Source: Kazachstania africana CBS 2517 (lineage: Eukaryota; Ascomycota; Saccharomycetes; Saccharomycetales; Saccharomycetaceae). From it: a stretch of DNA of 64,000 bases. The stretch is from positions 1-64,000 of the forward strand of contig NC_018949.1 of the NCBI RefSeq assembly GCF_000304475.1. Reading direction: 5' to 3'. The notes under the pieces were generated by a model. It was not told where the DNA came from. It saw only the letters and a list, made by a program, of their open reading frames with translations, and made no database searches. Positions 1-64,000 of this stretch are shown in pieces (positions within the stretch are counted from its first letter, which is position 1; every line of letters begins with the position of its first letter). The position numbers and the translations under genes were made by a program.

Positions 1-3000
1 CTTCCAGCTTCTAATCAAAAAACCAACTTGCTAGGTGAGATGTAATCGAGTTATGTCGAGTACTTTCAAGTTGGATAACTGTCCTTCAAGTCATTTGAAT
101 ACCGACCTTACTAGAAGATACTTGAATATCTTCCAAATCTCTCAAATGTCGAATACTAAATCGATATTTCAGGTCCTCACTTTTTTATATGGCTGATGTG
201 ATATTCAGCCAGGTCATGAATTATTAGATATATTCAATGAGAATGAGGTAACGTATTTGTGTTAATATCATATCTGCAAATTAGAAAGTAAAGCATTTGT
301 CCTTCCCATCAAGCCCGTAAGAAGAAAACTAAAGGTACATGTAGCATTGCTTTTCATGTTTGCGAACTCTCGATGCTATCGGATGCTAACTTAATAGTTG
401 AGTTAGCATAGTATCTCACACGACTACCCAGGAACATTTATGCCCGACTTCGTTTGACAGCTACAACGGTAATACTTTGAATTGTATCAGAAGGAGCGCA
501 GAAAGTAGATTTATCTACAAATTAAGAGGCTTTGTATTTTCGTTGATTGTAAAAAAGTATCATTGTGCGTTCAATGCTCCATGTAATCCACACTAGTAAG
601 GAGAGAGATTATTCAATGACTATGGTGGTAGCACATTTTGATTCACCTGAAACTGTTGCTAAGAGAAGTACATCAACGAGCAAATGGGTTAAACAGCATA
701 GTTGATGGTTTTGCAGTCTTAGTGGCTTTGTTTGAAGAGGATCTGAAGTAACAAGCAGGGATACATTTGAGCCTTTTTTGAAGGTATAAAGATAGGGAAC
801 ATTAGTGTATCCTTGACACAAAAGATTTGTAGCTTTGTTTCGGTTCTAATATCAAAAAATAATGCACCAGAAGATACAGAATGGGGTAGATTTGTTGTTC
901 GTAACAAAGTCAAGGAAAGTAATGTCTATAAGTTTGGATACATCAAGAAGACCAATGACTGTCGATTACCCTTTGTTCATTCTGACTGTAGATACACAGC
1001 TTTTGCAACATTTTAAAAGGCTCAGTGTGGGCCGTACACATGAGTAGGCTTCAATTGACCTCTAACACTACGCAACGCGGTGCAAATATGCCTTTCAAAA
1101 AGTTTAGTTCGAATTAATTGATTATTGAAAGATGTGAAACGTTATCGTGCATTTGCCCTAATTGAGGAAGTGCATTTCTGCAGCGTTTGCCTTTTCTTTA
1201 TCAATAAGAAGTTTTCGTCTTATCACGCTTGTTAAATGGTGGTGTTACTTTCTTCTAAAGATTGAAAAGGTTCAGATGGATTATCTTTGATACAAAATTG
1301 GATTAAAGTTATTTTTCTCCAATAATACAAAATTTGCTAAATTAAGAACTGGTAAATGAAAAACTCACATTAATAAACTGAAATACAGCTGTTAAGAACG
1401 GAATTATTCATGAAAGAATATAATGCCAAATTAGTTGATACCGTGAATTTCAGAATCCTACGAGTAGGACACGCTAGGAATAGCATTTTAAAAGAATAGA
1501 ACCATGAATTAGATTGCATATGGAAGTTGGAAAGACATCATGAGGATCCCATACCAATATGTTTCTATGAGTTGTATTGGTAACGGTATCGTGATCTTGT
1601 TTTTTAATATACATGATAATAATCAAAATGAAAAAGGCAAAACGACATTGAAAAAATTAACTTTATTTTGATAATTTTAGTAACATGCTTCGTTTTACTC
1701 AAAAGGTTACCTTTACTACACCGAGGCGTTTTCAAAATATATCACCATCTCTTACGCCTTTCATGAATTAAAAGCTATCGCCATACTAAATACATTTTCC
1801 TTTGCAATATGAAGATTAAATATAAGCTATATTCTTCGACAAGAGCCACATTTCATTTTAATCAACCATCGATTGAGACGAACATTAGGTCAAGAATCAT
1901 ATCCAATTCTTCTCTTATGCTATATTTTATTCTCAATTTAGGCACATTTTGAGAACATAGACTATTTCAAAAAGTTCCAGAGTAAAGAAAGGTAATTCCA
2001 TATTGCTTCTGCGAGGACAGCCCAGCAACAAACATCAGTGGTTCTCTCTGTCAGTAATTAATGAAGCTACTCGACTCCTAAATTAAGCTTCAATCCATCA
2101 ATGTAAAAAGTCACTCAGTTCTGTCCCATAAGTGGTATTATAATTAGAAACGTGCATTCCTTCAACCAGTCGAAAAAATATAAAGCATTCTCTTCTGAGT
2201 AGCAAATATGACGTTCGTTTTTAATTCCTAATTCCTAGCTGGATGTTTCCTTGAGTAGGGAAAATTCAAAGTTGAATCCACTTCATTTGAGAGGTGGAAA
2301 GCTTTATATTTGCTTCAATAGTGTCTATCTCAGGAATGTCGTCACTTTCCCATATCATCAAGACCAAGACAGCTCTAAAGGAGTTATCTTATACTTTGAT
2401 GTAAACCTAGGTTTGTAAGACAAAGATACGTTGTTACCTGTGCTATTGTACTCACTGATTCTTCGTATATAATAAATATGAATAGTAAGATGCCTCAATA
2501 AGATTGCATGTCTTAAGTTTATTTTTGATTTATCTGGATAACAAATTCCGTTATCTTACTTTCGTATCTTCTCATATGCCCTGAGATTGCTTCATGAGAA
2601 ATCCTTGTAATTGCATATCAGTACGTCCTCTGTGTTCTTCATGTGCTCTTGTGTTTGTCGGTGATTAAACAGGTTTTGATATACCTTATAGACAACTGAG
2701 ATTTCGCCAATCACGGATTGCTTTACACCTGCCCCATCAAAAATTGTTGTTAATGATCATAAATGTTGTAGAAGAACCTACAAATGAATTAATAGGAAGG
2801 TCATGGCTTTGCTGGCAATGTGTTTAGAACTAAACTTCTGATAGTGTTCTAGAAATCTACATCTTTTATATTTAAAGCGTTGTTAACCTGTTCCAGCCGA
2901 CCGAGTTTTTCGAGGAAGAAACTACTGAAGTAACAACTAAAAGTTAATCTAAAAAGAGAAATGTACTCAAAAAGTCTTCACAATTAAAGTATATGAATAA

Positions 3001-6000
3001 AGATAACAGAGAATATATTGCTTATATCTTTTTTTTGTTCTTCTGAGATGCAATTATTACGGCTGACAATAATAGTGTCTGAAGTCGAAATGAGGCCGAT
3101 AATGAAAAGTGAGATTATTACGACTGTAAATCTTCAATCTTGACAATTTTGAAATATAATATATTGTGGGAGGTATCAAACATTTCTGTTCATTCGTGTT
3201 CAAATGTTTCATGGATATCTTAATTTGAGTTTAATCGAGCTCCATTTTTTGAGCTTCCGCATCATTTTGAAAAAGCATCGATTCTAAAGATTTATCCAAA
3301 TAAACGAAAGTACCGTTAAATATCTGGTCAAAAATTAAGTACTAAATAAAACTGTGCTTTTGAATGACTTGTTGGGGGGACTTTCATAAATTCTTGAATT
3401 ATGAAGGTAGCATTGTTCAAAACTTCAAATTTTAGAAAGAACTTAACGCTCTCACCCATTCAATTCTGACGCTTTGGATATTATATTATTGCAGCAGAGC
3501 GTGAACACAACTGAGTATATGATAACAATGAAATAAAGCAGATGCATGCTCCTATGATCTTGCTGCACTTTTCTTTTTCTGGCAGCAACGACAGTCCATG
3601 CGAATTCTCAAATATGCGGGAAAAACAATTATTTCTTTCGAAGTACGAGGCAAACCCATAATCGAGCCAATACAACTAAAAATGCTGAAGAGCCGTGATG
3701 CTTTACGGACAGTGAATTTATAAATGTTACACCAGTTTTCGAATTCGGAGATATTTCGGAAAGCATTGACTAGCCACCGTTCTGAGGCCTAGAAGTAATT
3801 AAAAAAAAAATCTTGTTGGCGACAGAAAATTAATCGATACTTCAAGTTGCAGCATATCTCATAGGATCAAACGATTATTCTGACTCTCCGTTTTCTGTGT
3901 GAAATTAGCTATGTTTATTGATAAAGAATGGTTCGTTTGAAATGAAATGTTCTATATGATGTTCGTAATATGGAAATAAACTTAATGAAAGAAAAGCAAA
4001 CAGAATGTTACCATGAATCATTCAAGGGCCATGGTTATGATACTACTTCCGGTTTTCCTAGATGTAAACTATTCTTTACAGAGGAGGAATCCTCTATGTC
4101 AAATGCCATACAAAATGATTCCACTTTTCAGATAATAAAGGAAATTCTATGTTACTACTGTTTACAATGACCTACAAATTGAGTACACTCACTAGACACT
4201 GACTAGCTGTGATATATGGCATAACTTCATCACCATCCAAGCCAAATTTAACCGCAGTACTAATAAATATATTATATCTAGTATATGATTGGCATAATTG
4301 TCGTCATTGAGGAGCTCTTCCTACCATATCGTATGCCCTTCGAATGTCTTAGAGTGGTTCACAGTACAAGAAGTAAGAAGGCTTAAATTTATAGCAATTC
4401 AGCACCTCCTGTACTCAAGAATCAAGATAGAAACAAATAAATAAAAGTAAACTGAAGCTAGTTTTAAGTTGCCATGAAAGATAGTCAGTTACATACTGGG
4501 ACTGACCTCTTTAATGGCTAACACATCTAAAAGAGATACACCAATATCATTTTTTTCAGTGCGAAAACATTTATCATCCAACGTCTTTTTGTTTATAAAA
4601 TGTGCATTCTTTGAAGTCTATTGCATTCTCCCACTTAATTTTTATTTCTGCGCGAATTAGGGAAAATATAATCTCGAAGCAAGAAATGGATAACGATATC
4701 TAAACTAAAAATATCCCATAAATGGACGTGTCACAGACTCTTCCAACTGTGATTGTATGATTTCGGGTATCCAGCGATTAAAGGCTTCAATTTCTTTCTC
4801 AGGAGCAAGAAAAAACTCTCTTTCTCGATTGGATAAACTTAAAAACACAGTTTTAAACCGCTAGGGTTTTAAATACATCAATAAGAAGATGCTTGAAATG
4901 TACTATAGTAGGAAATTGCTGAAGCTAGTTGTCTTGTCATAAAGAACAAATGATCTATTGATGGGGGATACAAGCAGCTGCAGAATAAATTTTGTAAGTG
5001 AGCTTCGGTAATAGTGTATGCACTTATGAACTACCATCGCTAATAGCGGGTATCTTGGGATTTCTGAAGTACGGGCACACAGAAAATCAGAACTATCTAG
5101 CATTGTTGTTATGGTCCTAATGTAAGTAAAACGAAAAGATGCAGGGTTATGCTAACGCAAATGATTTTTACTAAGTTTAATCCTTTTTACAACGTTACGG
5201 GTGGTGGCCAGACATTTTTACGAACAGTTATAAAATATGCTCTATTAACACCGCATTGATATAGATAATATTGCTGAGGCATTCTTCTTTCAAGCTTAAC
5301 ATGCATTATAAGTGACAAAAATTAACGCACAGGGAGGATTTGTTATCATGATCTTTTACTCGAAGTTGCTATTTCCATGTTATGGTCAATAACAGGAAAA
5401 ATATAGCAAAGTTATTCCAGGCATTCTCACTGTCCATCGCCTTCTCACAGGAAATTTGATTTCAGGTAACCCGCGAGGTGTTGGTCACAGAACTTGCATA
5501 CAGCCCTAAAGTTCCCACCGCAAAGGTGTTTTCATTCTCAACACGATGCTCGACACGTAGATGGAACACATGGTGTTCATATCGGTTGGATGTTTTCGAT
5601 TAGTGGACGAACTACATCACTATTTGTACATAATCTGGAGACCTGTAACGATTCAAGATGAGAAGCTGTAGAACCTTCATTTGAAGTTTTTGAGAACTTT
5701 TGTGTGCTATATTAGTCGAAGAAAACGTAGTACAGTAAGTATTAAATTCCATTTTGATGAAGAAAGTGCCAAATAGATAATTTCACTGCAGTTTTATAAA
5801 TTGCTTATTTTACAAGTTCCTAATTTTACGATTGTATAGGAGTTGTCGATTACACTGATAGGCTAGTAGCACACACTTGTCCCCGCTTTGAGTAATCTGT
5901 ATTCCACATAAGATCGGGGGTCCATTATAGAATGTCATTTTCTAAAGCAGGTCTTGTCAAGTCTACCTCTGTCTATGCCCAGACAATCAAATTTAGTAAA

Positions 6001-9000
6001 TGTGACAGAATTACTTTGTAGGGTAACCCATTCATTTTTTCCTAAAAAGAGGAAAAGGACAAGCTTACTAGTTCTGTAATTTGTCAAAACGGTATGTTTA
6101 TATTGAAAAGCCTAAACTGTCCAGAATTTGTCCTGTTCATTTCTTTTCTATTTCACCTTCAATAATGATTTCGAATTTTGATTGCAGTTGAAATAATGTT
6201 GTTGATGCAATCTCAAAGCATACTTTCCGCTCTTTCGATTGCCACACCAGATCAGTTCCATATAGGATTATGCGATGTTAAAAATTTCAGTAAAACAAAT
6301 CAGAGACCCTTTAATGGAGCAGAGTCAGAGGTCTGCATGAGAAGTACATTAATTACTTATTAACTTTTGGAATAGGATGCTGGATTAAGAAAATAATTTT
6401 AAAAAACTAGGAGCCCTTCCCGAAAAAAGATCGTATAGTGAACGGAGGCAGAGAATAGCTCAGATCTGTTGGGGAATGATCTACCGCCACTTACTGTCAC
6501 ATATTATTCTATTAATAATGAACCAAACGATGATTGGGACGCCTAAAGAGCATTTGATGACTAATAGCGTAACATATTACCAGGAAGTCTCCTTTATAGA
6601 TGTCTTATATTTTTGGCTTATCGACTTTTTGATTCCTCCGAACTCATAAAAACCAGCATTAGACTTCATTCGATGAAAACGCCTGGCTCCTCATTTGACA
6701 CACGAGATGTATTTCTTCGCATTTGTATCAGAGACCAAAAACTATCAAGTTGCGCCGTAAAATGGAGCTCGATGCCAATTTTAGGTTAAAGTACTGTTAT
6801 AGGACAACGTTAACCACTTGTATTACTACAGTGCCTCTTAATAACGTTTTGATTGGTTGCAAAACAAATAACGAGACTTCTAGAATTGACGAACATTACC
6901 TTACCCTGTTTCTTTCTGACAGTAACTTGTCCAAGCTAACGAATATAAATTGAAAATAATGATTCACCTTATATTATCTTTGTAATTGGTTGTAACTGAG
7001 CTGTCTAGTTAAAGCTATGATTTTCAAGTATAACGTAACTTGGTAGCATTTCTGCTTTAATAGCGACTATTGAGGTTCCGGGAGCTTCTGTGATATTTTT
7101 GTTGCCGGACACCTGATCTAGATGTTATGTAATCGGTTGCATTTTAGCGGTTTGCTATATTTGATTGAGATCATTACAGATTTTTCCTGAGTATCTATCA
7201 TCCAACTTTCGACGACACCAAATCTCGCCGCTAATGTGATGTGCCGCATTTCTTAACTTTTTAATCCCGACGTCTTCTCGGAGGTATATGCCCTACAGGG
7301 AGACCAACATACGAAGCTCGATGAAAGACCGCTTATCGGATAGTATATACCTTTTTGGCTAGTATACTGTCTTCTAGGTTCATCAAAAAGAGTACATAAG
7401 TATTTAGATATGCCCAGAACTCTTCACATTCCAACAATGGCGGAATGTATAACTGATATTTCCGATGCTCAAGTCACTTCTTGTATTTGTAACGGCACAC
7501 AAGAATCGAACAATTTGCTGGTGGATGAGCAAATTTTATGGTATTACAAACACTAGCATAAAAAGTAGGTACGTGCTTCTAAATAAATCAGGAGGAATTT
7601 TAAAATATAACTAACCGGTACACAGGGCCAACCTAGAAACATGGAAGAATAAGTCGCGACAAAAATTTGACTTGATGCAAAAGATATTAATCAATGGAAA
7701 CTTCTGATTTAGTGGCTGATCCTCTGAGAAACAAACTGTTTGGCAAGCACAATAAAAAAGTCAGTAGTAACACGCATTAGAGAGATACGGGAAGGACCAA
7801 TTATTTTACCATGTTAATGAAAGAAGAATTATTTTTTATGAAAGTTACAGTTTCTTGAAAAAAAACACTTATCAAAATTCTTTACCAGAAAATGTTTGTA
7901 AAAATTTTAATCGAGGTCGCTTTTGCGAGCAGCAAAATAACCAACAATAACGCTGGCCTTTTTTACTTTTTCCATCGTTTCTTGTCCTTTTTCCTCTAGG
8001 TTTGGCGTACAACGACGAAAAATTGAGGATAATGAATTGTTTTCTATCAAATTGACTGTTATGAAATTTAGGCTGATTCAAAATTTTTGGTAGACAAAGG
8101 CACCAGAGTAAAAAACTGCAATCTCGGGATTATATTCTCAGTCATAGAAATTTTTAACTTTTCTGAATAGTTGTCAAGATTCCTCCCCCCTCCTTGAGGA
8201 AATATGTTTTTAGCCTCTTGTCAGCTTTTGCAGCATAACCTACTCTACGACAAGGCTTAATGCATCGTTCTGTACTCTGAAAGACCTCAGCGGAACCTTT
8301 TGCTGCCCTGATCATGAAGGCAGAGGACCTTTATGAATCTTTTTGGACACGAAGAATTGTCGCACATAATGACAATTACGTCATAATCGTCTTTTTTATT
8401 TCAAAACTTCGAGCGATGAAAGTGTCAACTTGGGGTTGCTTTTTTTTCCTGCAGAATTCCTTAGTGACAATCATGAGGGCCCAAAAAAACAATATAACCC
8501 CCCTCCCCTGAGGCAAAGTTCCGTGCTGATGAGTTAAAGTTTTTCGAGGTTCTGCAACTTTTCTCAGGTAAGCAGCAGAATTCTCTTTTAGGAAACGAGA
8601 AGAAGAATGTGAAACTTCTAAGAAAAGCAAAAGTTAGTTGGTGGTATTCAGGATTGAGTCACTCTTTCTATAAAACACAGCGGCTGCAACAATTGAAAAA
8701 ATATTGGTGAAAATTTTCAGCTATTGTGGCCTGATCGTTGAAGGTATTAACCCATTGTTACCTTCTATCTAATCATAACATACCCCCATAGCGTTTTGAA
8801 GCAGCACATAATATAAGCGTTATTCCTAGTGATACTTCGATGTCGTTAGGAAACTCAGGGAACGAAATAATTGATTTTAATGGAGACCGTATTTTGTTTA
8901 TTTTCGCAAAGTAATTGGGACCAATATACGAGCAAGCTGTAGATGTTTCCTTTAAACCGCTCTAATTTTATGTAAGAATGTGTGCCGTTTGAGATAGCAA

Positions 9001-9110
9001 GTATTTTGGGCGACCTCACATATAAAAGGGCTCAATAAACTATATTATCGTTATTCAATTTTGGATAAAATATTTATTACAATTAGACGTTTAGTCAAGA
9101 CAGTGGCTCT
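1..9110. other. Gene-poor region, no supported gene
   Basis: About 9 kb with no reading frame longer than roughly 85 codons that looks protein-like, no tRNA and no long terminal repeat that I can see. The short frames have no recognisable domain and no biased codon use. Base composition resembles the other intergenic DNA here. A TATAAAAG box at 9021-9028 belongs to the small gene that follows. A desert of this size is unusual for a budding yeast; a subtelomeric or recently decayed segment is possible but not shown. Confidence 0.6.
9021..9028 (+). promoter_or_regulatory. TATA box upstream of small membrane ORF
   Basis: A TATAAAAG sequence lies 83 bases before the ATG at 9111, a normal yeast TATA-to-start distance. 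It suggests that the locus was, or still is, transcribed. Confidence 0.4.
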
Positions 9111-9314
9111 ATGGAAGAGGATTTCGAAGAAACCTACGAATTCACTAAATCATTAGTCTTAAAAGTCTCAGAAAAAATTACCCTAGCTATTTTTTTCTAT
9201 GTTCTTCTCCCTTTGGTTATTTTACATTTATTTTATTCGTGGTGTGTACGGTACTTCAACCGAAAGCACTTCAGTGGAAAGCTCAGTTCACCTGCCCCCA
9301 ATGTTGAGCATTGA
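9111..9314 (+). CDS. Small single-span membrane ORF overlapping a toxin-like frame
   Basis: This 67-residue frame has an acidic N-terminus (residues 2-8), a membrane segment at about 24-46 and a short basic tail. Its membrane core VLLPLVILHLFY matches VIIPVVVLRLLY in the ORF at 11105 at every position by identity or conservative change, so the two are probably related. From 9187 another frame is open over the same DNA and carries the toxin-like sequence described next. The locus may therefore be one decayed gene (signal-anchor plus secreted domain) broken by a frameshift, or a separate small protein such as an immunity factor. Function unknown; the TATA box at 9021 fits expression. Confidence 0.4.
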   Translation: MEEDFEETYEFTKSLVLKVSEKITLAIFFYVLLPLVILHLFYSWCVRYFNRKHFSGKLSSPAPNVEH

Positions 9315-9906
9315 AGTAGGAAATTCAAACATATCTCTTGTTCATCATTTCGAGAGCGATTCAGTGGCATTAGAAAAACGTACCGATGTAAAAGATTGTT
9401 TGAATACAGTCTAGAAGGGAGCGACTTGGGCAATAGCTCATCCTCAAAAGATTACCGAGTGGTTACGTGAGATCAAGGTGCTAGTAAAAGAGGCCCACCT
9501 TAGGTCTGATGAAAAACAATGTGGTTTAGCAATTGGAACAAGTGGTGACATGAAATATGCGTACTCCGCGAGTGGTTCTAATTGTGACACTACTGCACAA
9601 GAGGCTACCATTGAAGGAGCAATTGACAAAGCATTTGAAAAATACATCGTAAATGACCTTAATGCTGTTTGGTGTATGGAGCTCTCACATGGTGGCTCCT
9701 GGAAGGGATATGCGCTCATTGGACATGGTGAAAGCTGGCCGTCCTATATATGGTGTGGTTCTGGAAACAAGAACACATGCGTCTCAGGTGGAAAGGGTGA
9801 TGTAGTCAAAAGAGGGTTTGGCGGATATGATTCGATTTACACTGACGGTAACTACACCGCCTATATGTATAGTGACGGTATGTTACTTCACAATGAAGAG
9901 AAGTAA
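9199..9906 (+). pseudogene. Killer-toxin-like secreted protein relic, one in-frame stop
   Basis: One frame runs from an ATG at 9199 to the stop at 9904-9906, interrupted by a single TAG at 9412-9414. In order it shows a short hydrophobic start that could be a signal peptide, a Ser/Thr-rich stretch, an N-glycosylation sequon (NIS), a Lys-Arg Kex2-type site at 9376-9381 and a C-terminal domain. Six cysteines follow the Lys-Arg site, one before the stop and five after it, and the domain contains SHGGSWKGYALIG. This order is known from yeast killer preprotoxins and related small secreted proteins; the assignment is by architecture only. The ORF at 15.5 kb carries a similar G-x-W...GYAL motif. The part after the stop (from about 9478) is intact for over 140 codons, so decay looks recent. 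The locus is described as broken; whether a functional allele exists elsewhere is unknown. Confidence 0.45.
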
Positions 9907-10976
9907 TCCCGTGAAACTCAAACATCGTAGTGTCACCTTCTCATTTACTTTGAAGTGAGATCTCTTTTTACCGCAACACAATCGAGAAAAAATAAAAAAA
10001 AAATTCATACGTGCGAATTTGTTTAAGCTATATAAAATCCTATGTATTCATAATATTGCTTCAATGATTTTGTATGTTAAATGCAGCAACTGTGCTTCTA
10101 AAGTATAAGTTTTTTTTCCTAGCCTCAATCTTGCAAAAATATATTATTTGTCGCTAGTACTTTGATACTAAAATAAGCTCTTATAGCTGGGCAACTGTTT
10201 TGGCAGCTTCTCAGGAATAGAAATTTTGCAGATAGAAAAAGTACACATTCATATGTTCATAGTTGGGTGAACCTAAAGAAATATTACAGCAGCTACTGTT
10301 AGCTGCTCAATTGATCCTAAACATAGATTAATAAGCAGTTAAATTACCATGCAGAAGAGCTACGTCAATATTTTCCAATTCTTCTGAAAACTGGTTGTCG
10401 GCGTTCTGCTTTGTTTCGGTTTGGATTATATAATTCACTAGTTTGTCTTTGTCTACCGTAATGTGCTATGAAGTTTTGACACGGACGTTCCTCCTTATCA
10501 ACAAATTCTCCCGATAGATTTGATATTTGTTACGGCATCGAAAGATGAGTTTCACTCAGAACCTTCTAGGGCCTTAGTTGACAAGCCTATTTGATTATAG
10601 CTATGTATCGTACTCTCTTCACCTGGACCAACAGAAAGAGAGCTTCTCGAGACATACTTCCGTTTTCGCCTGTTCTCAATGTCCTGCTTAGCAACTGAAT
10701 AGATAATTGTTGAAATATTTTTGACACTTGTTTAGGTTAGTTTTTAGTCTCATTTGGACTTCCTATGCCTTCACGGCCGATTACTACAAGCCACGTACGG
10801 AAAGATTCGGAGCTAGAGTTCGTGAGAGAATGTTCACTTCATTCGAGGCTTCGACATTTTCAAGTAAAGTTCTTTGCACGTTCCCTCAGTAAATTTAATT
10901 ATTTTTTCGTTTCTTGAGGTTTCCCGTACGACAAAAATGGCAACGGCGCAACAATGTATTTTAATTGCAATTTTCT
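9907..10976. other. Intergenic, nothing recognised
   Basis: About 1.1 kb of AT-rich sequence. I see no coding frame with protein-like character and no RNA gene. Confidence 0.5.
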
Positions 10977-10984
10977 TATATAAA
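10977..10984 (+). promoter_or_regulatory. TATA box upstream of the 11105 ORF
   Basis: TATATAAA followed by AG lies 121 bases before the ATG at 11105. Spacing and sequence match a canonical yeast TATA element. Confidence 0.4.
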
Positions 10985-11104
10985 AGAGAAAAAAGGGCTA
11001 GAAATTGGTCAATTATTTTTGGGTTTTTGCTTCTTTTGTCACTTTCGATTCAAATATCAACACTGTATTATTGGTGTTACATTAATTTGACTGAATAACT
11101 AGTG

Positions 11105-11413
11105 ATGGTAGAACTGGATGAATTAGAAAGGTTTGTTGAGCGTGCGGTTTCAATTGCAATTCCAATCTCGTTGACAAGCATATGGTTAAATGTAATTATT
11201 CCTGTGGTTGTTTTGCGTCTGCTGTATTTAATGATTTCAAGACCAAGGGGACAAAAAACCCCAAAATTCAAACCTGGCCATAAGCTTTTAAAGAGAAGCC
11301 ATCTGCCTTCTAAAAAAATGAACACTAGATTATTTTGGATTAAATCAGTGAGTGATGATTTCTTCTTTAAGAATCAAAGGAATAATGCTGCTGGAGTGAG
11401 ATATAGTTTCTGA
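11105..11413 (+). CDS. Small single-span membrane protein, unknown function
   Basis: A 102-residue frame starting at the ATG at 11105. Residues 1-12 are acidic, residues about 17-43 form one membrane segment, and the tail from about 47 to 75 is strongly basic, which predicts an acidic tail on one side of the membrane and a basic one on the other. The membrane core VIIPVVVLRLLY mirrors that of the ORF at 9111, making the two a small family about 2 kb apart. No catalytic motif is visible. Neighbouring relics look like secreted toxins, so a role in toxin processing or immunity can be imagined, but nothing in the sequence proves it. A consensus TATA box precedes it. It could also be a chance ORF. 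Confidence 0.4.
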   Translation: MVELDELERFVERAVSIAIPISLTSIWLNVIIPVVVLRLLYLMISRPRGQKTPKFKPGHKLLKRSHLPSKKMNTRLFWIKSVSDDFFFKNQRNNAAGVRYSF

Positions 11414-12869
11414 ATATATACGTATATTATACTTGTAACAAAGTGTGTCCCTTCCCACCGAACCAAAATCCCCCAAAATGCCACTATTATATCACCAGCT
11501 TGTTATCGATACAAGACAAGTCTTTTGATGAAATAACGCTGTACTGGACAGTGCTTTCGTTAGATATTTGAATCTTGATGTTTATATGATCGAGCTTATA
11601 AAGCCTCTATTGAACTTTCATTATCAAGAGTGACGGATCATTATTGATTGTATTCCGAATGAAAAGTGATGAAGCCACTGAGATGTGAATTATCAGTTTT
11701 CAACAAAATCAACAGAAAACATCTAAGCAGCAAATTATTCATAAATGCGCAATATTTTTACAGAATTCAGCGTATTGTTACCTTTGCACGCTCAGAAGAG
11801 TTAACATAAAGAAATCGATTTAAATTCCCCGTTTGAGTGAATACAAGATGACATAGATTATCCATCATAAATCACTTTATACTTGATTTGATACTTGCAA
11901 AAATGTCGCAGTTCACTTTCTGGGAAGTGTTAGCTTGGTTACTTTTGGAAAAGAAACTGAAAGGATATTGTCCACCTGAAATCTTTACTAAACTGAAACA
12001 TTCATAGGTTGTTCATTTGAATGAAAGATCGGGGTATCAAGATACGGCTAATGTCACTCCTACTAAAGGGGAGAAAAGTGGGGAGGGCAGCGAAGGCTTA
12101 AGTAACGTACAGACATATGTCGTTGCTTTATAATAGCATATCTTAGTAAAGTTTTCAAAAATCTATTCATTTTGTCTTTCATACAAGATTCGTCAATTCG
12201 TCGAGTGTATTCTTGGATATGCCAGAGAAACTTGGAGTTTACTTTGTCTTCTAATGTTTGATAGTTTTTCCCTGATGTTTATCTGTCGAGAACTTTTTCT
12301 CGTTTTGACAAAGAAGATCTTTCTTGCAAGAAAAAGACAAAAAGCGAGCATAGAGATGCCCGACTGTAAAACACGATTAATCGCAAAAACAAATCGTAAA
12401 GCTTCTCATCTTGCAAATGTTAAGTATTGGGTATAACATATGTCACGTGTATTGCCTCCATTACTTGTCTCGACTCGCCCACAACGTCAAACGATGGAGT
12501 TGCAACGTGTGTCACTGTCTTTCCAATTAACATTTATTCAAATCTCAATTTGAAATGACATAATAATCCACACAGACAGTGGCTCTCCACGTAAGACAGT
12601 CTTCACTTTTCTAAATAAAAATATTCGTCCCTATATCAACGCATACCCATGCATCTGTCAGGCAATCTGACTCTGCAATCCTCATTTCCAGCTCTTCTTT
12701 CCAGAGAGCTCAGCAATAAGCGTCACTTCCACGGCTTCTTACTGCTTTTCAGCCACCCAACCCTAAATTATCCACACTAACCCTGATGTTTAACCGGAAT
12801 CCCGCATTTTTGCCTGCGAATCTTTTTTTGCATTCCTTTCGCCACTTTTTTCGTTTCTCAGTCGAACAC
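11414..12869. other. Intergenic, nothing recognised
   Basis: About 1.45 kb without a supported gene. One GTCACGTG at 12438-12445 resembles a Cbf1/CDEI site but has no centromere-like flank. AACCCTAA, the Tbf1 core motif, occurs at 12759-12766. Confidence 0.45.
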
Positions 12870-13311
12870 TCACAATCCTTCGTCACGGCCTCGAGCCCAT
12901 TTTCGGCCTACAGCCCGAAAATATCGATTAAAACTGTTTCCCAATATACAATCTTGCAGAAATGTTAAATAATTGTCCATTTCCAGTAGAGAATGCTTTT
13001 GCTGCCAAATTGCATTCATTATAACAGACCATCTTTGCTCTGCAATTGAACGCTCGATTATACTACGAGGTATCCTTATATAAAAATCTGGAACTGTTCT
13101 ACCTAATTGTATATATAATTCACAAACGTCTATAAGCAGCCAGTACCTCCCAATTTCTAACATTGAGATATGAAATCCAAGCTAACTGTTCGAACGGCAT
13201 TTTACCACTACTTAATTTTGAAGTGCTTATTCTATGTATAGGTAGGTGCAGATCAAGAAAGATGTAAGTAAATTTCTCTAGCAGCCTTGTATTACGTAGG
13301 TTGGTTTCCAT
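12870..13311 (-). pseudogene. Decayed ORF readable in two overlapping frames
   Basis: Two minus-strand frames overlap, one from an ATG at 13311 down to 13120 and one from 13163 down to 12870. Both have normal protein composition (mixed charged and hydrophobic residues, tryptophans, phrases such as EQLAWISYLNVRNWEVL and RSIIERSIAEQRWSVI). Read one after the other they look like a single protein with one frameshift between about 13120 and 13163. I do not recognise the family. A chance pair of ORFs is possible, but the compositional quality is better than in the flanking short frames. Confidence 0.3.
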
Positions 13312-13742
13312 CCTATGATCCTTAAAATGTCAATCATAGTACTAATCCATGATGAGGATATATACTTTTCGACTAAGAGGAATATTTACCGATTCTTGCC
13401 AGTGATATTTTTTGATTACACATGATCCCATTTATGATTCAGAAATTTTAGCTCTACGATGTAATTTAGCTCTTTTCCTAAAAACTATTATGTCCGCCAC
13501 CATATAATTGGCGGAAGATATTGCACTAAGGATTAGTTTAGGTGGCACACTCTGACGCCAATGTTATCGTACTATCCAAGCCACTCTAACAAACAAAAAT
13601 AGATCTCACTAAATGAATTTCAAACGTGTATGACAAACATGCATGGTTTTGGTTGTAATATTGGCTAAATGGTTAACAGAGTTCAAATAGTCTATGGCCA
13701 ATAATTCTCTCAGTCGGCTAATTTGTTTCCTGAAAACTACAT

Positions 13743-14075
13743 CTATACTGCAGATAGGCTACCAGGAAAAACAATTGAGCTCACTGAGCCTGCTGCTGCG
13801 ATCCCGGCTAATCCAATGGTACAGACATGTAGTTCCCTTTTAGTTTCGTTGGTAAAACCATGATGTGCCCACTCCTTGACAAATGCTGGGCATTGAGACG
13901 CAGTAAGGAAAACCGAAGCAATCCCTATACCTAAAAATATTCCCTTCCCTCCACCTACTATCAACCTTTTCCATAAACAAGCTTGTATGAGTAAGCATCT
14001 CGTACTAGGATGTAGTGCTACAGCAGTCGCTAAAATTATCGGAAGGTAAATCCAATAACTTCTAACGAAAGTCAT
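13743..14075 (-). CDS. Hydrophobic 110-residue protein, unknown
   Basis: The frame starts at an ATG at 14075 and stops at 13743. It has a hydrophobic N-terminus (about 6-22) that could be a signal peptide, a second hydrophobic stretch (about 43-60), then an N-x-T sequon directly followed by Lys-Arg (TNETKR, about 75-80), and a small-residue hydrophobic C-terminus rich in Gly, Ala and Ser. A sequon followed by a Kex2-type site is what the neighbouring toxin-like relics also show, so this may be a truncated preprotoxin-like gene. A short intact membrane protein is an alternative. No homologue recognised. Confidence 0.35.
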   Translation of the reverse strand: MTFVRSYWIYLPIILATAVALHPSTRCLLIQACLWKRLIVGGGKGIFLGIGIASVFLTASQCPAFVKEWAHHGFTNETKRELHVCTIGLAGIAAAGSVSSIVFPGSLSAV

Positions 14076-15455
14076 TTTTTGTTGTTGTGTGTTTTAGTCT
14101 TATTTAGCTGAAACGTTTTAAAGCTTCCTTTCCTATATAGAACTGCCTTCTTTATCGTATCCGAAACCAAACTCCAGAAATACGTGCAATCTGCTAAAAT
14201 TCCCGAAGCCTTCTCCAAGAAAAGGTATCTTGGTTAAAGAATTCAGAGATTTTTGATAGCAGGCTTTTTGATTTAATTAGAGTGCACAATGATTAATGTG
14301 TTATATTTAATTTTCAAAGTGGTCTGAAAACTCAATAGACTGTTTTGCACACAGGAACTTTGGAGTAGCATTTTGCAAAACATTGATCTAAACCAAAATA
14401 ATTACCTATTCAAAAAAGTATCTTATAATAATTAATTAGTCTAGAATGCTGGTAGACGCCTGCAGCGACTATGCAACCTTCAAAGCTATGATTTTTCCAT
14501 CATTTGTGAGACATTCTCAACATTCAACAGGATTACGTAGTTTATATGGCAATGCTTCATATAAATCGGGCAATTAGCTTGGCACGGTAACAAAAAATCC
14601 TATTTGAAAATTAAGAGTAATATAGTAGACGTTCGTTATAATGCGGTCCCAATTCCTACGATCTGTGCACTTGGAACTGAATTGATGATTGAGGATCCTT
14701 TACCCTCACTTTTTTTGAAAGCACTTCTCTCAATTCCAGAATACTATGAGCTACCGATTCTGGTCTCATCTGACTGTAGAGAAATAAAAAGGAAGACACG
14801 CCTGTTTACTTTCTTACTTTTAAGCTGTTATATGTGACCTTGTACGTGACTCAACTGCACAGTCCTCGTTCAGAATAAACAAATTACTACCAGAATTATA
14901 GTTGAAATTGCCTTTACTTTCAAGGACAATGAATATTTCGACAATTCTCCGCGGTATATACCTACCTGTATTCAAAATGAGCAGAGAGATTTAGTAATTA
15001 ACGTCAGGCTGTAATATAGGTGTATTAATTACCGAAAAAGTTCATTAGTTGGATATATATCCACATTATGGGCCTTGCGATATAATGAGGGTTCACATCG
15101 GATTATGTTATGATAACTAGTCTCGATAACGGCAATTTTTTACGAAGAAGATACCTTGTTAGCGACATAGAATACTAGGCAAAAATTCAAACATGGCCTA
15201 TCAGAGATACATCAGAGATACTAACTTTGCAGCATATACGAGTACAGTTCCTCTCAAAAATCTCTAGATCATTTTTCCTAGTATTCTGTTGTGCATATAT
15301 TCTTAATTACCTTACTCTATGACTTGGAAATGCTGGGCGGTCCGATGCAGTGATTCTCATGTCAAAGAAGCGTACATAGACTTCAGTACATTAAAACACC
15401 CGGACTGAGATCATTCTAGAGTTTAATTTGCCAACATTATTTATAGTAGACGTAA
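14076..15455. other. Intergenic, nothing recognised
   Basis: About 1.4 kb of AT-rich sequence with no supported gene. Short frames present look random. Confidence 0.45.
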
Positions 15456-16239
15456 TACTTTGGCGGCATTTCGGGCATACAGTGGGAATTCTTGTGTTTC
15501 ATTCCAGATGTAATGTTTAAAGACGACTTCAACGTTGCTAATAAGCCTGAGACAAGTTCTGCTGTTGTTGCTGGTGGTACGACTGTTGCGTGGGCGTACT
15601 TCTCTGGAAGTGTGTCTGCTAAGAGATACATGATTCCAGGAGATTTGGACTTTGGCCCTGATACACTTTTAGCCGATGATATAGCTGCTGGTAGAGAGGT
15701 CTGGTATGATTACACACTAGAAGTTTATTCGGCGGTATCTGACGCGCCTAATCAGCACGGTTTGAGTCCTCTTCATGTGGAAGCTCCACCTGCTGGTATT
15801 TATATCCACCACGAAGGCAACTGGGAACATCATGGGTATGCTTTGCATATGGTCGGTTCAGACCACGATAAAGTCGCGGTGCTACGTGCAGTCGATCTTA
15901 GTACCGTTATGGTAGCTTACGCTTAGCATATGAAAACAGGCTCAACAGTTTCTACCAAAAATGTGAATTACACCTTAACAAAACGCTCAACCGCATATGA
16001 ATGGGCCTCATATGACAATTGGGGCTGTCAATGATGGGTACTAGAAAGATATTTTACTGTAGGAAGAGTGGGTTACTTTTATTAACGATTATGAATTGGA
16101 TGGTGATATAGGTATAATGTGACAGAGACAGCCCTGCACAACTCAAGGTTGTTATGAGTACTGGAATAAATATTGTGCTACATGGGGCTTCTTCGAAACC
16201 GAAAGGGTTAGCTCAGCCATGGTAGGAGAAGATATATAG
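15456..16239 (+). pseudogene. Decayed secreted toxin-like gene in several frames
   Basis: A frame is open from 15456 with its first ATG at 15513 and a stop at 15924-15926. It contains a Lys-Arg dipeptide and the motif EGNWEHHGYAL, which resembles the GGSW-KGYAL motif of the relic at 9.2-9.9 kb. Directly downstream a second frame (15930-16034) has an N-Y-T sequon, then Lys-Arg and an aromatic-rich start, before a stop. A third piece (about 16122-16239) has three closely spaced cysteines (PCTTQGC...YC) and several Trp and Tyr. No ATG opens the 5' end and stops separate the pieces, so I read this as a broken two-part secreted protein gene of the killer type. Family assignment is tentative. Confidence 0.4.
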
Positions 16240-17469
16240 ATCCATGGGGAGGGGTAGACCCAGAATTTTATGACGGATAATTTTTTGAAATGTACAATTA
16301 TCATTTCATAACGTTGTCACAACACTTCAGTAAGTATGATTACGTGTCGTTATTTTCTGTTTTTTATCCAAACCATTTTAGATGAGCCTTATTTTTAATC
16401 ATGATATATATCTAGTATACATTTAAATGAAAGATTATAATCAAAGTTTTTACCTCTCATAGTATCTCTATCGAATGTAATAGAAAATATATCTTTGACA
16501 TGTAAGTTCTTTAATCCGGCTAAAATAATCTTTGGATAAAAAATGATATGAAAAATTAGAGGGACATACTTTGATAGCATTTTATCCCAAGAATAGTAGT
16601 TTGGACAAAATGTGGATTACAAATATTATATAGGCTTGTAGAAGCTGTGTGGTTAATTTGTCTTTCTCGAATTTGCTAAGCTTAAAAGGACATTCTTATT
16701 GAAAGAATACAACAAACTCATCAAGCAGCTCAATAGTTGTTAGAAAGAATCTCTTTTGGCAGTCGATATATTACCCGTCTGCCTCCATTACAAATTTCAA
16801 ATTTCATTGTAATGGGCAAAGCCCTATATTTGTGACCCTTATGCAAACACTCAATCTGTACTTTCTATGCGATGTTCACAGTTTATATACTCTAGGATAC
16901 TATGCAGAAACGGCTTACTTATACCATAACATATCATAATCTTGTTTCTACCACTGACCAGTGATTGCTGTCGCATGTTTCAGCCTCTGTTTCGTAAGTT
17001 AAATTTCACATTCTCTCAATTATAATCTAATAAAGTAAAACTGCGTCTAAATATATTCGGTTTATATACGCCTACCATATCAAATCTCATTACTTTCCAA
17101 CCAGTAACCGTTCCTGTAGAAAATTGTTTCAGAAGATTAAAGCCTAGAGATTTGTTTGATCGAAACTTGATGGTTCAATACCCCTTGGGGACTCTTTTTC
17201 ACATTAGCGTTGTGGGAGGTTCGTTGAGTATTAACACCTATTACTGAAAACTTATATTCACTGGATTCGGATTGTTATTAAGATCTATGTACGACTGAAA
17301 CTTGAAGCGAGGCACAGAAAACTATTTTCAATTTACAGGATTATTAATTCGAACGAAGAACGTACAAGGATACATTCCTGTCGAAATTACTATCCGTTTC
17401 TCTAATGCTTACTTTTTGATTTGCCTGACAAAAACAAGCTATTCAAAACGACTTAGTGTACCAGCCGCA
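16240..17469. other. Intergenic, nothing recognised
   Basis: About 1.2 kb between the toxin-like relic and the ureohydrolase gene. No supported ORF or RNA gene. It must contain the 3' end signals of the minus-strand gene that follows. Confidence 0.45.
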
Positions 17470-18372
17470 TCAGTTAGAATCATCTCCGATCAAGGGTAGC
17501 TTTTGAAGCATAGTTTTCAAATTTATAGCATCCCAAGGCAAATATTCTGCGATTGTAATCCCAACAATAGCACAATCTTTTTTAACTTGATTGACCAGGT
17601 TTATGACGTTCAACATACTTAGTTCACCTTGAGCAATTCCATCAAAGGCATTTTCAGGTACATTTGGACGTGAAAAATACAATGAATGGAATTTAGCCTC
17701 ATTCAATACGTCCAGATCAATATGGATTGCGAGTTTTTTAATATTTCTGTCATGAATCCATTGGAAAACAGATTTGGCTCCGGCTTGAACTTCCTTTGCA
17801 GAACATGTTGAAATGTTATACTTGGTTAAAAATTCCTGTTCATAGTCCAGTGGATCGTGAATTCCAGCAATCATAACATTGGAGGAACCTGTTGGTTTTG
17901 CTACAAGTTTTGAGACAATGTCATTATCACCATGGCCCATTAAATTTCCCAGGACATGAGCATGGACATGGTTGAACTGACCAGGTTGCGAAACGTCTGG
18001 GTGTGTGTCAATCCATAAAATTCCAAAATCTTCACCGTATTTCTCACTCAAATAAGCAAATGGTGCCAGGGACACTAGGCAATCTCCACCTAATGTCACG
18101 ATTTTTGCAGGTTTATTTTTCTCTAGTTCATCTCTGGCAGCTGTGAGCTGTGTAAGTAACTCCGGTTTGAATACGAGACCATCTTCTTCCACTTCTTTCA
18201 CGTCCTTGGTAAAATCACCTTCAAATTTTGGAACTGGGACACAAATTACTGGCATGCTCGTTGCGGGCGAAAGCCATTCTAGTAACTCTGAACCAAATTG
18301 ATAAGCTGGCAAAACACCTCCTTGCCATAACGGAAATACAAGACGAACAGTAGAATTATCACCGGAACTCAT
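17470..18372 (-). CDS. Arginase-superfamily ureohydrolase (GGDC type)
   Basis: The 300-residue protein has the alpha/beta fold signatures of the arginase/agmatinase/formiminoglutamase superfamily of Mn-dependent amidino hydrolases. The metal-site motifs are in order: GGDC at 95-98 (Cys where arginases have His), IDTHPD at 121-126 and HIDLDV at 217-222, with a late Glu at 276. The N-terminal LVFPLWQGG start and the GGDC variant are features I associate with a bacterial arginase-like subfamily rather than yeast Car1, which has GGDH. The exact substrate (arginine, guanidino acid or another) cannot be read from sequence. The gene is intact and has a TATATAAA box (18475-18482) about 103 bases upstream. 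It sits between decayed DNA and the hexokinase gene, at the edge of the conserved block, which fits an acquired gene. Confidence 0.8.
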   Translation of the reverse strand: MSSGDNSTVRLVFPLWQGGVLPAYQFGSELLEWLSPATSMPVICVPVPKFEGDFTKDVKEVEEDGLVFKPELLTQLTAARDELEKNKPAKIVTLGGDCLVSLAPFAYLSEKYGEDFGILWIDTHPDVSQPGQFNHVHAHVLGNLMGHGDNDIVSKLVAKPTGSSNVMIAGIHDPLDYEQEFLTKYNISTCSAKEVQAGAKSVFQWIHDRNIKKLAIHIDLDVLNEAKFHSLYFSRPNVPENAFDGIAQGELSMLNVINLVNQVKKDCAIVGITIAEYLPWDAINLKTMLQKLPLIGDDSN

Positions 18373-19210
18373 TGCTACCTTGAAATAAAAAGTACGCGCG
18401 TAAGGTCTTTATTATTGGATTGGCGCTAAATTGTGGCTTTAGTTTTGAGAACATACAATTGAGAAACAACCCGATTTATATACTTTAAATTGGCATGTGC
18501 TGGGAATGTGCAAACTTCTGCGATCTGAACGAAAAATTTCGGATGACAACTGAGCAAATTAAAGAGTAATTTTATACTAATTTCTTATCTAATGTTGAGA
18601 ACAGTACCCCACATACTCCAAAAATTGGTTAATTTGTCTGTCGGACAACTATGTCATGTATAGTCAGGTGTATTGTACGAGAAAGAAGATCTAGTTGGGT
18701 AATTCTCCTTTTAACTATATTTACGATTACTGAGAGTACAAGTATTGTAGGCAAAAGCGAAGACATAAACACTAGGGTATAACTTGAGAGATATACATTT
18801 TAAAACTCTTTGAAAGAACTAGCTCAAACTCACTTCATTGAAGAAGTTTAGCAGTCTGCCTTCCTTTATCCAGAAACAGCTTGTCTTCTCTGAGAGCGAC
18901 TAGCTCCGCAAAAGGACCGAATACTCCACCAAGAGAGCGTCAGCTAGCAACTACTTTAAAAAGAACTAATTGCGGCTTTTCCATCTTGTGTCCTGTATTT
19001 ACACAGAACTAATTCCGTCGGCTTCTGTGTATGCATTCCTTTTACCAAAGTATTCTCTCTCGAAAAGGACGCTGAAAGGAGGTTCCCATATTGGACCATA
19101 CTCAACTTATATAAGCACGTGGCCACAATCCTGGTAGTTATGCTTCACAACCCCCATAACAGTAAAGGTGGTCTGACAAATGATCTCCAGAGTCTGCAAA
19201 CAGAAAGACC

Positions 19211-19217
19211 CGGGTAA
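19211..19217 (+). promoter_or_regulatory. Reb1-type site CGGGTAA
   Basis: Exact Reb1 core in the hexokinase upstream region, next to a GCGGGG core. Reb1 is a general regulatory factor that clears nucleosomes; binding here is inferred from the motif only. Confidence 0.35.
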
Positions 19218-19219
19218 TT

Positions 19220-19495
19220 GCGGGGGTAATCGAACTACTAACAATTTTGCGTGTCTACTTTCTAACCGCAAAAGAATTCCGAAAGGGGTTAATCAAAAGT
19301 GTCAGTCGTTTTCTCAGTGCCGGCGATGTGTGGGGTAAAGGAATGCAATTATGGCCTCCGCTTCAATTTTGTTCGGACTCTTCTTGGCGTCGTTTGTCAT
19401 CAGAAAATCGAAAATAGCGTGATTCCAAATGACGAAGAAGGAGGTTGTTGAGAAAACTACAGAGAAGGAATTTAAGTTAGGCCACCGTGCCCCAC
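19220..19495. promoter_or_regulatory. Cluster of Mig1-like GYGGGG cores upstream of hexokinase
   Basis: GCGGGG at 19220-19225, GTGGGG at 19330-19335 and CCCCAC (the reverse complement) at 19490-19495. Mig1 and related repressors recognise SYGGGG with an AT-rich flank. Glucose control of hexokinase genes is established in S. cerevisiae; use of these particular sites is inference. Confidence 0.35.
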
Positions 19496-19739
19496 TATAA
19501 AACAAAGCTCGAGAGCATCGTGGACCTCTAACAAGTTGTCGAAATTTCAAAAATGCCTAGACAAAGACGTGGATAGCGCGCTTGCATTCTCGAGGCGGTT
19601 GTTTTGTATTGAGAGACCGGCCAAGAAGTTGTTGTTGGAAGCCAATCTGTCAAGAAAATCTACGAGGGGTATTTACACTTCAAAGCTTGTTCCAAAGTAT
19701 TCTATTCATGGTTGTTACAGACTGAATGGAAAAAAAACA

Positions 19740-19747
19740 TATATAAA
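19740..19747 (+). promoter_or_regulatory. Hexokinase TATA box
   Basis: TATATAAA lies 137 bases before the hexokinase ATG, matching the yeast TATA consensus and spacing for a strongly expressed, regulated gene. Confidence 0.5.
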
Positions 19748-19883
19748 GAACATCAATTAGCAATACTTGTAATTTTGAATTTTGATTTATTTATCTCAAT
19801 TTAAAAGTTGGAAAACTAACGAAATAATATCTTTTATATTTCTATTTAGTCAAAAGTATCAATTCACACATTAATATTTCAAT

Positions 19884-21344
19884 ATGGTTCATTTAGGTCC
19901 AAAAAAGCCACCAATGAGAAAGGGCTCCATGGCTGACGTCCCACAAGATTTAATCGAAGCAATGACCGAGGTTGAAAGCTCGTTCACTGTCTCCGGTGAA
20001 CAATTAAGAAAAGTTGTTGACCATTTCGTCAGCGAATTAGAAAAAGGTTTATCCAAGAAAGGTGGTAATATTCCTATGATTCCAGCTTGGGTTGTCAAGT
20101 ACCCAACCGGTAAAGAAAAGGGAGACTATTTAGCCATTGATCTAGGTGGAACTAACTTAAGAGTTGTCTTAGTCAAATTAGGTGGTGACAACACATTCGA
20201 CACTACTCAATCCAAGTACAAATTACCAGATCACATCAGAACTACTCAGGACTCCGAAGAATTGTTCAGATTCATTGCTGAATGTTTAGAGGCTTTCGTC
20301 AAGGAAACATACATTGACGGAGTTAAAGGTACCTTACCATTAGGTTTCACTTTCTCCTACCCAGCTTCTCAAGACAAGATTAACGAAGGTATTTTACAAA
20401 GATGGACCAAGGGCTTCGATATTCCAGGTGTCGAAGGTCATGATGTTGTTGGAATGTTACAAAAGCAAATGAAAGCTAAAAATCTTCCAATTGACGTTGT
20501 CGCTTTAATTAACGATACCACTGGTACTTTAGTTGCTTCTTTATACACTGACCCAGACACAAAGATGGGTGTTATTTTCGGTACTGGTGTCAATGGTGCT
20601 TATTTCGAACAAGTCTCTGACATTGAAAAATTAGAGGGAAAATTGAGTGATGACATACCGCCAAGTTCCTTAATGGCTATCAACTGTGAATACGGTTCCT
20701 TCGATAACGAACATGTTGCTTTACCAAGAACTAAGTATGATATTATTGTTGACAAACAATCTCCAAGACCAGGTCAACAAACTTTCGAAAAGATGTCTTC
20801 TGGTTACTATTTAGGTGAATTATTAAGATTAACCATTGTTGACTTACATGACCGCGGTTTAATTTTAAATCACCAAGACATGAGTGAATTAAACAAGCCC
20901 TACGTCATGGATACATCATACCCAGCTAAGATTGTTGAAGATCCATTTGAAAACCTAGAGGATACCGACAATTTATTACAAAAGGACTTGAAGGTCAAGA
21001 CTACTGTTCAAGAACGTAAGGTTATCAGACGTATTGCCGAATCTATTGGTAGAAGATCCGCTAGAATTTCTGTTTGTGGTATTGCTGCTGTCTGTCAGAA
21101 GAGAGGTTACACTTCAGGACATATTGCTGCCGATGGTTCTGTCTACAAGATGTATCCAAACTTTAAGGAAATGGCACATGAAGGTTTGAGAGATATTCAT
21201 GAGTGGACTGAAACCGATCCAAGCAAATATCCAATTCAAATTGTTTCAGCTGAAGATGGTTCAGGTGCTGGTGCTGCTGTCATTGCTGCTTTAACTGAAG
21301 AAAGATTAGCTAAGGGATTATCTGTTGGTTTAACTGGTGCTTAA
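19884..21344 (+). CDS. HXK2: Hexokinase (HXK1/HXK2 type)
   Basis: This enzyme phosphorylates glucose, fructose and mannose at C6 with ATP, the first step of glycolysis. The 486 residues equal the length of S. cerevisiae Hxk1/Hxk2. The N-terminus MVHLGPKKP...RKGSMADVP carries the RKGS phosphorylation motif (Ser15) linked in Hxk2 to monomer-dimer switching and nuclear function. The DLGGT phosphate loop is at 86-90, the sugar-binding LGFTFSYPASQ segment at 153-163 and the catalytic Asp at 211 in INDTTGT. Codon use is strongly biased (TTA Leu, GGT Gly, AGA Arg), as expected for high expression. RPN12 and RET2 follow, which is the neighbourhood of HXK1 (YFR053C), yet the sequence resembles Hxk2 equally well. 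Assignment to one paralogue is uncertain; the symbol is a best guess. Confidence 0.95.
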   Translation: MVHLGPKKPPMRKGSMADVPQDLIEAMTEVESSFTVSGEQLRKVVDHFVSELEKGLSKKGGNIPMIPAWVVKYPTGKEKGDYLAIDLGGTNLRVVLVKLGGDNTFDTTQSKYKLPDHIRTTQDSEELFRFIAECLEAFVKETYIDGVKGTLPLGFTFSYPASQDKINEGILQRWTKGFDIPGVEGHDVVGMLQKQMKAKNLPIDVVALINDTTGTLVASLYTDPDTKMGVIFGTGVNGAYFEQVSDIEKLEGKLSDDIPPSSLMAINCEYGSFDNEHVALPRTKYDIIVDKQSPRPGQQTFEKMSSGYYLGELLRLTIVDLHDRGLILNHQDMSELNKPYVMDTSYPAKIVEDPFENLEDTDNLLQKDLKVKTTVQERKVIRRIAESIGRRSARISVCGIAAVCQKRGYTSGHIAADGSVYKMYPNFKEMAHEGLRDIHEWTETDPSKYPIQIVSAEDGSGAGAAVIAALTEERLAKGLSVGLTGA

Positions 21345-21612
21345 TTCTGGTAGTTAGGTACATATGACGATTCAGCGTATTTCTTCTTTATGTAGTTTTC
21401 ACGATGTTTGTAAGAAGAGGATATATAATTTATTGTGATAAAAAAACCTTAAGATCAATATTTTCAACTGGACACTGTTTTTGAAGTTGAATGAGAATAC
21501 GCATTCGAGTGTGTTGACGCGCACCCTTGATAGTTCTAATATAATGCTGTCTGGGGTGGAAGTCATTCATAATATCAAGTTAAATGCATTTACAAATATT
21601 TTTATAAAAAGC

Positions 21613-22431
21613 TTACACAATTGTTTCTAAATCGATGGCGTAACCCAAAATTTTCTCGATTAAATTATTTTCAGTTTCATTTCCATTAGACTCAACGTTA
21701 TCTTCAAGAATATTTTCTTGATCGAATGTAACGATTGAATTTTTAATACTCCAATCTCTTTGTAATGCAAAACTTTCAGTCTCCTTTTCATTATTGAAAA
21801 ATAAAAGTGCTTTAATATTGGATAGAGGCAAATCATTATAGGATAACTCGATATTATTAGAAATTTCGTCTCTGATAGTGTTCATTAGGGTGACAGTAAA
21901 TACTTTGAATTCAGGGACTTCATTTAAACCAGATTGTAGAAGATTCCAAGCTTTTTGGTAAGAACCCTCCATGAGGAATTTATCTACTCTAATAGGTAGG
22001 GATAGTAATTCATCATCTTGTAAATTTATAATTTGATGATCTAAATATTCTAATTCAGAGTGGAACTTCGTAACATCACCTTTTGAAAGTAAGATTAAAA
22101 GGTACAAGCTCACTAATTTTGATTTATTTGAAGATCTTGATAAAATTGAGTTACTATTAAAATAGAATGATCTTAATTGAGCAAAATAATTTTGGAAAAC
22201 GTCGAATTTCATGTTGAAGATGGAAGAAATTGGCACCAATTTCCATGATTTTTTAGTTATTTCCAAATCATTCAAGTATGTTTCATTAGCTAATCTGTTA
22301 GAGTCGGGAATTAAAAGATTAGCCTTAATTAATTCTATTTTAATCGGAGATAAAAGTTTCTCACAGGTCTTGTAGTCTTTTGAATCGAACGCTATAGACA
22401 AACTCTTCGCCAATTGAGGTAAATCTGACAT
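21613..22431 (-). CDS. RPN12: 26S proteasome lid subunit Rpn12
   Basis: Rpn12 (YFR052W) is a regulatory-particle lid subunit whose incorporation completes the lid and allows base-lid joining. The 272 residues match the usual length of about 274. Recognisable stretches are SLSIAFDSKDYKTCEKLL near the N-terminus, KIELIKANLLIPD, and the C-terminal PCI-type part with YQKAWNLLQSG and LPLSNIKALLFFNNEKETE. The gene is divergent from RET2, and a perfect PACE element lies 73 bases upstream of the ATG, indicating control by the Rpn4 proteasome regulator. Hexokinase is convergent on the other side, as in S. cerevisiae. Confidence 0.97.
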   Translation of the reverse strand: MSDLPQLAKSLSIAFDSKDYKTCEKLLSPIKIELIKANLLIPDSNRLANETYLNDLEITKKSWKLVPISSIFNMKFDVFQNYFAQLRSFYFNSNSILSRSSNKSKLVSLYLLILLSKGDVTKFHSELEYLDHQIINLQDDELLSLPIRVDKFLMEGSYQKAWNLLQSGLNEVPEFKVFTVTLMNTIRDEISNNIELSYNDLPLSNIKALLFFNNEKETESFALQRDWSIKNSIVTFDQENILEDNVESNGNETENNLIEKILGYAIDLETIV

Positions 22432-22503
22432 CCTGTAAGGTCTATGAATATGTGCTATTTATATTGTAACTTTCTTGCATTACAGATTAGTACTACTTCT
22501 CCT

Positions 22504-22512
22504 GGTGGCAAA
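22504..22512 (+). promoter_or_regulatory. PACE element (Rpn4 site) for RPN12
   Basis: GGTGGCAAA is an exact proteasome-associated control element. It lies about 73 bases upstream of the RPN12 start, in the opposite orientation to the gene. Rpn4 drives proteasome genes through this site in S. cerevisiae, and PACE works in either orientation. Confidence 0.85.
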
Positions 22513-23060
22513 TTTAAAATCCATATTGATTTATCACAACTACTTCGTGTATGATGATGAAACAATGGCCGGGTGGTCACGTTCAAAGAACTCAAATATT
22601 TTGAACGCTTCACTTGGTGGATGGTTGAGATTCAATGGTAATTTCCGCAATGTGTGCGTGTGTTCCCGCGCACTTTGATCTCACTGTCCTGTTCATTTTA
22701 CGATGTTTCTTTAGTGGGAGTGCCGTTGCGACGGGAATAGCAGTGCGGGACGACAGCAAGTGGACGACCGTGCTGGTCGTACTACACCATATCCCATGTA
22801 CATTCTATCCCATTCATTGTCAGCGACAGACATTCTTTAACAGCCCAAGAAGCTTATCGACAGGAGCTAGTCTGTATTGTGCCATGGCAATGCCTTCCGG
22901 CGGTGCAGTACAAACAAGTCCATACCGTTTCGGCAAATAATCCTAACCACGCATGCCAAGTACATTTCAACAGTAGCAACCTCACCTCAAGGCCCGGTGC
23001 TATTCGCTGATTCGTTGGCTCAGCTCATTTGTATTGGCTGTGATACTTATACACTAGCGC

Positions 23061-23067
23061 CGGGTAA
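23061..23067 (+). promoter_or_regulatory. Reb1-type site upstream of RET2
   Basis: CGGGTAA (followed by T) 124 bases before the RET2 ATG. The same motif occurs at a similar distance before BRR6, the OSW7/SHE10 gene and the partial gene at the window end. Confidence 0.45.
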
Positions 23068-23190
23068 TGTACTGCGATCCTCAATCTTCACAGCCAATTT
23101 TTTTCTCTCAGTACGTTTTTCAAAAGTATAAAGGACAACAAATCTACAAGATCAATATCAGACAAGTAACAAATCAGAGATAATCACGCA

Positions 23191-24822
23191 ATGGTCGTAT
23201 TAGCTGCTTCAATTACTACCAGTAACGGTAAACCATTGCTATCAAGACAATTTAAAGATCTTTCCAGAGATCGTGTCCTCGAATTACTATCTAATTTCCA
23301 AAATTTGGTATCTTTAAAACATTCTTCAAATCATACTTTTGTTGAAGATGACCATGTCAGATACGTCTACAAACCATTCGATGACTTCTATATTATCCTA
23401 ATCACTAACCGCCAATCGAATATCGTCCAAGATCTATCAACTTTAAACCTTTTCTCTCAAACAATCAATGCATTTTTAAATAACCAATTTGATCAGTATG
23501 AAATTTATAATAAGGCCTTTGAAATCTTAAGTTCATTCGATGAAATCGTCTCAATGGGTGGATACAAGGAACATTTATCTTTAAATCAAGTCAACACTTA
23601 CATTGCTATGGAATCTCATGAAGAAAAGATACAAGAAATCATTGAACGTAATAAAGAAATTGAAGCCACGGAAGAAAGAAAACGTCGTGCAAAAGAAATT
23701 GCAAGAAAGGAACAGGAAAGAAAGAATGGTATGATTTACCCATCAGGTAACGATTTCACTGCAGGTGCAAATGCTTCCAATTTGAATAACGCTTATAACA
23801 GTTATTATAGTCATGCTTCTCCAGCTGCTCAACAATCGTACTTGAAGCAACAACAACAACAACAACATCATCATCAGCAACTACCGCAATCAATTCCAAA
23901 CTCAGGACCTCGTGCGGGAATGAAATTGTCAGGTTTAGGTAATAACAGTAATATTAATGCAAAAAGGCTAAATACATCTCGTGTTCAAACATCTTCTCCA
24001 AGTATAAACAACATATTGGAACAAGATGAAAAACCAATAGAAAATAATGGTATCTTAATCCAAATTAATGAAACTGTCAATTCCGAAATTAATCGTGATG
24101 GTACCGTTCAATCTTCAGAATTGAAAGGTTCTCTTGAATTAAGGATTAACGACCCAGAATTAGCTCATGCAACAATAAAATTAGCTGATTCGATGAACGT
24201 TAAAGATCGTACATTCCAGTTCAAGACGCATCCAAACATTGACAAAAACTCATTTTTAAATAATAAAATCATCTCATTAAGGGATAAATCAAAATCCTTC
24301 CCATCAAATGACCATAGTCTAGGTGTATTAAGATGGAGAAAAATTGGTTCTGCAGGTGATAAATCACTAATTCCATTGGAGGTCTCTACATGGGTCACGG
24401 AAAATAGTTCAAATAAATTCGATGTTACAGTCGAATTCGAACTTAACAATGATTTAGAAGAGAAATTAGATTCCATTGCTAATTTATATTTCACGATACC
24501 TGTTGCAAATGGCTCCATATCTATTAATGAAGATTCTAACGATTTCAGCGCCTCCATTGTTAACGTTGATGATGAATTTGGTACTACCATTAAAGTAGAA
24601 TCTTCCCTAGAAAGAGGACAGTCAGGTCTAATCAGTTTCAGTGTCAATGCAGACGGTGAAGATTCTCTTTTCCCAATTAATGTTTCCTATAAAAACTACA
24701 ATATTAAAGAGAATAAGAGTATCAGTGGCGTTGCCATCGAAGATATTGTCAATAATGAAGATTCGGCCTTCCCATATGATTCGGTGGCAAACTTAACTAC
24801 TGAAGAATACATTATCGTATAA
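23191..24822 (+). CDS. RET2: Coatomer delta subunit (delta-COP)
   Basis: Ret2 (YFR051C) is the delta subunit of the COPI coat that drives Golgi-to-ER retrieval. The 543 residues are close to the 546 of S. cerevisiae. The N-terminus MVVLAASITTSNGKPLLSRQ begins the longin-like sigma/delta domain (about 1-140), followed by a charged helix (about 145-178), a Gln/His-rich linker (about 216-232) and the C-terminal mu-homology domain (about 290-540) that binds WxW-type motifs. The start is the first ATG and matches the conserved N-terminus. It is divergent from RPN12, the same pairing as in S. cerevisiae. Confidence 0.97.
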   Translation: MVVLAASITTSNGKPLLSRQFKDLSRDRVLELLSNFQNLVSLKHSSNHTFVEDDHVRYVYKPFDDFYIILITNRQSNIVQDLSTLNLFSQTINAFLNNQFDQYEIYNKAFEILSSFDEIVSMGGYKEHLSLNQVNTYIAMESHEEKIQEIIERNKEIEATEERKRRAKEIARKEQERKNGMIYPSGNDFTAGANASNLNNAYNSYYSHASPAAQQSYLKQQQQQQHHHQQLPQSIPNSGPRAGMKLSGLGNNSNINAKRLNTSRVQTSSPSINNILEQDEKPIENNGILIQINETVNSEINRDGTVQSSELKGSLELRINDPELAHATIKLADSMNVKDRTFQFKTHPNIDKNSFLNNKIISLRDKSKSFPSNDHSLGVLRWRKIGSAGDKSLIPLEVSTWVTENSSNKFDVTVEFELNNDLEEKLDSIANLYFTIPVANGSISINEDSNDFSASIVNVDDEFGTTIKVESSLERGQSGLISFSVNADGEDSLFPINVSYKNYNIKENKSISGVAIEDIVNNEDSAFPYDSVANLTTEEYIIV

Positions 24823-24911
24823 GAATTCTACTAACTTTGTTTTTCTCGAATATATAAATATAGATAAACTAGGTGTCTTTCAAAAAGCCTTAAAGGTACG
24901 TATATAATTGA

Positions 24912-25280
24912 TCAATAAGCCCCTCCACTGTTAATTAAGTCAATTTCTGATTCTTCAATAGGTTTAAGATGAAATTTGAGAGGTAAATCATTTACTGATG
25001 CAACTTCATTATCTTTTAACGATCTATCGACAAATTTGTACCTTTCTGTGAGACTAGTTCCCACCTGAGAATTTCTGTAAGGAACAACCACGAAAGGTTT
25101 TACTTTGCTGAGATACTCACTAGCTGGTAGACACAGATCTGACCCAGGGAGCAGATTAGTGTCAGGAGTACATGGATGTGGCAAATTGGGCTGTACTTCT
25201 GCCGGAAACTTATGTGGACCACCAACAAATCTTATCGATGGCTTGTAAAATTCGGCCAATCTTACTAACGACTGTTTCAT
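24912..25280 (-). CDS. KGD4: Kgd4/Ymr31, 2-oxoglutarate dehydrogenase recruiting subunit
   Basis: Kgd4 (YFR049W, formerly Ymr31 and once listed as mitoribosomal) links the E3 enzyme to the 2-oxoglutarate dehydrogenase core in mitochondria. The 122 residues match the usual 123. Conserved pieces are IRFVGGPH near the N-terminus, HPC and LLPGS, KPFVVVPYR in the middle, ASVNDLPLKF, and the C-terminal LINSGGAY. The N-terminus is basic and hydrophobic with no acidic residue before Glu11, fitting mitochondrial import. It converges with RET2. Confidence 0.93.
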   Translation of the reverse strand: MKQSLVRLAEFYKPSIRFVGGPHKFPAEVQPNLPHPCTPDTNLLPGSDLCLPASEYLSKVKPFVVVPYRNSQVGTSLTERYKFVDRSLKDNEVASVNDLPLKFHLKPIEESEIDLINSGGAY

Positions 25281-25478
25281 GTTAAGCTATTTATTACAGT
25301 GTTGTGGCTATACCACAAATCAAATGTCTGCTACAGTTATATATCCACTTGTTTAACGCAGTAGTCCTGACATTGGAGCATCGGAGCTGATGGTAGTCGG
25401 ACCTTATAAACATCCCCATGTTCCTAAACCTCGATTATGTTTGGCCGTTAACCGGCAACTCGCTCCATGCATTATGCG

Positions 25479-25486
25479 AACCCTAA
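25479..25486 (+). promoter_or_regulatory. Tbf1-type motif AACCCTAA
   Basis: Exact match to ARCCCTAA, the binding sequence reported for Tbf1 in Saccharomyces. A second copy in opposite orientation is at 25675-25683. It lies about 200 bases upstream of KGD4. Confidence 0.4.
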
Positions 25487-25702
25487 CTTACACTAAGCTA
25501 TAGAATTAGACCTATTCAAGCAGCTAAGATTCCAATATCCCACCAGGGCTGGGGGTATAACAACAGGAATCATGCCATTAACAAATATATCCACATAGAT
25601 ACTCATAGTTTGCTTTAGAGCTGGTTTAATACATTAAAAGGCCCTATTATGATACGATATTTTGAATGGGGGTCGGGTTAGGGTCCATCCTCTCGTAGGC
25701 TT

Positions 25703-25709
25703 CGGGTAA
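25703..25709 (+). promoter_or_regulatory. Reb1-type site upstream of BRR6
   Basis: CGGGTAA 86 bases before the BRR6 start, beside the Tbf1-like motif at 25675-25683. Confidence 0.45.
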
Positions 25710-25788
25710 TTTTATATAGGTCATGAAAATAAATTTGGCTGAATGACAAGCTCATCACATCCATCGTAACACGATCACATGAGGAAGT

Positions 25789-26361
25789 ATGGATAATGGT
25801 TCCCGTTTGATCAGCAGATATGACGACAGATTATTAAAAGAGCAGGATAAAGGGCTTGAACAGCAGCCTGTGCTGAAATTATCGCATAAAAACGATTCAA
25901 TATGGTATAATCCCAAACTCATAGCCGAATACGTACAGCTTCTATTCAATACCATAATAACGTCTTTTCTACTTTATCTCGTGATCAGGTTCCTTATTAT
26001 GATTAATAATGATGTTCATTTTAGATTAGAAGAGCTAAAACAAGTCGAGCTAAGTAGGATTTCCAACTGTAAATCAGATTACTATAACAACGAATGCCAT
26101 ATGGGTGAAGAGATACCAGCTTTGACTAATCTTTGTAGTAAATGGTACCAGTGTATGAACATAGATATAGAAACTCACAGAGATCTGAGCGAGTCAGCAA
26201 AACTTTGGGCTCGTATTCTTGCCGAGGTAATCAATGCTTTTGTATCTGAAATTAGCATGAGATCTCTATTCTTCCTTCTATTCACGATTTGTTCGCTGGT
26301 CATAGTCACAAACGTTGCATTTGGTACTTACAGGGTATTTCATTATAATAATACAAGGTAG
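25789..26361 (+). CDS. BRR6: Brr6, nuclear envelope/pore biogenesis membrane protein
   Basis: Brr6 (YGL247W) works with Brl1 and Apq12 in membrane fluidity and nuclear pore assembly at the nuclear envelope. The 190 residues are near the 197 of S. cerevisiae Brr6 and far shorter than Brl1. Membrane segments are at about 48-72 and 160-178, and between them lies the lumenal domain with four conserved cysteines (94, 103, 116, 122) in the family pattern, including LCSKWYQCMN. RAI1 follows on the opposite strand, exactly as YGL247W-YGL246C. Confidence 0.95.
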   Translation: MDNGSRLISRYDDRLLKEQDKGLEQQPVLKLSHKNDSIWYNPKLIAEYVQLLFNTIITSFLLYLVIRFLIMINNDVHFRLEELKQVELSRISNCKSDYYNNECHMGEEIPALTNLCSKWYQCMNIDIETHRDLSESAKLWARILAEVINAFVSEISMRSLFFLLFTICSLVIVTNVAFGTYRVFHYNNTR

Positions 26362-26404
26362 TATGCAATTGTACGTAAATATATATAAATAAATGCATGC
26401 ATAA

Positions 26405-27547
26405 CTATTTAGTTTTTAATATCCTTCTCCATTCTTTGAACTCATTTGTTAATACGGCTTCACCATTCACAATATCATCATATTCTGGGTCCTTCGCTGG
26501 AATTTCGACTAGATCCAATTCACTTCCACTGAATAAAAGCTTAAAAGGCCTGATTTCGTTAGCATCCGTTTCGAGATGCGCTAAAGTATCGTAAAGCCAT
26601 CCAATTATTTCTCCATACCATTGGATAGCATCCATACATTGAGCCTTCACCCCCCTATTGGTGAACAATTTAGGAACATCTTCCGTTAGATATTCTTCTA
26701 TGGACGTAAGATTATAAGATCTATCTCTGAATCCATACGTTATCCGTGGTATGCCAATTAAGAAGCATTGCAGCCAAGTTTTGAATAGTTTCTTCTCAAA
26801 ATTCTCGATATCCTGGTAACTAGATAAAGACCTGGTACATTTTAATTCGAGATAATGTTTGAGATTATCTGCACCGTCTTCTTTGAAATCATATATACCA
26901 TCCACTTCACCGCCCATCAGAACTCTGTGCTTACCTATACCTGTTTTCACTACAGATACGTATTCATCGCCATTTGAAACACAGGCATCGGCTCTACTAT
27001 CAAGACTATCTCTCTCAGTAAATGCTATAGGTTCATTAAGTAGAGTGAGTGCCTCAAATTTGTAACCAGTATAGGAATTGACATCTATCGCATTGCTGAT
27101 ATCTTCCTTTTCATTGATTTCCTTAATAAATACTTGCTTATCAAAAAAGACAACTCTAAAATTGATTTTATTGAACTTGGGATTATGTTCATATGCAACC
27201 ATTATAAGTTTTCTCAGTATCCCTCTAAATGTAATAACATTGACGTTTAATTTGGAATCATGTTTCTTTTCAACATCAATCACACATTTAAGTACACCTT
27301 CCAATGAACACACATCTTTAATTTGACTCCTTGCATTGATGAAGTTGTTCCGTCCTTGAGCTAAGTTGTACGGTTTCTCTAGTTCAGCATCAGGAAAGTA
27401 GTAGTACCTTAAGTTGCAATCATTATCAGTCAATATTTCTCCGTATCTTTCAGAAGTCCTTGAATAAAAGGAAACTTCCCTCGGTTTAGCCGCCGCTTTT
27501 GTAGGTTCACTCCTGGTAGTAATAGGTAGGCGATGTATAATTGTCAT
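26405..27547 (-). CDS. RAI1: Rai1, decapping/pyrophosphohydrolase partner of Rat1
   Basis: Rai1 (YGL246C, DXO family) removes incomplete 5' caps and stabilises the nuclear 5'-3' exonuclease Rat1. The 380 residues are close to the usual 387. The active-site acidic and basic residues of the family are visible as GYKFE (Glu165), GGEVD (Glu214, Asp216) and LELKC (Glu234, Lys236); VSFYSRT, YYYFPDAEL and KLFKTWLQCFLIGIPRI are conserved blocks. It converges on BRR6 with only 43 bases between the two stop codons, and its start faces the 3' end of RMD8. Confidence 0.96.
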   Translation of the reverse strand: MTIIHRLPITTRSEPTKAAAKPREVSFYSRTSERYGEILTDNDCNLRYYYFPDAELEKPYNLAQGRNNFINARSQIKDVCSLEGVLKCVIDVEKKHDSKLNVNVITFRGILRKLIMVAYEHNPKFNKINFRVVFFDKQVFIKEINEKEDISNAIDVNSYTGYKFEALTLLNEPIAFTERDSLDSRADACVSNGDEYVSVVKTGIGKHRVLMGGEVDGIYDFKEDGADNLKHYLELKCTRSLSSYQDIENFEKKLFKTWLQCFLIGIPRITYGFRDRSYNLTSIEEYLTEDVPKLFTNRGVKAQCMDAIQWYGEIIGWLYDTLAHLETDANEIRPFKLLFSGSELDLVEIPAKDPEYDDIVNGEAVLTNEFKEWRRILKTK

Positions 27548-27688
27548 CGATGCACGTTAAGCTACGCCTGATGCCTCCCTTACTACGAATGGAGTATCTT
27601 CTTTGCTTCACACGTCATTAAAACTAGCCGGAATTTTTCACGTCATAATGATAATTAAATCGAAAGCATATGAGAAATGAATATATTG

Positions 27689-27707
27689 TATATATATATA
27701 TATATAT
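27689..27707. repeat. (TA)n dinucleotide tract
   Basis: An alternating TA run in the 166-base gap between the RMD8 stop and the RAI1 start, ending just short of the RMD8 stop codon. It could serve as an efficiency element for RMD8 3' end formation. Confidence 0.6.
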
Positions 27708-27713
27708 GTGCAT

Positions 27714-29537
27714 TCAAAGATTATGGATGATATTGTACCTAACAACAATTTCAGTAAATGAAAATAAAACTCCCACAATGATTACGACTAAAAACCATAG
27801 AGTCACTCTAGCAATATTTTTTTCTGCTACTGAATCAACACAAATATCGAAAAACTCTAAGAAGACTTTGCATCGGTCATTTACAACTTGTACTCTCTTA
27901 TCGATTTCAAGATACTCTCTCATTGCCACATATAAAGGATGCAAACTTGGTTCAATAGACCAGAAGAAGCCTGGTGTATCCAGGATATTTGAAGATAAAT
28001 TGACATCAACACGAAGCTTAAATAACTTCCCAGATTTCTTCAATAATTGCTCTCTCTTCATACCCAGTGTACCGAATAGAGCTAATCGCTTCGGTAATTT
28101 GATTACCGCTGTGAATAATGGTGAAATTCTGGATTCGAATCTTGATAATTTAGATGATTGAGCGATTGCATACGAAAGTGTTAACTTTATCATATGGTCG
28201 TGTGACCTCAACGTTATAATATCGTTGAATATCCTGGGCCTTTCATTATTATCCTTATTATATTCGAAATGGAATTCTTCTGTCTCAATATCTTGTTCAT
28301 CGAGCGGTTTTAATACCAACCTCTTGGTATCTTCAAAAAATGAGATATCTGCTAATACGTTTTTCTCTTGCATTTCTGTGAAATTCCAAAAGACAATAAC
28401 ACCGTAATGGAAAATGAAAATTTCTGCATGCTGATCCTCTTCTTCCAAATTAGCTTGTCTTGAACTGGTCAGACTGGAATTTTCAACGTTAGACGTATCC
28501 ATTGTTTGAGTTGCTGAATCTTCTGCAAAAAATTGCGGTTCACTGGGATCAAATACATCCTGGTTTACTGCATTTATTGAGAGCATATCGGTCGGACCAA
28601 GCTCTTCTGTGTTAACTTGATTGACGTTCAGTTTATCATGCGGATTGTTTCTAGTGTCCGGACCACTATTAACTTCATCTTCTACACCTGAAAAGAATTC
28701 ATAATGATGGTCTCTTTGTTCACTAGTGTCAATCAGTCGATCTATTAACGTTTTGCCTCCTACAATTCTCTTGGAAATATTCGATTTAACCCTAAAACCA
28801 TCTCTACCAGGCAGCAGAGGTAGAATATATGGTACATACAGGCAATCATCATATAAACGGGGTGAAACATCGTGGGTTTCTTCAAGAAAGTTTGATAGAA
28901 CTTTCAGATTGAAACCTTCAGCGATATTATATGCAGTTAACCTTGGTAAATTGTTGACAGTTTTCTTGAAATTATATTCTATGTTACCCAGGGATGGTCT
29001 TTTAGTGTGACTCTGTTCTTTAAGGAAATTGGCCTTTCGACCCTTTTGTAATTCTTCCTCAGGTATAAGAACCAATTTTTGTGAAATCTTGGAAGTCCTA
29101 GTGGGTAGGGGATTCATCATTTTTTTCTTTAATGAAGAAGCATGTAATCTTTCATTACCGATTGGAAACCTGTCCCACGATGAGTTGGAGCGTCTTTCTT
29201 CCCTACGACCTGATGGTACTTCGGAATTGTCAGCTAAGATATTATCCAAAGAAATGTCACTGAATTTGCCCGGTTGTCTTCTTATTCTGGTATTATTTAT
29301 AACCTTTGGGCGATACATCTTCGTACTATTACCGTCATTGAAAGCACCTTGTGGGGGTCTCCCGGTACGTGGGTCTACGCTAGAATTGGTTCCAAATGCA
29401 GCATGACCTGCAAATGGTGCACTCATCCTATTCTTAGAAGACCTGGAATCTGTCACTAAAATCGATGGAGATCTCTTGGGCATCGATGGCTGAGTGCTAG
29501 ACCCGTTCCGATTCTGCCTATTAGGGCTATAGCTCAT
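27714..29537 (-). CDS. RMD8: Rmd8, DUF155-family membrane protein
   Basis: Rmd8 (YFR048W) belongs to the Rmd1/Sif2 family (DUF155) and was linked in S. cerevisiae to cytosolic retention and sporulation; its biochemical role is not established. This copy has 607 residues (662 in S. cerevisiae). Residues 1-180 are a low-complexity, basic and Ser-rich region. The DUF155 part (about 370-575) has EIFIFHYGVIVFWNFTE, the family hallmark, and LFKLRVDVNLSSNILDTPGFFW. A C-terminal membrane segment (about 577-598) ends the protein. A YFR gene next to RAI1 (YGL) shows the interleaving of sister tracks. Confidence 0.93.
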   Translation of the reverse strand: MSYSPNRQNRNGSSTQPSMPKRSPSILVTDSRSSKNRMSAPFAGHAAFGTNSSVDPRTGRPPQGAFNDGNSTKMYRPKVINNTRIRRQPGKFSDISLDNILADNSEVPSGRREERRSNSSWDRFPIGNERLHASSLKKKMMNPLPTRTSKISQKLVLIPEEELQKGRKANFLKEQSHTKRPSLGNIEYNFKKTVNNLPRLTAYNIAEGFNLKVLSNFLEETHDVSPRLYDDCLYVPYILPLLPGRDGFRVKSNISKRIVGGKTLIDRLIDTSEQRDHHYEFFSGVEDEVNSGPDTRNNPHDKLNVNQVNTEELGPTDMLSINAVNQDVFDPSEPQFFAEDSATQTMDTSNVENSSLTSSRQANLEEEDQHAEIFIFHYGVIVFWNFTEMQEKNVLADISFFEDTKRLVLKPLDEQDIETEEFHFEYNKDNNERPRIFNDIITLRSHDHMIKLTLSYAIAQSSKLSRFESRISPLFTAVIKLPKRLALFGTLGMKREQLLKKSGKLFKLRVDVNLSSNILDTPGFFWSIEPSLHPLYVAMREYLEIDKRVQVVNDRCKVFLEFFDICVDSVAEKNIARVTLWFLVVIIVGVLFSFTEIVVRYNIIHNL

Positions 29538-29810
29538 TTTTCTTTGGTACTATCCTTATATTTGTGAAGCCTTAAGAGTGAGTTGATTTCAAAATTTCAA
29601 GTTCGGATTCTTATACTATTAATTGATTCAACGATTAATGACGTTTACAGAAGTACCATTATTTCAGCTTTCAAGATGTAGAAGCATCACATTTAGGCTA
29701 TTCTTACGGATCAAATCATGTCTCATTGGATTCTATATTTATAAAATGTATATAACTATAGGCATATATACGCGCGTGCTTGTTTCTATAGGGCAGCGAT
29801 GGAGGCTGTC

Positions 29811-30359
29811 TTAGTTTGCAGCACTGATTGGAACATCTTCCCTGTCGTCATCTTCATCTTCTATTAGTTCAGCTTCACTCTCATTAATGGCTTCGTTGGC
29901 ATGATCGGCTGCCAATTCCGCACCTTGTAGTAGATCGATCAAATCGTCCAACTCTTCGCTGTGAATCAAGTCAATTGGCCTTTGATTATTGTTATTTTTC
30001 AATCTTGGATCTGCACCAACCTGGATCAAATTACTGGCGATGAAGGTGCCATGTTCAGGTTCAGTCTGAGAATATTTCACAGCACAATGTAAAGGGGTTT
30101 CCCCATCGATATTATTCTTTGGATCGATCTCAATATCACCTTCCAAGTCGAGAATCTTATCCAAAACCTCCCAGGACCCGTATTTGCAACTTAGATGCAG
30201 TGCTGTGTTACCAAATGGATCCTTTGATGAATTTATCAAGTCGGCAATCTTTTTATGATCATTAGCTAAATCGCTGAACACAGTCTCCAACAAATCGACA
30301 TTATTTCTTCTAGAGGCATCTAACAGTTGCTCCCCAAACGAAGCTCCTTCAGTTTCCAT
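29811..30359 (-). CDS. YGL242C: Ankyrin-repeat protein YGL242C
   Basis: This 182-residue protein corresponds to YGL242C (181 residues), a non-essential ankyrin-repeat protein without a defined role. Ankyrin repeats are visible at about 46-75 (DPFGNTALHLSCKYGSWEVLDKIL), 82-112 (DGETPLHCAVKYSQ) and 113-140 (NLIQVGADPRLKNNNNQRPIDLI), followed by an acidic tail (about 160-178). It shares a 177-base divergent promoter containing a (TA)n tract with KAP114, as YGL242C-YGL241W do in S. cerevisiae. Confidence 0.93.
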   Translation of the reverse strand: METEGASFGEQLLDASRRNNVDLLETVFSDLANDHKKIADLINSSKDPFGNTALHLSCKYGSWEVLDKILDLEGDIEIDPKNNIDGETPLHCAVKYSQTEPEHGTFIASNLIQVGADPRLKNNNNQRPIDLIHSEELDDLIDLLQGAELAADHANEAINESEAELIEDEDDDREDVPISAAN

Positions 30360-30391
30360 TCTGGTCGGCAGTTTAATTGGTCTATGTCCAC

Positions 30392-30414
30392 TATATATAT
30401 ATATATATATATAT
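30392..30414. repeat. (TA)n tract in YGL242C/KAP114 promoter
   Basis: About eleven TA units in the middle of the 177-base divergent promoter. It can supply TATA function in both directions. Confidence 0.65.
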
Positions 30415-30536
30415 TATAAATTGCACTTTCAACTGGGGCAGCTAAGTTCTCTACCAAAGCGAATTTATCAATACGTAAAAAAATTTTCAATATTAGCAGC
30501 TTGCAAATAATAGTGAACACTGAACTAAACAGTCCA

Positions 30537-33500
30537 ATGTCTTCTGATATCAGTCAATTGATCTCTCAGGCGCAGTCTCCAGACAATTCGTTAAGGGAGC
30601 ATGCTGAGCAGCAGCTGCTACAATCGTGCGATTCTAACGCTTCTTTAATATTTCAAGCTTTGACGGATGTCGCAATAAATAATTCAAATAAGTTAGCTGC
30701 CAGGCAGTTCGCTCTATTATCGTTGAGAAAGCTTATTACTTTCTATTGGTCCCCTGGTTTTGAATCCTATAGGAATACCTCACAAATTGATCTGGATACT
30801 AAATCGTCATTGAGAAACTACCTCATCCAATTGGCATTGGATGACAACCAGGATTCTAAAATCAAGTCAAGTGCGTCATATTGTGTCACACAAATTTCAG
30901 CAGTAGATTTCCCAGACCAATGGCCTGAACTTTTATCCATTCTTTACGGCTGTATTACTCAACATTACTCGCTGAGTGCCATAAAATTATTAAACGAAAT
31001 CTATGACGACATTGTATCTGAAGAAATGTTTTTCGAGGGTAATATAGGATTAGAAACGTTAAGTATAGTCTATCAGTTGCTAGAAAGTGGGGATAATGTG
31101 TCAATTCAGGCACGGATTGCCCTGGTGGATCTTTTAAATGCCACGATTACCCAAATGACAAATGTGGATTCAAATTTGACAGAAAAGAGAAAGCAACTTC
31201 TTTCAGAAAGTATTCCTAGAGCACTAGGCCTATTGAGCAACATTTTAGAAATGTCTCATAGAGATATAAGTACAGATTCATTGACCTTCATCGGTAAAAT
31301 TTATGAAATTCTAGTATTGATTAAGAACGAATTGCCTAAAAAATTCTTTAGTGCACAAACCAGGGACGCTTATAAACGTATCACTCTCAATACTTTATCT
31401 TTGTTGCAAAACAAATATGCCTCTATGACAGAACCGGCAGAGACAGAGTTAGAATCATTTAGTGAATGCGCTATTCATACATTGGAATTCTTAACTAGTT
31501 TGTCATATAACACTAATTTTACGGAGGAAGAACGGACAATTATCTTAAATTCATTGTTGGTTTTATGCAGTCTGGACCCTGTGACGAAGGAAACATGGTT
31601 AGCTGATTTCAACCACTTTGTATCAAAGGAAACAGGGCTTCTACCGTCTTATACCATTAGAGATCAAAGTTTTGAATTCTTGACTTCCTTGATCGATCAA
31701 AATTTTCAATTGATTTTAAAGTCAATATTCCAATACTTTTTTACGTTAATATCCTCTTCTTCACCTAGCGTTGATCCTTCTCAACTTGAAACAACATTTT
31801 ATCTTTTACAATCCATCCTTTCGAATGATGACGATATAGAAAATGTTAATAATGAGGAAATAACCAGTGTTCTCAGGGTATTACCTTCATTACTTACCAA
31901 CGTACATGATTCTTTGATGGTATCCCGAATTATACTAGCCCTTCCCAAGATTTTAGAGAAATTCATGGATGATTTGCCAGATGTAAAAGCAATGGTGCAA
32001 ACATTTTTGGTGCAGTCAACTGAACTGGCATTGAGGTTATCTGGTGATTATATCATTAAATCTAGTGTTTTGATTTCGTTCACAAGTTATTGCTATTTTG
32101 CAGAATTGCCTAGTGTTTTAGGACCTGAATTATGTGCATCCATACAAAAAAGTATTTTAACCTTAATGAAGCAAGTTTCAAACGAATCCGAAGATGATAC
32201 TAATGGTTTATTGACAGAGGTATTGAACAATATCATCGAATGTAATTCAACCAATACTAGCCAAGAGATTTTACAAACAGAATTCAGTTTACTGTTCAGT
32301 ATATCAAGTAAAGATCCATCCAACGTTCAGATTGTTGTAGAATCTCAAGAATCATTGGAGAAACTTCTAACTAACGTCACAGAGAAGGTATATTTAGAAT
32401 ACATTCAAATATACTTACCTCCTTTTATTAACATTATTCATGCAAATTCTACCACCTCTTATAGATATTCACCGCTATTATCATTAGTGTTAGAGTTCAT
32501 TACAATTTTCATGAAGAAGAAGCCTAGCGATTCTAAAATTTTACCTGAAAGTATTATAGCTAATCTTTTCCAGCCACTTGTTGATATTTTGACGACATCA
32601 ACAGAAGATGAAACACTTCAATTGACTACGGATGCATTTACATATATCATTTACAATACTGATTCTGAGAAGGTCATGCCATATTTAGAAACTGTAGTCA
32701 ACATCCTTGATAGACTACTTTCTTTGGATGTGACGGATACCGCAGCTATGAACGTTGGCACTCTTATAGTCACAATTTTCACGAAATTTTCCGCCCAAAT
32801 TTCAAGCTTAATTCCTACTATTTTGAACGCTGCGGTCAATAGATTGATTGATTGTAAAAATATTTCTACACAACAAAATCTAGTTTCATTACTATGTTTC
32901 TTATTCTATTCCAATACACAGGAGACAGTAGACTTTCTCTTCAATCTTCCTCAGCAGAACATTGTCAGGGATGTACTAATAAAATGGTTTGAATCATTTG
33001 AGATTATCAGAGGTGAAAAAAAGATCAAGGAAAATATAATTGCATTGGGTAAATTGTATTGCTTGCATGATGAAAAGCTGTTCAGCATAAAAGTAAATGG
33101 CGACATTATTCCGTATGAGGGCGATTTGATCATTACTAGATCTAGAGCAAAATCTCTTCCTGACAAATATACCCAAATAACTATCTTCGAAAAGATTATT
33201 AAACTATTTATTGCTGAGTTGGGCTTTCAAAATAAGCAACCAGCTATTGAAAATTTGATGACAAATGAGACAACAGCTTTAGGAGACAGTAACGAAAACG
33301 ATGATGAATGGGAAGACGTGGATGACGTTCTAGATTACGATAAATTAAAAGAATATGTTAATGATGAAGACGAGTTGGATGGGGAGGATTCACGTGAATA
33401 TGGTGAAGGGGATGAAGAAGAAATTACCGGTTTAGGAGATGTCAGCCAAACGGTTACTGAATTAATTATTGGCTTTTTCAAAGATGTTACATCAAAAAAT

Positions 33501-33575
33501 GTCAACAACTTCCAATCAATTTATGACACTTTATCAGAAAATGAAAAGATGATACTAACTCAGTATTTAGTATAG
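30537..33575 (+). CDS. KAP114: Importin Kap114
   Basis: Kap114 (YGL241W) is an importin-beta family karyopherin that carries TBP, histones H2A/H2B and Nap1 into the nucleus. From the ATG at 30537 (MSSDISQLISQAQSPDNSLREHAEQQL) it has 1012 residues, against 1004 in S. cerevisiae. The N-terminal importin-beta domain (about 20-100) contains LAARQFALLSLRKLI; the rest is HEAT-like helices. The acidic loop typical of this family is clear near the C-terminus (about 925-975, with DDEWEDVDDVLDYD). The frame is open further 5' but no earlier ATG exists, so 30537 is the start. Confidence 0.96.
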   Translation: MSSDISQLISQAQSPDNSLREHAEQQLLQSCDSNASLIFQALTDVAINNSNKLAARQFALLSLRKLITFYWSPGFESYRNTSQIDLDTKSSLRNYLIQLALDDNQDSKIKSSASYCVTQISAVDFPDQWPELLSILYGCITQHYSLSAIKLLNEIYDDIVSEEMFFEGNIGLETLSIVYQLLESGDNVSIQARIALVDLLNATITQMTNVDSNLTEKRKQLLSESIPRALGLLSNILEMSHRDISTDSLTFIGKIYEILVLIKNELPKKFFSAQTRDAYKRITLNTLSLLQNKYASMTEPAETELESFSECAIHTLEFLTSLSYNTNFTEEERTIILNSLLVLCSLDPVTKETWLADFNHFVSKETGLLPSYTIRDQSFEFLTSLIDQNFQLILKSIFQYFFTLISSSSPSVDPSQLETTFYLLQSILSNDDDIENVNNEEITSVLRVLPSLLTNVHDSLMVSRIILALPKILEKFMDDLPDVKAMVQTFLVQSTELALRLSGDYIIKSSVLISFTSYCYFAELPSVLGPELCASIQKSILTLMKQVSNESEDDTNGLLTEVLNNIIECNSTNTSQEILQTEFSLLFSISSKDPSNVQIVVESQESLEKLLTNVTEKVYLEYIQIYLPPFINIIHANSTTSYRYSPLLSLVLEFITIFMKKKPSDSKILPESIIANLFQPLVDILTTSTEDETLQLTTDAFTYIIYNTDSEKVMPYLETVVNILDRLLSLDVTDTAAMNVGTLIVTIFTKFSAQISSLIPTILNAAVNRLIDCKNISTQQNLVSLLCFLFYSNTQETVDFLFNLPQQNIVRDVLIKWFESFEIIRGEKKIKENIIALGKLYCLHDEKLFSIKVNGDIIPYEGDLIITRSRAKSLPDKYTQITIFEKIIKLFIAELGFQNKQPAIENLMTNETTALGDSNENDDEWEDVDDVLDYDKLKEYVNDEDELDGEDSREYGEGDEEEITGLGDVSQTVTELIIGFFKDVTSKNVNNFQSIYDTLSENEKMILTQYLV

Positions 33576-34582
33576 TCCTTCAAAAATTTTAACTTTTTAT
33601 ATAATGGTTTATTAATGTGGGCACACATCTGAGAAAAGCTTGTCTATACAGTTTCGCAGGATAGAGAAACTGGCTCTGTAGGGTTAATAAATGGCAGCCT
33701 GTCCGTCTAATCTTCAAAAAGTATTGGACACTATTTTATTATAAGTAATGCATAAGGTTATAACTAAAACGAAATTTCTAAATAAAATGCTCTTAATATC
33801 AGAGAAATGACTTCAAGTAATATTATTGAAAAAGAAGTGGTCGCTGTGGTAATAAAATGTGGAGTGGTATATAGTAGTGTCAGTTCAATTCTATATTTTT
33901 TGATTCCGTTGGACCTGGAGAGAAATAACATAATACTCTTGAAGTCAATTTTATATATTTCGGTGGTGGTAGAGCTTTTTTGAAACAAGTTTCCATAAAA
34001 TATAAAAGTACATTATATAACGTGCTTCATCAATTATACTCCCCCACATATCATGTTCTTCAATACAGCCTTGATTAAATATTACAATTTTGCATGCATA
34101 GTAGGCCTAATCGTGCCATGACAGCCTCAGCAGTGAGACATATTCAGTTTATAGTTGCGAGAAAAATCATACCGTAGTATTATAAGGATAGATAGAATCA
34201 TTTAAGCGGGACATATGAAACGGTTTACTGCTTTAAAAACATTGCCGCACTTTACCAAACGTAACGCATTATTATCTGTTTACGATAATATTGAATGCTT
34301 TACTTGGGCTAAAAACATGGAAAGGCAAGGAAACTTTTCCAGATAAATTCTACAAAAAGGCAGGCAAATTAACATTATAGAGAATAGCTCTGTGAATGCT
34401 GCAACCCAGCAAATTAGACAGGTTCAATACCGTATAATCAATGGCTTATACCGTACATCATATGTGACGGCTTTCGCTATATGTATCAGTAACGCGTATT
34501 TACGCCAAATGCAGATCAGAAAACAAACATCATCACATCGAGAGCCATACTATAAAGTTGTCACTCATCTGAAAAATTGGGT
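33576..34582. other. Intergenic, KAP114 3' end and CNN1 upstream region
   Basis: About 1 kb. DOC1, the next gene on the S. cerevisiae VII track, is missing here. I see no coding relic of it, and the short frames look random. Confidence 0.5.
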
Positions 34583-35857
34583 ATGGACGAGGCTACAACT
34601 ACCCCAAAGAGATATCCAGACCAGCATGGAGGTTCAAATTATAGTTTTGCTAACAATTCCACCATTATTACCCCATTCAAAGAGCGAGCGCTGGAAGAGC
34701 AAAGATTGAAGGAAGCTTTATTACTGTCTGTCACACCAGGATTGAAAAGACGGTTGGAAATACAAGCTAGCATTGAGCCACTACATAATGATCCTTTTGA
34801 GATTAGATCATATCTTCGAGATTTAAGCTCAGCAATAATTACTCAAGGCAGCAAAAACTTGTACAGTAAGTTAGACGAAGAACGGCAACACGATAAAGAA
34901 GACGAGCTAAATGAAGCCATATCTCCTGTTAAGTTGGATCAGGACAGTAGTATACTCAAGGAAACGTTTAATGAGGATTTGTTTGAACGAGAAACTCCGA
35001 GCCAGAATAATCTGCAAAATGAGTCCTCTTCCCCACTGCCGTACATTCCTCATGACCAGATTTTACCATCACCAGAACTAGTTTCTCGAGAATCTCATTC
35101 TTCTCGGGACAAAAGTGCCAAGACAAGAACGCTAACTGAGCTTTTAATGTCTCAATTACCTACTATTAGAAAAGGCCCTAAAATACGAAAACTGGAACCT
35201 GTAAATATCAAAGAAGTGGAGGTGAAACAGAAATCAACAGAAACTCTGATAACCAAGAAACCATTGGAAAATCCATTTATTGAAAATTCAAATTTCCAGC
35301 AAAAGCCCATAGAAGATGATATGCCCGTTGATAATATGTCAATAATAGATGACAATTCTATTCATGAATCGGACAATGAAAGAGAGTTACCTTTCCCCGA
35401 GTTTTCAAAGGCATCTATACCGACACAACTCCATAGGAGCCCAGTAATTAAAACGAGGCATGCTTTGGATGCTCCTAATGACTCCATTCTCAATATAATA
35501 CCCAACAATTATTTTAGCGAAGATGATGATGACTCTATAATGTCCTATGAACCCAATATTAAGCCATTGAGCCAATCATTACTTCATACTGCTCTTAATG
35601 ATTTCTTAAATGCAAGGAATATCAAACTGAGTAACAAAGAATGGAAAAGGCTACAATTAGAGTCTGTAGATATAATGGGAGATATTATTTCAAATTTAAA
35701 TAATTCCGATGATCAAAATAGCATTGACACCATTCTAGAAATATCTGAAAAATTGAATGTTTCATCTTCGAAGGACATTTTCTTTCAGAAATGTTGTAAC
35801 TATCTAAATTTAGAACAATTGAATGAATTAGAGAGAATATTATATACAGGTCTGTAA
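34583..35857 (+). CDS. CNN1: Kinetochore protein Cnn1 (CENP-T)
   Basis: Cnn1 (YFR046C) is the yeast CENP-T, which anchors the Ndc80 complex through its N-terminal tail and joins Wip1 through a C-terminal histone fold. From the ATG at 34583 the protein has 424 residues (361 in S. cerevisiae). The conserved N-terminal block ITPFKERALEEQRLKEALL (about 31-50) matches the S. cerevisiae one, and NDPFEIRSYLRDLS follows. The middle is disordered and acidic, with many Ser-Pro/Thr-Pro sites. The C-terminus from about 330 (SLLHTALNDFLNARNIKLSN to EQLNELERILYTGL) is the histone-fold region. An upstream in-frame TTG and GGT precede the ATG and are not a plausible start. Confidence 0.92.
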   Translation: MDEATTTPKRYPDQHGGSNYSFANNSTIITPFKERALEEQRLKEALLLSVTPGLKRRLEIQASIEPLHNDPFEIRSYLRDLSSAIITQGSKNLYSKLDEERQHDKEDELNEAISPVKLDQDSSILKETFNEDLFERETPSQNNLQNESSSPLPYIPHDQILPSPELVSRESHSSRDKSAKTRTLTELLMSQLPTIRKGPKIRKLEPVNIKEVEVKQKSTETLITKKPLENPFIENSNFQQKPIEDDMPVDNMSIIDDNSIHESDNERELPFPEFSKASIPTQLHRSPVIKTRHALDAPNDSILNIIPNNYFSEDDDDSIMSYEPNIKPLSQSLLHTALNDFLNARNIKLSNKEWKRLQLESVDIMGDIISNLNNSDDQNSIDTILEISEKLNVSSSKDIFFQKCCNYLNLEQLNELERILYTGL

Positions 35858-35893
35858 CATTACCAAAAGAATATTCATTATTATTTTATTTGT

Positions 35894-36928
35894 TCAACTA
35901 TTGTACTCCAGTCGCAATGTGTTGACTAAGCTTTCAAAGTATTGGTAAACTCCAAATGATATGCCACCTGATAGCCCAACTTTGAAAAATCTTGCAATAC
36001 TACCTTTCCATAACGATGCGACACCTTCCTGAACAAATATTCTGTAACAACAATTCAAAGAATTTTTGTATAGTTGTTGTCTCCTCTTTGATTGCATTCT
36101 TGTCTTGACAACATCTAACGGTTGAGTAACTGCCACAACTGCGACAGATGATATAATACCAATTCCGATGGAAAGATATTCATTTTTTGGCTCATTTGAC
36201 CTAGCAGATGCTGCCTGAGTGAGTAGTGTGAAAGCAGTAAACCTTACAGCAGAATTTCCTACCTGTCTGAACATCGTCGGCATAGCACCTTGACAAAAAC
36301 CTTTTACACCCCTAGTAGAATATATTTCTTTGATAGTATTTGACATTCTCGTTTGCGGTATTGTTTCATAAGGGTTTAACTTTTGGGATGGAGTCGATGG
36401 TTTGTGGAAAGTACTTTTATGTTTTGAAGCATTTGCAGTTGATATTTTTTCATCTTTGCGATGGGCCAATTCCATTGCATTCTCAATCATTGTTGTCTTC
36501 ACATTTTCGAACGGCACTATGCATAAACTTTCCATTGTCCCAGTAAGTATAGCAGCAGCTAACATCCTTGAGCCAGTGATTGGCCTGTCTCTGGGTAGAT
36601 TGGGGTCCTTTAACAGCTGGCATACTTTATCGAAAGTATAGAATCTAACAAACGTCTTACAGAGAACTCCAACGTTTAAGATCGAACAGCCCGTGAAATA
36701 TGCCCTTACGGGATAAACACGGTCTAATGATCCATGCAAAATAGAATTATGAAGCTGTCTGGTTGTCTTGATAAACTCAAAGGGATGAGATATAGTTGTA
36801 TGAAATATACTCGCAGCACTACCTGCGACAAATTGACTTAATATGTAGTAATCGGGCTATTCGAAGTTAGTATTAGATCACATGTTAATAAGAATAGTAT
36901 ACGTGGTACATACATCTTTATTACTCAT
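35894..36928 (-). CDS. YFR045W: Mitochondrial carrier, YFR045W-type, with one intron
   Basis: A member of the mitochondrial carrier family orthologous by position and sequence to YFR045W, a citrate/tricarboxylate-like carrier whose substrate is not settled. Exon 1 is 36914-36928 (codons M S N K D) and exon 2 is 35894-36856, giving 325 residues. The 57-base intron has GTATGT, TACTAAC and TAG in the right order, and exon 2 continues in frame 39 codons upstream of the first methionine-like codon inside it. Carrier repeats are visible: SHPFEFIKTTRQ (repeat 1), VPFENVKTTMIE (repeat 2) and TQPLDVVKTRMQ (repeat 3), each the P-x-[DE]-x-[IVL]-[KR] signature. Without the first exon and start of exon 2 the first repeat would be lost. 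It neighbours CNN1, as in S. cerevisiae. Confidence 0.93.
36857..36913 (-). other. Spliceosomal intron in the carrier gene
   Basis: On the minus strand GTATGT begins at 36913, the perfect branch point TACTAAC lies about 36871-36865 and the intron ends with TAG at 36859-36857. At 57 bases it is at the short end for yeasts. The phase is zero and the joined codons give a full first carrier repeat. YFR045W of S. cerevisiae also has an intron near its 5' end. Confidence 0.92.
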
Positions 36929-37106
36929 ACGTTCCTACGTGTTATCCTTCATTTCTTGATCTGAAAGTAGTCTTTGAGCTTTATGATTTTCGATATTTTG
37001 ACCTTTAAAAGTCCGAAGCTTCTAAGAGCTTTTACTAAAGAAATCATTAAAACTCCATCACACACACATATACATATATATATAAACAGAAGGTAGTATA
37101 TCGATC

Positions 37107-38138
37107 TTACATGATCAAATCTCTTGGTACATATCGTTCTTCCAAATATTTCATTTCTTCATTGGTGAATTGGACGTCCAGGGCTTTAATATTGTCGTCC
37201 ACTCTGGCGATAGAGCTCATACCGATAATTGGAGCACAACCTTTACTGATGACCCAGGCGGCGGAGATCACAGCCATTGACACGTTTTTCTTCTTCGCGA
37301 GCTCTTCGATACGGTTTACGATAGTGATTTCCCACGGTTTCAAGTGTTTCATACCCCAGTCATTAAGAATAATGTCAGTAGAAGACCTGGCAGATTCGAC
37401 ACCGACTGGTCTCGTTAGAAGGCCACCGTGGTTTGGTGACCAAGGAGTCAGCATCAGATTGTGTCTCTTGGCAAATGGGATAATTTCACGCTCATCTTCT
37501 CTGTATATCAGATTGTAACAAGATTGAACGTTCACAAATTGGAACCAATTGTATTTATCAGCAGTGAACTGCAATTCGGCAAGCTGAGTACCAAGCATAG
37601 AAGACGCACCAATGTACCTGGTAAGACCCATTTCAACCACGTCGTTCAAAGCTCGCATTGTTTCCTTAACCGGGGTATTTGGATCGAACCTGTGGATCTG
37701 CAATACATCAATGTAAGTACCTAATCTTTCTACCGACTTTTTAGCAGCGTCCAAAATATGTTTTCTGGAAAGGCCCTGCTGATTAGTCAAATCCAACTTA
37801 CCCACTCCATCTTCAATGGCACCACCAAGAGATAAATCCAATGTTTCATCCACGGGGAAGAAAAGTTTTGTCATAATGACGACAGTTTCTCTTCTAATCT
37901 TGTATTCTTCCAAAAATTCTTTTAACAGCCTCTCACAGAGACCATTAGAATACACATCAGCCGTGTCAAACGTACGCAACCCCTGATCATAACAATGTTT
38001 CAGAATTTTAAAGACCTTTTCCTTATCATCTTCGATCCATTTAGCCCAATTTTTCGAACCGTACGACATACATCCCACGATAATAGGTGAAATTTTGATA
38101 CCGGTGTTCCGAAACGGGATTTGCTTGACAATAGCCAT
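37107..38138 (-). CDS. Aldo/keto reductase, NADP-dependent
   Basis: A complete aldo/keto reductase of 343 residues. The catalytic tetrad is present: Asp58 and Tyr63 in FDTADVYSNG, Lys91 in IMTKLFF and His149 in LQIHRFD. The (beta/alpha)8 pattern continues through RYIGASSMLG, NLIYREDEREIIPFAKRHN and the NADP-binding end (CAPIIGMSSIARVDDNIKAL). It resembles the aryl-alcohol dehydrogenase-like fungal group (Candida Csh1/Ifd and fungal Vrd types) rather than Gre3. Its natural substrate cannot be read. I know of no counterpart at this position in the S. cerevisiae YFR or YGL tracks, so it is a lineage-specific insertion between YFR045W and DUG1. Confidence 0.9.
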   Translation of the reverse strand: MAIVKQIPFRNTGIKISPIIVGCMSYGSKNWAKWIEDDKEKVFKILKHCYDQGLRTFDTADVYSNGLCERLLKEFLEEYKIRRETVVIMTKLFFPVDETLDLSLGGAIEDGVGKLDLTNQQGLSRKHILDAAKKSVERLGTYIDVLQIHRFDPNTPVKETMRALNDVVEMGLTRYIGASSMLGTQLAELQFTADKYNWFQFVNVQSCYNLIYREDEREIIPFAKRHNLMLTPWSPNHGGLLTRPVGVESARSSTDIILNDWGMKHLKPWEITIVNRIEELAKKKNVSMAVISAAWVISKGCAPIIGMSSIARVDDNIKALDVQFTNEEMKYLEERYVPRDLIM

Positions 38139-38554
38139 AGTTTTAGGTATAAAATTCTTGAACAGCTTAATACATGGCTAGAATCGTTGCGTGAGTTATC
38201 CTTTATATATGCCCGACCAGCTTAAATTGCTTAAATGATCACGGGACTTTTTCTAAACATGTTCCTTCCAACAAAAATCAAACCCTAAAAAGTCCGGGCA
38301 CATTTCCTGAAACCCTACTTATCTGGCTGGTCATTTTGGCGCGCCCGGAAAAGATCCGTCTTCTAGCCCTACTTCTCCATACAAAAACTGAAAAAAAAAA
38401 AATCAAAAAAATTTTTTTTGACACATTTTTTTTTTTCATTTCACCGGTTGGGTTCCCGCATGGCGTAATATCGTCTTGGGCTGCAGGAAAGTCCCTCGAG
38501 AAGTATCGTCCTTTGGTAGAATGATTGAGCAACGAAAGGTCTGGTAATGTTTAA
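38139..38554. other. Divergent reductase/DUG1 promoter with poly(dA:dT) tracts
   Basis: 416 bases. It has AACCCTAA (Tbf1 core) at 38281-38288, the palindrome GGCGCGCC at 38339-38346, and long A and T runs at 38390-38439 that would exclude nucleosomes. Confidence 0.5.
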
Positions 38555-40069
38555 ATGCTGTTGAATCCAGGCCTCAGATTAATAACTTCGAGAATCATAC
38601 GTCGACAAGCAACCAGAATGTCTCTTGATCAAAAATTCGAAAAAATTTTCAAAAAAGTGGATGAATTGAAACCACAATTCATTGATGTCTTAGCTAAAGC
38701 TATTGAAATCCCAGCTGTCTCCAGTGATGAGTCCTTGAGACCAATGGTCGTTAAGAAAGCTCATTTCTTAGCTGACCAATTGAAGTCCCTTGGCTTCTCT
38801 GACATTCAATTAAGGGAGTTAGGTACTCAACCACCTCCTGTGAATGATCCAAAACTACAATTACCTCCTGTCGTTTTAGCTCGTTACGGTAACGACCCAG
38901 CAAAGAAGACTGTCCTTGTCTACGGTCATTACGACGTTCAGCCAGCTGCTAAGGAAGATGGCTGGGACTCTGAACCATTCACATTAGTCGTCGACGAGGA
39001 AAAACAATTATTGAAAGGTAGAGGCTCTACAGATGACACTGGTCCATTAACCGGTTGGTTACACGTTGTCAGATCCCACCAAGAAGCAGGTATCGAATTC
39101 CCAGTCAATTTGATCACTTGTTTCGAAGGTATGGAAGAATCTGGTTCTTTGGGTCTTGATGATTTGATTGCTGTTGAAGCTGACAAATACTTCAAGGATG
39201 TCGACACTGTCTGTATCTCTGATAATTACTGGTTAGGTACTAAGAAGCCAGTGTTAACCTACGGTTTAAGAGGTTGCAACTACTACCAAGTCACCATTAA
39301 TGGTCCACATGCCGATTTACATTCTGGTGTCTTTGGTGGTATTATTGCCGAACCAATGATCGATTTAGTCCAAGTTATGGGTACTTTAGTTGATTCTCAA
39401 GGTAAGATCAAGATCGAAGGTATTGAAGAAATGGTCGCCCCAGTTACTGAAAAGGAACATGAAATTTATGAAAAGATCGATTTCAGTGTTGAAGAATTAA
39501 ATGCTGCGAGTGGCTCAAACACTAGCTTATACAAGAAGAAGGAAGACATTCTAATGCACAGATGGAGATTCCCATCTCTATCCATTCATGGTGTTGAAGG
39601 TGCTTTCGCCGGTCAAGGTGCAAAGACTGTCATTCCAGCTAAAGTTGTTGGTAAATTCTCCATCAGGACCGTCCCAGATATTGACTCTGAGAAATTAACA
39701 AAGATAGTTGTTGAACATTGTGAAAGAGAATTCGCTAAATTAAATTCACCAAACACTTGTAAGGCTGAATTGATCCACGATGGTAACTACTGGGTTTCTG
39801 ATCCATTCAACGCTTCTTTCACTGCTGCTGCCAAGGCTACCAAAGTCGTTTACGGTGTTGAACCAGATCTCACAAGAGAAGGTGGTTCTATCCCAATCAC
39901 TTTATCCTTCGAAGAAAAATTAAAGACCAACGTCATGTTATTACCAATGGGTAGAGGTGATGATGGTGCTCATTCTATTAACGAAAAATTAGATATCAGC
40001 AACTTCGTCAACGGTATCAAGATCATGTCTGCTTACTTACACTACTATGCTGAATCTCCAGAAAAATGA
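38555..40069 (+). CDS. DUG1: Cys-Gly metallodipeptidase Dug1
   Basis: Dug1 (YFR044C, M20 metallopeptidase family) hydrolyses Cys-Gly in the alternative glutathione degradation pathway with Dug2/Dug3. Metal and catalytic residues are in place: YGHYDVQP (His125, Asp127), GSTDDTGP (Asp160), EGMEESGS (Glu194, Glu195) and Asp223. The first ATG gives 504 residues; a second ATG at 38618 gives 483, close to the 481 of S. cerevisiae Dug1. The 21-residue extension is rich in Arg, Leu and Ile with no acidic residue, like a mitochondrial presequence. The first ATG has T at -3, the second A at -3, so leaky scanning giving two products is plausible. Codon bias indicates strong expression. Confidence 0.97.
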   Translation: MLLNPGLRLITSRIIRRQATRMSLDQKFEKIFKKVDELKPQFIDVLAKAIEIPAVSSDESLRPMVVKKAHFLADQLKSLGFSDIQLRELGTQPPPVNDPKLQLPPVVLARYGNDPAKKTVLVYGHYDVQPAAKEDGWDSEPFTLVVDEEKQLLKGRGSTDDTGPLTGWLHVVRSHQEAGIEFPVNLITCFEGMEESGSLGLDDLIAVEADKYFKDVDTVCISDNYWLGTKKPVLTYGLRGCNYYQVTINGPHADLHSGVFGGIIAEPMIDLVQVMGTLVDSQGKIKIEGIEEMVAPVTEKEHEIYEKIDFSVEELNAASGSNTSLYKKKEDILMHRWRFPSLSIHGVEGAFAGQGAKTVIPAKVVGKFSIRTVPDIDSEKLTKIVVEHCEREFAKLNSPNTCKAELIHDGNYWVSDPFNASFTAAAKATKVVYGVEPDLTREGGSIPITLSFEEKLKTNVMLLPMGRGDDGAHSINEKLDISNFVNGIKIMSAYLHYYAESPEK

Positions 40070-40221
40070 TTAACATTTCTATCTCTTTGATTTATATATT
40101 TATTAGTTTGTAGCTTCTTTACGTCTCTAGTTGAATATTTCAATATGAACATGAAAAAAAAAAGAGCGATGCCCAGAATGAATTTATTCTGAGCAAGAAA
40201 GTTCACTATCATCAAATATTT

Positions 40222-40923
40222 ATGAGTCAAGTCCCCAGAAATAAGATTCTCATAGTTTTCAGTAGTGAGACAAGTGATACAACGAAGAAGGACATACTTT
40301 CCAAGATCTTTGTACAGATTGAAAAAGAACGGTTGAACGATAATATAATAAAACATATTCAATGGGAGACGAAATACTACAGAGCAGAATTAGACTTGTA
40401 CGTGGACCAATACGATACTTTGAGCGAATGGATAAAAGAATTGCTATCAGAGGAGAGTACTCCGTTGCTTGAAGTACTTGCAGGTGTAATAGTTATCGAT
40501 GATGCCGATATTACTGAGCATAAGGGCAAGTTCGATCAGATTAGTACCAAAATACATGATGACTCGTTTTTACTACGGTGTATCAATTCAGAGAAAATTC
40601 AAGATAGCCAAGATGAGGTTCTAAACGACGTACTGGAGACAGTGCACTTAGGAAGTCTAGGAACTGTCAATGAATTTGGTGAAAAGCTTGGCATTGAAAG
40701 AATAAAAGAGATTTTGGACACACACGCATGGGATCAAGATGTGGTAGAGCTTTTGCAAGACGATCAAATGAAGCGTCACAGGACGCATGTGGAAGATATC
40801 GATGCGATAGTTAAGAAATTGGAAGAAGCCAAATTGCAATATCAAGATTTGTCTGCCACCGAAATGAAAGAAGCAGATTTATACGCTCTTGAAATAGCAG
40901 AAGAAATAGCAAGATCTATATGA
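40222..40923 (+). CDS. IRC6: Irc6, clathrin-adaptor cofactor
   Basis: Irc6 (YFR043C) is related to p34/Aagab and to GTP-binding folds, and works with Ypt31 and the AP-1 adaptor in clathrin traffic. The 233 residues match the usual 237. The N-terminal NKILIVFSSETSDTTKKDIL resembles the start of a GTPase-like fold; the C-terminal half is helical and charged (VEDIDAIVKKLEEAKLQYQDLSA). It lies downstream of DUG1 in the same direction and is convergent with KEG1. Confidence 0.9.
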   Translation: MSQVPRNKILIVFSSETSDTTKKDILSKIFVQIEKERLNDNIIKHIQWETKYYRAELDLYVDQYDTLSEWIKELLSEESTPLLEVLAGVIVIDDADITEHKGKFDQISTKIHDDSFLLRCINSEKIQDSQDEVLNDVLETVHLGSLGTVNEFGEKLGIERIKEILDTHAWDQDVVELLQDDQMKRHRTHVEDIDAIVKKLEEAKLQYQDLSATEMKEADLYALEIAEEIARSI

Positions 40924-40966
40924 CTTGTTGCTCGTATTAGAAAAGTGTATACACCGTATATAATTT

Positions 40967-41566
40967 CTAATAAAAATGCTTCTTGAATATTGTTAATGCA
41001 ATTGGGAAGTACGTCACCAGCACAAGTTTGTTAATCACATCTAATGTAGGAGTAGAATGGAAATTTAGATTCTGAACGTTTAAGAGTAGTAAATAAAACT
41101 CACTACAATACAGAGTAGGAAGAATAACGTAAGTGACGATCTTCCAAATTATGGTATTCTTCTTCATGCCCTGACGTTTGAACAACTGTGTCCAATGAGC
41201 ATATGCTTGAGACAACCCCAATGAGGCTATAAATACCGAATAACTGTGATTTTTGAGGACTAAAGCATGCTCATAATCGTCATAGAAGTGTAACACGAGA
41301 ATCACATATAAAAAGTTCAAATCCTTGACAAAAGTGCTGGATAACACAGCTCTTTTGAATCCTCTGAATTTAAGCAACCAAAACAACTCACCCACAGAGG
41401 CATAGAGTAATAAGCCCATCAAAAATTCGTGGATCCCACCTGGTAAGAACCTTGAACTTGCCAAAATGATCAAAATTAGCCATCTAGCAAAAAGAGCAGC
41501 GAAACAAAAACTCGTTGAGAGTTGATAGTATTGATATAGCTTATGGGTGAATCGTGTAAATGCCAT
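40967..41566 (-). CDS. KEG1: Keg1, ER membrane protein for beta-1,6-glucan synthesis
   Basis: Keg1 (YFR042W) is an essential ER membrane protein that binds Kre6 and is required for beta-1,6-glucan. The 199 residues match the usual 200. Four hydrophobic membrane segments are visible (about 22-38, 46-62, 83-95 and 144-163), with conserved LPGGIHEFLMGLLLYASVGELFW. It is divergent from ERJ5, as YFR042W-YFR041C are in S. cerevisiae. Confidence 0.95.
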   Translation of the reverse strand: MAFTRFTHKLYQYYQLSTSFCFAALFARWLILIILASSRFLPGGIHEFLMGLLLYASVGELFWLLKFRGFKRAVLSSTFVKDLNFLYVILVLHFYDDYEHALVLKNHSYSVFIASLGLSQAYAHWTQLFKRQGMKKNTIIWKIVTYVILPTLYCSEFYLLLLNVQNLNFHSTPTLDVINKLVLVTYFPIALTIFKKHFY

Positions 41567-41748
41567 AGTAGTCTTAGTTGAGATCGTCTAGTCTTTCTAC
41601 CGAAGTGATGCTGATGGTCTTAATAGCATTTTCCAAATATTCGCGTGGCCTTAATCCATTTTTCAATAATGAAATATTCTTATATTAATAAAAAATGAGC
41701 ATATCTTAGTAGAAGGAGCCCCTCTGGAGACTAACGGGAACTGATATT

Positions 41749-42543
41749 ATGTTGACTACAGATATAAGATCGAGCTTTCTAATATGTGTTGTCTGCTTGA
41801 TGACTGTTGTGTTTGCCTTCTCAGCTCAAGAAGTTGAAATATTCAAATTACAAAATGAAATAGCCAAAAGATATGGTGAAACTATAGACTTTTACAAGCT
41901 ATTGAAGATCACAAACAAGGCTACTAGTCGTGAAATTACCAAGAATCTTAGAAAGCTATCAAAGAAGTACCATCCTGATAAAAACCCCAAATATAGAAAG
42001 TTATACGAACGTCTCAATCTAGCTACTCAGATTCTAGCTGATGATACACGTAGGAAGACCTACGATTACTATTTGAAAAATGGATTCCCAGATTATGACT
42101 TTAGTAAAGGTGGGTTTTTCTTCAACAGGGTGCAGCCAAAGACGTGGATAATCTTGTCATTTGTTTATGTTGCTATCAGTGTTATTCACTATATTATCTT
42201 AAGACTGCAATATAAGTCAGACGTTAGACGTATCCAATTCTTCATTAACCAGTGCAAAGATCAGGACGATACCAGCGGTTTGGGCGAAAAAAGACTGTCT
42301 TTCAAACAGCATGAGGAAGATGAAGCTAAAGAACTGATTGTTAGGTTTGGTGATGTTTATATCATTGAAGAAGACGGTAAGACGGAGACGTTGATTTCAC
42401 CTGACACAATCAGCACCCCAACAATTTTTGACAGTGCCTTCTTCAGGTTGCCAGGCTGGTTTTATAACAAAACCATTGGTAAATTCTTCGACAGATCTTT
42501 ACAGAAGGATGGCAAGAAATTAGGTACTAAGAAGGATAATTAG
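41749..42543 (+). CDS. ERJ5: Erj5, ER-lumenal J-domain co-chaperone
   Basis: Erj5 (YFR041C) is a type I ER membrane protein whose lumenal J-domain stimulates the Hsp70 Kar2. The 264 residues are somewhat short of the usual 295. A signal sequence (about 8-25) precedes the J-domain (about 47-110) with the invariant HPD at 75-77 (KKYHPDKN). A membrane segment lies at about 131-151, followed by a cytosolic region with KLSFKQHEEDEAKELI-like charge and a basic Lys-rich end. It is divergent from KEG1. Confidence 0.94.
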   Translation: MLTTDIRSSFLICVVCLMTVVFAFSAQEVEIFKLQNEIAKRYGETIDFYKLLKITNKATSREITKNLRKLSKKYHPDKNPKYRKLYERLNLATQILADDTRRKTYDYYLKNGFPDYDFSKGGFFFNRVQPKTWIILSFVYVAISVIHYIILRLQYKSDVRRIQFFINQCKDQDDTSGLGEKRLSFKQHEEDEAKELIVRFGDVYIIEEDGKTETLISPDTISTPTIFDSAFFRLPGWFYNKTIGKFFDRSLQKDGKKLGTKKDN

Positions 42544-42660
42544 AAAGAAGAAAAGTGTCATTATTTTATTCTATTATAATGAAATAGGAAGTGCAAAGAA
42601 TAAATAATATTATATGTAAATATATAATCATCATTGATAAAAAAAATGTTACATTTATTT

Positions 42661-45306
42661 TCATGGAGGTCCTAGTATTATCACACCATTACGTTCATTT
42701 CTCGCATCTATGGAGTTTTGGCCCTTAGCAATCAGGACCTCTCTCAGCTTGTCGTGCAAATCAGATTCTGTGGATAATTGCTCCTCAAGGTCTTGGACGT
42801 TGATAAGTTCATTGCCCTCGTCTGCTTCGTCAATGTGCGACGTAATGGTTGGACTTGTAGGTGAAGTATCATAATTTTGATCCATAATAACCGAACTGTT
42901 ATTATTATCTGGGAATTGTGGTATGATATTACCATTACCATCATCAACATAAGTACCACCTCCAAGGATTTTTGAATACATTAATCTTGTTTCATTGAGT
43001 ACTTCCTCAGAATAGTATTTCCAACCGTCATCTTGTAATGTATCATAAATGGTTGGAGATATCAATTCTACCTTGTATAATTTAGAAAATTTCACAACTT
43101 CCTCAGCAATTAAGACTAGATGCCCCATATAGCCAAGGTTTGTATGTCTTTTATCATAAAATTCGTAAGAATCTTTATAAGCCTGAAGTATTAAGCTGTT
43201 AGTGATCTTGAAATCAACATTTTCTTCAGCAGATTTATCAGTGTATTTGAGGGAATCGTTAACATTGAATAATGAATAGACTAAGAATGAATTATATGAA
43301 AAATCCATTCTACCGTTGAAAATTTGCTGAACAATATCAAATATAACATTATGCCAAAAATTATTCCACGGGAATTTCATAAACATTGTCAAAACTTTTG
43401 GTATTATTCTATTGTCATATAGAGTAATCTTGTAAAAGTCACCTATAGTTGGTTTAGTCCTTAATTTTTTATTTTGATTATTATTAATGTATGGAATCTC
43501 AAAACTTTCATCTATTTCACTATCATCGCTTTCCGTTTCAGGAATGTTGTTATCTGAAAACTGACTTTGTTTTAACAGAAAATTATCATTATCATTAGTA
43601 TCATTATGAATGTCATTATTAACATCATTATTATTACTGGTATTAGTAGTTACATCATTTGTTGTGGTATCATCATTAGTTTCATTATCATTAATGACTA
43701 AACGCTTGAAATTAGTGGTTATAGTATTACTATCTTCATTATTGATAGAATTACTGTCATGGTTGAATCTATAATTTTTTCGAAATGCATCACGTTTACG
43801 TGCAATTCTTTCTGCCCTTTTGGAATTCATCGACCCCATATTTGAGCAATGTAGAAGTTCTGCAATAAGTTCGACAATTTTAAATCTTTCGAACCCTAGT
43901 GGTTCGAAGATTTCTCCTAATTGATTTTCTCTCAATTCATGCTTACGTGCTTCTTCAACAATTTTGAATAATTGAGGTAATTTCTCTGTAAAAGTCTTTA
44001 AAAGATAACCAAGATATATTGGATCTCTATCATTTGGTGGATTATTTTCTAGAGTGGTATTTAATAAGTTTATTTGATCATAATCTGAATTATTTTTCCG
44101 TATTAATTCGATAATAATTGAAACGGCCACGTTCAAAGCGTAACCTCTTTCATTAATCATAATATTGGATAGAGTCACTACGCATTTTTCACAGGCCAAT
44201 TCTCTAGTTAGATTATTGGGACCCACAGAAATGTCATCAATTGGAGCATTTGCAGAAATTGCTATTAATGCCTTGAGAAAATCACCAGCACATGCCTGAA
44301 TGTGCCAGGAATAATTTTTGTTATTTAATAAACCTAAACATTTAGAAATTAAATCTTGTTTTGACAAGAGATCTATTATTCCAGTTGAAAATTCACATTT
44401 ATCGGTGCCAATTATTTTCAATAAAAATTCCATCAGTAAAGAAATATCAATATGTCTGACCATGTCATCAACGAGGGTCTCTTGAGTTGATACAAAATTT
44501 AAAAAGTCTTCAGGTTTTGAAAATAATAAATTGGAGCCAATCTTTAAAAAGATTGATACTAAAGGTGAACTTTCTGAATTGAAATTTGGATGTCTAATTA
44601 AAGACCAAATTTTACCTAAGTAATGAGAATCTTTTACTAGCGTTTCACTTATTAACCATATATCTATGGCGAATATTTCAGAAATAATAGTAGCCCTACT
44701 CAAAACATTATTTTTGTTTTCATCTTGACTATTTATGTCATTAGAACCTAAGGAGTCTAATGCGATCAGCATGTGGTCAATTAAATATGCATAATTTAAA
44801 ATTTTCACACCATTGTCAAAGATGTACCCATAACAGAAAAAATCTAATAGTTTATCATTTTGTCTAGTGAGTTCATTCAATAGTTCATTTTCTCCTAGAA
44901 GCCTTTCGATGAAAGAGGCATTCAAATCATTTTTTGTATATGTATTCATTGGAACAGTTGTTAAGCTCAATACGTTTTCCAGTGATGATGACCCACTGGA
45001 AGTACTAGACCCCGAGTGGTCGTTCGAGGACCTTTCTGAGGGTAATGATAGTTCACTAGAACTTGGATTTGACTGCAACTCCAAATTCAGTGTATTATTA
45101 CTTTCTTCGTCGTTTACAATCACATCATCTGACTTTGCATTCAGAACGCAAGGACCACTCTTAGACTCATTTGAGTTGCTTCGTATTGTATCCTCCGATT
45201 CATCGGTATGCAAATGCTCCAAAGCATGGAAAATTTCGAAATATTCATCCAGAATCTTATTTATACCAGAACTATTTAAAGATTGTCCAAATGGCCACAT
45301 TGACAT
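42661..45306 (-). CDS. SAP155: Sit4-associated protein, SAP155/SAP4 type
   Basis: SAP proteins bind the PP6-type phosphatase Sit4 and steer it in G1/S control, TOR signalling and traffic. The start MSMWPFGQSLNSSGINKILDEYF matches the conserved SAP N-terminus; it begins at the ATG at 45306. Five upstream codons are open but start with GTG and are not used here. The 881 residues lie between Sap4 (818) and Sap155 (1002). Acidic and Asn-rich low-complexity inserts (about 495-605) and the conserved SAP core (about 120-480 and 620-760) are visible. The OSW7/SHE10-type gene beside it fits both YFR040W-YFR039C and YGL229C-YGL228W. ERJ5 on the other side favours SAP155. Confidence 0.9.
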   Translation of the reverse strand: MSMWPFGQSLNSSGINKILDEYFEIFHALEHLHTDESEDTIRSNSNESKSGPCVLNAKSDDVIVNDEESNNTLNLELQSNPSSSELSLPSERSSNDHSGSSTSSGSSSLENVLSLTTVPMNTYTKNDLNASFIERLLGENELLNELTRQNDKLLDFFCYGYIFDNGVKILNYAYLIDHMLIALDSLGSNDINSQDENKNNVLSRATIISEIFAIDIWLISETLVKDSHYLGKIWSLIRHPNFNSESSPLVSIFLKIGSNLLFSKPEDFLNFVSTQETLVDDMVRHIDISLLMEFLLKIIGTDKCEFSTGIIDLLSKQDLISKCLGLLNNKNYSWHIQACAGDFLKALIAISANAPIDDISVGPNNLTRELACEKCVVTLSNIMINERGYALNVAVSIIIELIRKNNSDYDQINLLNTTLENNPPNDRDPIYLGYLLKTFTEKLPQLFKIVEEARKHELRENQLGEIFEPLGFERFKIVELIAELLHCSNMGSMNSKRAERIARKRDAFRKNYRFNHDSNSINNEDSNTITTNFKRLVINDNETNDDTTTNDVTTNTSNNNDVNNDIHNDTNDNDNFLLKQSQFSDNNIPETESDDSEIDESFEIPYINNNQNKKLRTKPTIGDFYKITLYDNRIIPKVLTMFMKFPWNNFWHNVIFDIVQQIFNGRMDFSYNSFLVYSLFNVNDSLKYTDKSAEENVDFKITNSLILQAYKDSYEFYDKRHTNLGYMGHLVLIAEEVVKFSKLYKVELISPTIYDTLQDDGWKYYSEEVLNETRLMYSKILGGGTYVDDGNGNIIPQFPDNNNSSVIMDQNYDTSPTSPTITSHIDEADEGNELINVQDLEEQLSTESDLHDKLREVLIAKGQNSIDARNERNGVIILGPP

Positions 45307-45784
45307 AGTAGCACAGGTCACTTTTTATACAGAAACTCGGATCAAAGTATTAATTGGAAAGCCACTCAATTCTCCAAAGTGACAAAAACGATATTTCTAA
45401 TTCGGAGAGACGTGTATTACTATTTACTTTTCTCTTGATGGCTCCTCAAACGTAGTAATCGACAGGATTTGAACGTAAAACAGCAAATGAAATTAGCAAC
45501 AGGAAGGGAATTATATGATATGAGAACGAATCAGAACTTTTCCCACTGTTTATACACTTCGTTCTCACACAAAATTTTCTAGATATCTGTGATCTAGTTT
45601 TGCTCAGCTTATTAGTCAAACGATGTTGCCTCTCTTCAAATCTGTCTTACTTTTGCACAGAGAAAAAAAAAGCCGGAAACCAGACCATGCGGGTAACAGC
45701 ATCGAGATTTATTGAATTTCTGCAAACGTTTTTATATCTAATTAGTCAGTTAGTGGCAAGTCAGGGACAGAGAAAGAACCAGAA
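45307..45784. other. Divergent SAP/OSW7 promoter region
   Basis: 478 bases shared by two divergent genes, with a Reb1-type CGGGTAA at 45690-45696, 89 bases before the second gene. A short plus-strand frame of about 60 codons looks random. Confidence 0.55.
45690..45696 (+). promoter_or_regulatory. Reb1-type site upstream of OSW7/SHE10 gene
   Basis: CGGGTAA followed by C, 89 bases before the ATG at 45785. Confidence 0.45.
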
Positions 45785-47350
45785 ATGAGGCTGCATGCTA
45801 AGTTATTGATGGGTGCAGCAACGCTGCTGCTAATATGTCTGCACTACTATGGGATTTTATTCCATTTCGGTAGTGTTTCTGGTGGTGGAGAGATCAATAA
45901 GTCGATTGTGGTGTTACAACAGGCTTTTCAACCTATGAATGAGATGTTATTGACTGCGTCATATACGATTAACGAGTTAGTGATGAGAAACATGAACGGT
46001 ATCTTAAATTGTGTGGCGAAAGCTGGCTACGCCCGCGAGCTACTCTATAAGATTCGTGACCATTTGATAAAGTTCTTACACTTGAACACGTTTTGTCACA
46101 AATGTGAGAAATGGCTGGGACCTATATTGAACCATTTGAGAATATTGATACATTTCTTGAAACCTTATACGCAGCGGGCCCAGCGTGTAATCACTGCCAA
46201 TTTCTTGGAATTAAAATCAAAATTCAATTTCAGTAATGATGACGATGCAACAAGTGATCCCATGGATAATGGAAATGACATATTTGATCATATTGATAGT
46301 GCTATGAAGGAAAACAAGCTTCGAGTAGAATTTGAATCTGAAGAGGATGATGAGGACGAAGATGATAACGAGAGGAAACGGGATAAGGATTCTATCCCAG
46401 ATTCATTGACGACACTACCTTCCATACTGAATTATGACATGCTGCTAGAGTCTGGTCGTCAGAGCTCTTTTCTTGAGAGCGAGGTTGCTCTAACGGAGGA
46501 GGAAGAAACATCTCTTCTGGAAAGCGAATTCGATGCATGGATGAAAGCCATACAGAATAAATTGGACAAGATTATAATATTGTTAAATAATGAAGTGGAT
46601 GAGTTTACTGAATTTAAAGCAAACGAATTTGAAGAAAGTTACGAATCCATGCAGGATAAATTCCTAGAAGCTGTTAAGTTGCAAGTAAATACTATAAATC
46701 AGTCCATTGAAAATATCAACTGTATAACCAAAACTAATCCAGAAACCAACGAATTGGAATATTATGATATTACAGGCACTCAAAGATTGAAAAGGTACAT
46801 TTCAAGGCCGATGATGACGAGTTATTTCCAAAACACCTTCGATATCATTGAATCCTTCAAACAAGACGCATTGGCTCATATGTCAGATTTTGTGACTGAG
46901 ATAAAATTGGAGAGTGAAAAGGTCCATCAAGATGATGTAGCGATGTATGAAGAATGGGGGGATATAATGGTAAGCGAGTGGTCCAAGAGACTGGCTTATA
47001 TCGACATTGTCATGCCAAAAACCGAGGAGATCCTGGTCTCGAAATGGAGGAACTACATGAATTTGAAGGGGAAAGTGATTGCGAAGCGAGATGAACTTCT
47101 TCAAGAGACTATAGATTTAACTAGAGCCAACAATTTCGTATCAGCTATAGAGGCCAAGATTCAAGATTTGATTAAAAAAGTAAAAGGACAAATGGATGAG
47201 CTATCGAACCAGGCCAATGAGGCATTCCTAATACGTGAAGATAGAGAAATCAGAGAATCAAAATTCGGTTTTGCAATTGATAATGAGGCAAACATAGCTG
47301 ACTATGGTGACGCTATCGATACAGGTGGCGTGGGCCAAGAACTGTTGTAA
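45785..47350 (+). CDS. OSW7: Osw7/She10-family spore wall protein
   Basis: Osw7 (YFR039C) and She10 (YGL228W) are paralogues with a partly redundant role in outer spore wall assembly. The 521 residues fall close to Osw7 (510) and below She10 (577). An N-terminal signal or anchor segment (about 7-27) is followed by helical, cysteine-containing sequence (HLNTFCHKCEKWLGP), an acidic spacer (about 190-205) and long coiled-coil-like helices (about 255-500). Which paralogue it represents cannot be decided alone; the adjacent SAP gene poses the same question. The stop is followed by the junction to the YER block. Confidence 0.85.
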   Translation: MRLHAKLLMGAATLLLICLHYYGILFHFGSVSGGGEINKSIVVLQQAFQPMNEMLLTASYTINELVMRNMNGILNCVAKAGYARELLYKIRDHLIKFLHLNTFCHKCEKWLGPILNHLRILIHFLKPYTQRAQRVITANFLELKSKFNFSNDDDATSDPMDNGNDIFDHIDSAMKENKLRVEFESEEDDEDEDDNERKRDKDSIPDSLTTLPSILNYDMLLESGRQSSFLESEVALTEEEETSLLESEFDAWMKAIQNKLDKIIILLNNEVDEFTEFKANEFEESYESMQDKFLEAVKLQVNTINQSIENINCITKTNPETNELEYYDITGTQRLKRYISRPMMTSYFQNTFDIIESFKQDALAHMSDFVTEIKLESEKVHQDDVAMYEEWGDIMVSEWSKRLAYIDIVMPKTEEILVSKWRNYMNLKGKVIAKRDELLQETIDLTRANNFVSAIEAKIQDLIKKVKGQMDELSNQANEAFLIREDREIRESKFGFAIDNEANIADYGDAIDTGGVGQELL

Positions 47351-47475
47351 CGGGGGGAAACATATATAAATAAATAATAGCTATGTAACGAATGAACACT
47401 TTTATATTTTTCTTAAGAGATACATCTCATCAGTTTCAAGAAATTAAAGGTAAATCTGGTGGGAAATAGTGGGAG

Positions 47476-47481
47476 CACGTG
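47476..47481. promoter_or_regulatory. E-box CACGTG upstream of SAH1
   Basis: CACGTG preceded by G, about 630 bases before SAH1. Cbf1 with Met4 drives sulfur genes from such sites; the distance is large, so relevance is uncertain. Confidence 0.3.
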
Positions 47482-48021
47482 TGATATGGTCACTACCAGT
47501 TGACCTTTCATGACAGGATCATGCTAACGTTAAATAAATGTTCCATTGGCTCTAACCGATAATCTGACAATGCGACGTTTATTCGTTTAGCCAGTCTTGG
47601 CACGGCCGATACAACTCACCACCACACTGGAAGACCACATTAACATGGCATATACAACAAGAGCAAGGTACCCGGAGTTGCCAGCATGGGTAAACCATCA
47701 TGGTGAATTATATAGGCATCAGACTACAAATACACATATAAGTAATGTCCAAATATCGTCCAAAATCGCTCGTTTTTCTCCCAAATTCATCGCTGAAAAC
47801 TCCACGAGTCATCTAACTACTCCCACCACCAACCACGCTCGTCACTATAGGCCCTCCCACAGCCATTTGGCATGCCATCTGGCACCACTACGTTGCTTTT
47901 TTGGCAGGGCATCGAGGGCTCGAGAAATGTGATTATAGGCATCACCGCAGAGAAATGGCCGTACAGACGGCGCCAGTGAAGAAAAAGAAAATTTTTCAAA
48001 CGTCCTCGAGAGTGTTTTTGG

Positions 48022-48029
48022 TATATAAA
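48022..48029 (+). promoter_or_regulatory. SAH1 TATA box
   Basis: TATATAAA 81-88 bases before the ATG, as expected for a strongly expressed gene. Confidence 0.55.
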
Positions 48030-48109
48030 GATGGGATACATTTAAGAAAAAACTTTTCAGTCGAACTATTAATCACTTACTTGAAAGAGTTGATTACGCT
48101 TGTTACATA

Positions 48110-49459
48110 ATGTCTGCTCCAGCCCAAAACTATAAAATTGCCGATATCTCTTTAGCTGCCTTCGGTAGAAAGGAAATCGAATTAGCTGAACATGAAATGC
48201 CAGGTTTAATGGCTATCAGAGATGCTTACGCCTCCGTCCAACCATTAAAGGGTGCTAGAATCGCTGGTTGTTTACACATGACCATCCAGACTGCTGTTTT
48301 AATTGAAACTTTAGTTGCTTTAGGTGCTGAAGTCACTTGGACTTCCTGTAACATTTACTCTACCCAAGACCATGCTGCTGCTGCCATTGCTGCTTCTGGT
48401 GTCCCAGTCTTTGCTTGGAAGGGTGAAACCGAAGAAGAATACTTATGGTGTATTGAACAGCAATTATTCGCCTTCAAAGATGGTAAGAAATTGAACTTAA
48501 TCTTAGATGATGGTGGTGATTTAACTTCTTTAGTTCACGAAAAATACCCAGAAATGCTAGAAGACTGTTTCGGTTTATCTGAAGAAACCACCACTGGTGT
48601 CCACCACTTATACAGAATGATGAGAGAAGGTAAGTTAAAGGTCCCAGCCATTAACGTTAACGACTCCGTCACCAAATCTAAATTCGACAACTTATACGGT
48701 TGTAGAGAATCTTTAATCGATGGTATCAAGAGAGCCACCGATGTTATGTTGGCTGGTAAGGTCGCCGTCGTTGCTGGTTACGGTGATGTCGGTAAGGGTT
48801 GTGCTGCTGCTTTAAGAGGAATGGGTTCCCGTGTCCTTGTCACTGAAATTGATCCAATTAACGCTTTACAAGCCGCTATGGAAGGTTACCAAGTCATTAC
48901 CATGGAAGAAGCTGCTTCCGTCGGTCAAGTATTCGTTACCACCACCGGTTGTAGAGATATCATCAGAGGTGAACACTTCGCCAAGATGCCAGAAGACGCT
49001 ATCGTCTGTAACATTGGTCATTTCGATATCGAAATTGATGTCGCTTGGTTAAAGGCTAACGCCAAGGAATGTATCAACATCAAACCACAAGTTGACCGTT
49101 ACTTATTAGACTCTGGTAGACACGTTATCCTATTAGCTAACGGTAGATTAGTCAACTTAGGTTGTGCCACTGGTCACTCTTCTTTCGTTATGTCCTGTTC
49201 TTTCTCCAATCAAGTCTTAGCTCAAATTGCTTTATTCAAGGCTGATGACAAAGAATTCAGAGAAAGACACATTGAATTCCAAAAGACTGGTCCATTCAGC
49301 ACTGGTGTTCACGTCTTACCAAAGATCTTAGACGAAGCTGTCGCCAAGTTCCATCTTGCTAAATTAGGTGTTCAATTAACTAGATTATCTGACGTTCAAT
49401 CCGAATACTTAGGTATTCCACAAGAAGGTCCATTCAAGGCTGACCACTACAGATACTGA
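48110..49459 (+). CDS. SAH1: S-adenosyl-L-homocysteine hydrolase
   Basis: Sah1 (YER043C) splits S-adenosylhomocysteine into adenosine and homocysteine, keeping methyltransferases free of product inhibition. The 449 residues are the exact S. cerevisiae length. The start [24 protein letters not shown] is conserved. DDGGDLT, the NAD-binding [10 protein letters not shown] (about 222-231) and the C-terminal KADHYRY signature are all present. Leucine is almost always TTA, with GGT, GCT, GTC and AGA elsewhere, a signature of very high expression in this species. It is divergent from nothing nearby; MXR1 converges downstream, as YER043C-YER042W. Confidence 0.98.
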
Positions 49460-49716
49460 TTTATTTAACATTCTCAACTTTTGTCCTTTTTTTAAAATCA
49501 GAACTTCTTGTAAAAATGTCTTTATAGCACTCAACGGTTATAAGATTTTTAATGAATAATATTATTTTAATGGGTTTTTTGTTTACAAAAATTGATATTT
49601 GATCTACATATTATCTTATGCATTAGATATTACATGTAAACGATTGGTATATATATTATTATAAAAAAACTTCCCTCAACGGTATAAAATATTTGTAATT
49701 ATTTTGATTATATACT

Positions 49717-50274
49717 CTAAATATCTCTTAAATAATGTGTAGGACAAGCGTATCCTTCAGGATTCTTGTCCAAGTAAATTTGGTGGTATTCTTCAGCGTC
49801 GTAATAGTTGTGAATTGGTTCAATTTGAGTAGAAATCTTGTTCCCCCATTTTGGTTCCCAATCATTTTTCAATTTATGTAGTTCATTCAAATCACTTTGG
49901 GAATGAGCATATAAGGCGCTACGGTACTGTGTACCAATATCTGGTCCCTGTACATTTAAAGTTGTTGGATCATGGATTCTGAAAAAGAAATCAACCAGTT
50001 CCTTTAAAGTTATCACTGTTGGATTGTATGAAATTTGTAATACTTCAGCAAAGTTTGTGTCACCCTTGCAGACTCTCTTGTACGAAACAGATGATTCTTG
50101 ATCCTTTGAGTCTTCAATACCATTGGCAAAACCAACCTTACAGTCGATAATTCTATCACCAAGGTGTTTTCTATACATGTGTTCGGTACCCCAAAAGCAA
50201 CCGGCTGCGACAGTAATCAGCCTGTCTGTTTGAGGATTGTACTTTATAGTCTTGGAAACAATATTAGAAGTCAT
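49717..50274 (-). CDS. MXR1: Peptide methionine-S-sulfoxide reductase
   Basis: Mxr1 (YER042W, MsrA) reduces methionine-S-sulfoxide, free or in proteins, using thioredoxin. The 185 residues match the usual 184. The catalytic GCFWGTEH (Cys26) is followed by the conserved GFANG, GTQYRSALY and EPIHNYYDAEEYHQIYLDKNP blocks. A C-terminal cysteine in GYACPTHY is in place for resolving the sulfenic acid. It converges with SAH1 and lies 232 bases downstream of YEN1 on the same strand. Confidence 0.97.
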   Translation of the reverse strand: MTSNIVSKTIKYNPQTDRLITVAAGCFWGTEHMYRKHLGDRIIDCKVGFANGIEDSKDQESSVSYKRVCKGDTNFAEVLQISYNPTVITLKELVDFFFRIHDPTTLNVQGPDIGTQYRSALYAHSQSDLNELHKLKNDWEPKWGNKISTQIEPIHNYYDAEEYHQIYLDKNPEGYACPTHYLRDI

Positions 50275-50506
50275 TATGTGTGGTTATTTACGTTTTTATC
50301 AGTCTATGATGTACCTTCCCCCTCAGTACTCACCTTTCAATCCTCGTCCTTTTATACTTCATCTGGCTTCATTGCTCATCGCACTCGCATTACACAGTTT
50401 TGCATTTTTTTCTTTTTTTTTCCATTCACAGTTAAAGCAGATTTAGTATTGCATAACACAGTGCTAGAAACTACAGGAATATATGATGAATTATATGTGG
50501 ATAAGA

Positions 50507-52534
50507 CTAGTCAAACTCCCAGTCTGAGCCAGTATTCATGGAGGAACTTTCCGTGTCGTTGAGGTACTCGCTGGTAAAGTCAATGGCATTGGATGTAAGC
50601 TCACCGTATATATTACCCGGTTGTTGTTGCTGCTGTGACGACTCCAATGAGACATTCGGATCTACCGTGGCATCAGAAACAGTGACCAAAGGTTCTTCTG
50701 AAGCGTTATCATCTTCTTTAAAGGAGCATTGCTTCTTCAATAGCGGTATTCCCTTGCTCAATGGCGACACCGTCGGTTTCTCGAAGGGCCCCATGGGTCT
50801 TTTTTGAGGAGATCTGTTCGAGAGTGGATTATTGGTAATAATGTTTTCTTCCAAGATCATCAGAGAATCTTCTTCTTCAGTGTCATTTTGTTCTTCATCT
50901 TCTTCATCCGCTTCAACAAACAATCTCCTCTTAATTGATTGTAGAGGTGGCGCCGGTTGCAATTTCAAACTCTGAAGTTCCCTTTTCATTGGAGTAGCAT
51001 GTTTCTTGAGAAATGCATCCAAATTGTTCTTCTGCTTGTAATTACTTAGCCGTTTCTTTGGTGATATTCTTGACAACTTCAATTTTTTGTTTTTCTCTTC
51101 CTCTTTCCTCTCTTCATCTTGTCTTCTTTGGAAATCCCTCACCAGACTGTGTGTAGGAGGTATACACACTTTCGGTACCCACATAGAGAATTTATATTCA
51201 TAAATATCAATTTGTCGTTTGCTTGGACTTCTTGTGGGGCTAGGGCTCCTATTTTTACTCACTTTTTGAGACGGAGACACTCCAGGAAGGAAAGTATTAT
51301 ATCGAACTTTCCAATAGGGAATCGCCAATTTTATGTTATTATTTACGTAGTTCACTTTCTCTTCAGTGATTTTCAGAAGTTTATTCTTCATAAAATCCAT
51401 TTTGCCTTCTTCATTGACTAGAAATTTGACTAAAAACATTTCGTGTACTAAAGAGTGGAACCATTTATCAAAATCAGTAATACTTGGCATTTTCAATTGT
51501 TCCAAGCAGGTTTTCAATTCAAAGAAATCGATCTTTTCATAAATTTTACTGTCTTTAATGTTTGAGAACATTTCCTTACACAGAAGTCTCTTGTCAAAGT
51601 TAGTGTCCAACAATGGATGGAAGTAATACGAAACAATTTCTACAGCTGGCCAACCTTCAAAATTATCCCTTTCTGCACTCAGTAAGGTCTTTGAATAATT
51701 CCTGCCAAATAGCTCAACTGAATTTTTCTGACAATATGCAAATAAATCTTTTTGAAATTTTATATATTTACTGGTTTTCGTACTGTCATTTGAACGGGTA
51801 TTGCTGAATATATTATAGAACCGCATTGCAAAATCAGGATTAGTCAATTGGACAATTTTGAGACACTTGTCCTTCCCCAGACCTTTGACACCTTGGTTAT
51901 AATCTGCTCCTAGTAGTACACTATAGAAAAGTAACCTTTCTCGATTCAGCATTTTATGCTTCCTTGTTAATTCGTCATAGTCAACAAAAGTGATAAGATT
52001 TTCATGATTTTTCTCATTTGTATCTCCATTGACATTAGTTACTCCAATATCATTAACAAACCTTGAATAATTTTTCAAAACCTTCATCCCACCAAATAAA
52101 AGTACATCAGAATCATTACTCCAAACGTAGTCTAATTGATCATTTAACTGTTTCGTAACCCAACAACAGTAAGCTTCTCCTTCCCCAATTGCTGTTACAT
52201 ATGATATGTGGAAGAGGTTCAAGAGTGATTTGATCAAATTCATGAACTCTGGTTCATAATCACCCCCATATCCCGCATTTCTCACCTTAGTGGGTTTAAC
52301 ATGTCCATCAAAAATCAGGAGGAAGAAGGCATTTAGACTTATCAACTCTCTCAGTCGTGATATCAAGTTTAAATAGGCTTTCCCATAATTAGCACTTTCA
52401 TTAAAGAATCCGCATTCGAACAAAATATGATAAGCATCTACCGCAACTTTAACTCTCGGTATAATGGTCTTAAACGTGACTCTCTCAACAGAGTTAGTCT
52501 GTTTAACTAGCTCCCAGATCTGTGGTACTCCCAT
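50507..52534 (-). CDS. YEN1: Holliday junction resolvase Yen1
   Basis: Yen1 (YER041W) is a Rad2/XPG-family nuclease that resolves Holliday junctions late in mitosis. The 675 residues compare with 759 in S. cerevisiae. The N-domain starts MGVPQIWELVK; acidic active-site motifs include VDAYHILFE, IFDGHVKP, GEGEAYCCW and SNDSDVLLFGG, and the I-domain continues to LGADYNQGVKGLGKDK, the helix-hairpin-helix entry. The C-terminal third is low-complexity with many Ser-Pro and Thr-Pro sites (for example SPSQKVSKNRSPSPTRSPS), as known for the Cdk and Cdc14 control of Yen1, and basic stretches that can act as nuclear signals. Confidence 0.95.
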   Translation of the reverse strand: MGVPQIWELVKQTNSVERVTFKTIIPRVKVAVDAYHILFECGFFNESANYGKAYLNLISRLRELISLNAFFLLIFDGHVKPTKVRNAGYGGDYEPEFMNLIKSLLNLFHISYVTAIGEGEAYCCWVTKQLNDQLDYVWSNDSDVLLFGGMKVLKNYSRFVNDIGVTNVNGDTNEKNHENLITFVDYDELTRKHKMLNRERLLFYSVLLGADYNQGVKGLGKDKCLKIVQLTNPDFAMRFYNIFSNTRSNDSTKTSKYIKFQKDLFAYCQKNSVELFGRNYSKTLLSAERDNFEGWPAVEIVSYYFHPLLDTNFDKRLLCKEMFSNIKDSKIYEKIDFFELKTCLEQLKMPSITDFDKWFHSLVHEMFLVKFLVNEEGKMDFMKNKLLKITEEKVNYVNNNIKLAIPYWKVRYNTFLPGVSPSQKVSKNRSPSPTRSPSKRQIDIYEYKFSMWVPKVCIPPTHSLVRDFQRRQDEERKEEEKNKKLKLSRISPKKRLSNYKQKNNLDAFLKKHATPMKRELQSLKLQPAPPLQSIKRRLFVEADEEDEEQNDTEEEDSLMILEENIITNNPLSNRSPQKRPMGPFEKPTVSPLSKGIPLLKKQCSFKEDDNASEEPLVTVSDATVDPNVSLESSQQQQQPGNIYGELTSNAIDFTSEYLNDTESSSMNTGSDWEFD

Positions 52535-52667
52535 ATCATTTCGTTGGTTCTTCTCATATTGTAACGTATTTTTTCACTTCTTAGCGCAAAGAAAATTTCG
52601 CATCGTGTTTTATACTTTTATGTATCAGTAAATATATCTTTATTAATGGTTGTTATGTATGAATATG

Positions 52668-54641
52668 TTATATACCAAATTTGAGCCAATCTAATTCATC
52701 GGCAGTTATAGCGTTTTTATTGATATCTTCACTGTTTGATTTTGAAATTGGTGTTGTAGCCACGGCGCTTGACGTAAATGATTCTTTTATCGTACCGGTT
52801 TCTGAGTTATCATTAAATTCGAATGAATTTTGTAACTGTTGCGATAGTAATGACTTATGTGGTTGTTGTTGGTTTTGCACTTGTTCTGTCGTTTCGAACA
52901 GCTCGCTACTAGGTTTCGTAGTTGGTTGGGCACCTTGTTGTGGTTGTTGTTGTTGCCTTTGGGTAGATGACCAACTGTTCATTGTAATTGTTGAACTGCT
53001 ACTTTTCCCCAACGAAGATTGATTGTTATTTACAGGCTGTCGTTGATATTGATCTTGATTCTGTAGTTGATGCAAAGATACTGCCATGAAAGATGATGAA
53101 TACGATGGATTTCGTGACAATTTTCTTCTTGGTATTGTGATACCAGATCTACTAGTAGAAGTTGAAAAGAGACTGGGCTGTAAAGGTGAGTTTGCCGACA
53201 TAAATTGGGTACTATTTGTCATACTGTTGTTACTGTTTGGCTGTCTCGGAGATGATGCATTACTATCGTTCAAACCGTTAGCGAAAATATTGTTGTAATT
53301 ACCACTACTTCCAGTACTTGAAGATAACGATGAAATCGAAGGTTTTGGTAATATTGGTACAATTGATCTAGATGAGGATGATCTGTTAGAAGTATTAGAT
53401 GAAGTACTATTTCTTCTTGAAATTCTATTACTATTGTTGGTACTAATTGCTTCAAAATGAGAATCTGAATTATTATTTATTATTGAAGGAGATTGTGCCC
53501 CAGAGGTCCGTTTATGTTTTGAGCTTGCCGTCATCTTTGTTGTTGCAGTTGTCGCCATTGCAGTAGAAAGAACAGGAGCAACAAAATTCTTGGCCGCTGG
53601 CAGTATGTTATTATTTTTATTGATATTAATAGTATCAGTTTGTGTATATCTATCATATTCAGAGTGCTCGAAATGTCGTTGACGGGGTTGTTCTTGTAAT
53701 TTTTTTGCTCTCTTTTTGGAGTTTCTTTTCTTTATAACATCAGTTTTCAAAGAGAGAGGTCTCATGGTACCATGTAACTTTTGAAATAAACCACATGCAT
53801 TGCATAAAGCATTCCCATTTGGATCTCTCCTCCACAGGGGTGTCTTAAGAGTTTTACAGTTAAAACATTGAATTTGCGGTTTTTTATGCATATTACTGCT
53901 AGTTAAACTATTTTGACTCGTTGATAATTCAGACACAGAAGGTTTCCTTTTATTGATATTGGTTAATGATGTCATTGATGGTTGTTTTGTTATTGGATTT
54001 TTTCGTACGGAATTTGCAGTATTCATGGAACTTAAGGGTATTGTTGATGGGTCATTATTTTTGGTGAACATGGATGGTTTATAAAAGGAATCTTCTCTCT
54101 TGATATAATTGTTTGATGAATGCGGTATAGATGGAGATGAAGCGAAAAGGGAAGAAGTTGTATTATTGCTAATAAAATTCATATAATTATTTGAATAGGA
54201 ATTTGAAAATAATGGATTATTTTTACTAAGATTATTATTATTGTTATTGAAATGGCTTTGATCTGAACTATAACTGTTAGGTGCACTTAAAGTTGCTGAA
54301 TCACTTGAATTGCTTGGAGTCATTTGTAAAGTATCGACGTTAAAATCCCAAAATTGAGCAATTTCACCATTTTGTTGATTAGAAATATCAATTGGATCGA
54401 CATTTGCATTTGAAGATGCATGTTGCGGTGTTTGTACTACATGGCTAAACCCCGTAGATGGCAATCGCTGCATTACACTATGTTGATTATTATTGTTGTC
54501 TGTACTATCATTTTCACTTTTCAAAGTGACTTTCGAGCTAGTTTTTGAATTGACATCTAAAGAACTGAGATTCAAATCGTCATTACCCATCGGAGTGAAA
54601 AAAGCGCCGAAATTGATATCATCAGGTAATGCCTCCAACAT
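52668..54641 (-). CDS. GLN3: GATA activator Gln3 (5' end may extend upstream)
   Basis: Gln3 (YER040W) is the nitrogen-catabolite GATA activator held in the cytosol by Ure2 when nitrogen is good. From the ATG at 54641 there are 657 residues (730 in S. cerevisiae). The GATA zinc finger lies at about 259-283 (Cys259, 262, 280, 283; [18 protein letters not shown]) with a basic tail (about 303-314). Conserved regions are the acidic [23 protein letters not shown] (about 91-113) and the C-terminal [11 protein letters not shown]. Asn- and Gln-rich tracts are common. Upstream, conserved coding sequence continues in frame to about 54743 without an ATG and joins another frame with an ATG at 54784; see the next entry. 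Confidence 0.95.
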
Positions 54642-54784
54642 TGAGTCGAATACATCTGTATTATTGAAATGATTGAATTGTTCTGTATTGTTATGAAATC
54701 GATGGTCGTCAGCACTCAGCAGGTCATAGAAATTTGAATCTCGGGATGCTTATTATCTTTGGGGGTTGTACTTTTTTTAGACAT
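54642..54784 (-). other. GLN3: Conserved GLN3 5' coding extension with frame break
   Basis: Upstream of the 54641 ATG the GLN3 frame is open back to about 54743 and encodes a Tyr-Asp-Leu-Leu motif and an FDS just before MLEALPDD, which align with residues of the S. cerevisiae Gln3 N-terminus. No ATG exists in that frame. An ATG at 54784 opens a frame reading [15 protein letters not shown], which ends at a stop 69 bases later. A single-base change near 54740-54746 (a CCC run) would link the two frames. No intron branch point is visible here. Either an assembly indel, a real frameshift, or a shortened Gln3 is possible. Confidence 0.65.
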
Positions 54785-54980
54785 CCTAGATATAATGCGT
54801 TAAAAGAACCTTCTCTTTAAAAGAATATTAATTTATCTTTATTTTTATCGTTACAGAAAGAATTTATTAAATTCTCCACCGGGCTTCTTTCTGAAGAAAA
54901 GGGAAAGGAAAGAAGTGGTATTTTTTTGTTTTCGTTATTAATGTGATGAATGGCTCTTGGATCCTAACCAACAGAGCTTT

Positions 54981-55304
54981 TTAAACTGTGATATAAGCTT
55001 TTCGAAGATGATTAAATTGCAGAGATTTAAAGCTCAATGACTCTTTATGATGTGTGTATACCTTTTCAAATTTTTCTTGAATAATTTCGTCTTGCAGTTT
55101 CCCGTATGACGAGAGTAGCCATTTGAAAAAGTAACCACCGCACATTACCCGGACCGGCATAGCCACATATTGAATTAGGCGGCGTTGGAACTCACTGCTT
55201 TCGAACGAGGAGAGGTACAGTTGAGTAGAACTGGTTATGTACGGCCAGATGGCAGTGAGACTGGGGTGGGACGAGTCACGAGTGGAAGATGTTGCATGTC
55301 TCAT
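54981..55304 (-). CDS. Small hypothetical protein, one hydrophobic segment
   Basis: The 107-residue frame starts at an ATG at 55304 and stops at 54981. A Ser/Thr-rich N-terminus is followed by one moderately hydrophobic segment (about 46-67, with YVAMPVRVMCGGYFFKWLL) and an amphipathic, charged C-terminal helix (about 70-90). No family recognised. It lies between GLN3, in the same direction, and the tRNA-Phe gene, 40 bases away on the other strand. It could be a real small membrane protein or a chance ORF. Confidence 0.4.
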   Translation of the reverse strand: MRHATSSTRDSSHPSLTAIWPYITSSTQLYLSSFESSEFQRRLIQYVAMPVRVMCGGYFFKWLLSSYGKLQDEIIQEKFEKVYTHHKESLSFKSLQFNHLRKAYITV

Positions 55305-55344
55305 AGTGGTGTGTTGTGGAACAATCAGAATACATCAAAAAGTA

Positions 55345-55440
55345 GCGGATTTAGCTCAGTTGGGAGAGCGCCAGACTGAAGATTGTTAATTTCGGTCAAC
55401 TGTTATCTGGAGGTCCTGTGTTCGATCCACAGAATTCGCA
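55345..55440 (+). tRNA. tF(GAA): tRNA-Phe(GAA) with 23-base intron
   Basis: The mature 73 bases fold as yeast tRNA-Phe: acceptor stem GCGGATT with AATTCGC including the G4-U69 pair, D-arm with GCTCAGTTGGGAGAGC, anticodon GAA followed by an intron at 55383-55405, and T-arm with GTTCGATC. The intron holds TTCGG, able to pair with the anticodon stem-loop region as in S. cerevisiae. The internal A and B boxes are intact. A T6 run at 55445-55450 serves as terminator. Confidence 0.98.
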
Positions 55441-55444
55441 TTTA

Positions 55445-55450
55445 TTTTTT
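55445..55450 (+). terminator. RNA polymerase III terminator
   Basis: Six T residues 5 bases after the tRNA 3' end, with a further T-run just beyond. Confidence 0.8.
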
Positions 55451-55731
55451 AACGTTTTTTTTTATTTTGCTTGGCATACAATAATCGATGTTTGAATTGT
55501 GAGTAATTTGTTAGCATTCATTATCATTAGTTAATTGCACAAATACAGTTTATTTCAACCTAGAAATATAATAATACAAATTTTTTAGATAGATTATATA
55601 AAAATTTTTTTTTTCTTTTAGTCAATTTTAGATTAATACTTTAGTTAAGAAACTTAAAGTCAACTAGGGAAGGTGGGATAGATACAAAAAATCATACAAT
55701 TTTTTTTTATAGTTTTGAAAAGCTATAGCGA

Positions 55732-57189
55732 TTACTCACGTTTAATTTCGTTTGAAAGACCATGCTGATTTTCATTGGCATTCTTGGATGGTTCGTTTTC
55801 TGGTGGATAACATTTTTCCCATTCTTTTAATTTTAATTTATAAGCATCAGTATATTTTGTCTTTTCTTCTGCAGCCAAATTTCTCCATCTTTCACCGATT
55901 AATTTGGTAATTTCAATTAAATTCAAATTTGGATTTTCTTTAACTATAATTGGTCTAATTTCTTGAGTGAATTGAATAAATGGACCACTTGGTCTCTTTG
56001 GAGGTAAAGTTTTCTCATATTCATCTCTTAACACTCTATATTTTTCCCAATTAATTCTAAATTCATCATAGAAAGGTTTTTTCTCATCATCAGTTAATTC
56101 TTTCCATCTTGCACTTGCTAATTTTGATAATTCTGGTACTTTTGCTTCAGGATATTGTCTTAAAAGATCATTTCTAATTGACATTGAGAATAAGAAATAA
56201 GCTGAAGAAGGTCTCTTTGGACCTTGTTTTTTCAATTGTTTTCTCTTTTCAATTCTACTTTGAGTAGTTGATAATTTTTTAACATTTGGTAATTTTGATT
56301 CTTTAGTTGAGTGAGAGTGATTATTTGAACCTTTATTATGATGTTGTTGCTGTTGATGGTGTTGCTGTTGATGGCGATGAGATTGTTGTTGTGGTTGTTG
56401 TTGGAAATGTTGCTGTTGAGGTTGTTGAGCAAATTGTTGTTGTTGTAAAGTAGCAGCCATTTGTTGAGCCAAATGAGGTTGCATAGTTGGATCAATCATA
56501 GTTGGATAAGTATTTAAATTATTTTGGTAGTATCTTTGAACTGAAGGGTTCATGAAGGAAGGATTATTTGAAGCGGCTGCAGCTGCGGCGGCTGCGGCAG
56601 CAGCGGCAGTAGCAGGATTTAGCTGTTGTGAATTTGAATTATTTGATTGATTTGATTGATTTGAAGAGTTGGTAATTCCCAATTGTTGTTGTTGCTTTTG
56701 AGACAATTGAGAAATGAAAGAATTGTACATTAATTCATTGAATTGATTCATGTTACTATTTGCAGCTGAGTTACCATAACCAAAATCTTGTGGGATTGAT
56801 TGAGGATACTGTTGAGGAGCGCCAGTATTTGTTGCAGCAGTATTAGCGGCAGTATTAGCAGATCCAACGGGATTATTACTTGTACTTGTATTTTGATACG
56901 CGTAAATAGGTTGTTGAGATGGAATATTTGGATTTGGTGATTGTTGTTGATATTGAGGTTGAAATTGAGATTGATACAAAGAAGGTTGTTGTAACATAGC
57001 GGATTGATTATGAGGATCTTGTTGTTGTTGTTGTTGCTGTTGTTGATCCAATTGTTGATATTGTAAAGCGGCGTGATCTTGACCTAAATTGAAAGCAGCA
57101 GGATTTGTAGCAGTTGCAGCACTTTGATTTGAATTAGAGGGATCATCTAATTTTGAATGAATGTTTGGCATTTGCATGTTGTTATTCAT
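55732..57189 (-). CDS. IXR1: HMG-box regulator Ixr1
   Basis: Ixr1 (YKL032C) binds cisplatin-bent DNA and represses hypoxic genes; it also sets dNTP pools. The 485 residues (597 in S. cerevisiae) contain two HMG boxes in tandem at about 324-392 (KRPSSAYFLFSMSIRNDLLRQY) and 397-462 (KRPSGPFIQFTQEIRPIIVKEN), plus long Gln tracts (about 44-57 and 245-284) and a poly-Ala run (194-206). Gln tract lengths vary between strains and species. The start is the ATG at 57189. It converges with the tRNA-Phe gene. Confidence 0.95.
   Translation of the reverse strand: MNNNMQMPNIHSKLDDPSNSNQSAATATNPAAFNLGQDHAALQYQQLDQQQQQQQQQDPHNQSAMLQQPSLYQSQFQPQYQQQSPNPNIPSQQPIYAYQNTSTSNNPVGSANTAANTAATNTGAPQQYPQSIPQDFGYGNSAANSNMNQFNELMYNSFISQLSQKQQQQLGITNSSNQSNQSNNSNSQQLNPATAAAAAAAAAAAASNNPSFMNPSVQRYYQNNLNTYPTMIDPTMQPHLAQQMAATLQQQQFAQQPQQQHFQQQPQQQSHRHQQQHHQQQQHHNKGSNNHSHSTKESKLPNVKKLSTTQSRIEKRKQLKKQGPKRPSSAYFLFSMSIRNDLLRQYPEAKVPELSKLASARWKELTDDEKKPFYDEFRINWEKYRVLRDEYEKTLPPKRPSGPFIQFTQEIRPIIVKENPNLNLIEITKLIGERWRNLAAEEKTKYTDAYKLKLKEWEKCYPPENEPSKNANENQHGLSNEIKRE
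56577..56612. repeat. Poly-Ala codon run in IXR1
   Basis: A run of alanine codons (GCN mixed) at residues 194-206 of Ixr1, GC-rich in an otherwise AT-rich gene. Length polymorphism is likely. Confidence 0.6.
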
Positions 57190-57873
57190 TGTATAATAGC
57201 TGAATAGTAACTGATTGACGTTATGAGTTATATAGATTAGTTAAACTCTGAAAACAAAAGGCAGTGGATGTTTATTTGTTTGTTTGTTTATTTCGACGAA
57301 GGGAACACGAATTTTACAGGAGAAGGATTTACAGTATTGAGTAGCAGTAGTATACTGTAGTAGTGATTATTGTAGTAGTAATAGTAGTACTAAATAGTGT
57401 TTAGTAGTAGTAGTAGTAGTGATAGTAATGGAGTAGAAGAGAATACAATACGACGACCGAAGTTTGTGCTGTCAGTTGTTGTCAGAATTGTAAGAAGAGT
57501 TGTAAGGAGCGGGAGAATTTTGTTGTAGGAGAGAAAATTTTTCTTGTTGTTTTTTGGTTTCTTCTGTTTTTGCGAGGGTGGCAAATTTTAATTTTTTTGT
57601 GCGTGAGAAATGCGTGCGGTGTTGGGGTGTTGTCACAAAGACGGCCCAGTGGGGAGAAGTATTTTTTTTTAACCCAGCTCGGCGGGTAGATTCTCCCTCT
57701 CTGTGAAAACTCTGGCGCTGCTGTCCCGCGTGTGCCTTCTTCCCCTAGTCGAAACTGTCTGCCCTCCCACCCCCCCCAGCAACACATCTTCTGCCTACAA
57801 CTCTGTATGTTCGCCGTCCGTCCGCCCATCTCCCTGGCCACTTGCCCGATGCACCAGTTCGTGCAAGACGTGC
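57190..57873. other. IXR1 upstream region with trinucleotide and pyrimidine tracts
   Basis: 684 bases. It has a (TAG)n-like microsatellite at about 57354-57429, then a T/G-rich stretch, then a C/T-rich, GC-richer stretch at about 57660-57870 including a C8 run near 57771. No ORF with support. Confidence 0.5.
57354..57429. repeat. TAG/CTA trinucleotide microsatellite
   Basis: Imperfect repeats of TAG with a core of five uninterrupted units near 57404-57418. It lies in the IXR1 upstream region. Confidence 0.55.
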
Positions 57874-58227
57874 TTAACATCTTCTCTGTTCAACTGGCCT
57901 CTCTCTCTCTACTAATTTGTCTAGATTATCAAAACCCGTACTAAACGTCGCCACCATCGAATAATACTCTCTCACTGTCTGCATTAGTAACGCCATATGT
58001 TTCAATTTCATCTGTTTGGTTAAATTATCACGTCTCTTATGTCTACTATCACATCAGGGGCAAACAAATCGTCTTAAATTTGAATGAATCAATCGATGTC
58101 TTTCCGTCCATGATCTCTTGTCAAACTTCTTGTGACAATATTCACATTTGTATCGTCATATTCTCTCCTCTTCTTCCTTATTTAATATATCATTAATATC
58201 GGCCCTTCTTTGGCGATGTTCCTCCAT
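57874..58227 (-). pseudogene. Degraded tandem copy of the C2H2 zinc-finger gene
   Basis: On the minus strand an ATG at 58227 opens a frame of 118 codons to a stop at 57874, interrupted by two TGA codons at 58158-58156 and 58056-58054. The sequence aligns with the intact finger protein at 58635-59291: finger 1 has CEYC and HRLIH, then the second finger reads CP-stop-C where the intact copy has CPWC, and a zinc-ligand His of that finger is Gln. The block HKRRDNL and the KLKHM helix start are kept. The C-terminus after REYY differs. The same orientation and about 400 bases between the two make it a tandem duplication in which this copy lost function. Confidence 0.8.
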
Positions 58228-58634
58228 ACCACCATCTTTTTAATCAGTTTCATCTCAACTCATCGCGTCTTGTCCCGTCTATATATTAGCTTCTATCCAT
58301 CAATTACATAAATATTAACTAATCCTAATCCTTATCCATCCCCCGCCTTATCCATTGTGGTGGTGGTGGTGGCATCTGGCTTATTCCTCTTCTTCTCTAC
58401 ACAATGTATCGAACTTTTCTATATCTCATCGCAACAGAAATTTTTCTCCCATTATCAAATGCATCTTCATGCACTTCATTTCATTCTTGGCACAATCTAG
58501 CATAGTAGAAAAAAAATATCCATTTTTCCTCCGCGGACATCCTCATCCACAGATCTTCTATTCCCAGAATATATTAACTAATCTTACAAATTACACAATA
58601 TATATATGTGACACACATAGTCTCACTCACCCAC
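58228..58634. other. Gap between zinc-finger copies
   Basis: 407 bases, including a GTGGTGGTGGTGGTGG run at 58356-58371. No separate gene seen. Confidence 0.5.
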
Positions 58635-59291
58635 TCATCTCTCCAACCCTATCAAGTGTAGGAATACTCTCTTGATATCTTCCCTATGTAAATACCCACT
58701 ACGCATCAATTCATTCAAATCTTTGTCCTCAAAATCAGTCAATGGATAGTATTCTCTAATGGCTTTCATTAACAACTCCATATGTTTCAATTTAATATGT
58801 TTGAATAAATTGTCTCGTCTCTTATGTTTACTCTTACACCACGGACACAGGAAATTCCTATCATTCGTATGCGAAAGATGATGTCTACGTAACCATGCCT
58901 CCCTCTGAAATATCTTATTACAAACATTGCATCTATAAACACTAGTCACTTCATCTTCATTCTTACCTTCCTCCTTAACGTACGCATACATGCATCGTGG
59001 TTCACTCTCGCGTCTATTGTAATCAATAATAGGTCCTGTTATATTATTACTAGATACAAAATACCCTTGCATTGGTTGTCCAGCAATCACGTATTGCGGT
59101 ACGGGATTGGGTATATATTGTGGTACGGTGACGATATCACCCATTCGTTCAGTATAATTCATCGTATCAGCTGATGGAACATTGGGAACGTAGACTAGCC
59201 GCGGCGATTCTAATCGTTTCCTCTCGAGAAAACCTTGAACATGTGGACGTATCACCGGTTGTTGATTATTACCATTCATTATTTTATTCAT
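58635..59291 (-). CDS. C2H2 zinc-finger transcription factor, unassigned
   Basis: A 218-residue protein with two clear C2H2 fingers: Cys121-Cys124-His137-His141 (CNVCNKIF...HHLSH) and Cys149-Cys152-His165-His170 (CPWCKSKH...HIKLKH). A helical C-terminus (about 171-218, with REDIKRVFLHLIGLER) follows the fingers. The N-terminal 110 residues are Pro- and Asn-rich without a known domain. Among S. cerevisiae proteins Rme1, which also has fingers followed by a C-terminal amphipathic helix, would be my first comparison, but I cannot confirm it. Its neighbour is a broken copy of itself. Its position beside IXR1 is not the S. cerevisiae arrangement. Confidence 0.85.
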   Translation of the reverse strand: MNKIMNGNNQQPVIRPHVQGFLERKRLESPRLVYVPNVPSADTMNYTERMGDIVTVPQYIPNPVPQYVIAGQPMQGYFVSSNNITGPIIDYNRRESEPRCMYAYVKEEGKNEDEVTSVYRCNVCNKIFQREAWLRRHHLSHTNDRNFLCPWCKSKHKRRDNLFKHIKLKHMELLMKAIREYYPLTDFEDKDLNELMRSGYLHREDIKRVFLHLIGLER

Positions 59292-62200
59292 AGTATTGCA
59301 ACTAACTTAATTTCAAGTGAATGAAGATTGTATAAATACACGTATATAGATATATATATATATATATGTAAGAGAAATTATATTTATATGGCATACGTTT
59401 CCATCTTTTATACTGGCATATGGTCACGAAGCCTGCAATTTGCAATAACCGACACAATTTAACAGGAACATTAAATGAAAATCGAGAACCAGCTTTCAAA
59501 ACGGATATGTTTCCTTCAATTACGCAACTTTAAATGTGCGAAGGATGAGACCCATATTTTAATCATACAGATTAAGAAAATATACACAGTAAGCATACTA
59601 GATTAGTAAATCTCTCATTGTATCAGAGAAATACAAAAAAACGAGAGGAATATCTGTCAGTACAGAAACTCTGTAACAAGTTCTTCTCAATAAGAAAAGC
59701 AATATTACTGGTAGTTCGTTTACTTCTGTCTTTAGCAACTCACATTTTTTACACTAAATCTGTCGTACTAATCAACGAAAGAAGTAAATTTATCCGTGTA
59801 ATTGAAGAACGTTTCCTTTAAAAGTATTGTTTTATGTCAGTTCTGCAGCAACTCTTAATGTAAATCTAATAATTTTTTGCACGGGGAAAAACTTTGTTTT
59901 CGTTGCCTCTATGCAAAACTCAGTTTTTTTTTACCGAATTAGTGGACTCACGGCTTACGTTTTCGTTGCACATCATACCCACGTTTAATCTTCGCAAGAG
60001 AATTGGACTACATTCTCAAGCGATTTCCAAGTGCGTGCATAGTTTGAAATTAAGCTTTCTATCTCTTTGACAAAGTCACCGCGGTAACCTCCTTGCCGTT
60101 TTGTATAAAAACAGGTTTTGCTCTTGTGACTTACGTAGTTCCTACTAATGAATGCCGTGCAAGCAAAGGAAACGTGTTATGGATTACACTTCGTGTATTC
60201 TCAATTAACGATTTCAGAGTAAATAGATATGCAACGTGCCTTCAGCTTTCTCCACTAACAACGAATATATTCCAGCTATTGTATACATCTTGTTAAGTAC
60301 TGATCGTACTTTCTGTGGATAAGTTGGTAAGGATTCGCCAAAATTTGATTTACTCATGATTTTCAAGTTGAGTAAGGAGACTACTTAGCCAAGGGAAGAG
60401 AAACATGTTTTTTTTTGTTTCCAAGATTCGCTTCACTTAAAATGGATTTAAAGTTTGTACGCTCTTCATGCAGCCAGGCAGAGAGGGTCAAAGTTTCTTC
60501 GCGTCTTCTTTTCGTTAGAGAAATAGAACCTTGACAAACAGATTGAACCTCAAGTTTCTGTCCACCCCCCCCCCCGCTATACTAACCAACCTTGGAAAAC
60601 AAAACTTCCTGAGTTTTTAAAACAATTAATAAGCTTTGGGAATTGAAACAGCTTTCGACTATATTGTGGAGGAATTAGAATATAAATTAAAACATTTTCC
60701 TTCCACAGTAAAGCCAAATTATAGGATACATTCTGGAGGTGATTCTAGATCTGTCCCCTCGCACATTCTTAAAAGTTACCAATAAGTTCTTGCAGGTCAG
60801 AGTTTCATTAAAAAATATGTAGCTTTCCAGTCAAAATGACTTACAGAGGGTTAAATATGCAAACATTTAGTATTTACACATTAGAAGTGTATTTTTTGAG
60901 TGTTTGCAAAAAGAACCTACTTGGAAAGTTCGTAGAAGTCGTACTATTTAAACACTGATAATTTCAAATGAACTTTAAGTTTTCTTACATAGACGTACGA
61001 GAAATTAGTAGGGAGAAAAAACATTCGAATATTATAATAAGCCAGCACGCCAGGGTAGTGTGAAAATGCAATAAGCAAAAAAGGGGAAAAAATCAGGCAG
61101 GATCTACTGCGGAAATGCTTAGCTGTATTTCCTCAGCTAGGAACGTAGCCAGTTTTTGGAGGTAATTAATGGTGGCTCACGGGCAAGTAGAATTATGCTT
61201 AGTTGCCTATTGGTATAGAGTACTAAGAAGAATTCGTTTGATTTTTCTGGCCTTGCTTAGGTCAATCATTTGGGAGTAAATTGAGGCTCTTGTAGAAATT
61301 TTATTTCCACTTTCCTCCACCCAGTCAATCTGTTGCACGGATCTGAAAACTTGTAAAATTCAGTTCTACGTAATTGCCCAACATACTAAATTCCCCTACC
61401 AGCACATTTTGAAAAGCTTATAAGTAAAATACTTGTGCCATGCACTGTGGGATCCTTGGTGCTGCCTTCTTTTGTTAACAGTTAAAAAAAACTCTTTATC
61501 AAACAATATTTGTTGAACGTGAATATGCCTTATTGTAGACACTTAAACCCGTTATAATGACATAAAAGGTGGTGTTGCCCAAAAAGAGACTATTCTAGCT
61601 CATTTTGGAAGCAAAAAGTGGGCCTTGAAAATTATGATATGCCACTCTGGAGCTTCTCATAAGGTACTACTTCCACTTTGATGTGGGAAAAAAATTCCTT
61701 ATTCAGCACATACATTCTGCTAGATTAACCGTCGAGAGACCTTTTTTCTGTGAAAGCTAATAATCAAGATATAGAGCTAGTTCTGTATAAATCAAACGAT
61801 ACGTGCTGTATGGATCGATTAAACGAAGAAAACACTAAGTTTTACGTTGCGCTGGAATATTACGAGAAAAAGTCTTGTAAACTGGTGGAAGAGCTTGTCA
61901 TAGATTCCAAGATTTAGGAATGGAATGAAACAATGAGAAGAAATGCATAATATTGCACCAATCTAGAGAGAATACCGCAAGGCTATTATAGTTTTTCTAT
62001 TTTTTTGTCATTGCAGAAGGTGGATAGATTCGAGACTTCATAGCAAAAGGAGAAATTAAAAAGTATAATAAAACAAGCTCTTTAAACCTAAGCGCACTAG
62101 CTTAGTAGATCTAACATGAGAAGCAGAGAACGCAATGATTGCTAAAGGCAGCAGTCTTTGGTTTATCCTTTTTTTGTCCATTGTTTCAATAAATAAGTTG

Positions 62201-63524
62201 GCCCTCTTAGAAAATAGGATAATATAATTTATCCATTCTCAATTACTAATCCATCAGTAACGGTAATCTGAGACAATGAGAACTAGACTAGACTATAAAT
62301 GGGGCAACAGCCAAAATAAAACTTGATATAAAGGGGTTGTGCCTGGATTCGTAAGAAGATGAGTTTTGAATTGGTGATGCAATAATTGGGGATATGAAAT
62401 GAAACTTTTGATGCTGCTTTTAAAATAGACAGTCCGTAAAGGATTTGTATGAAGCAAAAGTAGAAAAGTTTTCATGTTCCTTCCAAGATGGATAATTAAC
62501 AGTGTGTCAGAAGGGTGAAGTGCTATGAAATGAATTAGGCAGTTTTACTGTGCGAGGATGTATTGGCCGTTCTTCTTTAAGTAATTGAACGAGTCTACTT
62601 TTTGTTGTGGTATTGCCTGTATTCAAACGAGATGGGTTACTGCCATTGTTCAAAGAGTGAAAGGGGGGTGTAAAATAGGAACTCATCGGGATTTTTTGAT
62701 ATTTTCCCTAGTCTCATGGAACTACATATGAGGGAACAGCAATAAAGTTCCTAGTGAAACAGTTTTTTGCACATAAACCTCATACAGAGAAAGCATGGCT
62801 TTTTGAACTTGTCAAGAAGACGTCATACGTTTGTGCATTTTCCTCAGGAGAATTGCGCCTGTTAAAAAGGCACAAATATTAATACTCCTGCGTCACTCAT
62901 ACATCAGATGCACATTCCGACACAACGAACAGCTTCATAAACGACATTTTTGCGCCGAACCTATCTTTCGTAACATCTAGTTTTTGTGATCAGTAACAGT
63001 TTGGCAGCAAAAACAGAGGAAAAAGTCTTGTTGAAAGTACGAAGGGCACAGCTTTCCGGATCCATTCAACTAACAACATGTATTCTGTTCTGGATTCCTC
63101 GAGAAACCGGTCACAATGGTGAAGCATAACCACAACAGGATCAAACCATGAAAGGAAACGTCTCTGTGTCACAGTCTTCAAAACCCCCCATTAAAAAAAC
63201 CCTCTCATTCTAAAGAAGAAACATGTTCACGATCGCATAACTGCGTTCCTGCAGTCTTGACTCTCATCTTCTTGTTAAAGCAAGCATTGCAGTAGATAAT
63301 CCCATTCTGTGAATCTTCCATTAATCATTTCATCTTGTTAGAGTTATCATTAAAGGCTAATAGAGTTTCTTCTGATGGGATAAAATACGACCGGGTAATA
63401 CAATCTCTGATATCACGAGCAGAAAATTTAAAAAAAATTATACAAAATGTGAAGGTGATAGTAATGCATATTAAGCAACAGATCAAATTTTAATCACAAA
63501 CAGTTTTGGGGGGGTAGCGAAGAA
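59292..63524. other. Gene-poor region of about 4.2 kb
   Basis: No ORF above about 70 codons looks real and no RNA gene was found. G and C homopolymer runs occur (C11 near 60565-60575; G8 near 63507-63514), TATATA tracts lie near 59350-59370, and one TACTAAC sits at about 60578 without a matching 5' splice site nearby. The end of the stretch forms the upstream region of the gene at 63525, with a Reb1-type motif at 63392-63398. Confidence 0.55.
63392..63398 (+). promoter_or_regulatory. Reb1-type site upstream of the partial gene
   Basis: CGGGTAA (preceded by C) 127 bases before the ATG at 63525. Confidence 0.4.
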
Positions 63525-64000
63525 ATGGAGGTGAATTTTTCGAACCTGTCGATCAGTGATAATAAGGAAAATGAAATGGATTTAAATATACTCGGGTTGT
63601 CGATTCAGGATGGTAATCCTTCGAAGAAATATATGAATTATTTGCCTGTTAATCCATCTCCTTTGAGACAAAATTTCAATGAATTGGCGTCCTATGACGA
63701 AATGGAGATAGACACCGAAGATGTTGTCGAGTCGAATGATGTTGACGTTTTGTTCAAGGATAATCTGAATATTGTACATGAAGAGACGGAAGAATTAGAT
63801 GAACTTGAAGTGGAAATCAATGAGAATGAAGAGATTTACGATGAAAAGGAATTATCCCTACCAAAGAAGAACGTTATCAAGGCACTCTTGTCTCCGACAC
63901 AACTGGGTGCCGCAGCTGCTGCAACTGCATACAAGGGAGGTCGAGAACTGACCCCGGAAGAACTAAAGAACGTATTGAAAGAAAGATCAAAATTACAACC
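63525..64000 (+). CDS. Acidic protein, N-terminal part only (runs off window)
   Basis: An ATG at 63525 opens a frame that stays open to the window end, 158 codons. The N-terminus contains a KEN tripeptide (residues 14-16, in SDNKENEMD), which can act as an APC/C degron. Residues about 64-112 are rich in Asp and Glu, and from about 118 the sequence turns helical with LLSPTQLGAAAAATAYKGG and LTPEELKNVLKER. I do not recognise the family. Codon use and absence of stops over 158 codons make it a genuine gene. A Reb1-type site lies 127 bases upstream. Confidence 0.75.
   Translation, partial: MEVNFSNLSISDNKENEMDLNILGLSIQDGNPSKKYMNYLPVNPSPLRQNFNELASYDEMEIDTEDVVESNDVDVLFKDNLNIVHEETEELDELEVEINENEEIYDEKELSLPKKNVIKALLSPTQLGAAAAATAYKGGRELTPEELKNVLKERSKLQ

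What the first reader, a model, noticed from the sequence alone, without database searches (positions are those of the whole stretch)
9111..16239. Cluster of decayed killer-toxin-like genes with paired small membrane ORFs
Two relics (9.2-9.9 and 15.5-16.2 kb) share a G-x-W...GYAL motif, and both carry Lys-Arg dipeptides beside N-glycosylation sequons, the layout of yeast killer preprotoxins. A third hydrophobic ORF (13.7-14.1 kb) has the same sequon plus Lys-Arg arrangement. Two small membrane proteins share a membrane motif, one overlapping a toxin-like frame. Together they look like a chromosomal toxin family, with a possible membrane partner or immunity component, in decay. I see no single intact toxin gene.
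Basis: partly seen in the sequence, partly recalled or inferred. Interest (0 to 1): 0.8.

Follow-up and report, generated by a model that had tools for sequence, protein, structure and literature searches.

The report
Yeast toxin gene overlapping membrane ORF
A chromosome end of the yeast Kazachstania africana carries broken relatives of two known yeast killer-toxin families, and one family has a small membrane-protein reading frame hidden across the start of the toxin gene that may protect the producer cell.

Summary
The window is the left end of contig C10 of Kazachstania africana. The killer-toxin reading is largely right, but two families are present. (1) 9199-9903 is a DUF6736/CSS2 gene; published work ties CSS2 to the killer toxin Klus and lists K. 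africana with genes like the Klus-like toxin Ksino. This copy has one in-frame stop; an intact paralogue lies at C6:17161-17868. (2) 13.7 kb (minus) and 15.5-16.2 kb (plus) are fragments of a K1/K2-superfamily-type gene. The shared GYAL motif does not join them.

The new point is the small membrane ORF (9111-9311) laid over the Klus-like gene's signal peptide in another frame. It recurs in the same relative frame over a paralogue only 40-46% identical (C7:621.7 kb), and stands alone at 11105. In the overlap the small frame is better conserved than the toxin frame and beats synonymous-codon nulls; profiles built without a member find it. Between the two closest copies, however, dN/dS shows no purifying selection. 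I infer an overlapping self-protection gene. Immunity in the Klus family is unexplained, so this is testable, but untested.

The parts
9111..9314 (+). small membrane ORF, 67 aa: one hydrophobic stretch with a central Pro (ITLAIFFYVLLPLVILHLF), net charge -4 before and +3 after it; candidate self-protection protein
   Evidence: hydropathy and charge; profile relation to the C7 and 11105 members; 79% paralogue at C6:17073
9199..9414 (+). 5' part of the Klus-like (CSS2/DUF6736) gene: hydrophobic start, sequon, Lys-Arg; ends at an in-frame TAG
9415..9906 (+). 3' part of the same frame: DUF6736 domain (9448-9741), Lys-Arg, sequon
   Evidence: Pfam PF20521 E 6.6e-26, 91.3 bits against a cut-off of 27; genome search
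9021..9026 (+). TATA-like element upstream of both start codons (inferred promoter); no ATG between it and 9111, by eye
   Evidence: sequence
11105..11413 (+). orphan small membrane ORF, 102 aa, same family as 9111-9311; no DUF6736 remnant found beside it
   Evidence: C6 counterpart frameshifted
13743..14075 (-). N-terminal, hydrophobic (alpha-type) fragment of a K1/K2-superfamily-type killer gene
   Evidence: 47% match to C7:18387-18701
15456..15926 (+). middle fragment of the same gene type on the other strand; 5' part missing
   Evidence: relatives at C6:23453 (83%) and C7:18660 (80%)
15927..16031 (+). next fragment, same frame after a stop; sequon plus Lys-Arg
16123..16239 (+). C-terminal fragment; matches the C5:11642-12613 gene, which carries a DUF5341 match
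   Evidence: phmmer E 9.9e-10 in a small local set
1689..12465 (.). subtelomeric block shared with C6:9678-20404, 94.6% identical, with a step from 0% to about 10-15% divergence at the small ORF start

Best explanation
The 9.1-9.9 kb locus is one copy of an overlapping two-product killer locus. Frame A (9199-9903) encodes a secreted Klus-family preprotoxin: signal peptide, pro-region, Kex2-type Lys-Arg, DUF6736 domain. Frame B (9111-9311) starts 88 bases earlier and encodes a small single-span membrane protein (67 aa here, 50 aa over the C7 gene) whose membrane helix is written over the toxin's signal peptide. The small ORF has the first start codon after the TATA-like element, in a weak context, so ribosomes would make the membrane protein and leak on to the toxin start. 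The membrane protein most likely protects the producer from its own membrane-active toxin, as the K2 signal peptide does for K2. In this copy the toxin frame has a stop while the small frame is intact, and at 11105 a small ORF stands alone: the order of loss expected of toxin and immunity. SHOWN: family membership, the overlap, recurrence in a distant paralogue, better conservation of the small frame in the overlap. INFERRED: secretion, translation of the small ORF, leaky scanning, toxicity, immunity. The 13.7 and 15.5-16.2 kb pieces are separate relics of a K1/K2-superfamily-type gene.
For: DUF6736 match; the C6 paralogue KAFR_0F00115 is named 'Secreted protein CSS2'. CSS2 is stated to be homologous to Klus (PMC13211469), and K. 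africana is listed with Ksino-like genes (PMC12875307). A low-confidence model of the C6 protein matches LDL, DUF26 proteins, Zt-KP4, ginkbilobin-2 and, weakly, SMK; the paper names these homologues for Klus and KHR. A same-family small ORF overlaps the distant C7:621745 gene in the same relative frame. A profile from the C7 and 11105 members alone finds C10 at E 1.8e-4 and C6 at 0.0084, next unrelated frame 0.97, among 6,894 frames; without C7 it finds C7 at 0.0078, next unrelated 0.3. In the overlap (C10 against C7) the small frame scores BLOSUM 44 with 12 of 15 positive pairs, the toxin frame -2 with 4 of 16. Synonymous-codon nulls reach the observed score in 1, 10 and 49 of 20,000 draws (8,784, 8,762 and 8,710 of them free of stops). 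Overlapping ORFs of hydropathy 1.9 or more: 4 of 14 DUF6736 genes (two of them an identical pair, not this family by profile), 0 of 24 other window genes, 0 of 4 DUF5341 genes; the 1.9 line was drawn after seeing the values.
Against: Between C10 and C6 all 8 differences in the non-overlapping part of the small ORF are nonsynonymous in it; over the whole small ORF dN is 0.112 and dS 0.062, so no purifying selection is seen there. The net charge before the helix is -4 in C10 but 0 in C6, so the acidic N-terminus is not firm. Only one distant pair and one orphan support the family. In the first 49 bases, upstream of both toxin starts, the small frame scores no better than the toxin frame (both 0). 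12 of the 15 DUF6736 places have no member. No homologue in the protein database, which returned few fungal proteins. The C6 counterpart of the orphan is broken. No expression or killing data. The codon nulls take toxin residues as given and treat codons as independent or simply linked, so their probabilities are rough.
Confidence: 0.42

Rival explanations
1. The small ORF is a regulatory upstream ORF: it overlaps the toxin start and throttles toxin translation, and its peptide has no function of its own.
For: It starts first and overlaps the toxin start in the C10, C6 and C7 copies; weak start contexts; dN/dS between C10 and C6 is not low.
Against: Amino-acid sequence, not only position, is alike between C10 and C7, and a member stands at 11105 with no toxin gene found beside it.
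Confidence: 0.22
2. The small frame is a by-product: signal peptides are T-rich, so the shifted frame also reads as hydrophobic, and the likeness is chance.
For: The hydrophobic stretch lies over the signal peptide; an overlapping hydrophobic ORF of another sequence sits over the C7:450 kb genes.
Against: Codon nulls (1, 10 and 49 of 20,000), left-out profile hits and the free-standing member at 11105.
Confidence: 0.15
3. The membrane protein is a partner in attack or secretion (a processing, anchoring or second toxin component) rather than immunity.
For: Same locus and overlapping frames; nothing here separates partner from immunity.
Against: It survives where the toxin has a stop (C10) or no toxin was found (11105); a membrane peptide as immunity factor has a precedent in K2 (PMC13404059).
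Confidence: 0.15
4. The DUF6736 proteins are ordinary secreted CSS2-type proteins and not toxins, so no immunity is needed.
For: CSS2 itself is described as of unknown function; 13 of the 15 DUF6736 places have no stop inside the match, though one of these is a short fragment.
Against: Sequence and fold ties to Klus and Ksino; K. africana is a killer yeast (PMC7888664), though its killing may come from other toxins it carries.
Confidence: 0.2

Closest known systems
Klus / CSS2 (YFR020W) / Ksino killer-toxin family (Pfam DUF6736)
   Same: DUF6736 domain, 235-aa intact paralogue against 242 aa for Klus, six cysteines after the signal peptide, Kex2-type Lys-Arg, alpha/beta-sandwich-like model
   Different: carries a small membrane ORF in another frame over the signal peptide; no such partner is mentioned in the sections and passages I read of PMC13211469 and PMC12875307
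K2 killer toxin, whose signal peptide gives self-protection (Prins and Billerbeck 2024, seen only as cited in PMC13404059)
   Same: a short membrane peptide coded at the 5' end of the toxin gene as (here inferred) immunity factor
   Different: in K2 it is the toxin's own frame; here it is a different frame over the same bases
K1 superfamily, K2/KHS-type genes (Pfam DUF5341) and KKT genes of K. africana (PMC7888664)
   Same: hydrophobic alpha-type segment, sequons, Lys-Arg, and in the C7 copy the K-x-C ... E-x-Y ... GGxDxxC spacing printed for K2-like beta subunits
   Different: broken and split over two strands in the window; best Pfam score below the cut-off. Which published KKT or K2-like gene it is could not be settled
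wtf poison-antidote genes of fission yeast (recalled, not searched)
   Same: poison and antidote coded by overlapping stretches of one locus
   Different: same frame from different starts there; different frames here, and no sequence relation tested

Membership tests
Klus/CSS2 (DUF6736) | DUF6736 domain above the curated cut-off | tested here: met
   91.3 bits against 27 for 9415-9903; 104.3 for the C6 paralogue
Klus/CSS2 (DUF6736) | N-terminal hydrophobic secretion signal and Kex2-type dibasic site before the domain | tested here: met
   MFFSLWLFYIYFI start and ALEKR in the 9199 frame; by eye, no signal-peptide predictor was run
Klus/CSS2 (DUF6736) | six cysteines in the C-terminal domains | tested here: met
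   C6 paralogue: Cys 67, 108, 129, 159, 186, 194 after the signal; Klus described with six in its last two domains, seven in all in PMC12875307
Klus/CSS2 (DUF6736) | alpha/beta-sandwich fold like SMK, Zt-KP4, Gnk2, DUF26 | tested here: inconclusive
   model mean pLDDT 44; Z, rmsd, aligned: 4nds 6.1, 2.2, 74; 6gre 5.4, 2.9, 83; 8acx 5.0, 3.5, 84; 3a2e 4.5, 3.4, 85; 1kvd 2.9, 3.8, 68; a designed protein (9r2v) lies among them at 4.6
Klus/CSS2 (DUF6736) | killing of yeasts | not testable with these tools
   no assay; window copy has a stop
K1/K2 superfamily (DUF5341), for 13.7 and 15.5-16.2 kb | DUF5341 above the cut-off | tested here: not met
   C7 copy C-terminal piece 16.4 bits against 25, E 0.011; the four window pieces no DUF5341 match
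K1/K2 superfamily (DUF5341), for 13.7 and 15.5-16.2 kb | K-x-C, E-x-Y, GG-x-D-x-x-C at the printed K2 spacing | tested here: inconclusive
   all eight residues at the same spacing in C7:19092-19391, counted by eye (against PMC13404059 section 12); window copy keeps K-x-C but lacks the Tyr and the last Cys
K1/K2 superfamily (DUF5341), for 13.7 and 15.5-16.2 kb | sequence match to an intact member | tested here: met
   C5:11642-12613, itself with DUF5341 at 27.8 bits against 25: 62.8 bits to the C7 C-terminal piece, 26.8 to the window C-terminal piece; the 13.7 kb, 15.5 kb and 15.9 kb window pieces gave no match of their own in that set
Killer-toxin immunity factor, for the small ORF | confers resistance to the cognate toxin | not testable with these tools
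   needs an experiment
Killer-toxin immunity factor, for the small ORF | membrane protein encoded with the toxin | tested here: met
   sequence level only: hydropathy 2.0-2.5 over 19 residues in the C10, C6, C7 and 11105 members; overlap in the C10, C6 and C7 copies

The most novel reading that the evidence does not exclude
A Klus-family killer toxin and its dedicated immunity protein are encoded by the same bases in two frames, the immunity protein's membrane helix being the toxin's signal peptide read out of frame. This would be a new way of coding toxin and self-protection in a eukaryotic nuclear genome, and would answer how Klus-family producers survive.
Probability: 0.3. Interest if true: 0.82.

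Novelty: new variant of a known kind. Interest (0 to 1): 0.6.

Why it matters
How Klus-family producers are protected is not settled; [quoted passage not shown] A membrane ORF overlapping the toxin start and conserved in a distant paralogue is a concrete candidate that simple genetics could confirm or kill. It would also give a case of dual-frame coding with a functional reason for the overlap: toxin cannot be inherited without protection.

Tried and rejected

Papers: no paper in the held library names DUF6736. Searches for overlapping, bicistronic or leaky-scanned killer immunity (7 of 7, 15 of 44 and 6 of 6 papers listed) showed no title or abstract start on a Klus-family partner; apart from the four papers cited I saw listings only.
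Full report
WHERE. The window is G000:C10:1-64000 of an 11.13 Mb, 12-contig genome. The C6 paralogue of the 9.2 kb gene is KAFR_0F00115 of Kazachstania africana CBS 2517, on a contig of the same length. The first 17 kb hold no ATG ORF of 150 aa or more, as in a subtelomere. C10:1689-12465 matches C6:9678-20404 at 94.6% over 10,832 columns, and 13340-15906 matches C6 in two pieces at 89.7% and 91.4%.

THE SMALL OVERLAPPING FRAME. 9111-9311 starts 88 bases before the toxin ATG and overlaps it by 113 bases. It has one hydrophobic stretch (hydropathy 2.53 over 19 residues), net charge -4 before and +3 after; in C6 the charge before is 0. A whole-genome search with it at E<=1 found C10 and C6 only. 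Reading the starts of the other DUF6736 genes showed a like ORF over C7:621745, a paralogue 40% identical by BLAST and 46% over trimmed columns: METLTPENIIVIGKVANEITNVFIARIWFNILLPLIFMWLLFNYCLVRRR, starting 49 bases before the toxin ATG, in the same relative frame. The orphan at 11105 has the same layout; in these ORFs the Pro of the helix is residue 33 or 34 (counted by eye).

TESTS OF THE SMALL FRAME. (a) Compartment-wise shuffles, 10,000 each way: C10-C7 score 50 against a mean near 0, none reached; C10-11105 p about 0.003; C7-11105 p about 0.005. This does not allow for the toxin frame. (b) In the 49 bases from the C10 toxin ATG on, C10 and C7 differ at 24; small frame BLOSUM 44 with 12 of 15 positive pairs, toxin frame -2 with 4 of 16, third frame -4 with 6 of 16. 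C6-C7 gives 35 against 8. In the 39 bases before it the small frame has 11, the toxin frame -2, the third -9. (c) Holding the toxin residues and drawing synonymous codons, 1, 10 and 49 of 20,000 draws reached the observed score under three linkage modes; 11,216 to 11,290 draws of each had stops. (d) Profiles with members left out: C7 plus 11105 finds C10 at 1.8e-4 and C6 at 0.0084, next unrelated 0.97; without C7, C7 at 0.0078, next unrelated 0.3; 6,894 frames from 291 kb of held and partly redundant loci. (e) Control for overlapping ORFs of 45 aa or more: 7 of 42 genes in all, 2 of 24 other window genes (24 of the 27 ORFs; two antisense and one open-ended ORF left out), 5 of 14 DUF6736 genes (C10 not among them; some starts of decayed copies are only the first ATG of the open stretch), 0 of 4 DUF5341 genes; with hydropathy 1.9 or more, 4 of 14, 0 of 24 and 0 of 4. 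Two of those four are an identical gene pair whose overlapping ORF has a different sequence.

RESULTS AGAINST. C10 and C6 are identical from 8891 to 9116 and diverge from the third codon of the small ORF on. All 8 differences up to the toxin ATG are nonsynonymous in the small frame; for the whole small ORF dN 0.112, dS 0.062. That fits no constraint, or diversifying change, but not purifying selection. In the 49 bases upstream of both toxin starts the small frame is no better conserved than the toxin frame (both 0). 12 of 15 DUF6736 places have no member of this small family; the sister clade (C4, C7:450, C12, C3:13471) lacks it. The family was not found in the protein database.

THE TOXIN FRAME BETWEEN COPIES. 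dN 0.131, dS 0.214 over 234 codons, the stop codon left out, with the strongest change in 9415-9540 (dN 0.344, dS 0.491); no indel in 9087-9903 but several in the next 300 bases. So the frame was probably kept open for much of the time since the copies parted, and the stop looks young. The C10/C6 divergence is patchy: mostly 2% or less in 250-base bins at 3.5-9.0 kb (3.6% in one bin), 13-17% in the bins of 9.25-10.5 kb, about 0.8% at 10.5-11.0, 17% at 11.0-11.25, falling to 6-7%, as gene conversion between chromosome ends would leave.

THE OTHER FAMILY. 13746-14075 (minus) matches C7:18387-18701 at 47% and 15513-15923 (plus) matches C7:18660-18992 at 80%: they are parts of one gene type that lie together at C7:18333-19391, itself broken into pieces in different frames. 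The C7 C-terminal piece carries K-x-C, E-x-Y and GGxDxxC at the exact spacing printed for K2-like beta subunits (PMC13404059 section 12; other passages), scores 16.4 bits for DUF5341 (cut-off 25), and aligns with the C5:11642-12613 gene of 323 aa (62.8 bits), which itself passes for DUF5341. C10-C6 dN/dS is about 0.25 for the 15.5 kb piece (0.076 and 0.301) and about 0.55 for part of the 13.7 kb piece (0.089 and 0.163), so constraint probably acted before decay. K1-like genes and pseudogenes of K. africana, mostly subtelomeric, are described in PMC7888664 (passages and section 19), which also mentions K2-related genes in K. africana.

HOW IT MOST LIKELY WORKS. Inferred: transcription from the TATA-like element at 9021 gives an mRNA whose first ATG is 9111 in a weak context (T at -3); some ribosomes make the membrane protein, others pass to 9199 and make the preprotoxin. 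The membrane protein, N-terminus outside and basic end in the cytosol by the positive-inside rule, shields the producer's membranes. K2 sets the precedent of a 5'-coded membrane peptide as immunity factor (PMC13404059). The pattern of loss agrees: of the toxins of this clade, the two intact ones (C6, C7:621745) have the small ORF; the one with a stop (C10) keeps it; 11105 has it alone. But the C6 counterpart of 11105 is broken. The numbers are small and this is suggestive only.

VERDICT. My estimates: family identity about 0.95 for the Klus/CSS2 gene, about 0.8 for the K1/K2-type relics. Small frame as a real, conserved protein: about 0.7. Immunity as its role: about 0.4.

Noticed in passing
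window 1689-12465 and C6:9678-20404: Two chromosome ends alternate between nearly identical and about 15% divergent stretches; one edge falls at the start of the small ORF.
   Followed up: partly
C7:450756-451109 (-) and 452343-452696 (+), L033: Two DUF6736 genes of identical protein sequence lie head to head about 1.2 kb apart, with an overlapping hydrophobic ORF of another sequence over each start.
   Followed up: no
C9:590503 (L026) and C3:1321950 (L027): Closely alike DUF6736 genes within about 20 kb of the ends of two contigs.
   Followed up: no
window 13060-13182: Short stretch also found on C6 (84%) and C11 (76%) near contig ends, a possible subtelomeric repeat; 12937-13018 matches C12 (76%).
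   Followed up: no
window 10937-11095: 53-aa hydrophobic ORF ending about 10 bases before the 11105 ORF; its C6 counterpart is frameshifted.
   Followed up: partly
window 17470-18372 (-), C6:24315-25094 (-) and C6:1592-2760: A 300-aa arginase-like gene (named by eye, no family search) with stretches about 82-83% identical in DNA at two places on C6.
   Followed up: no
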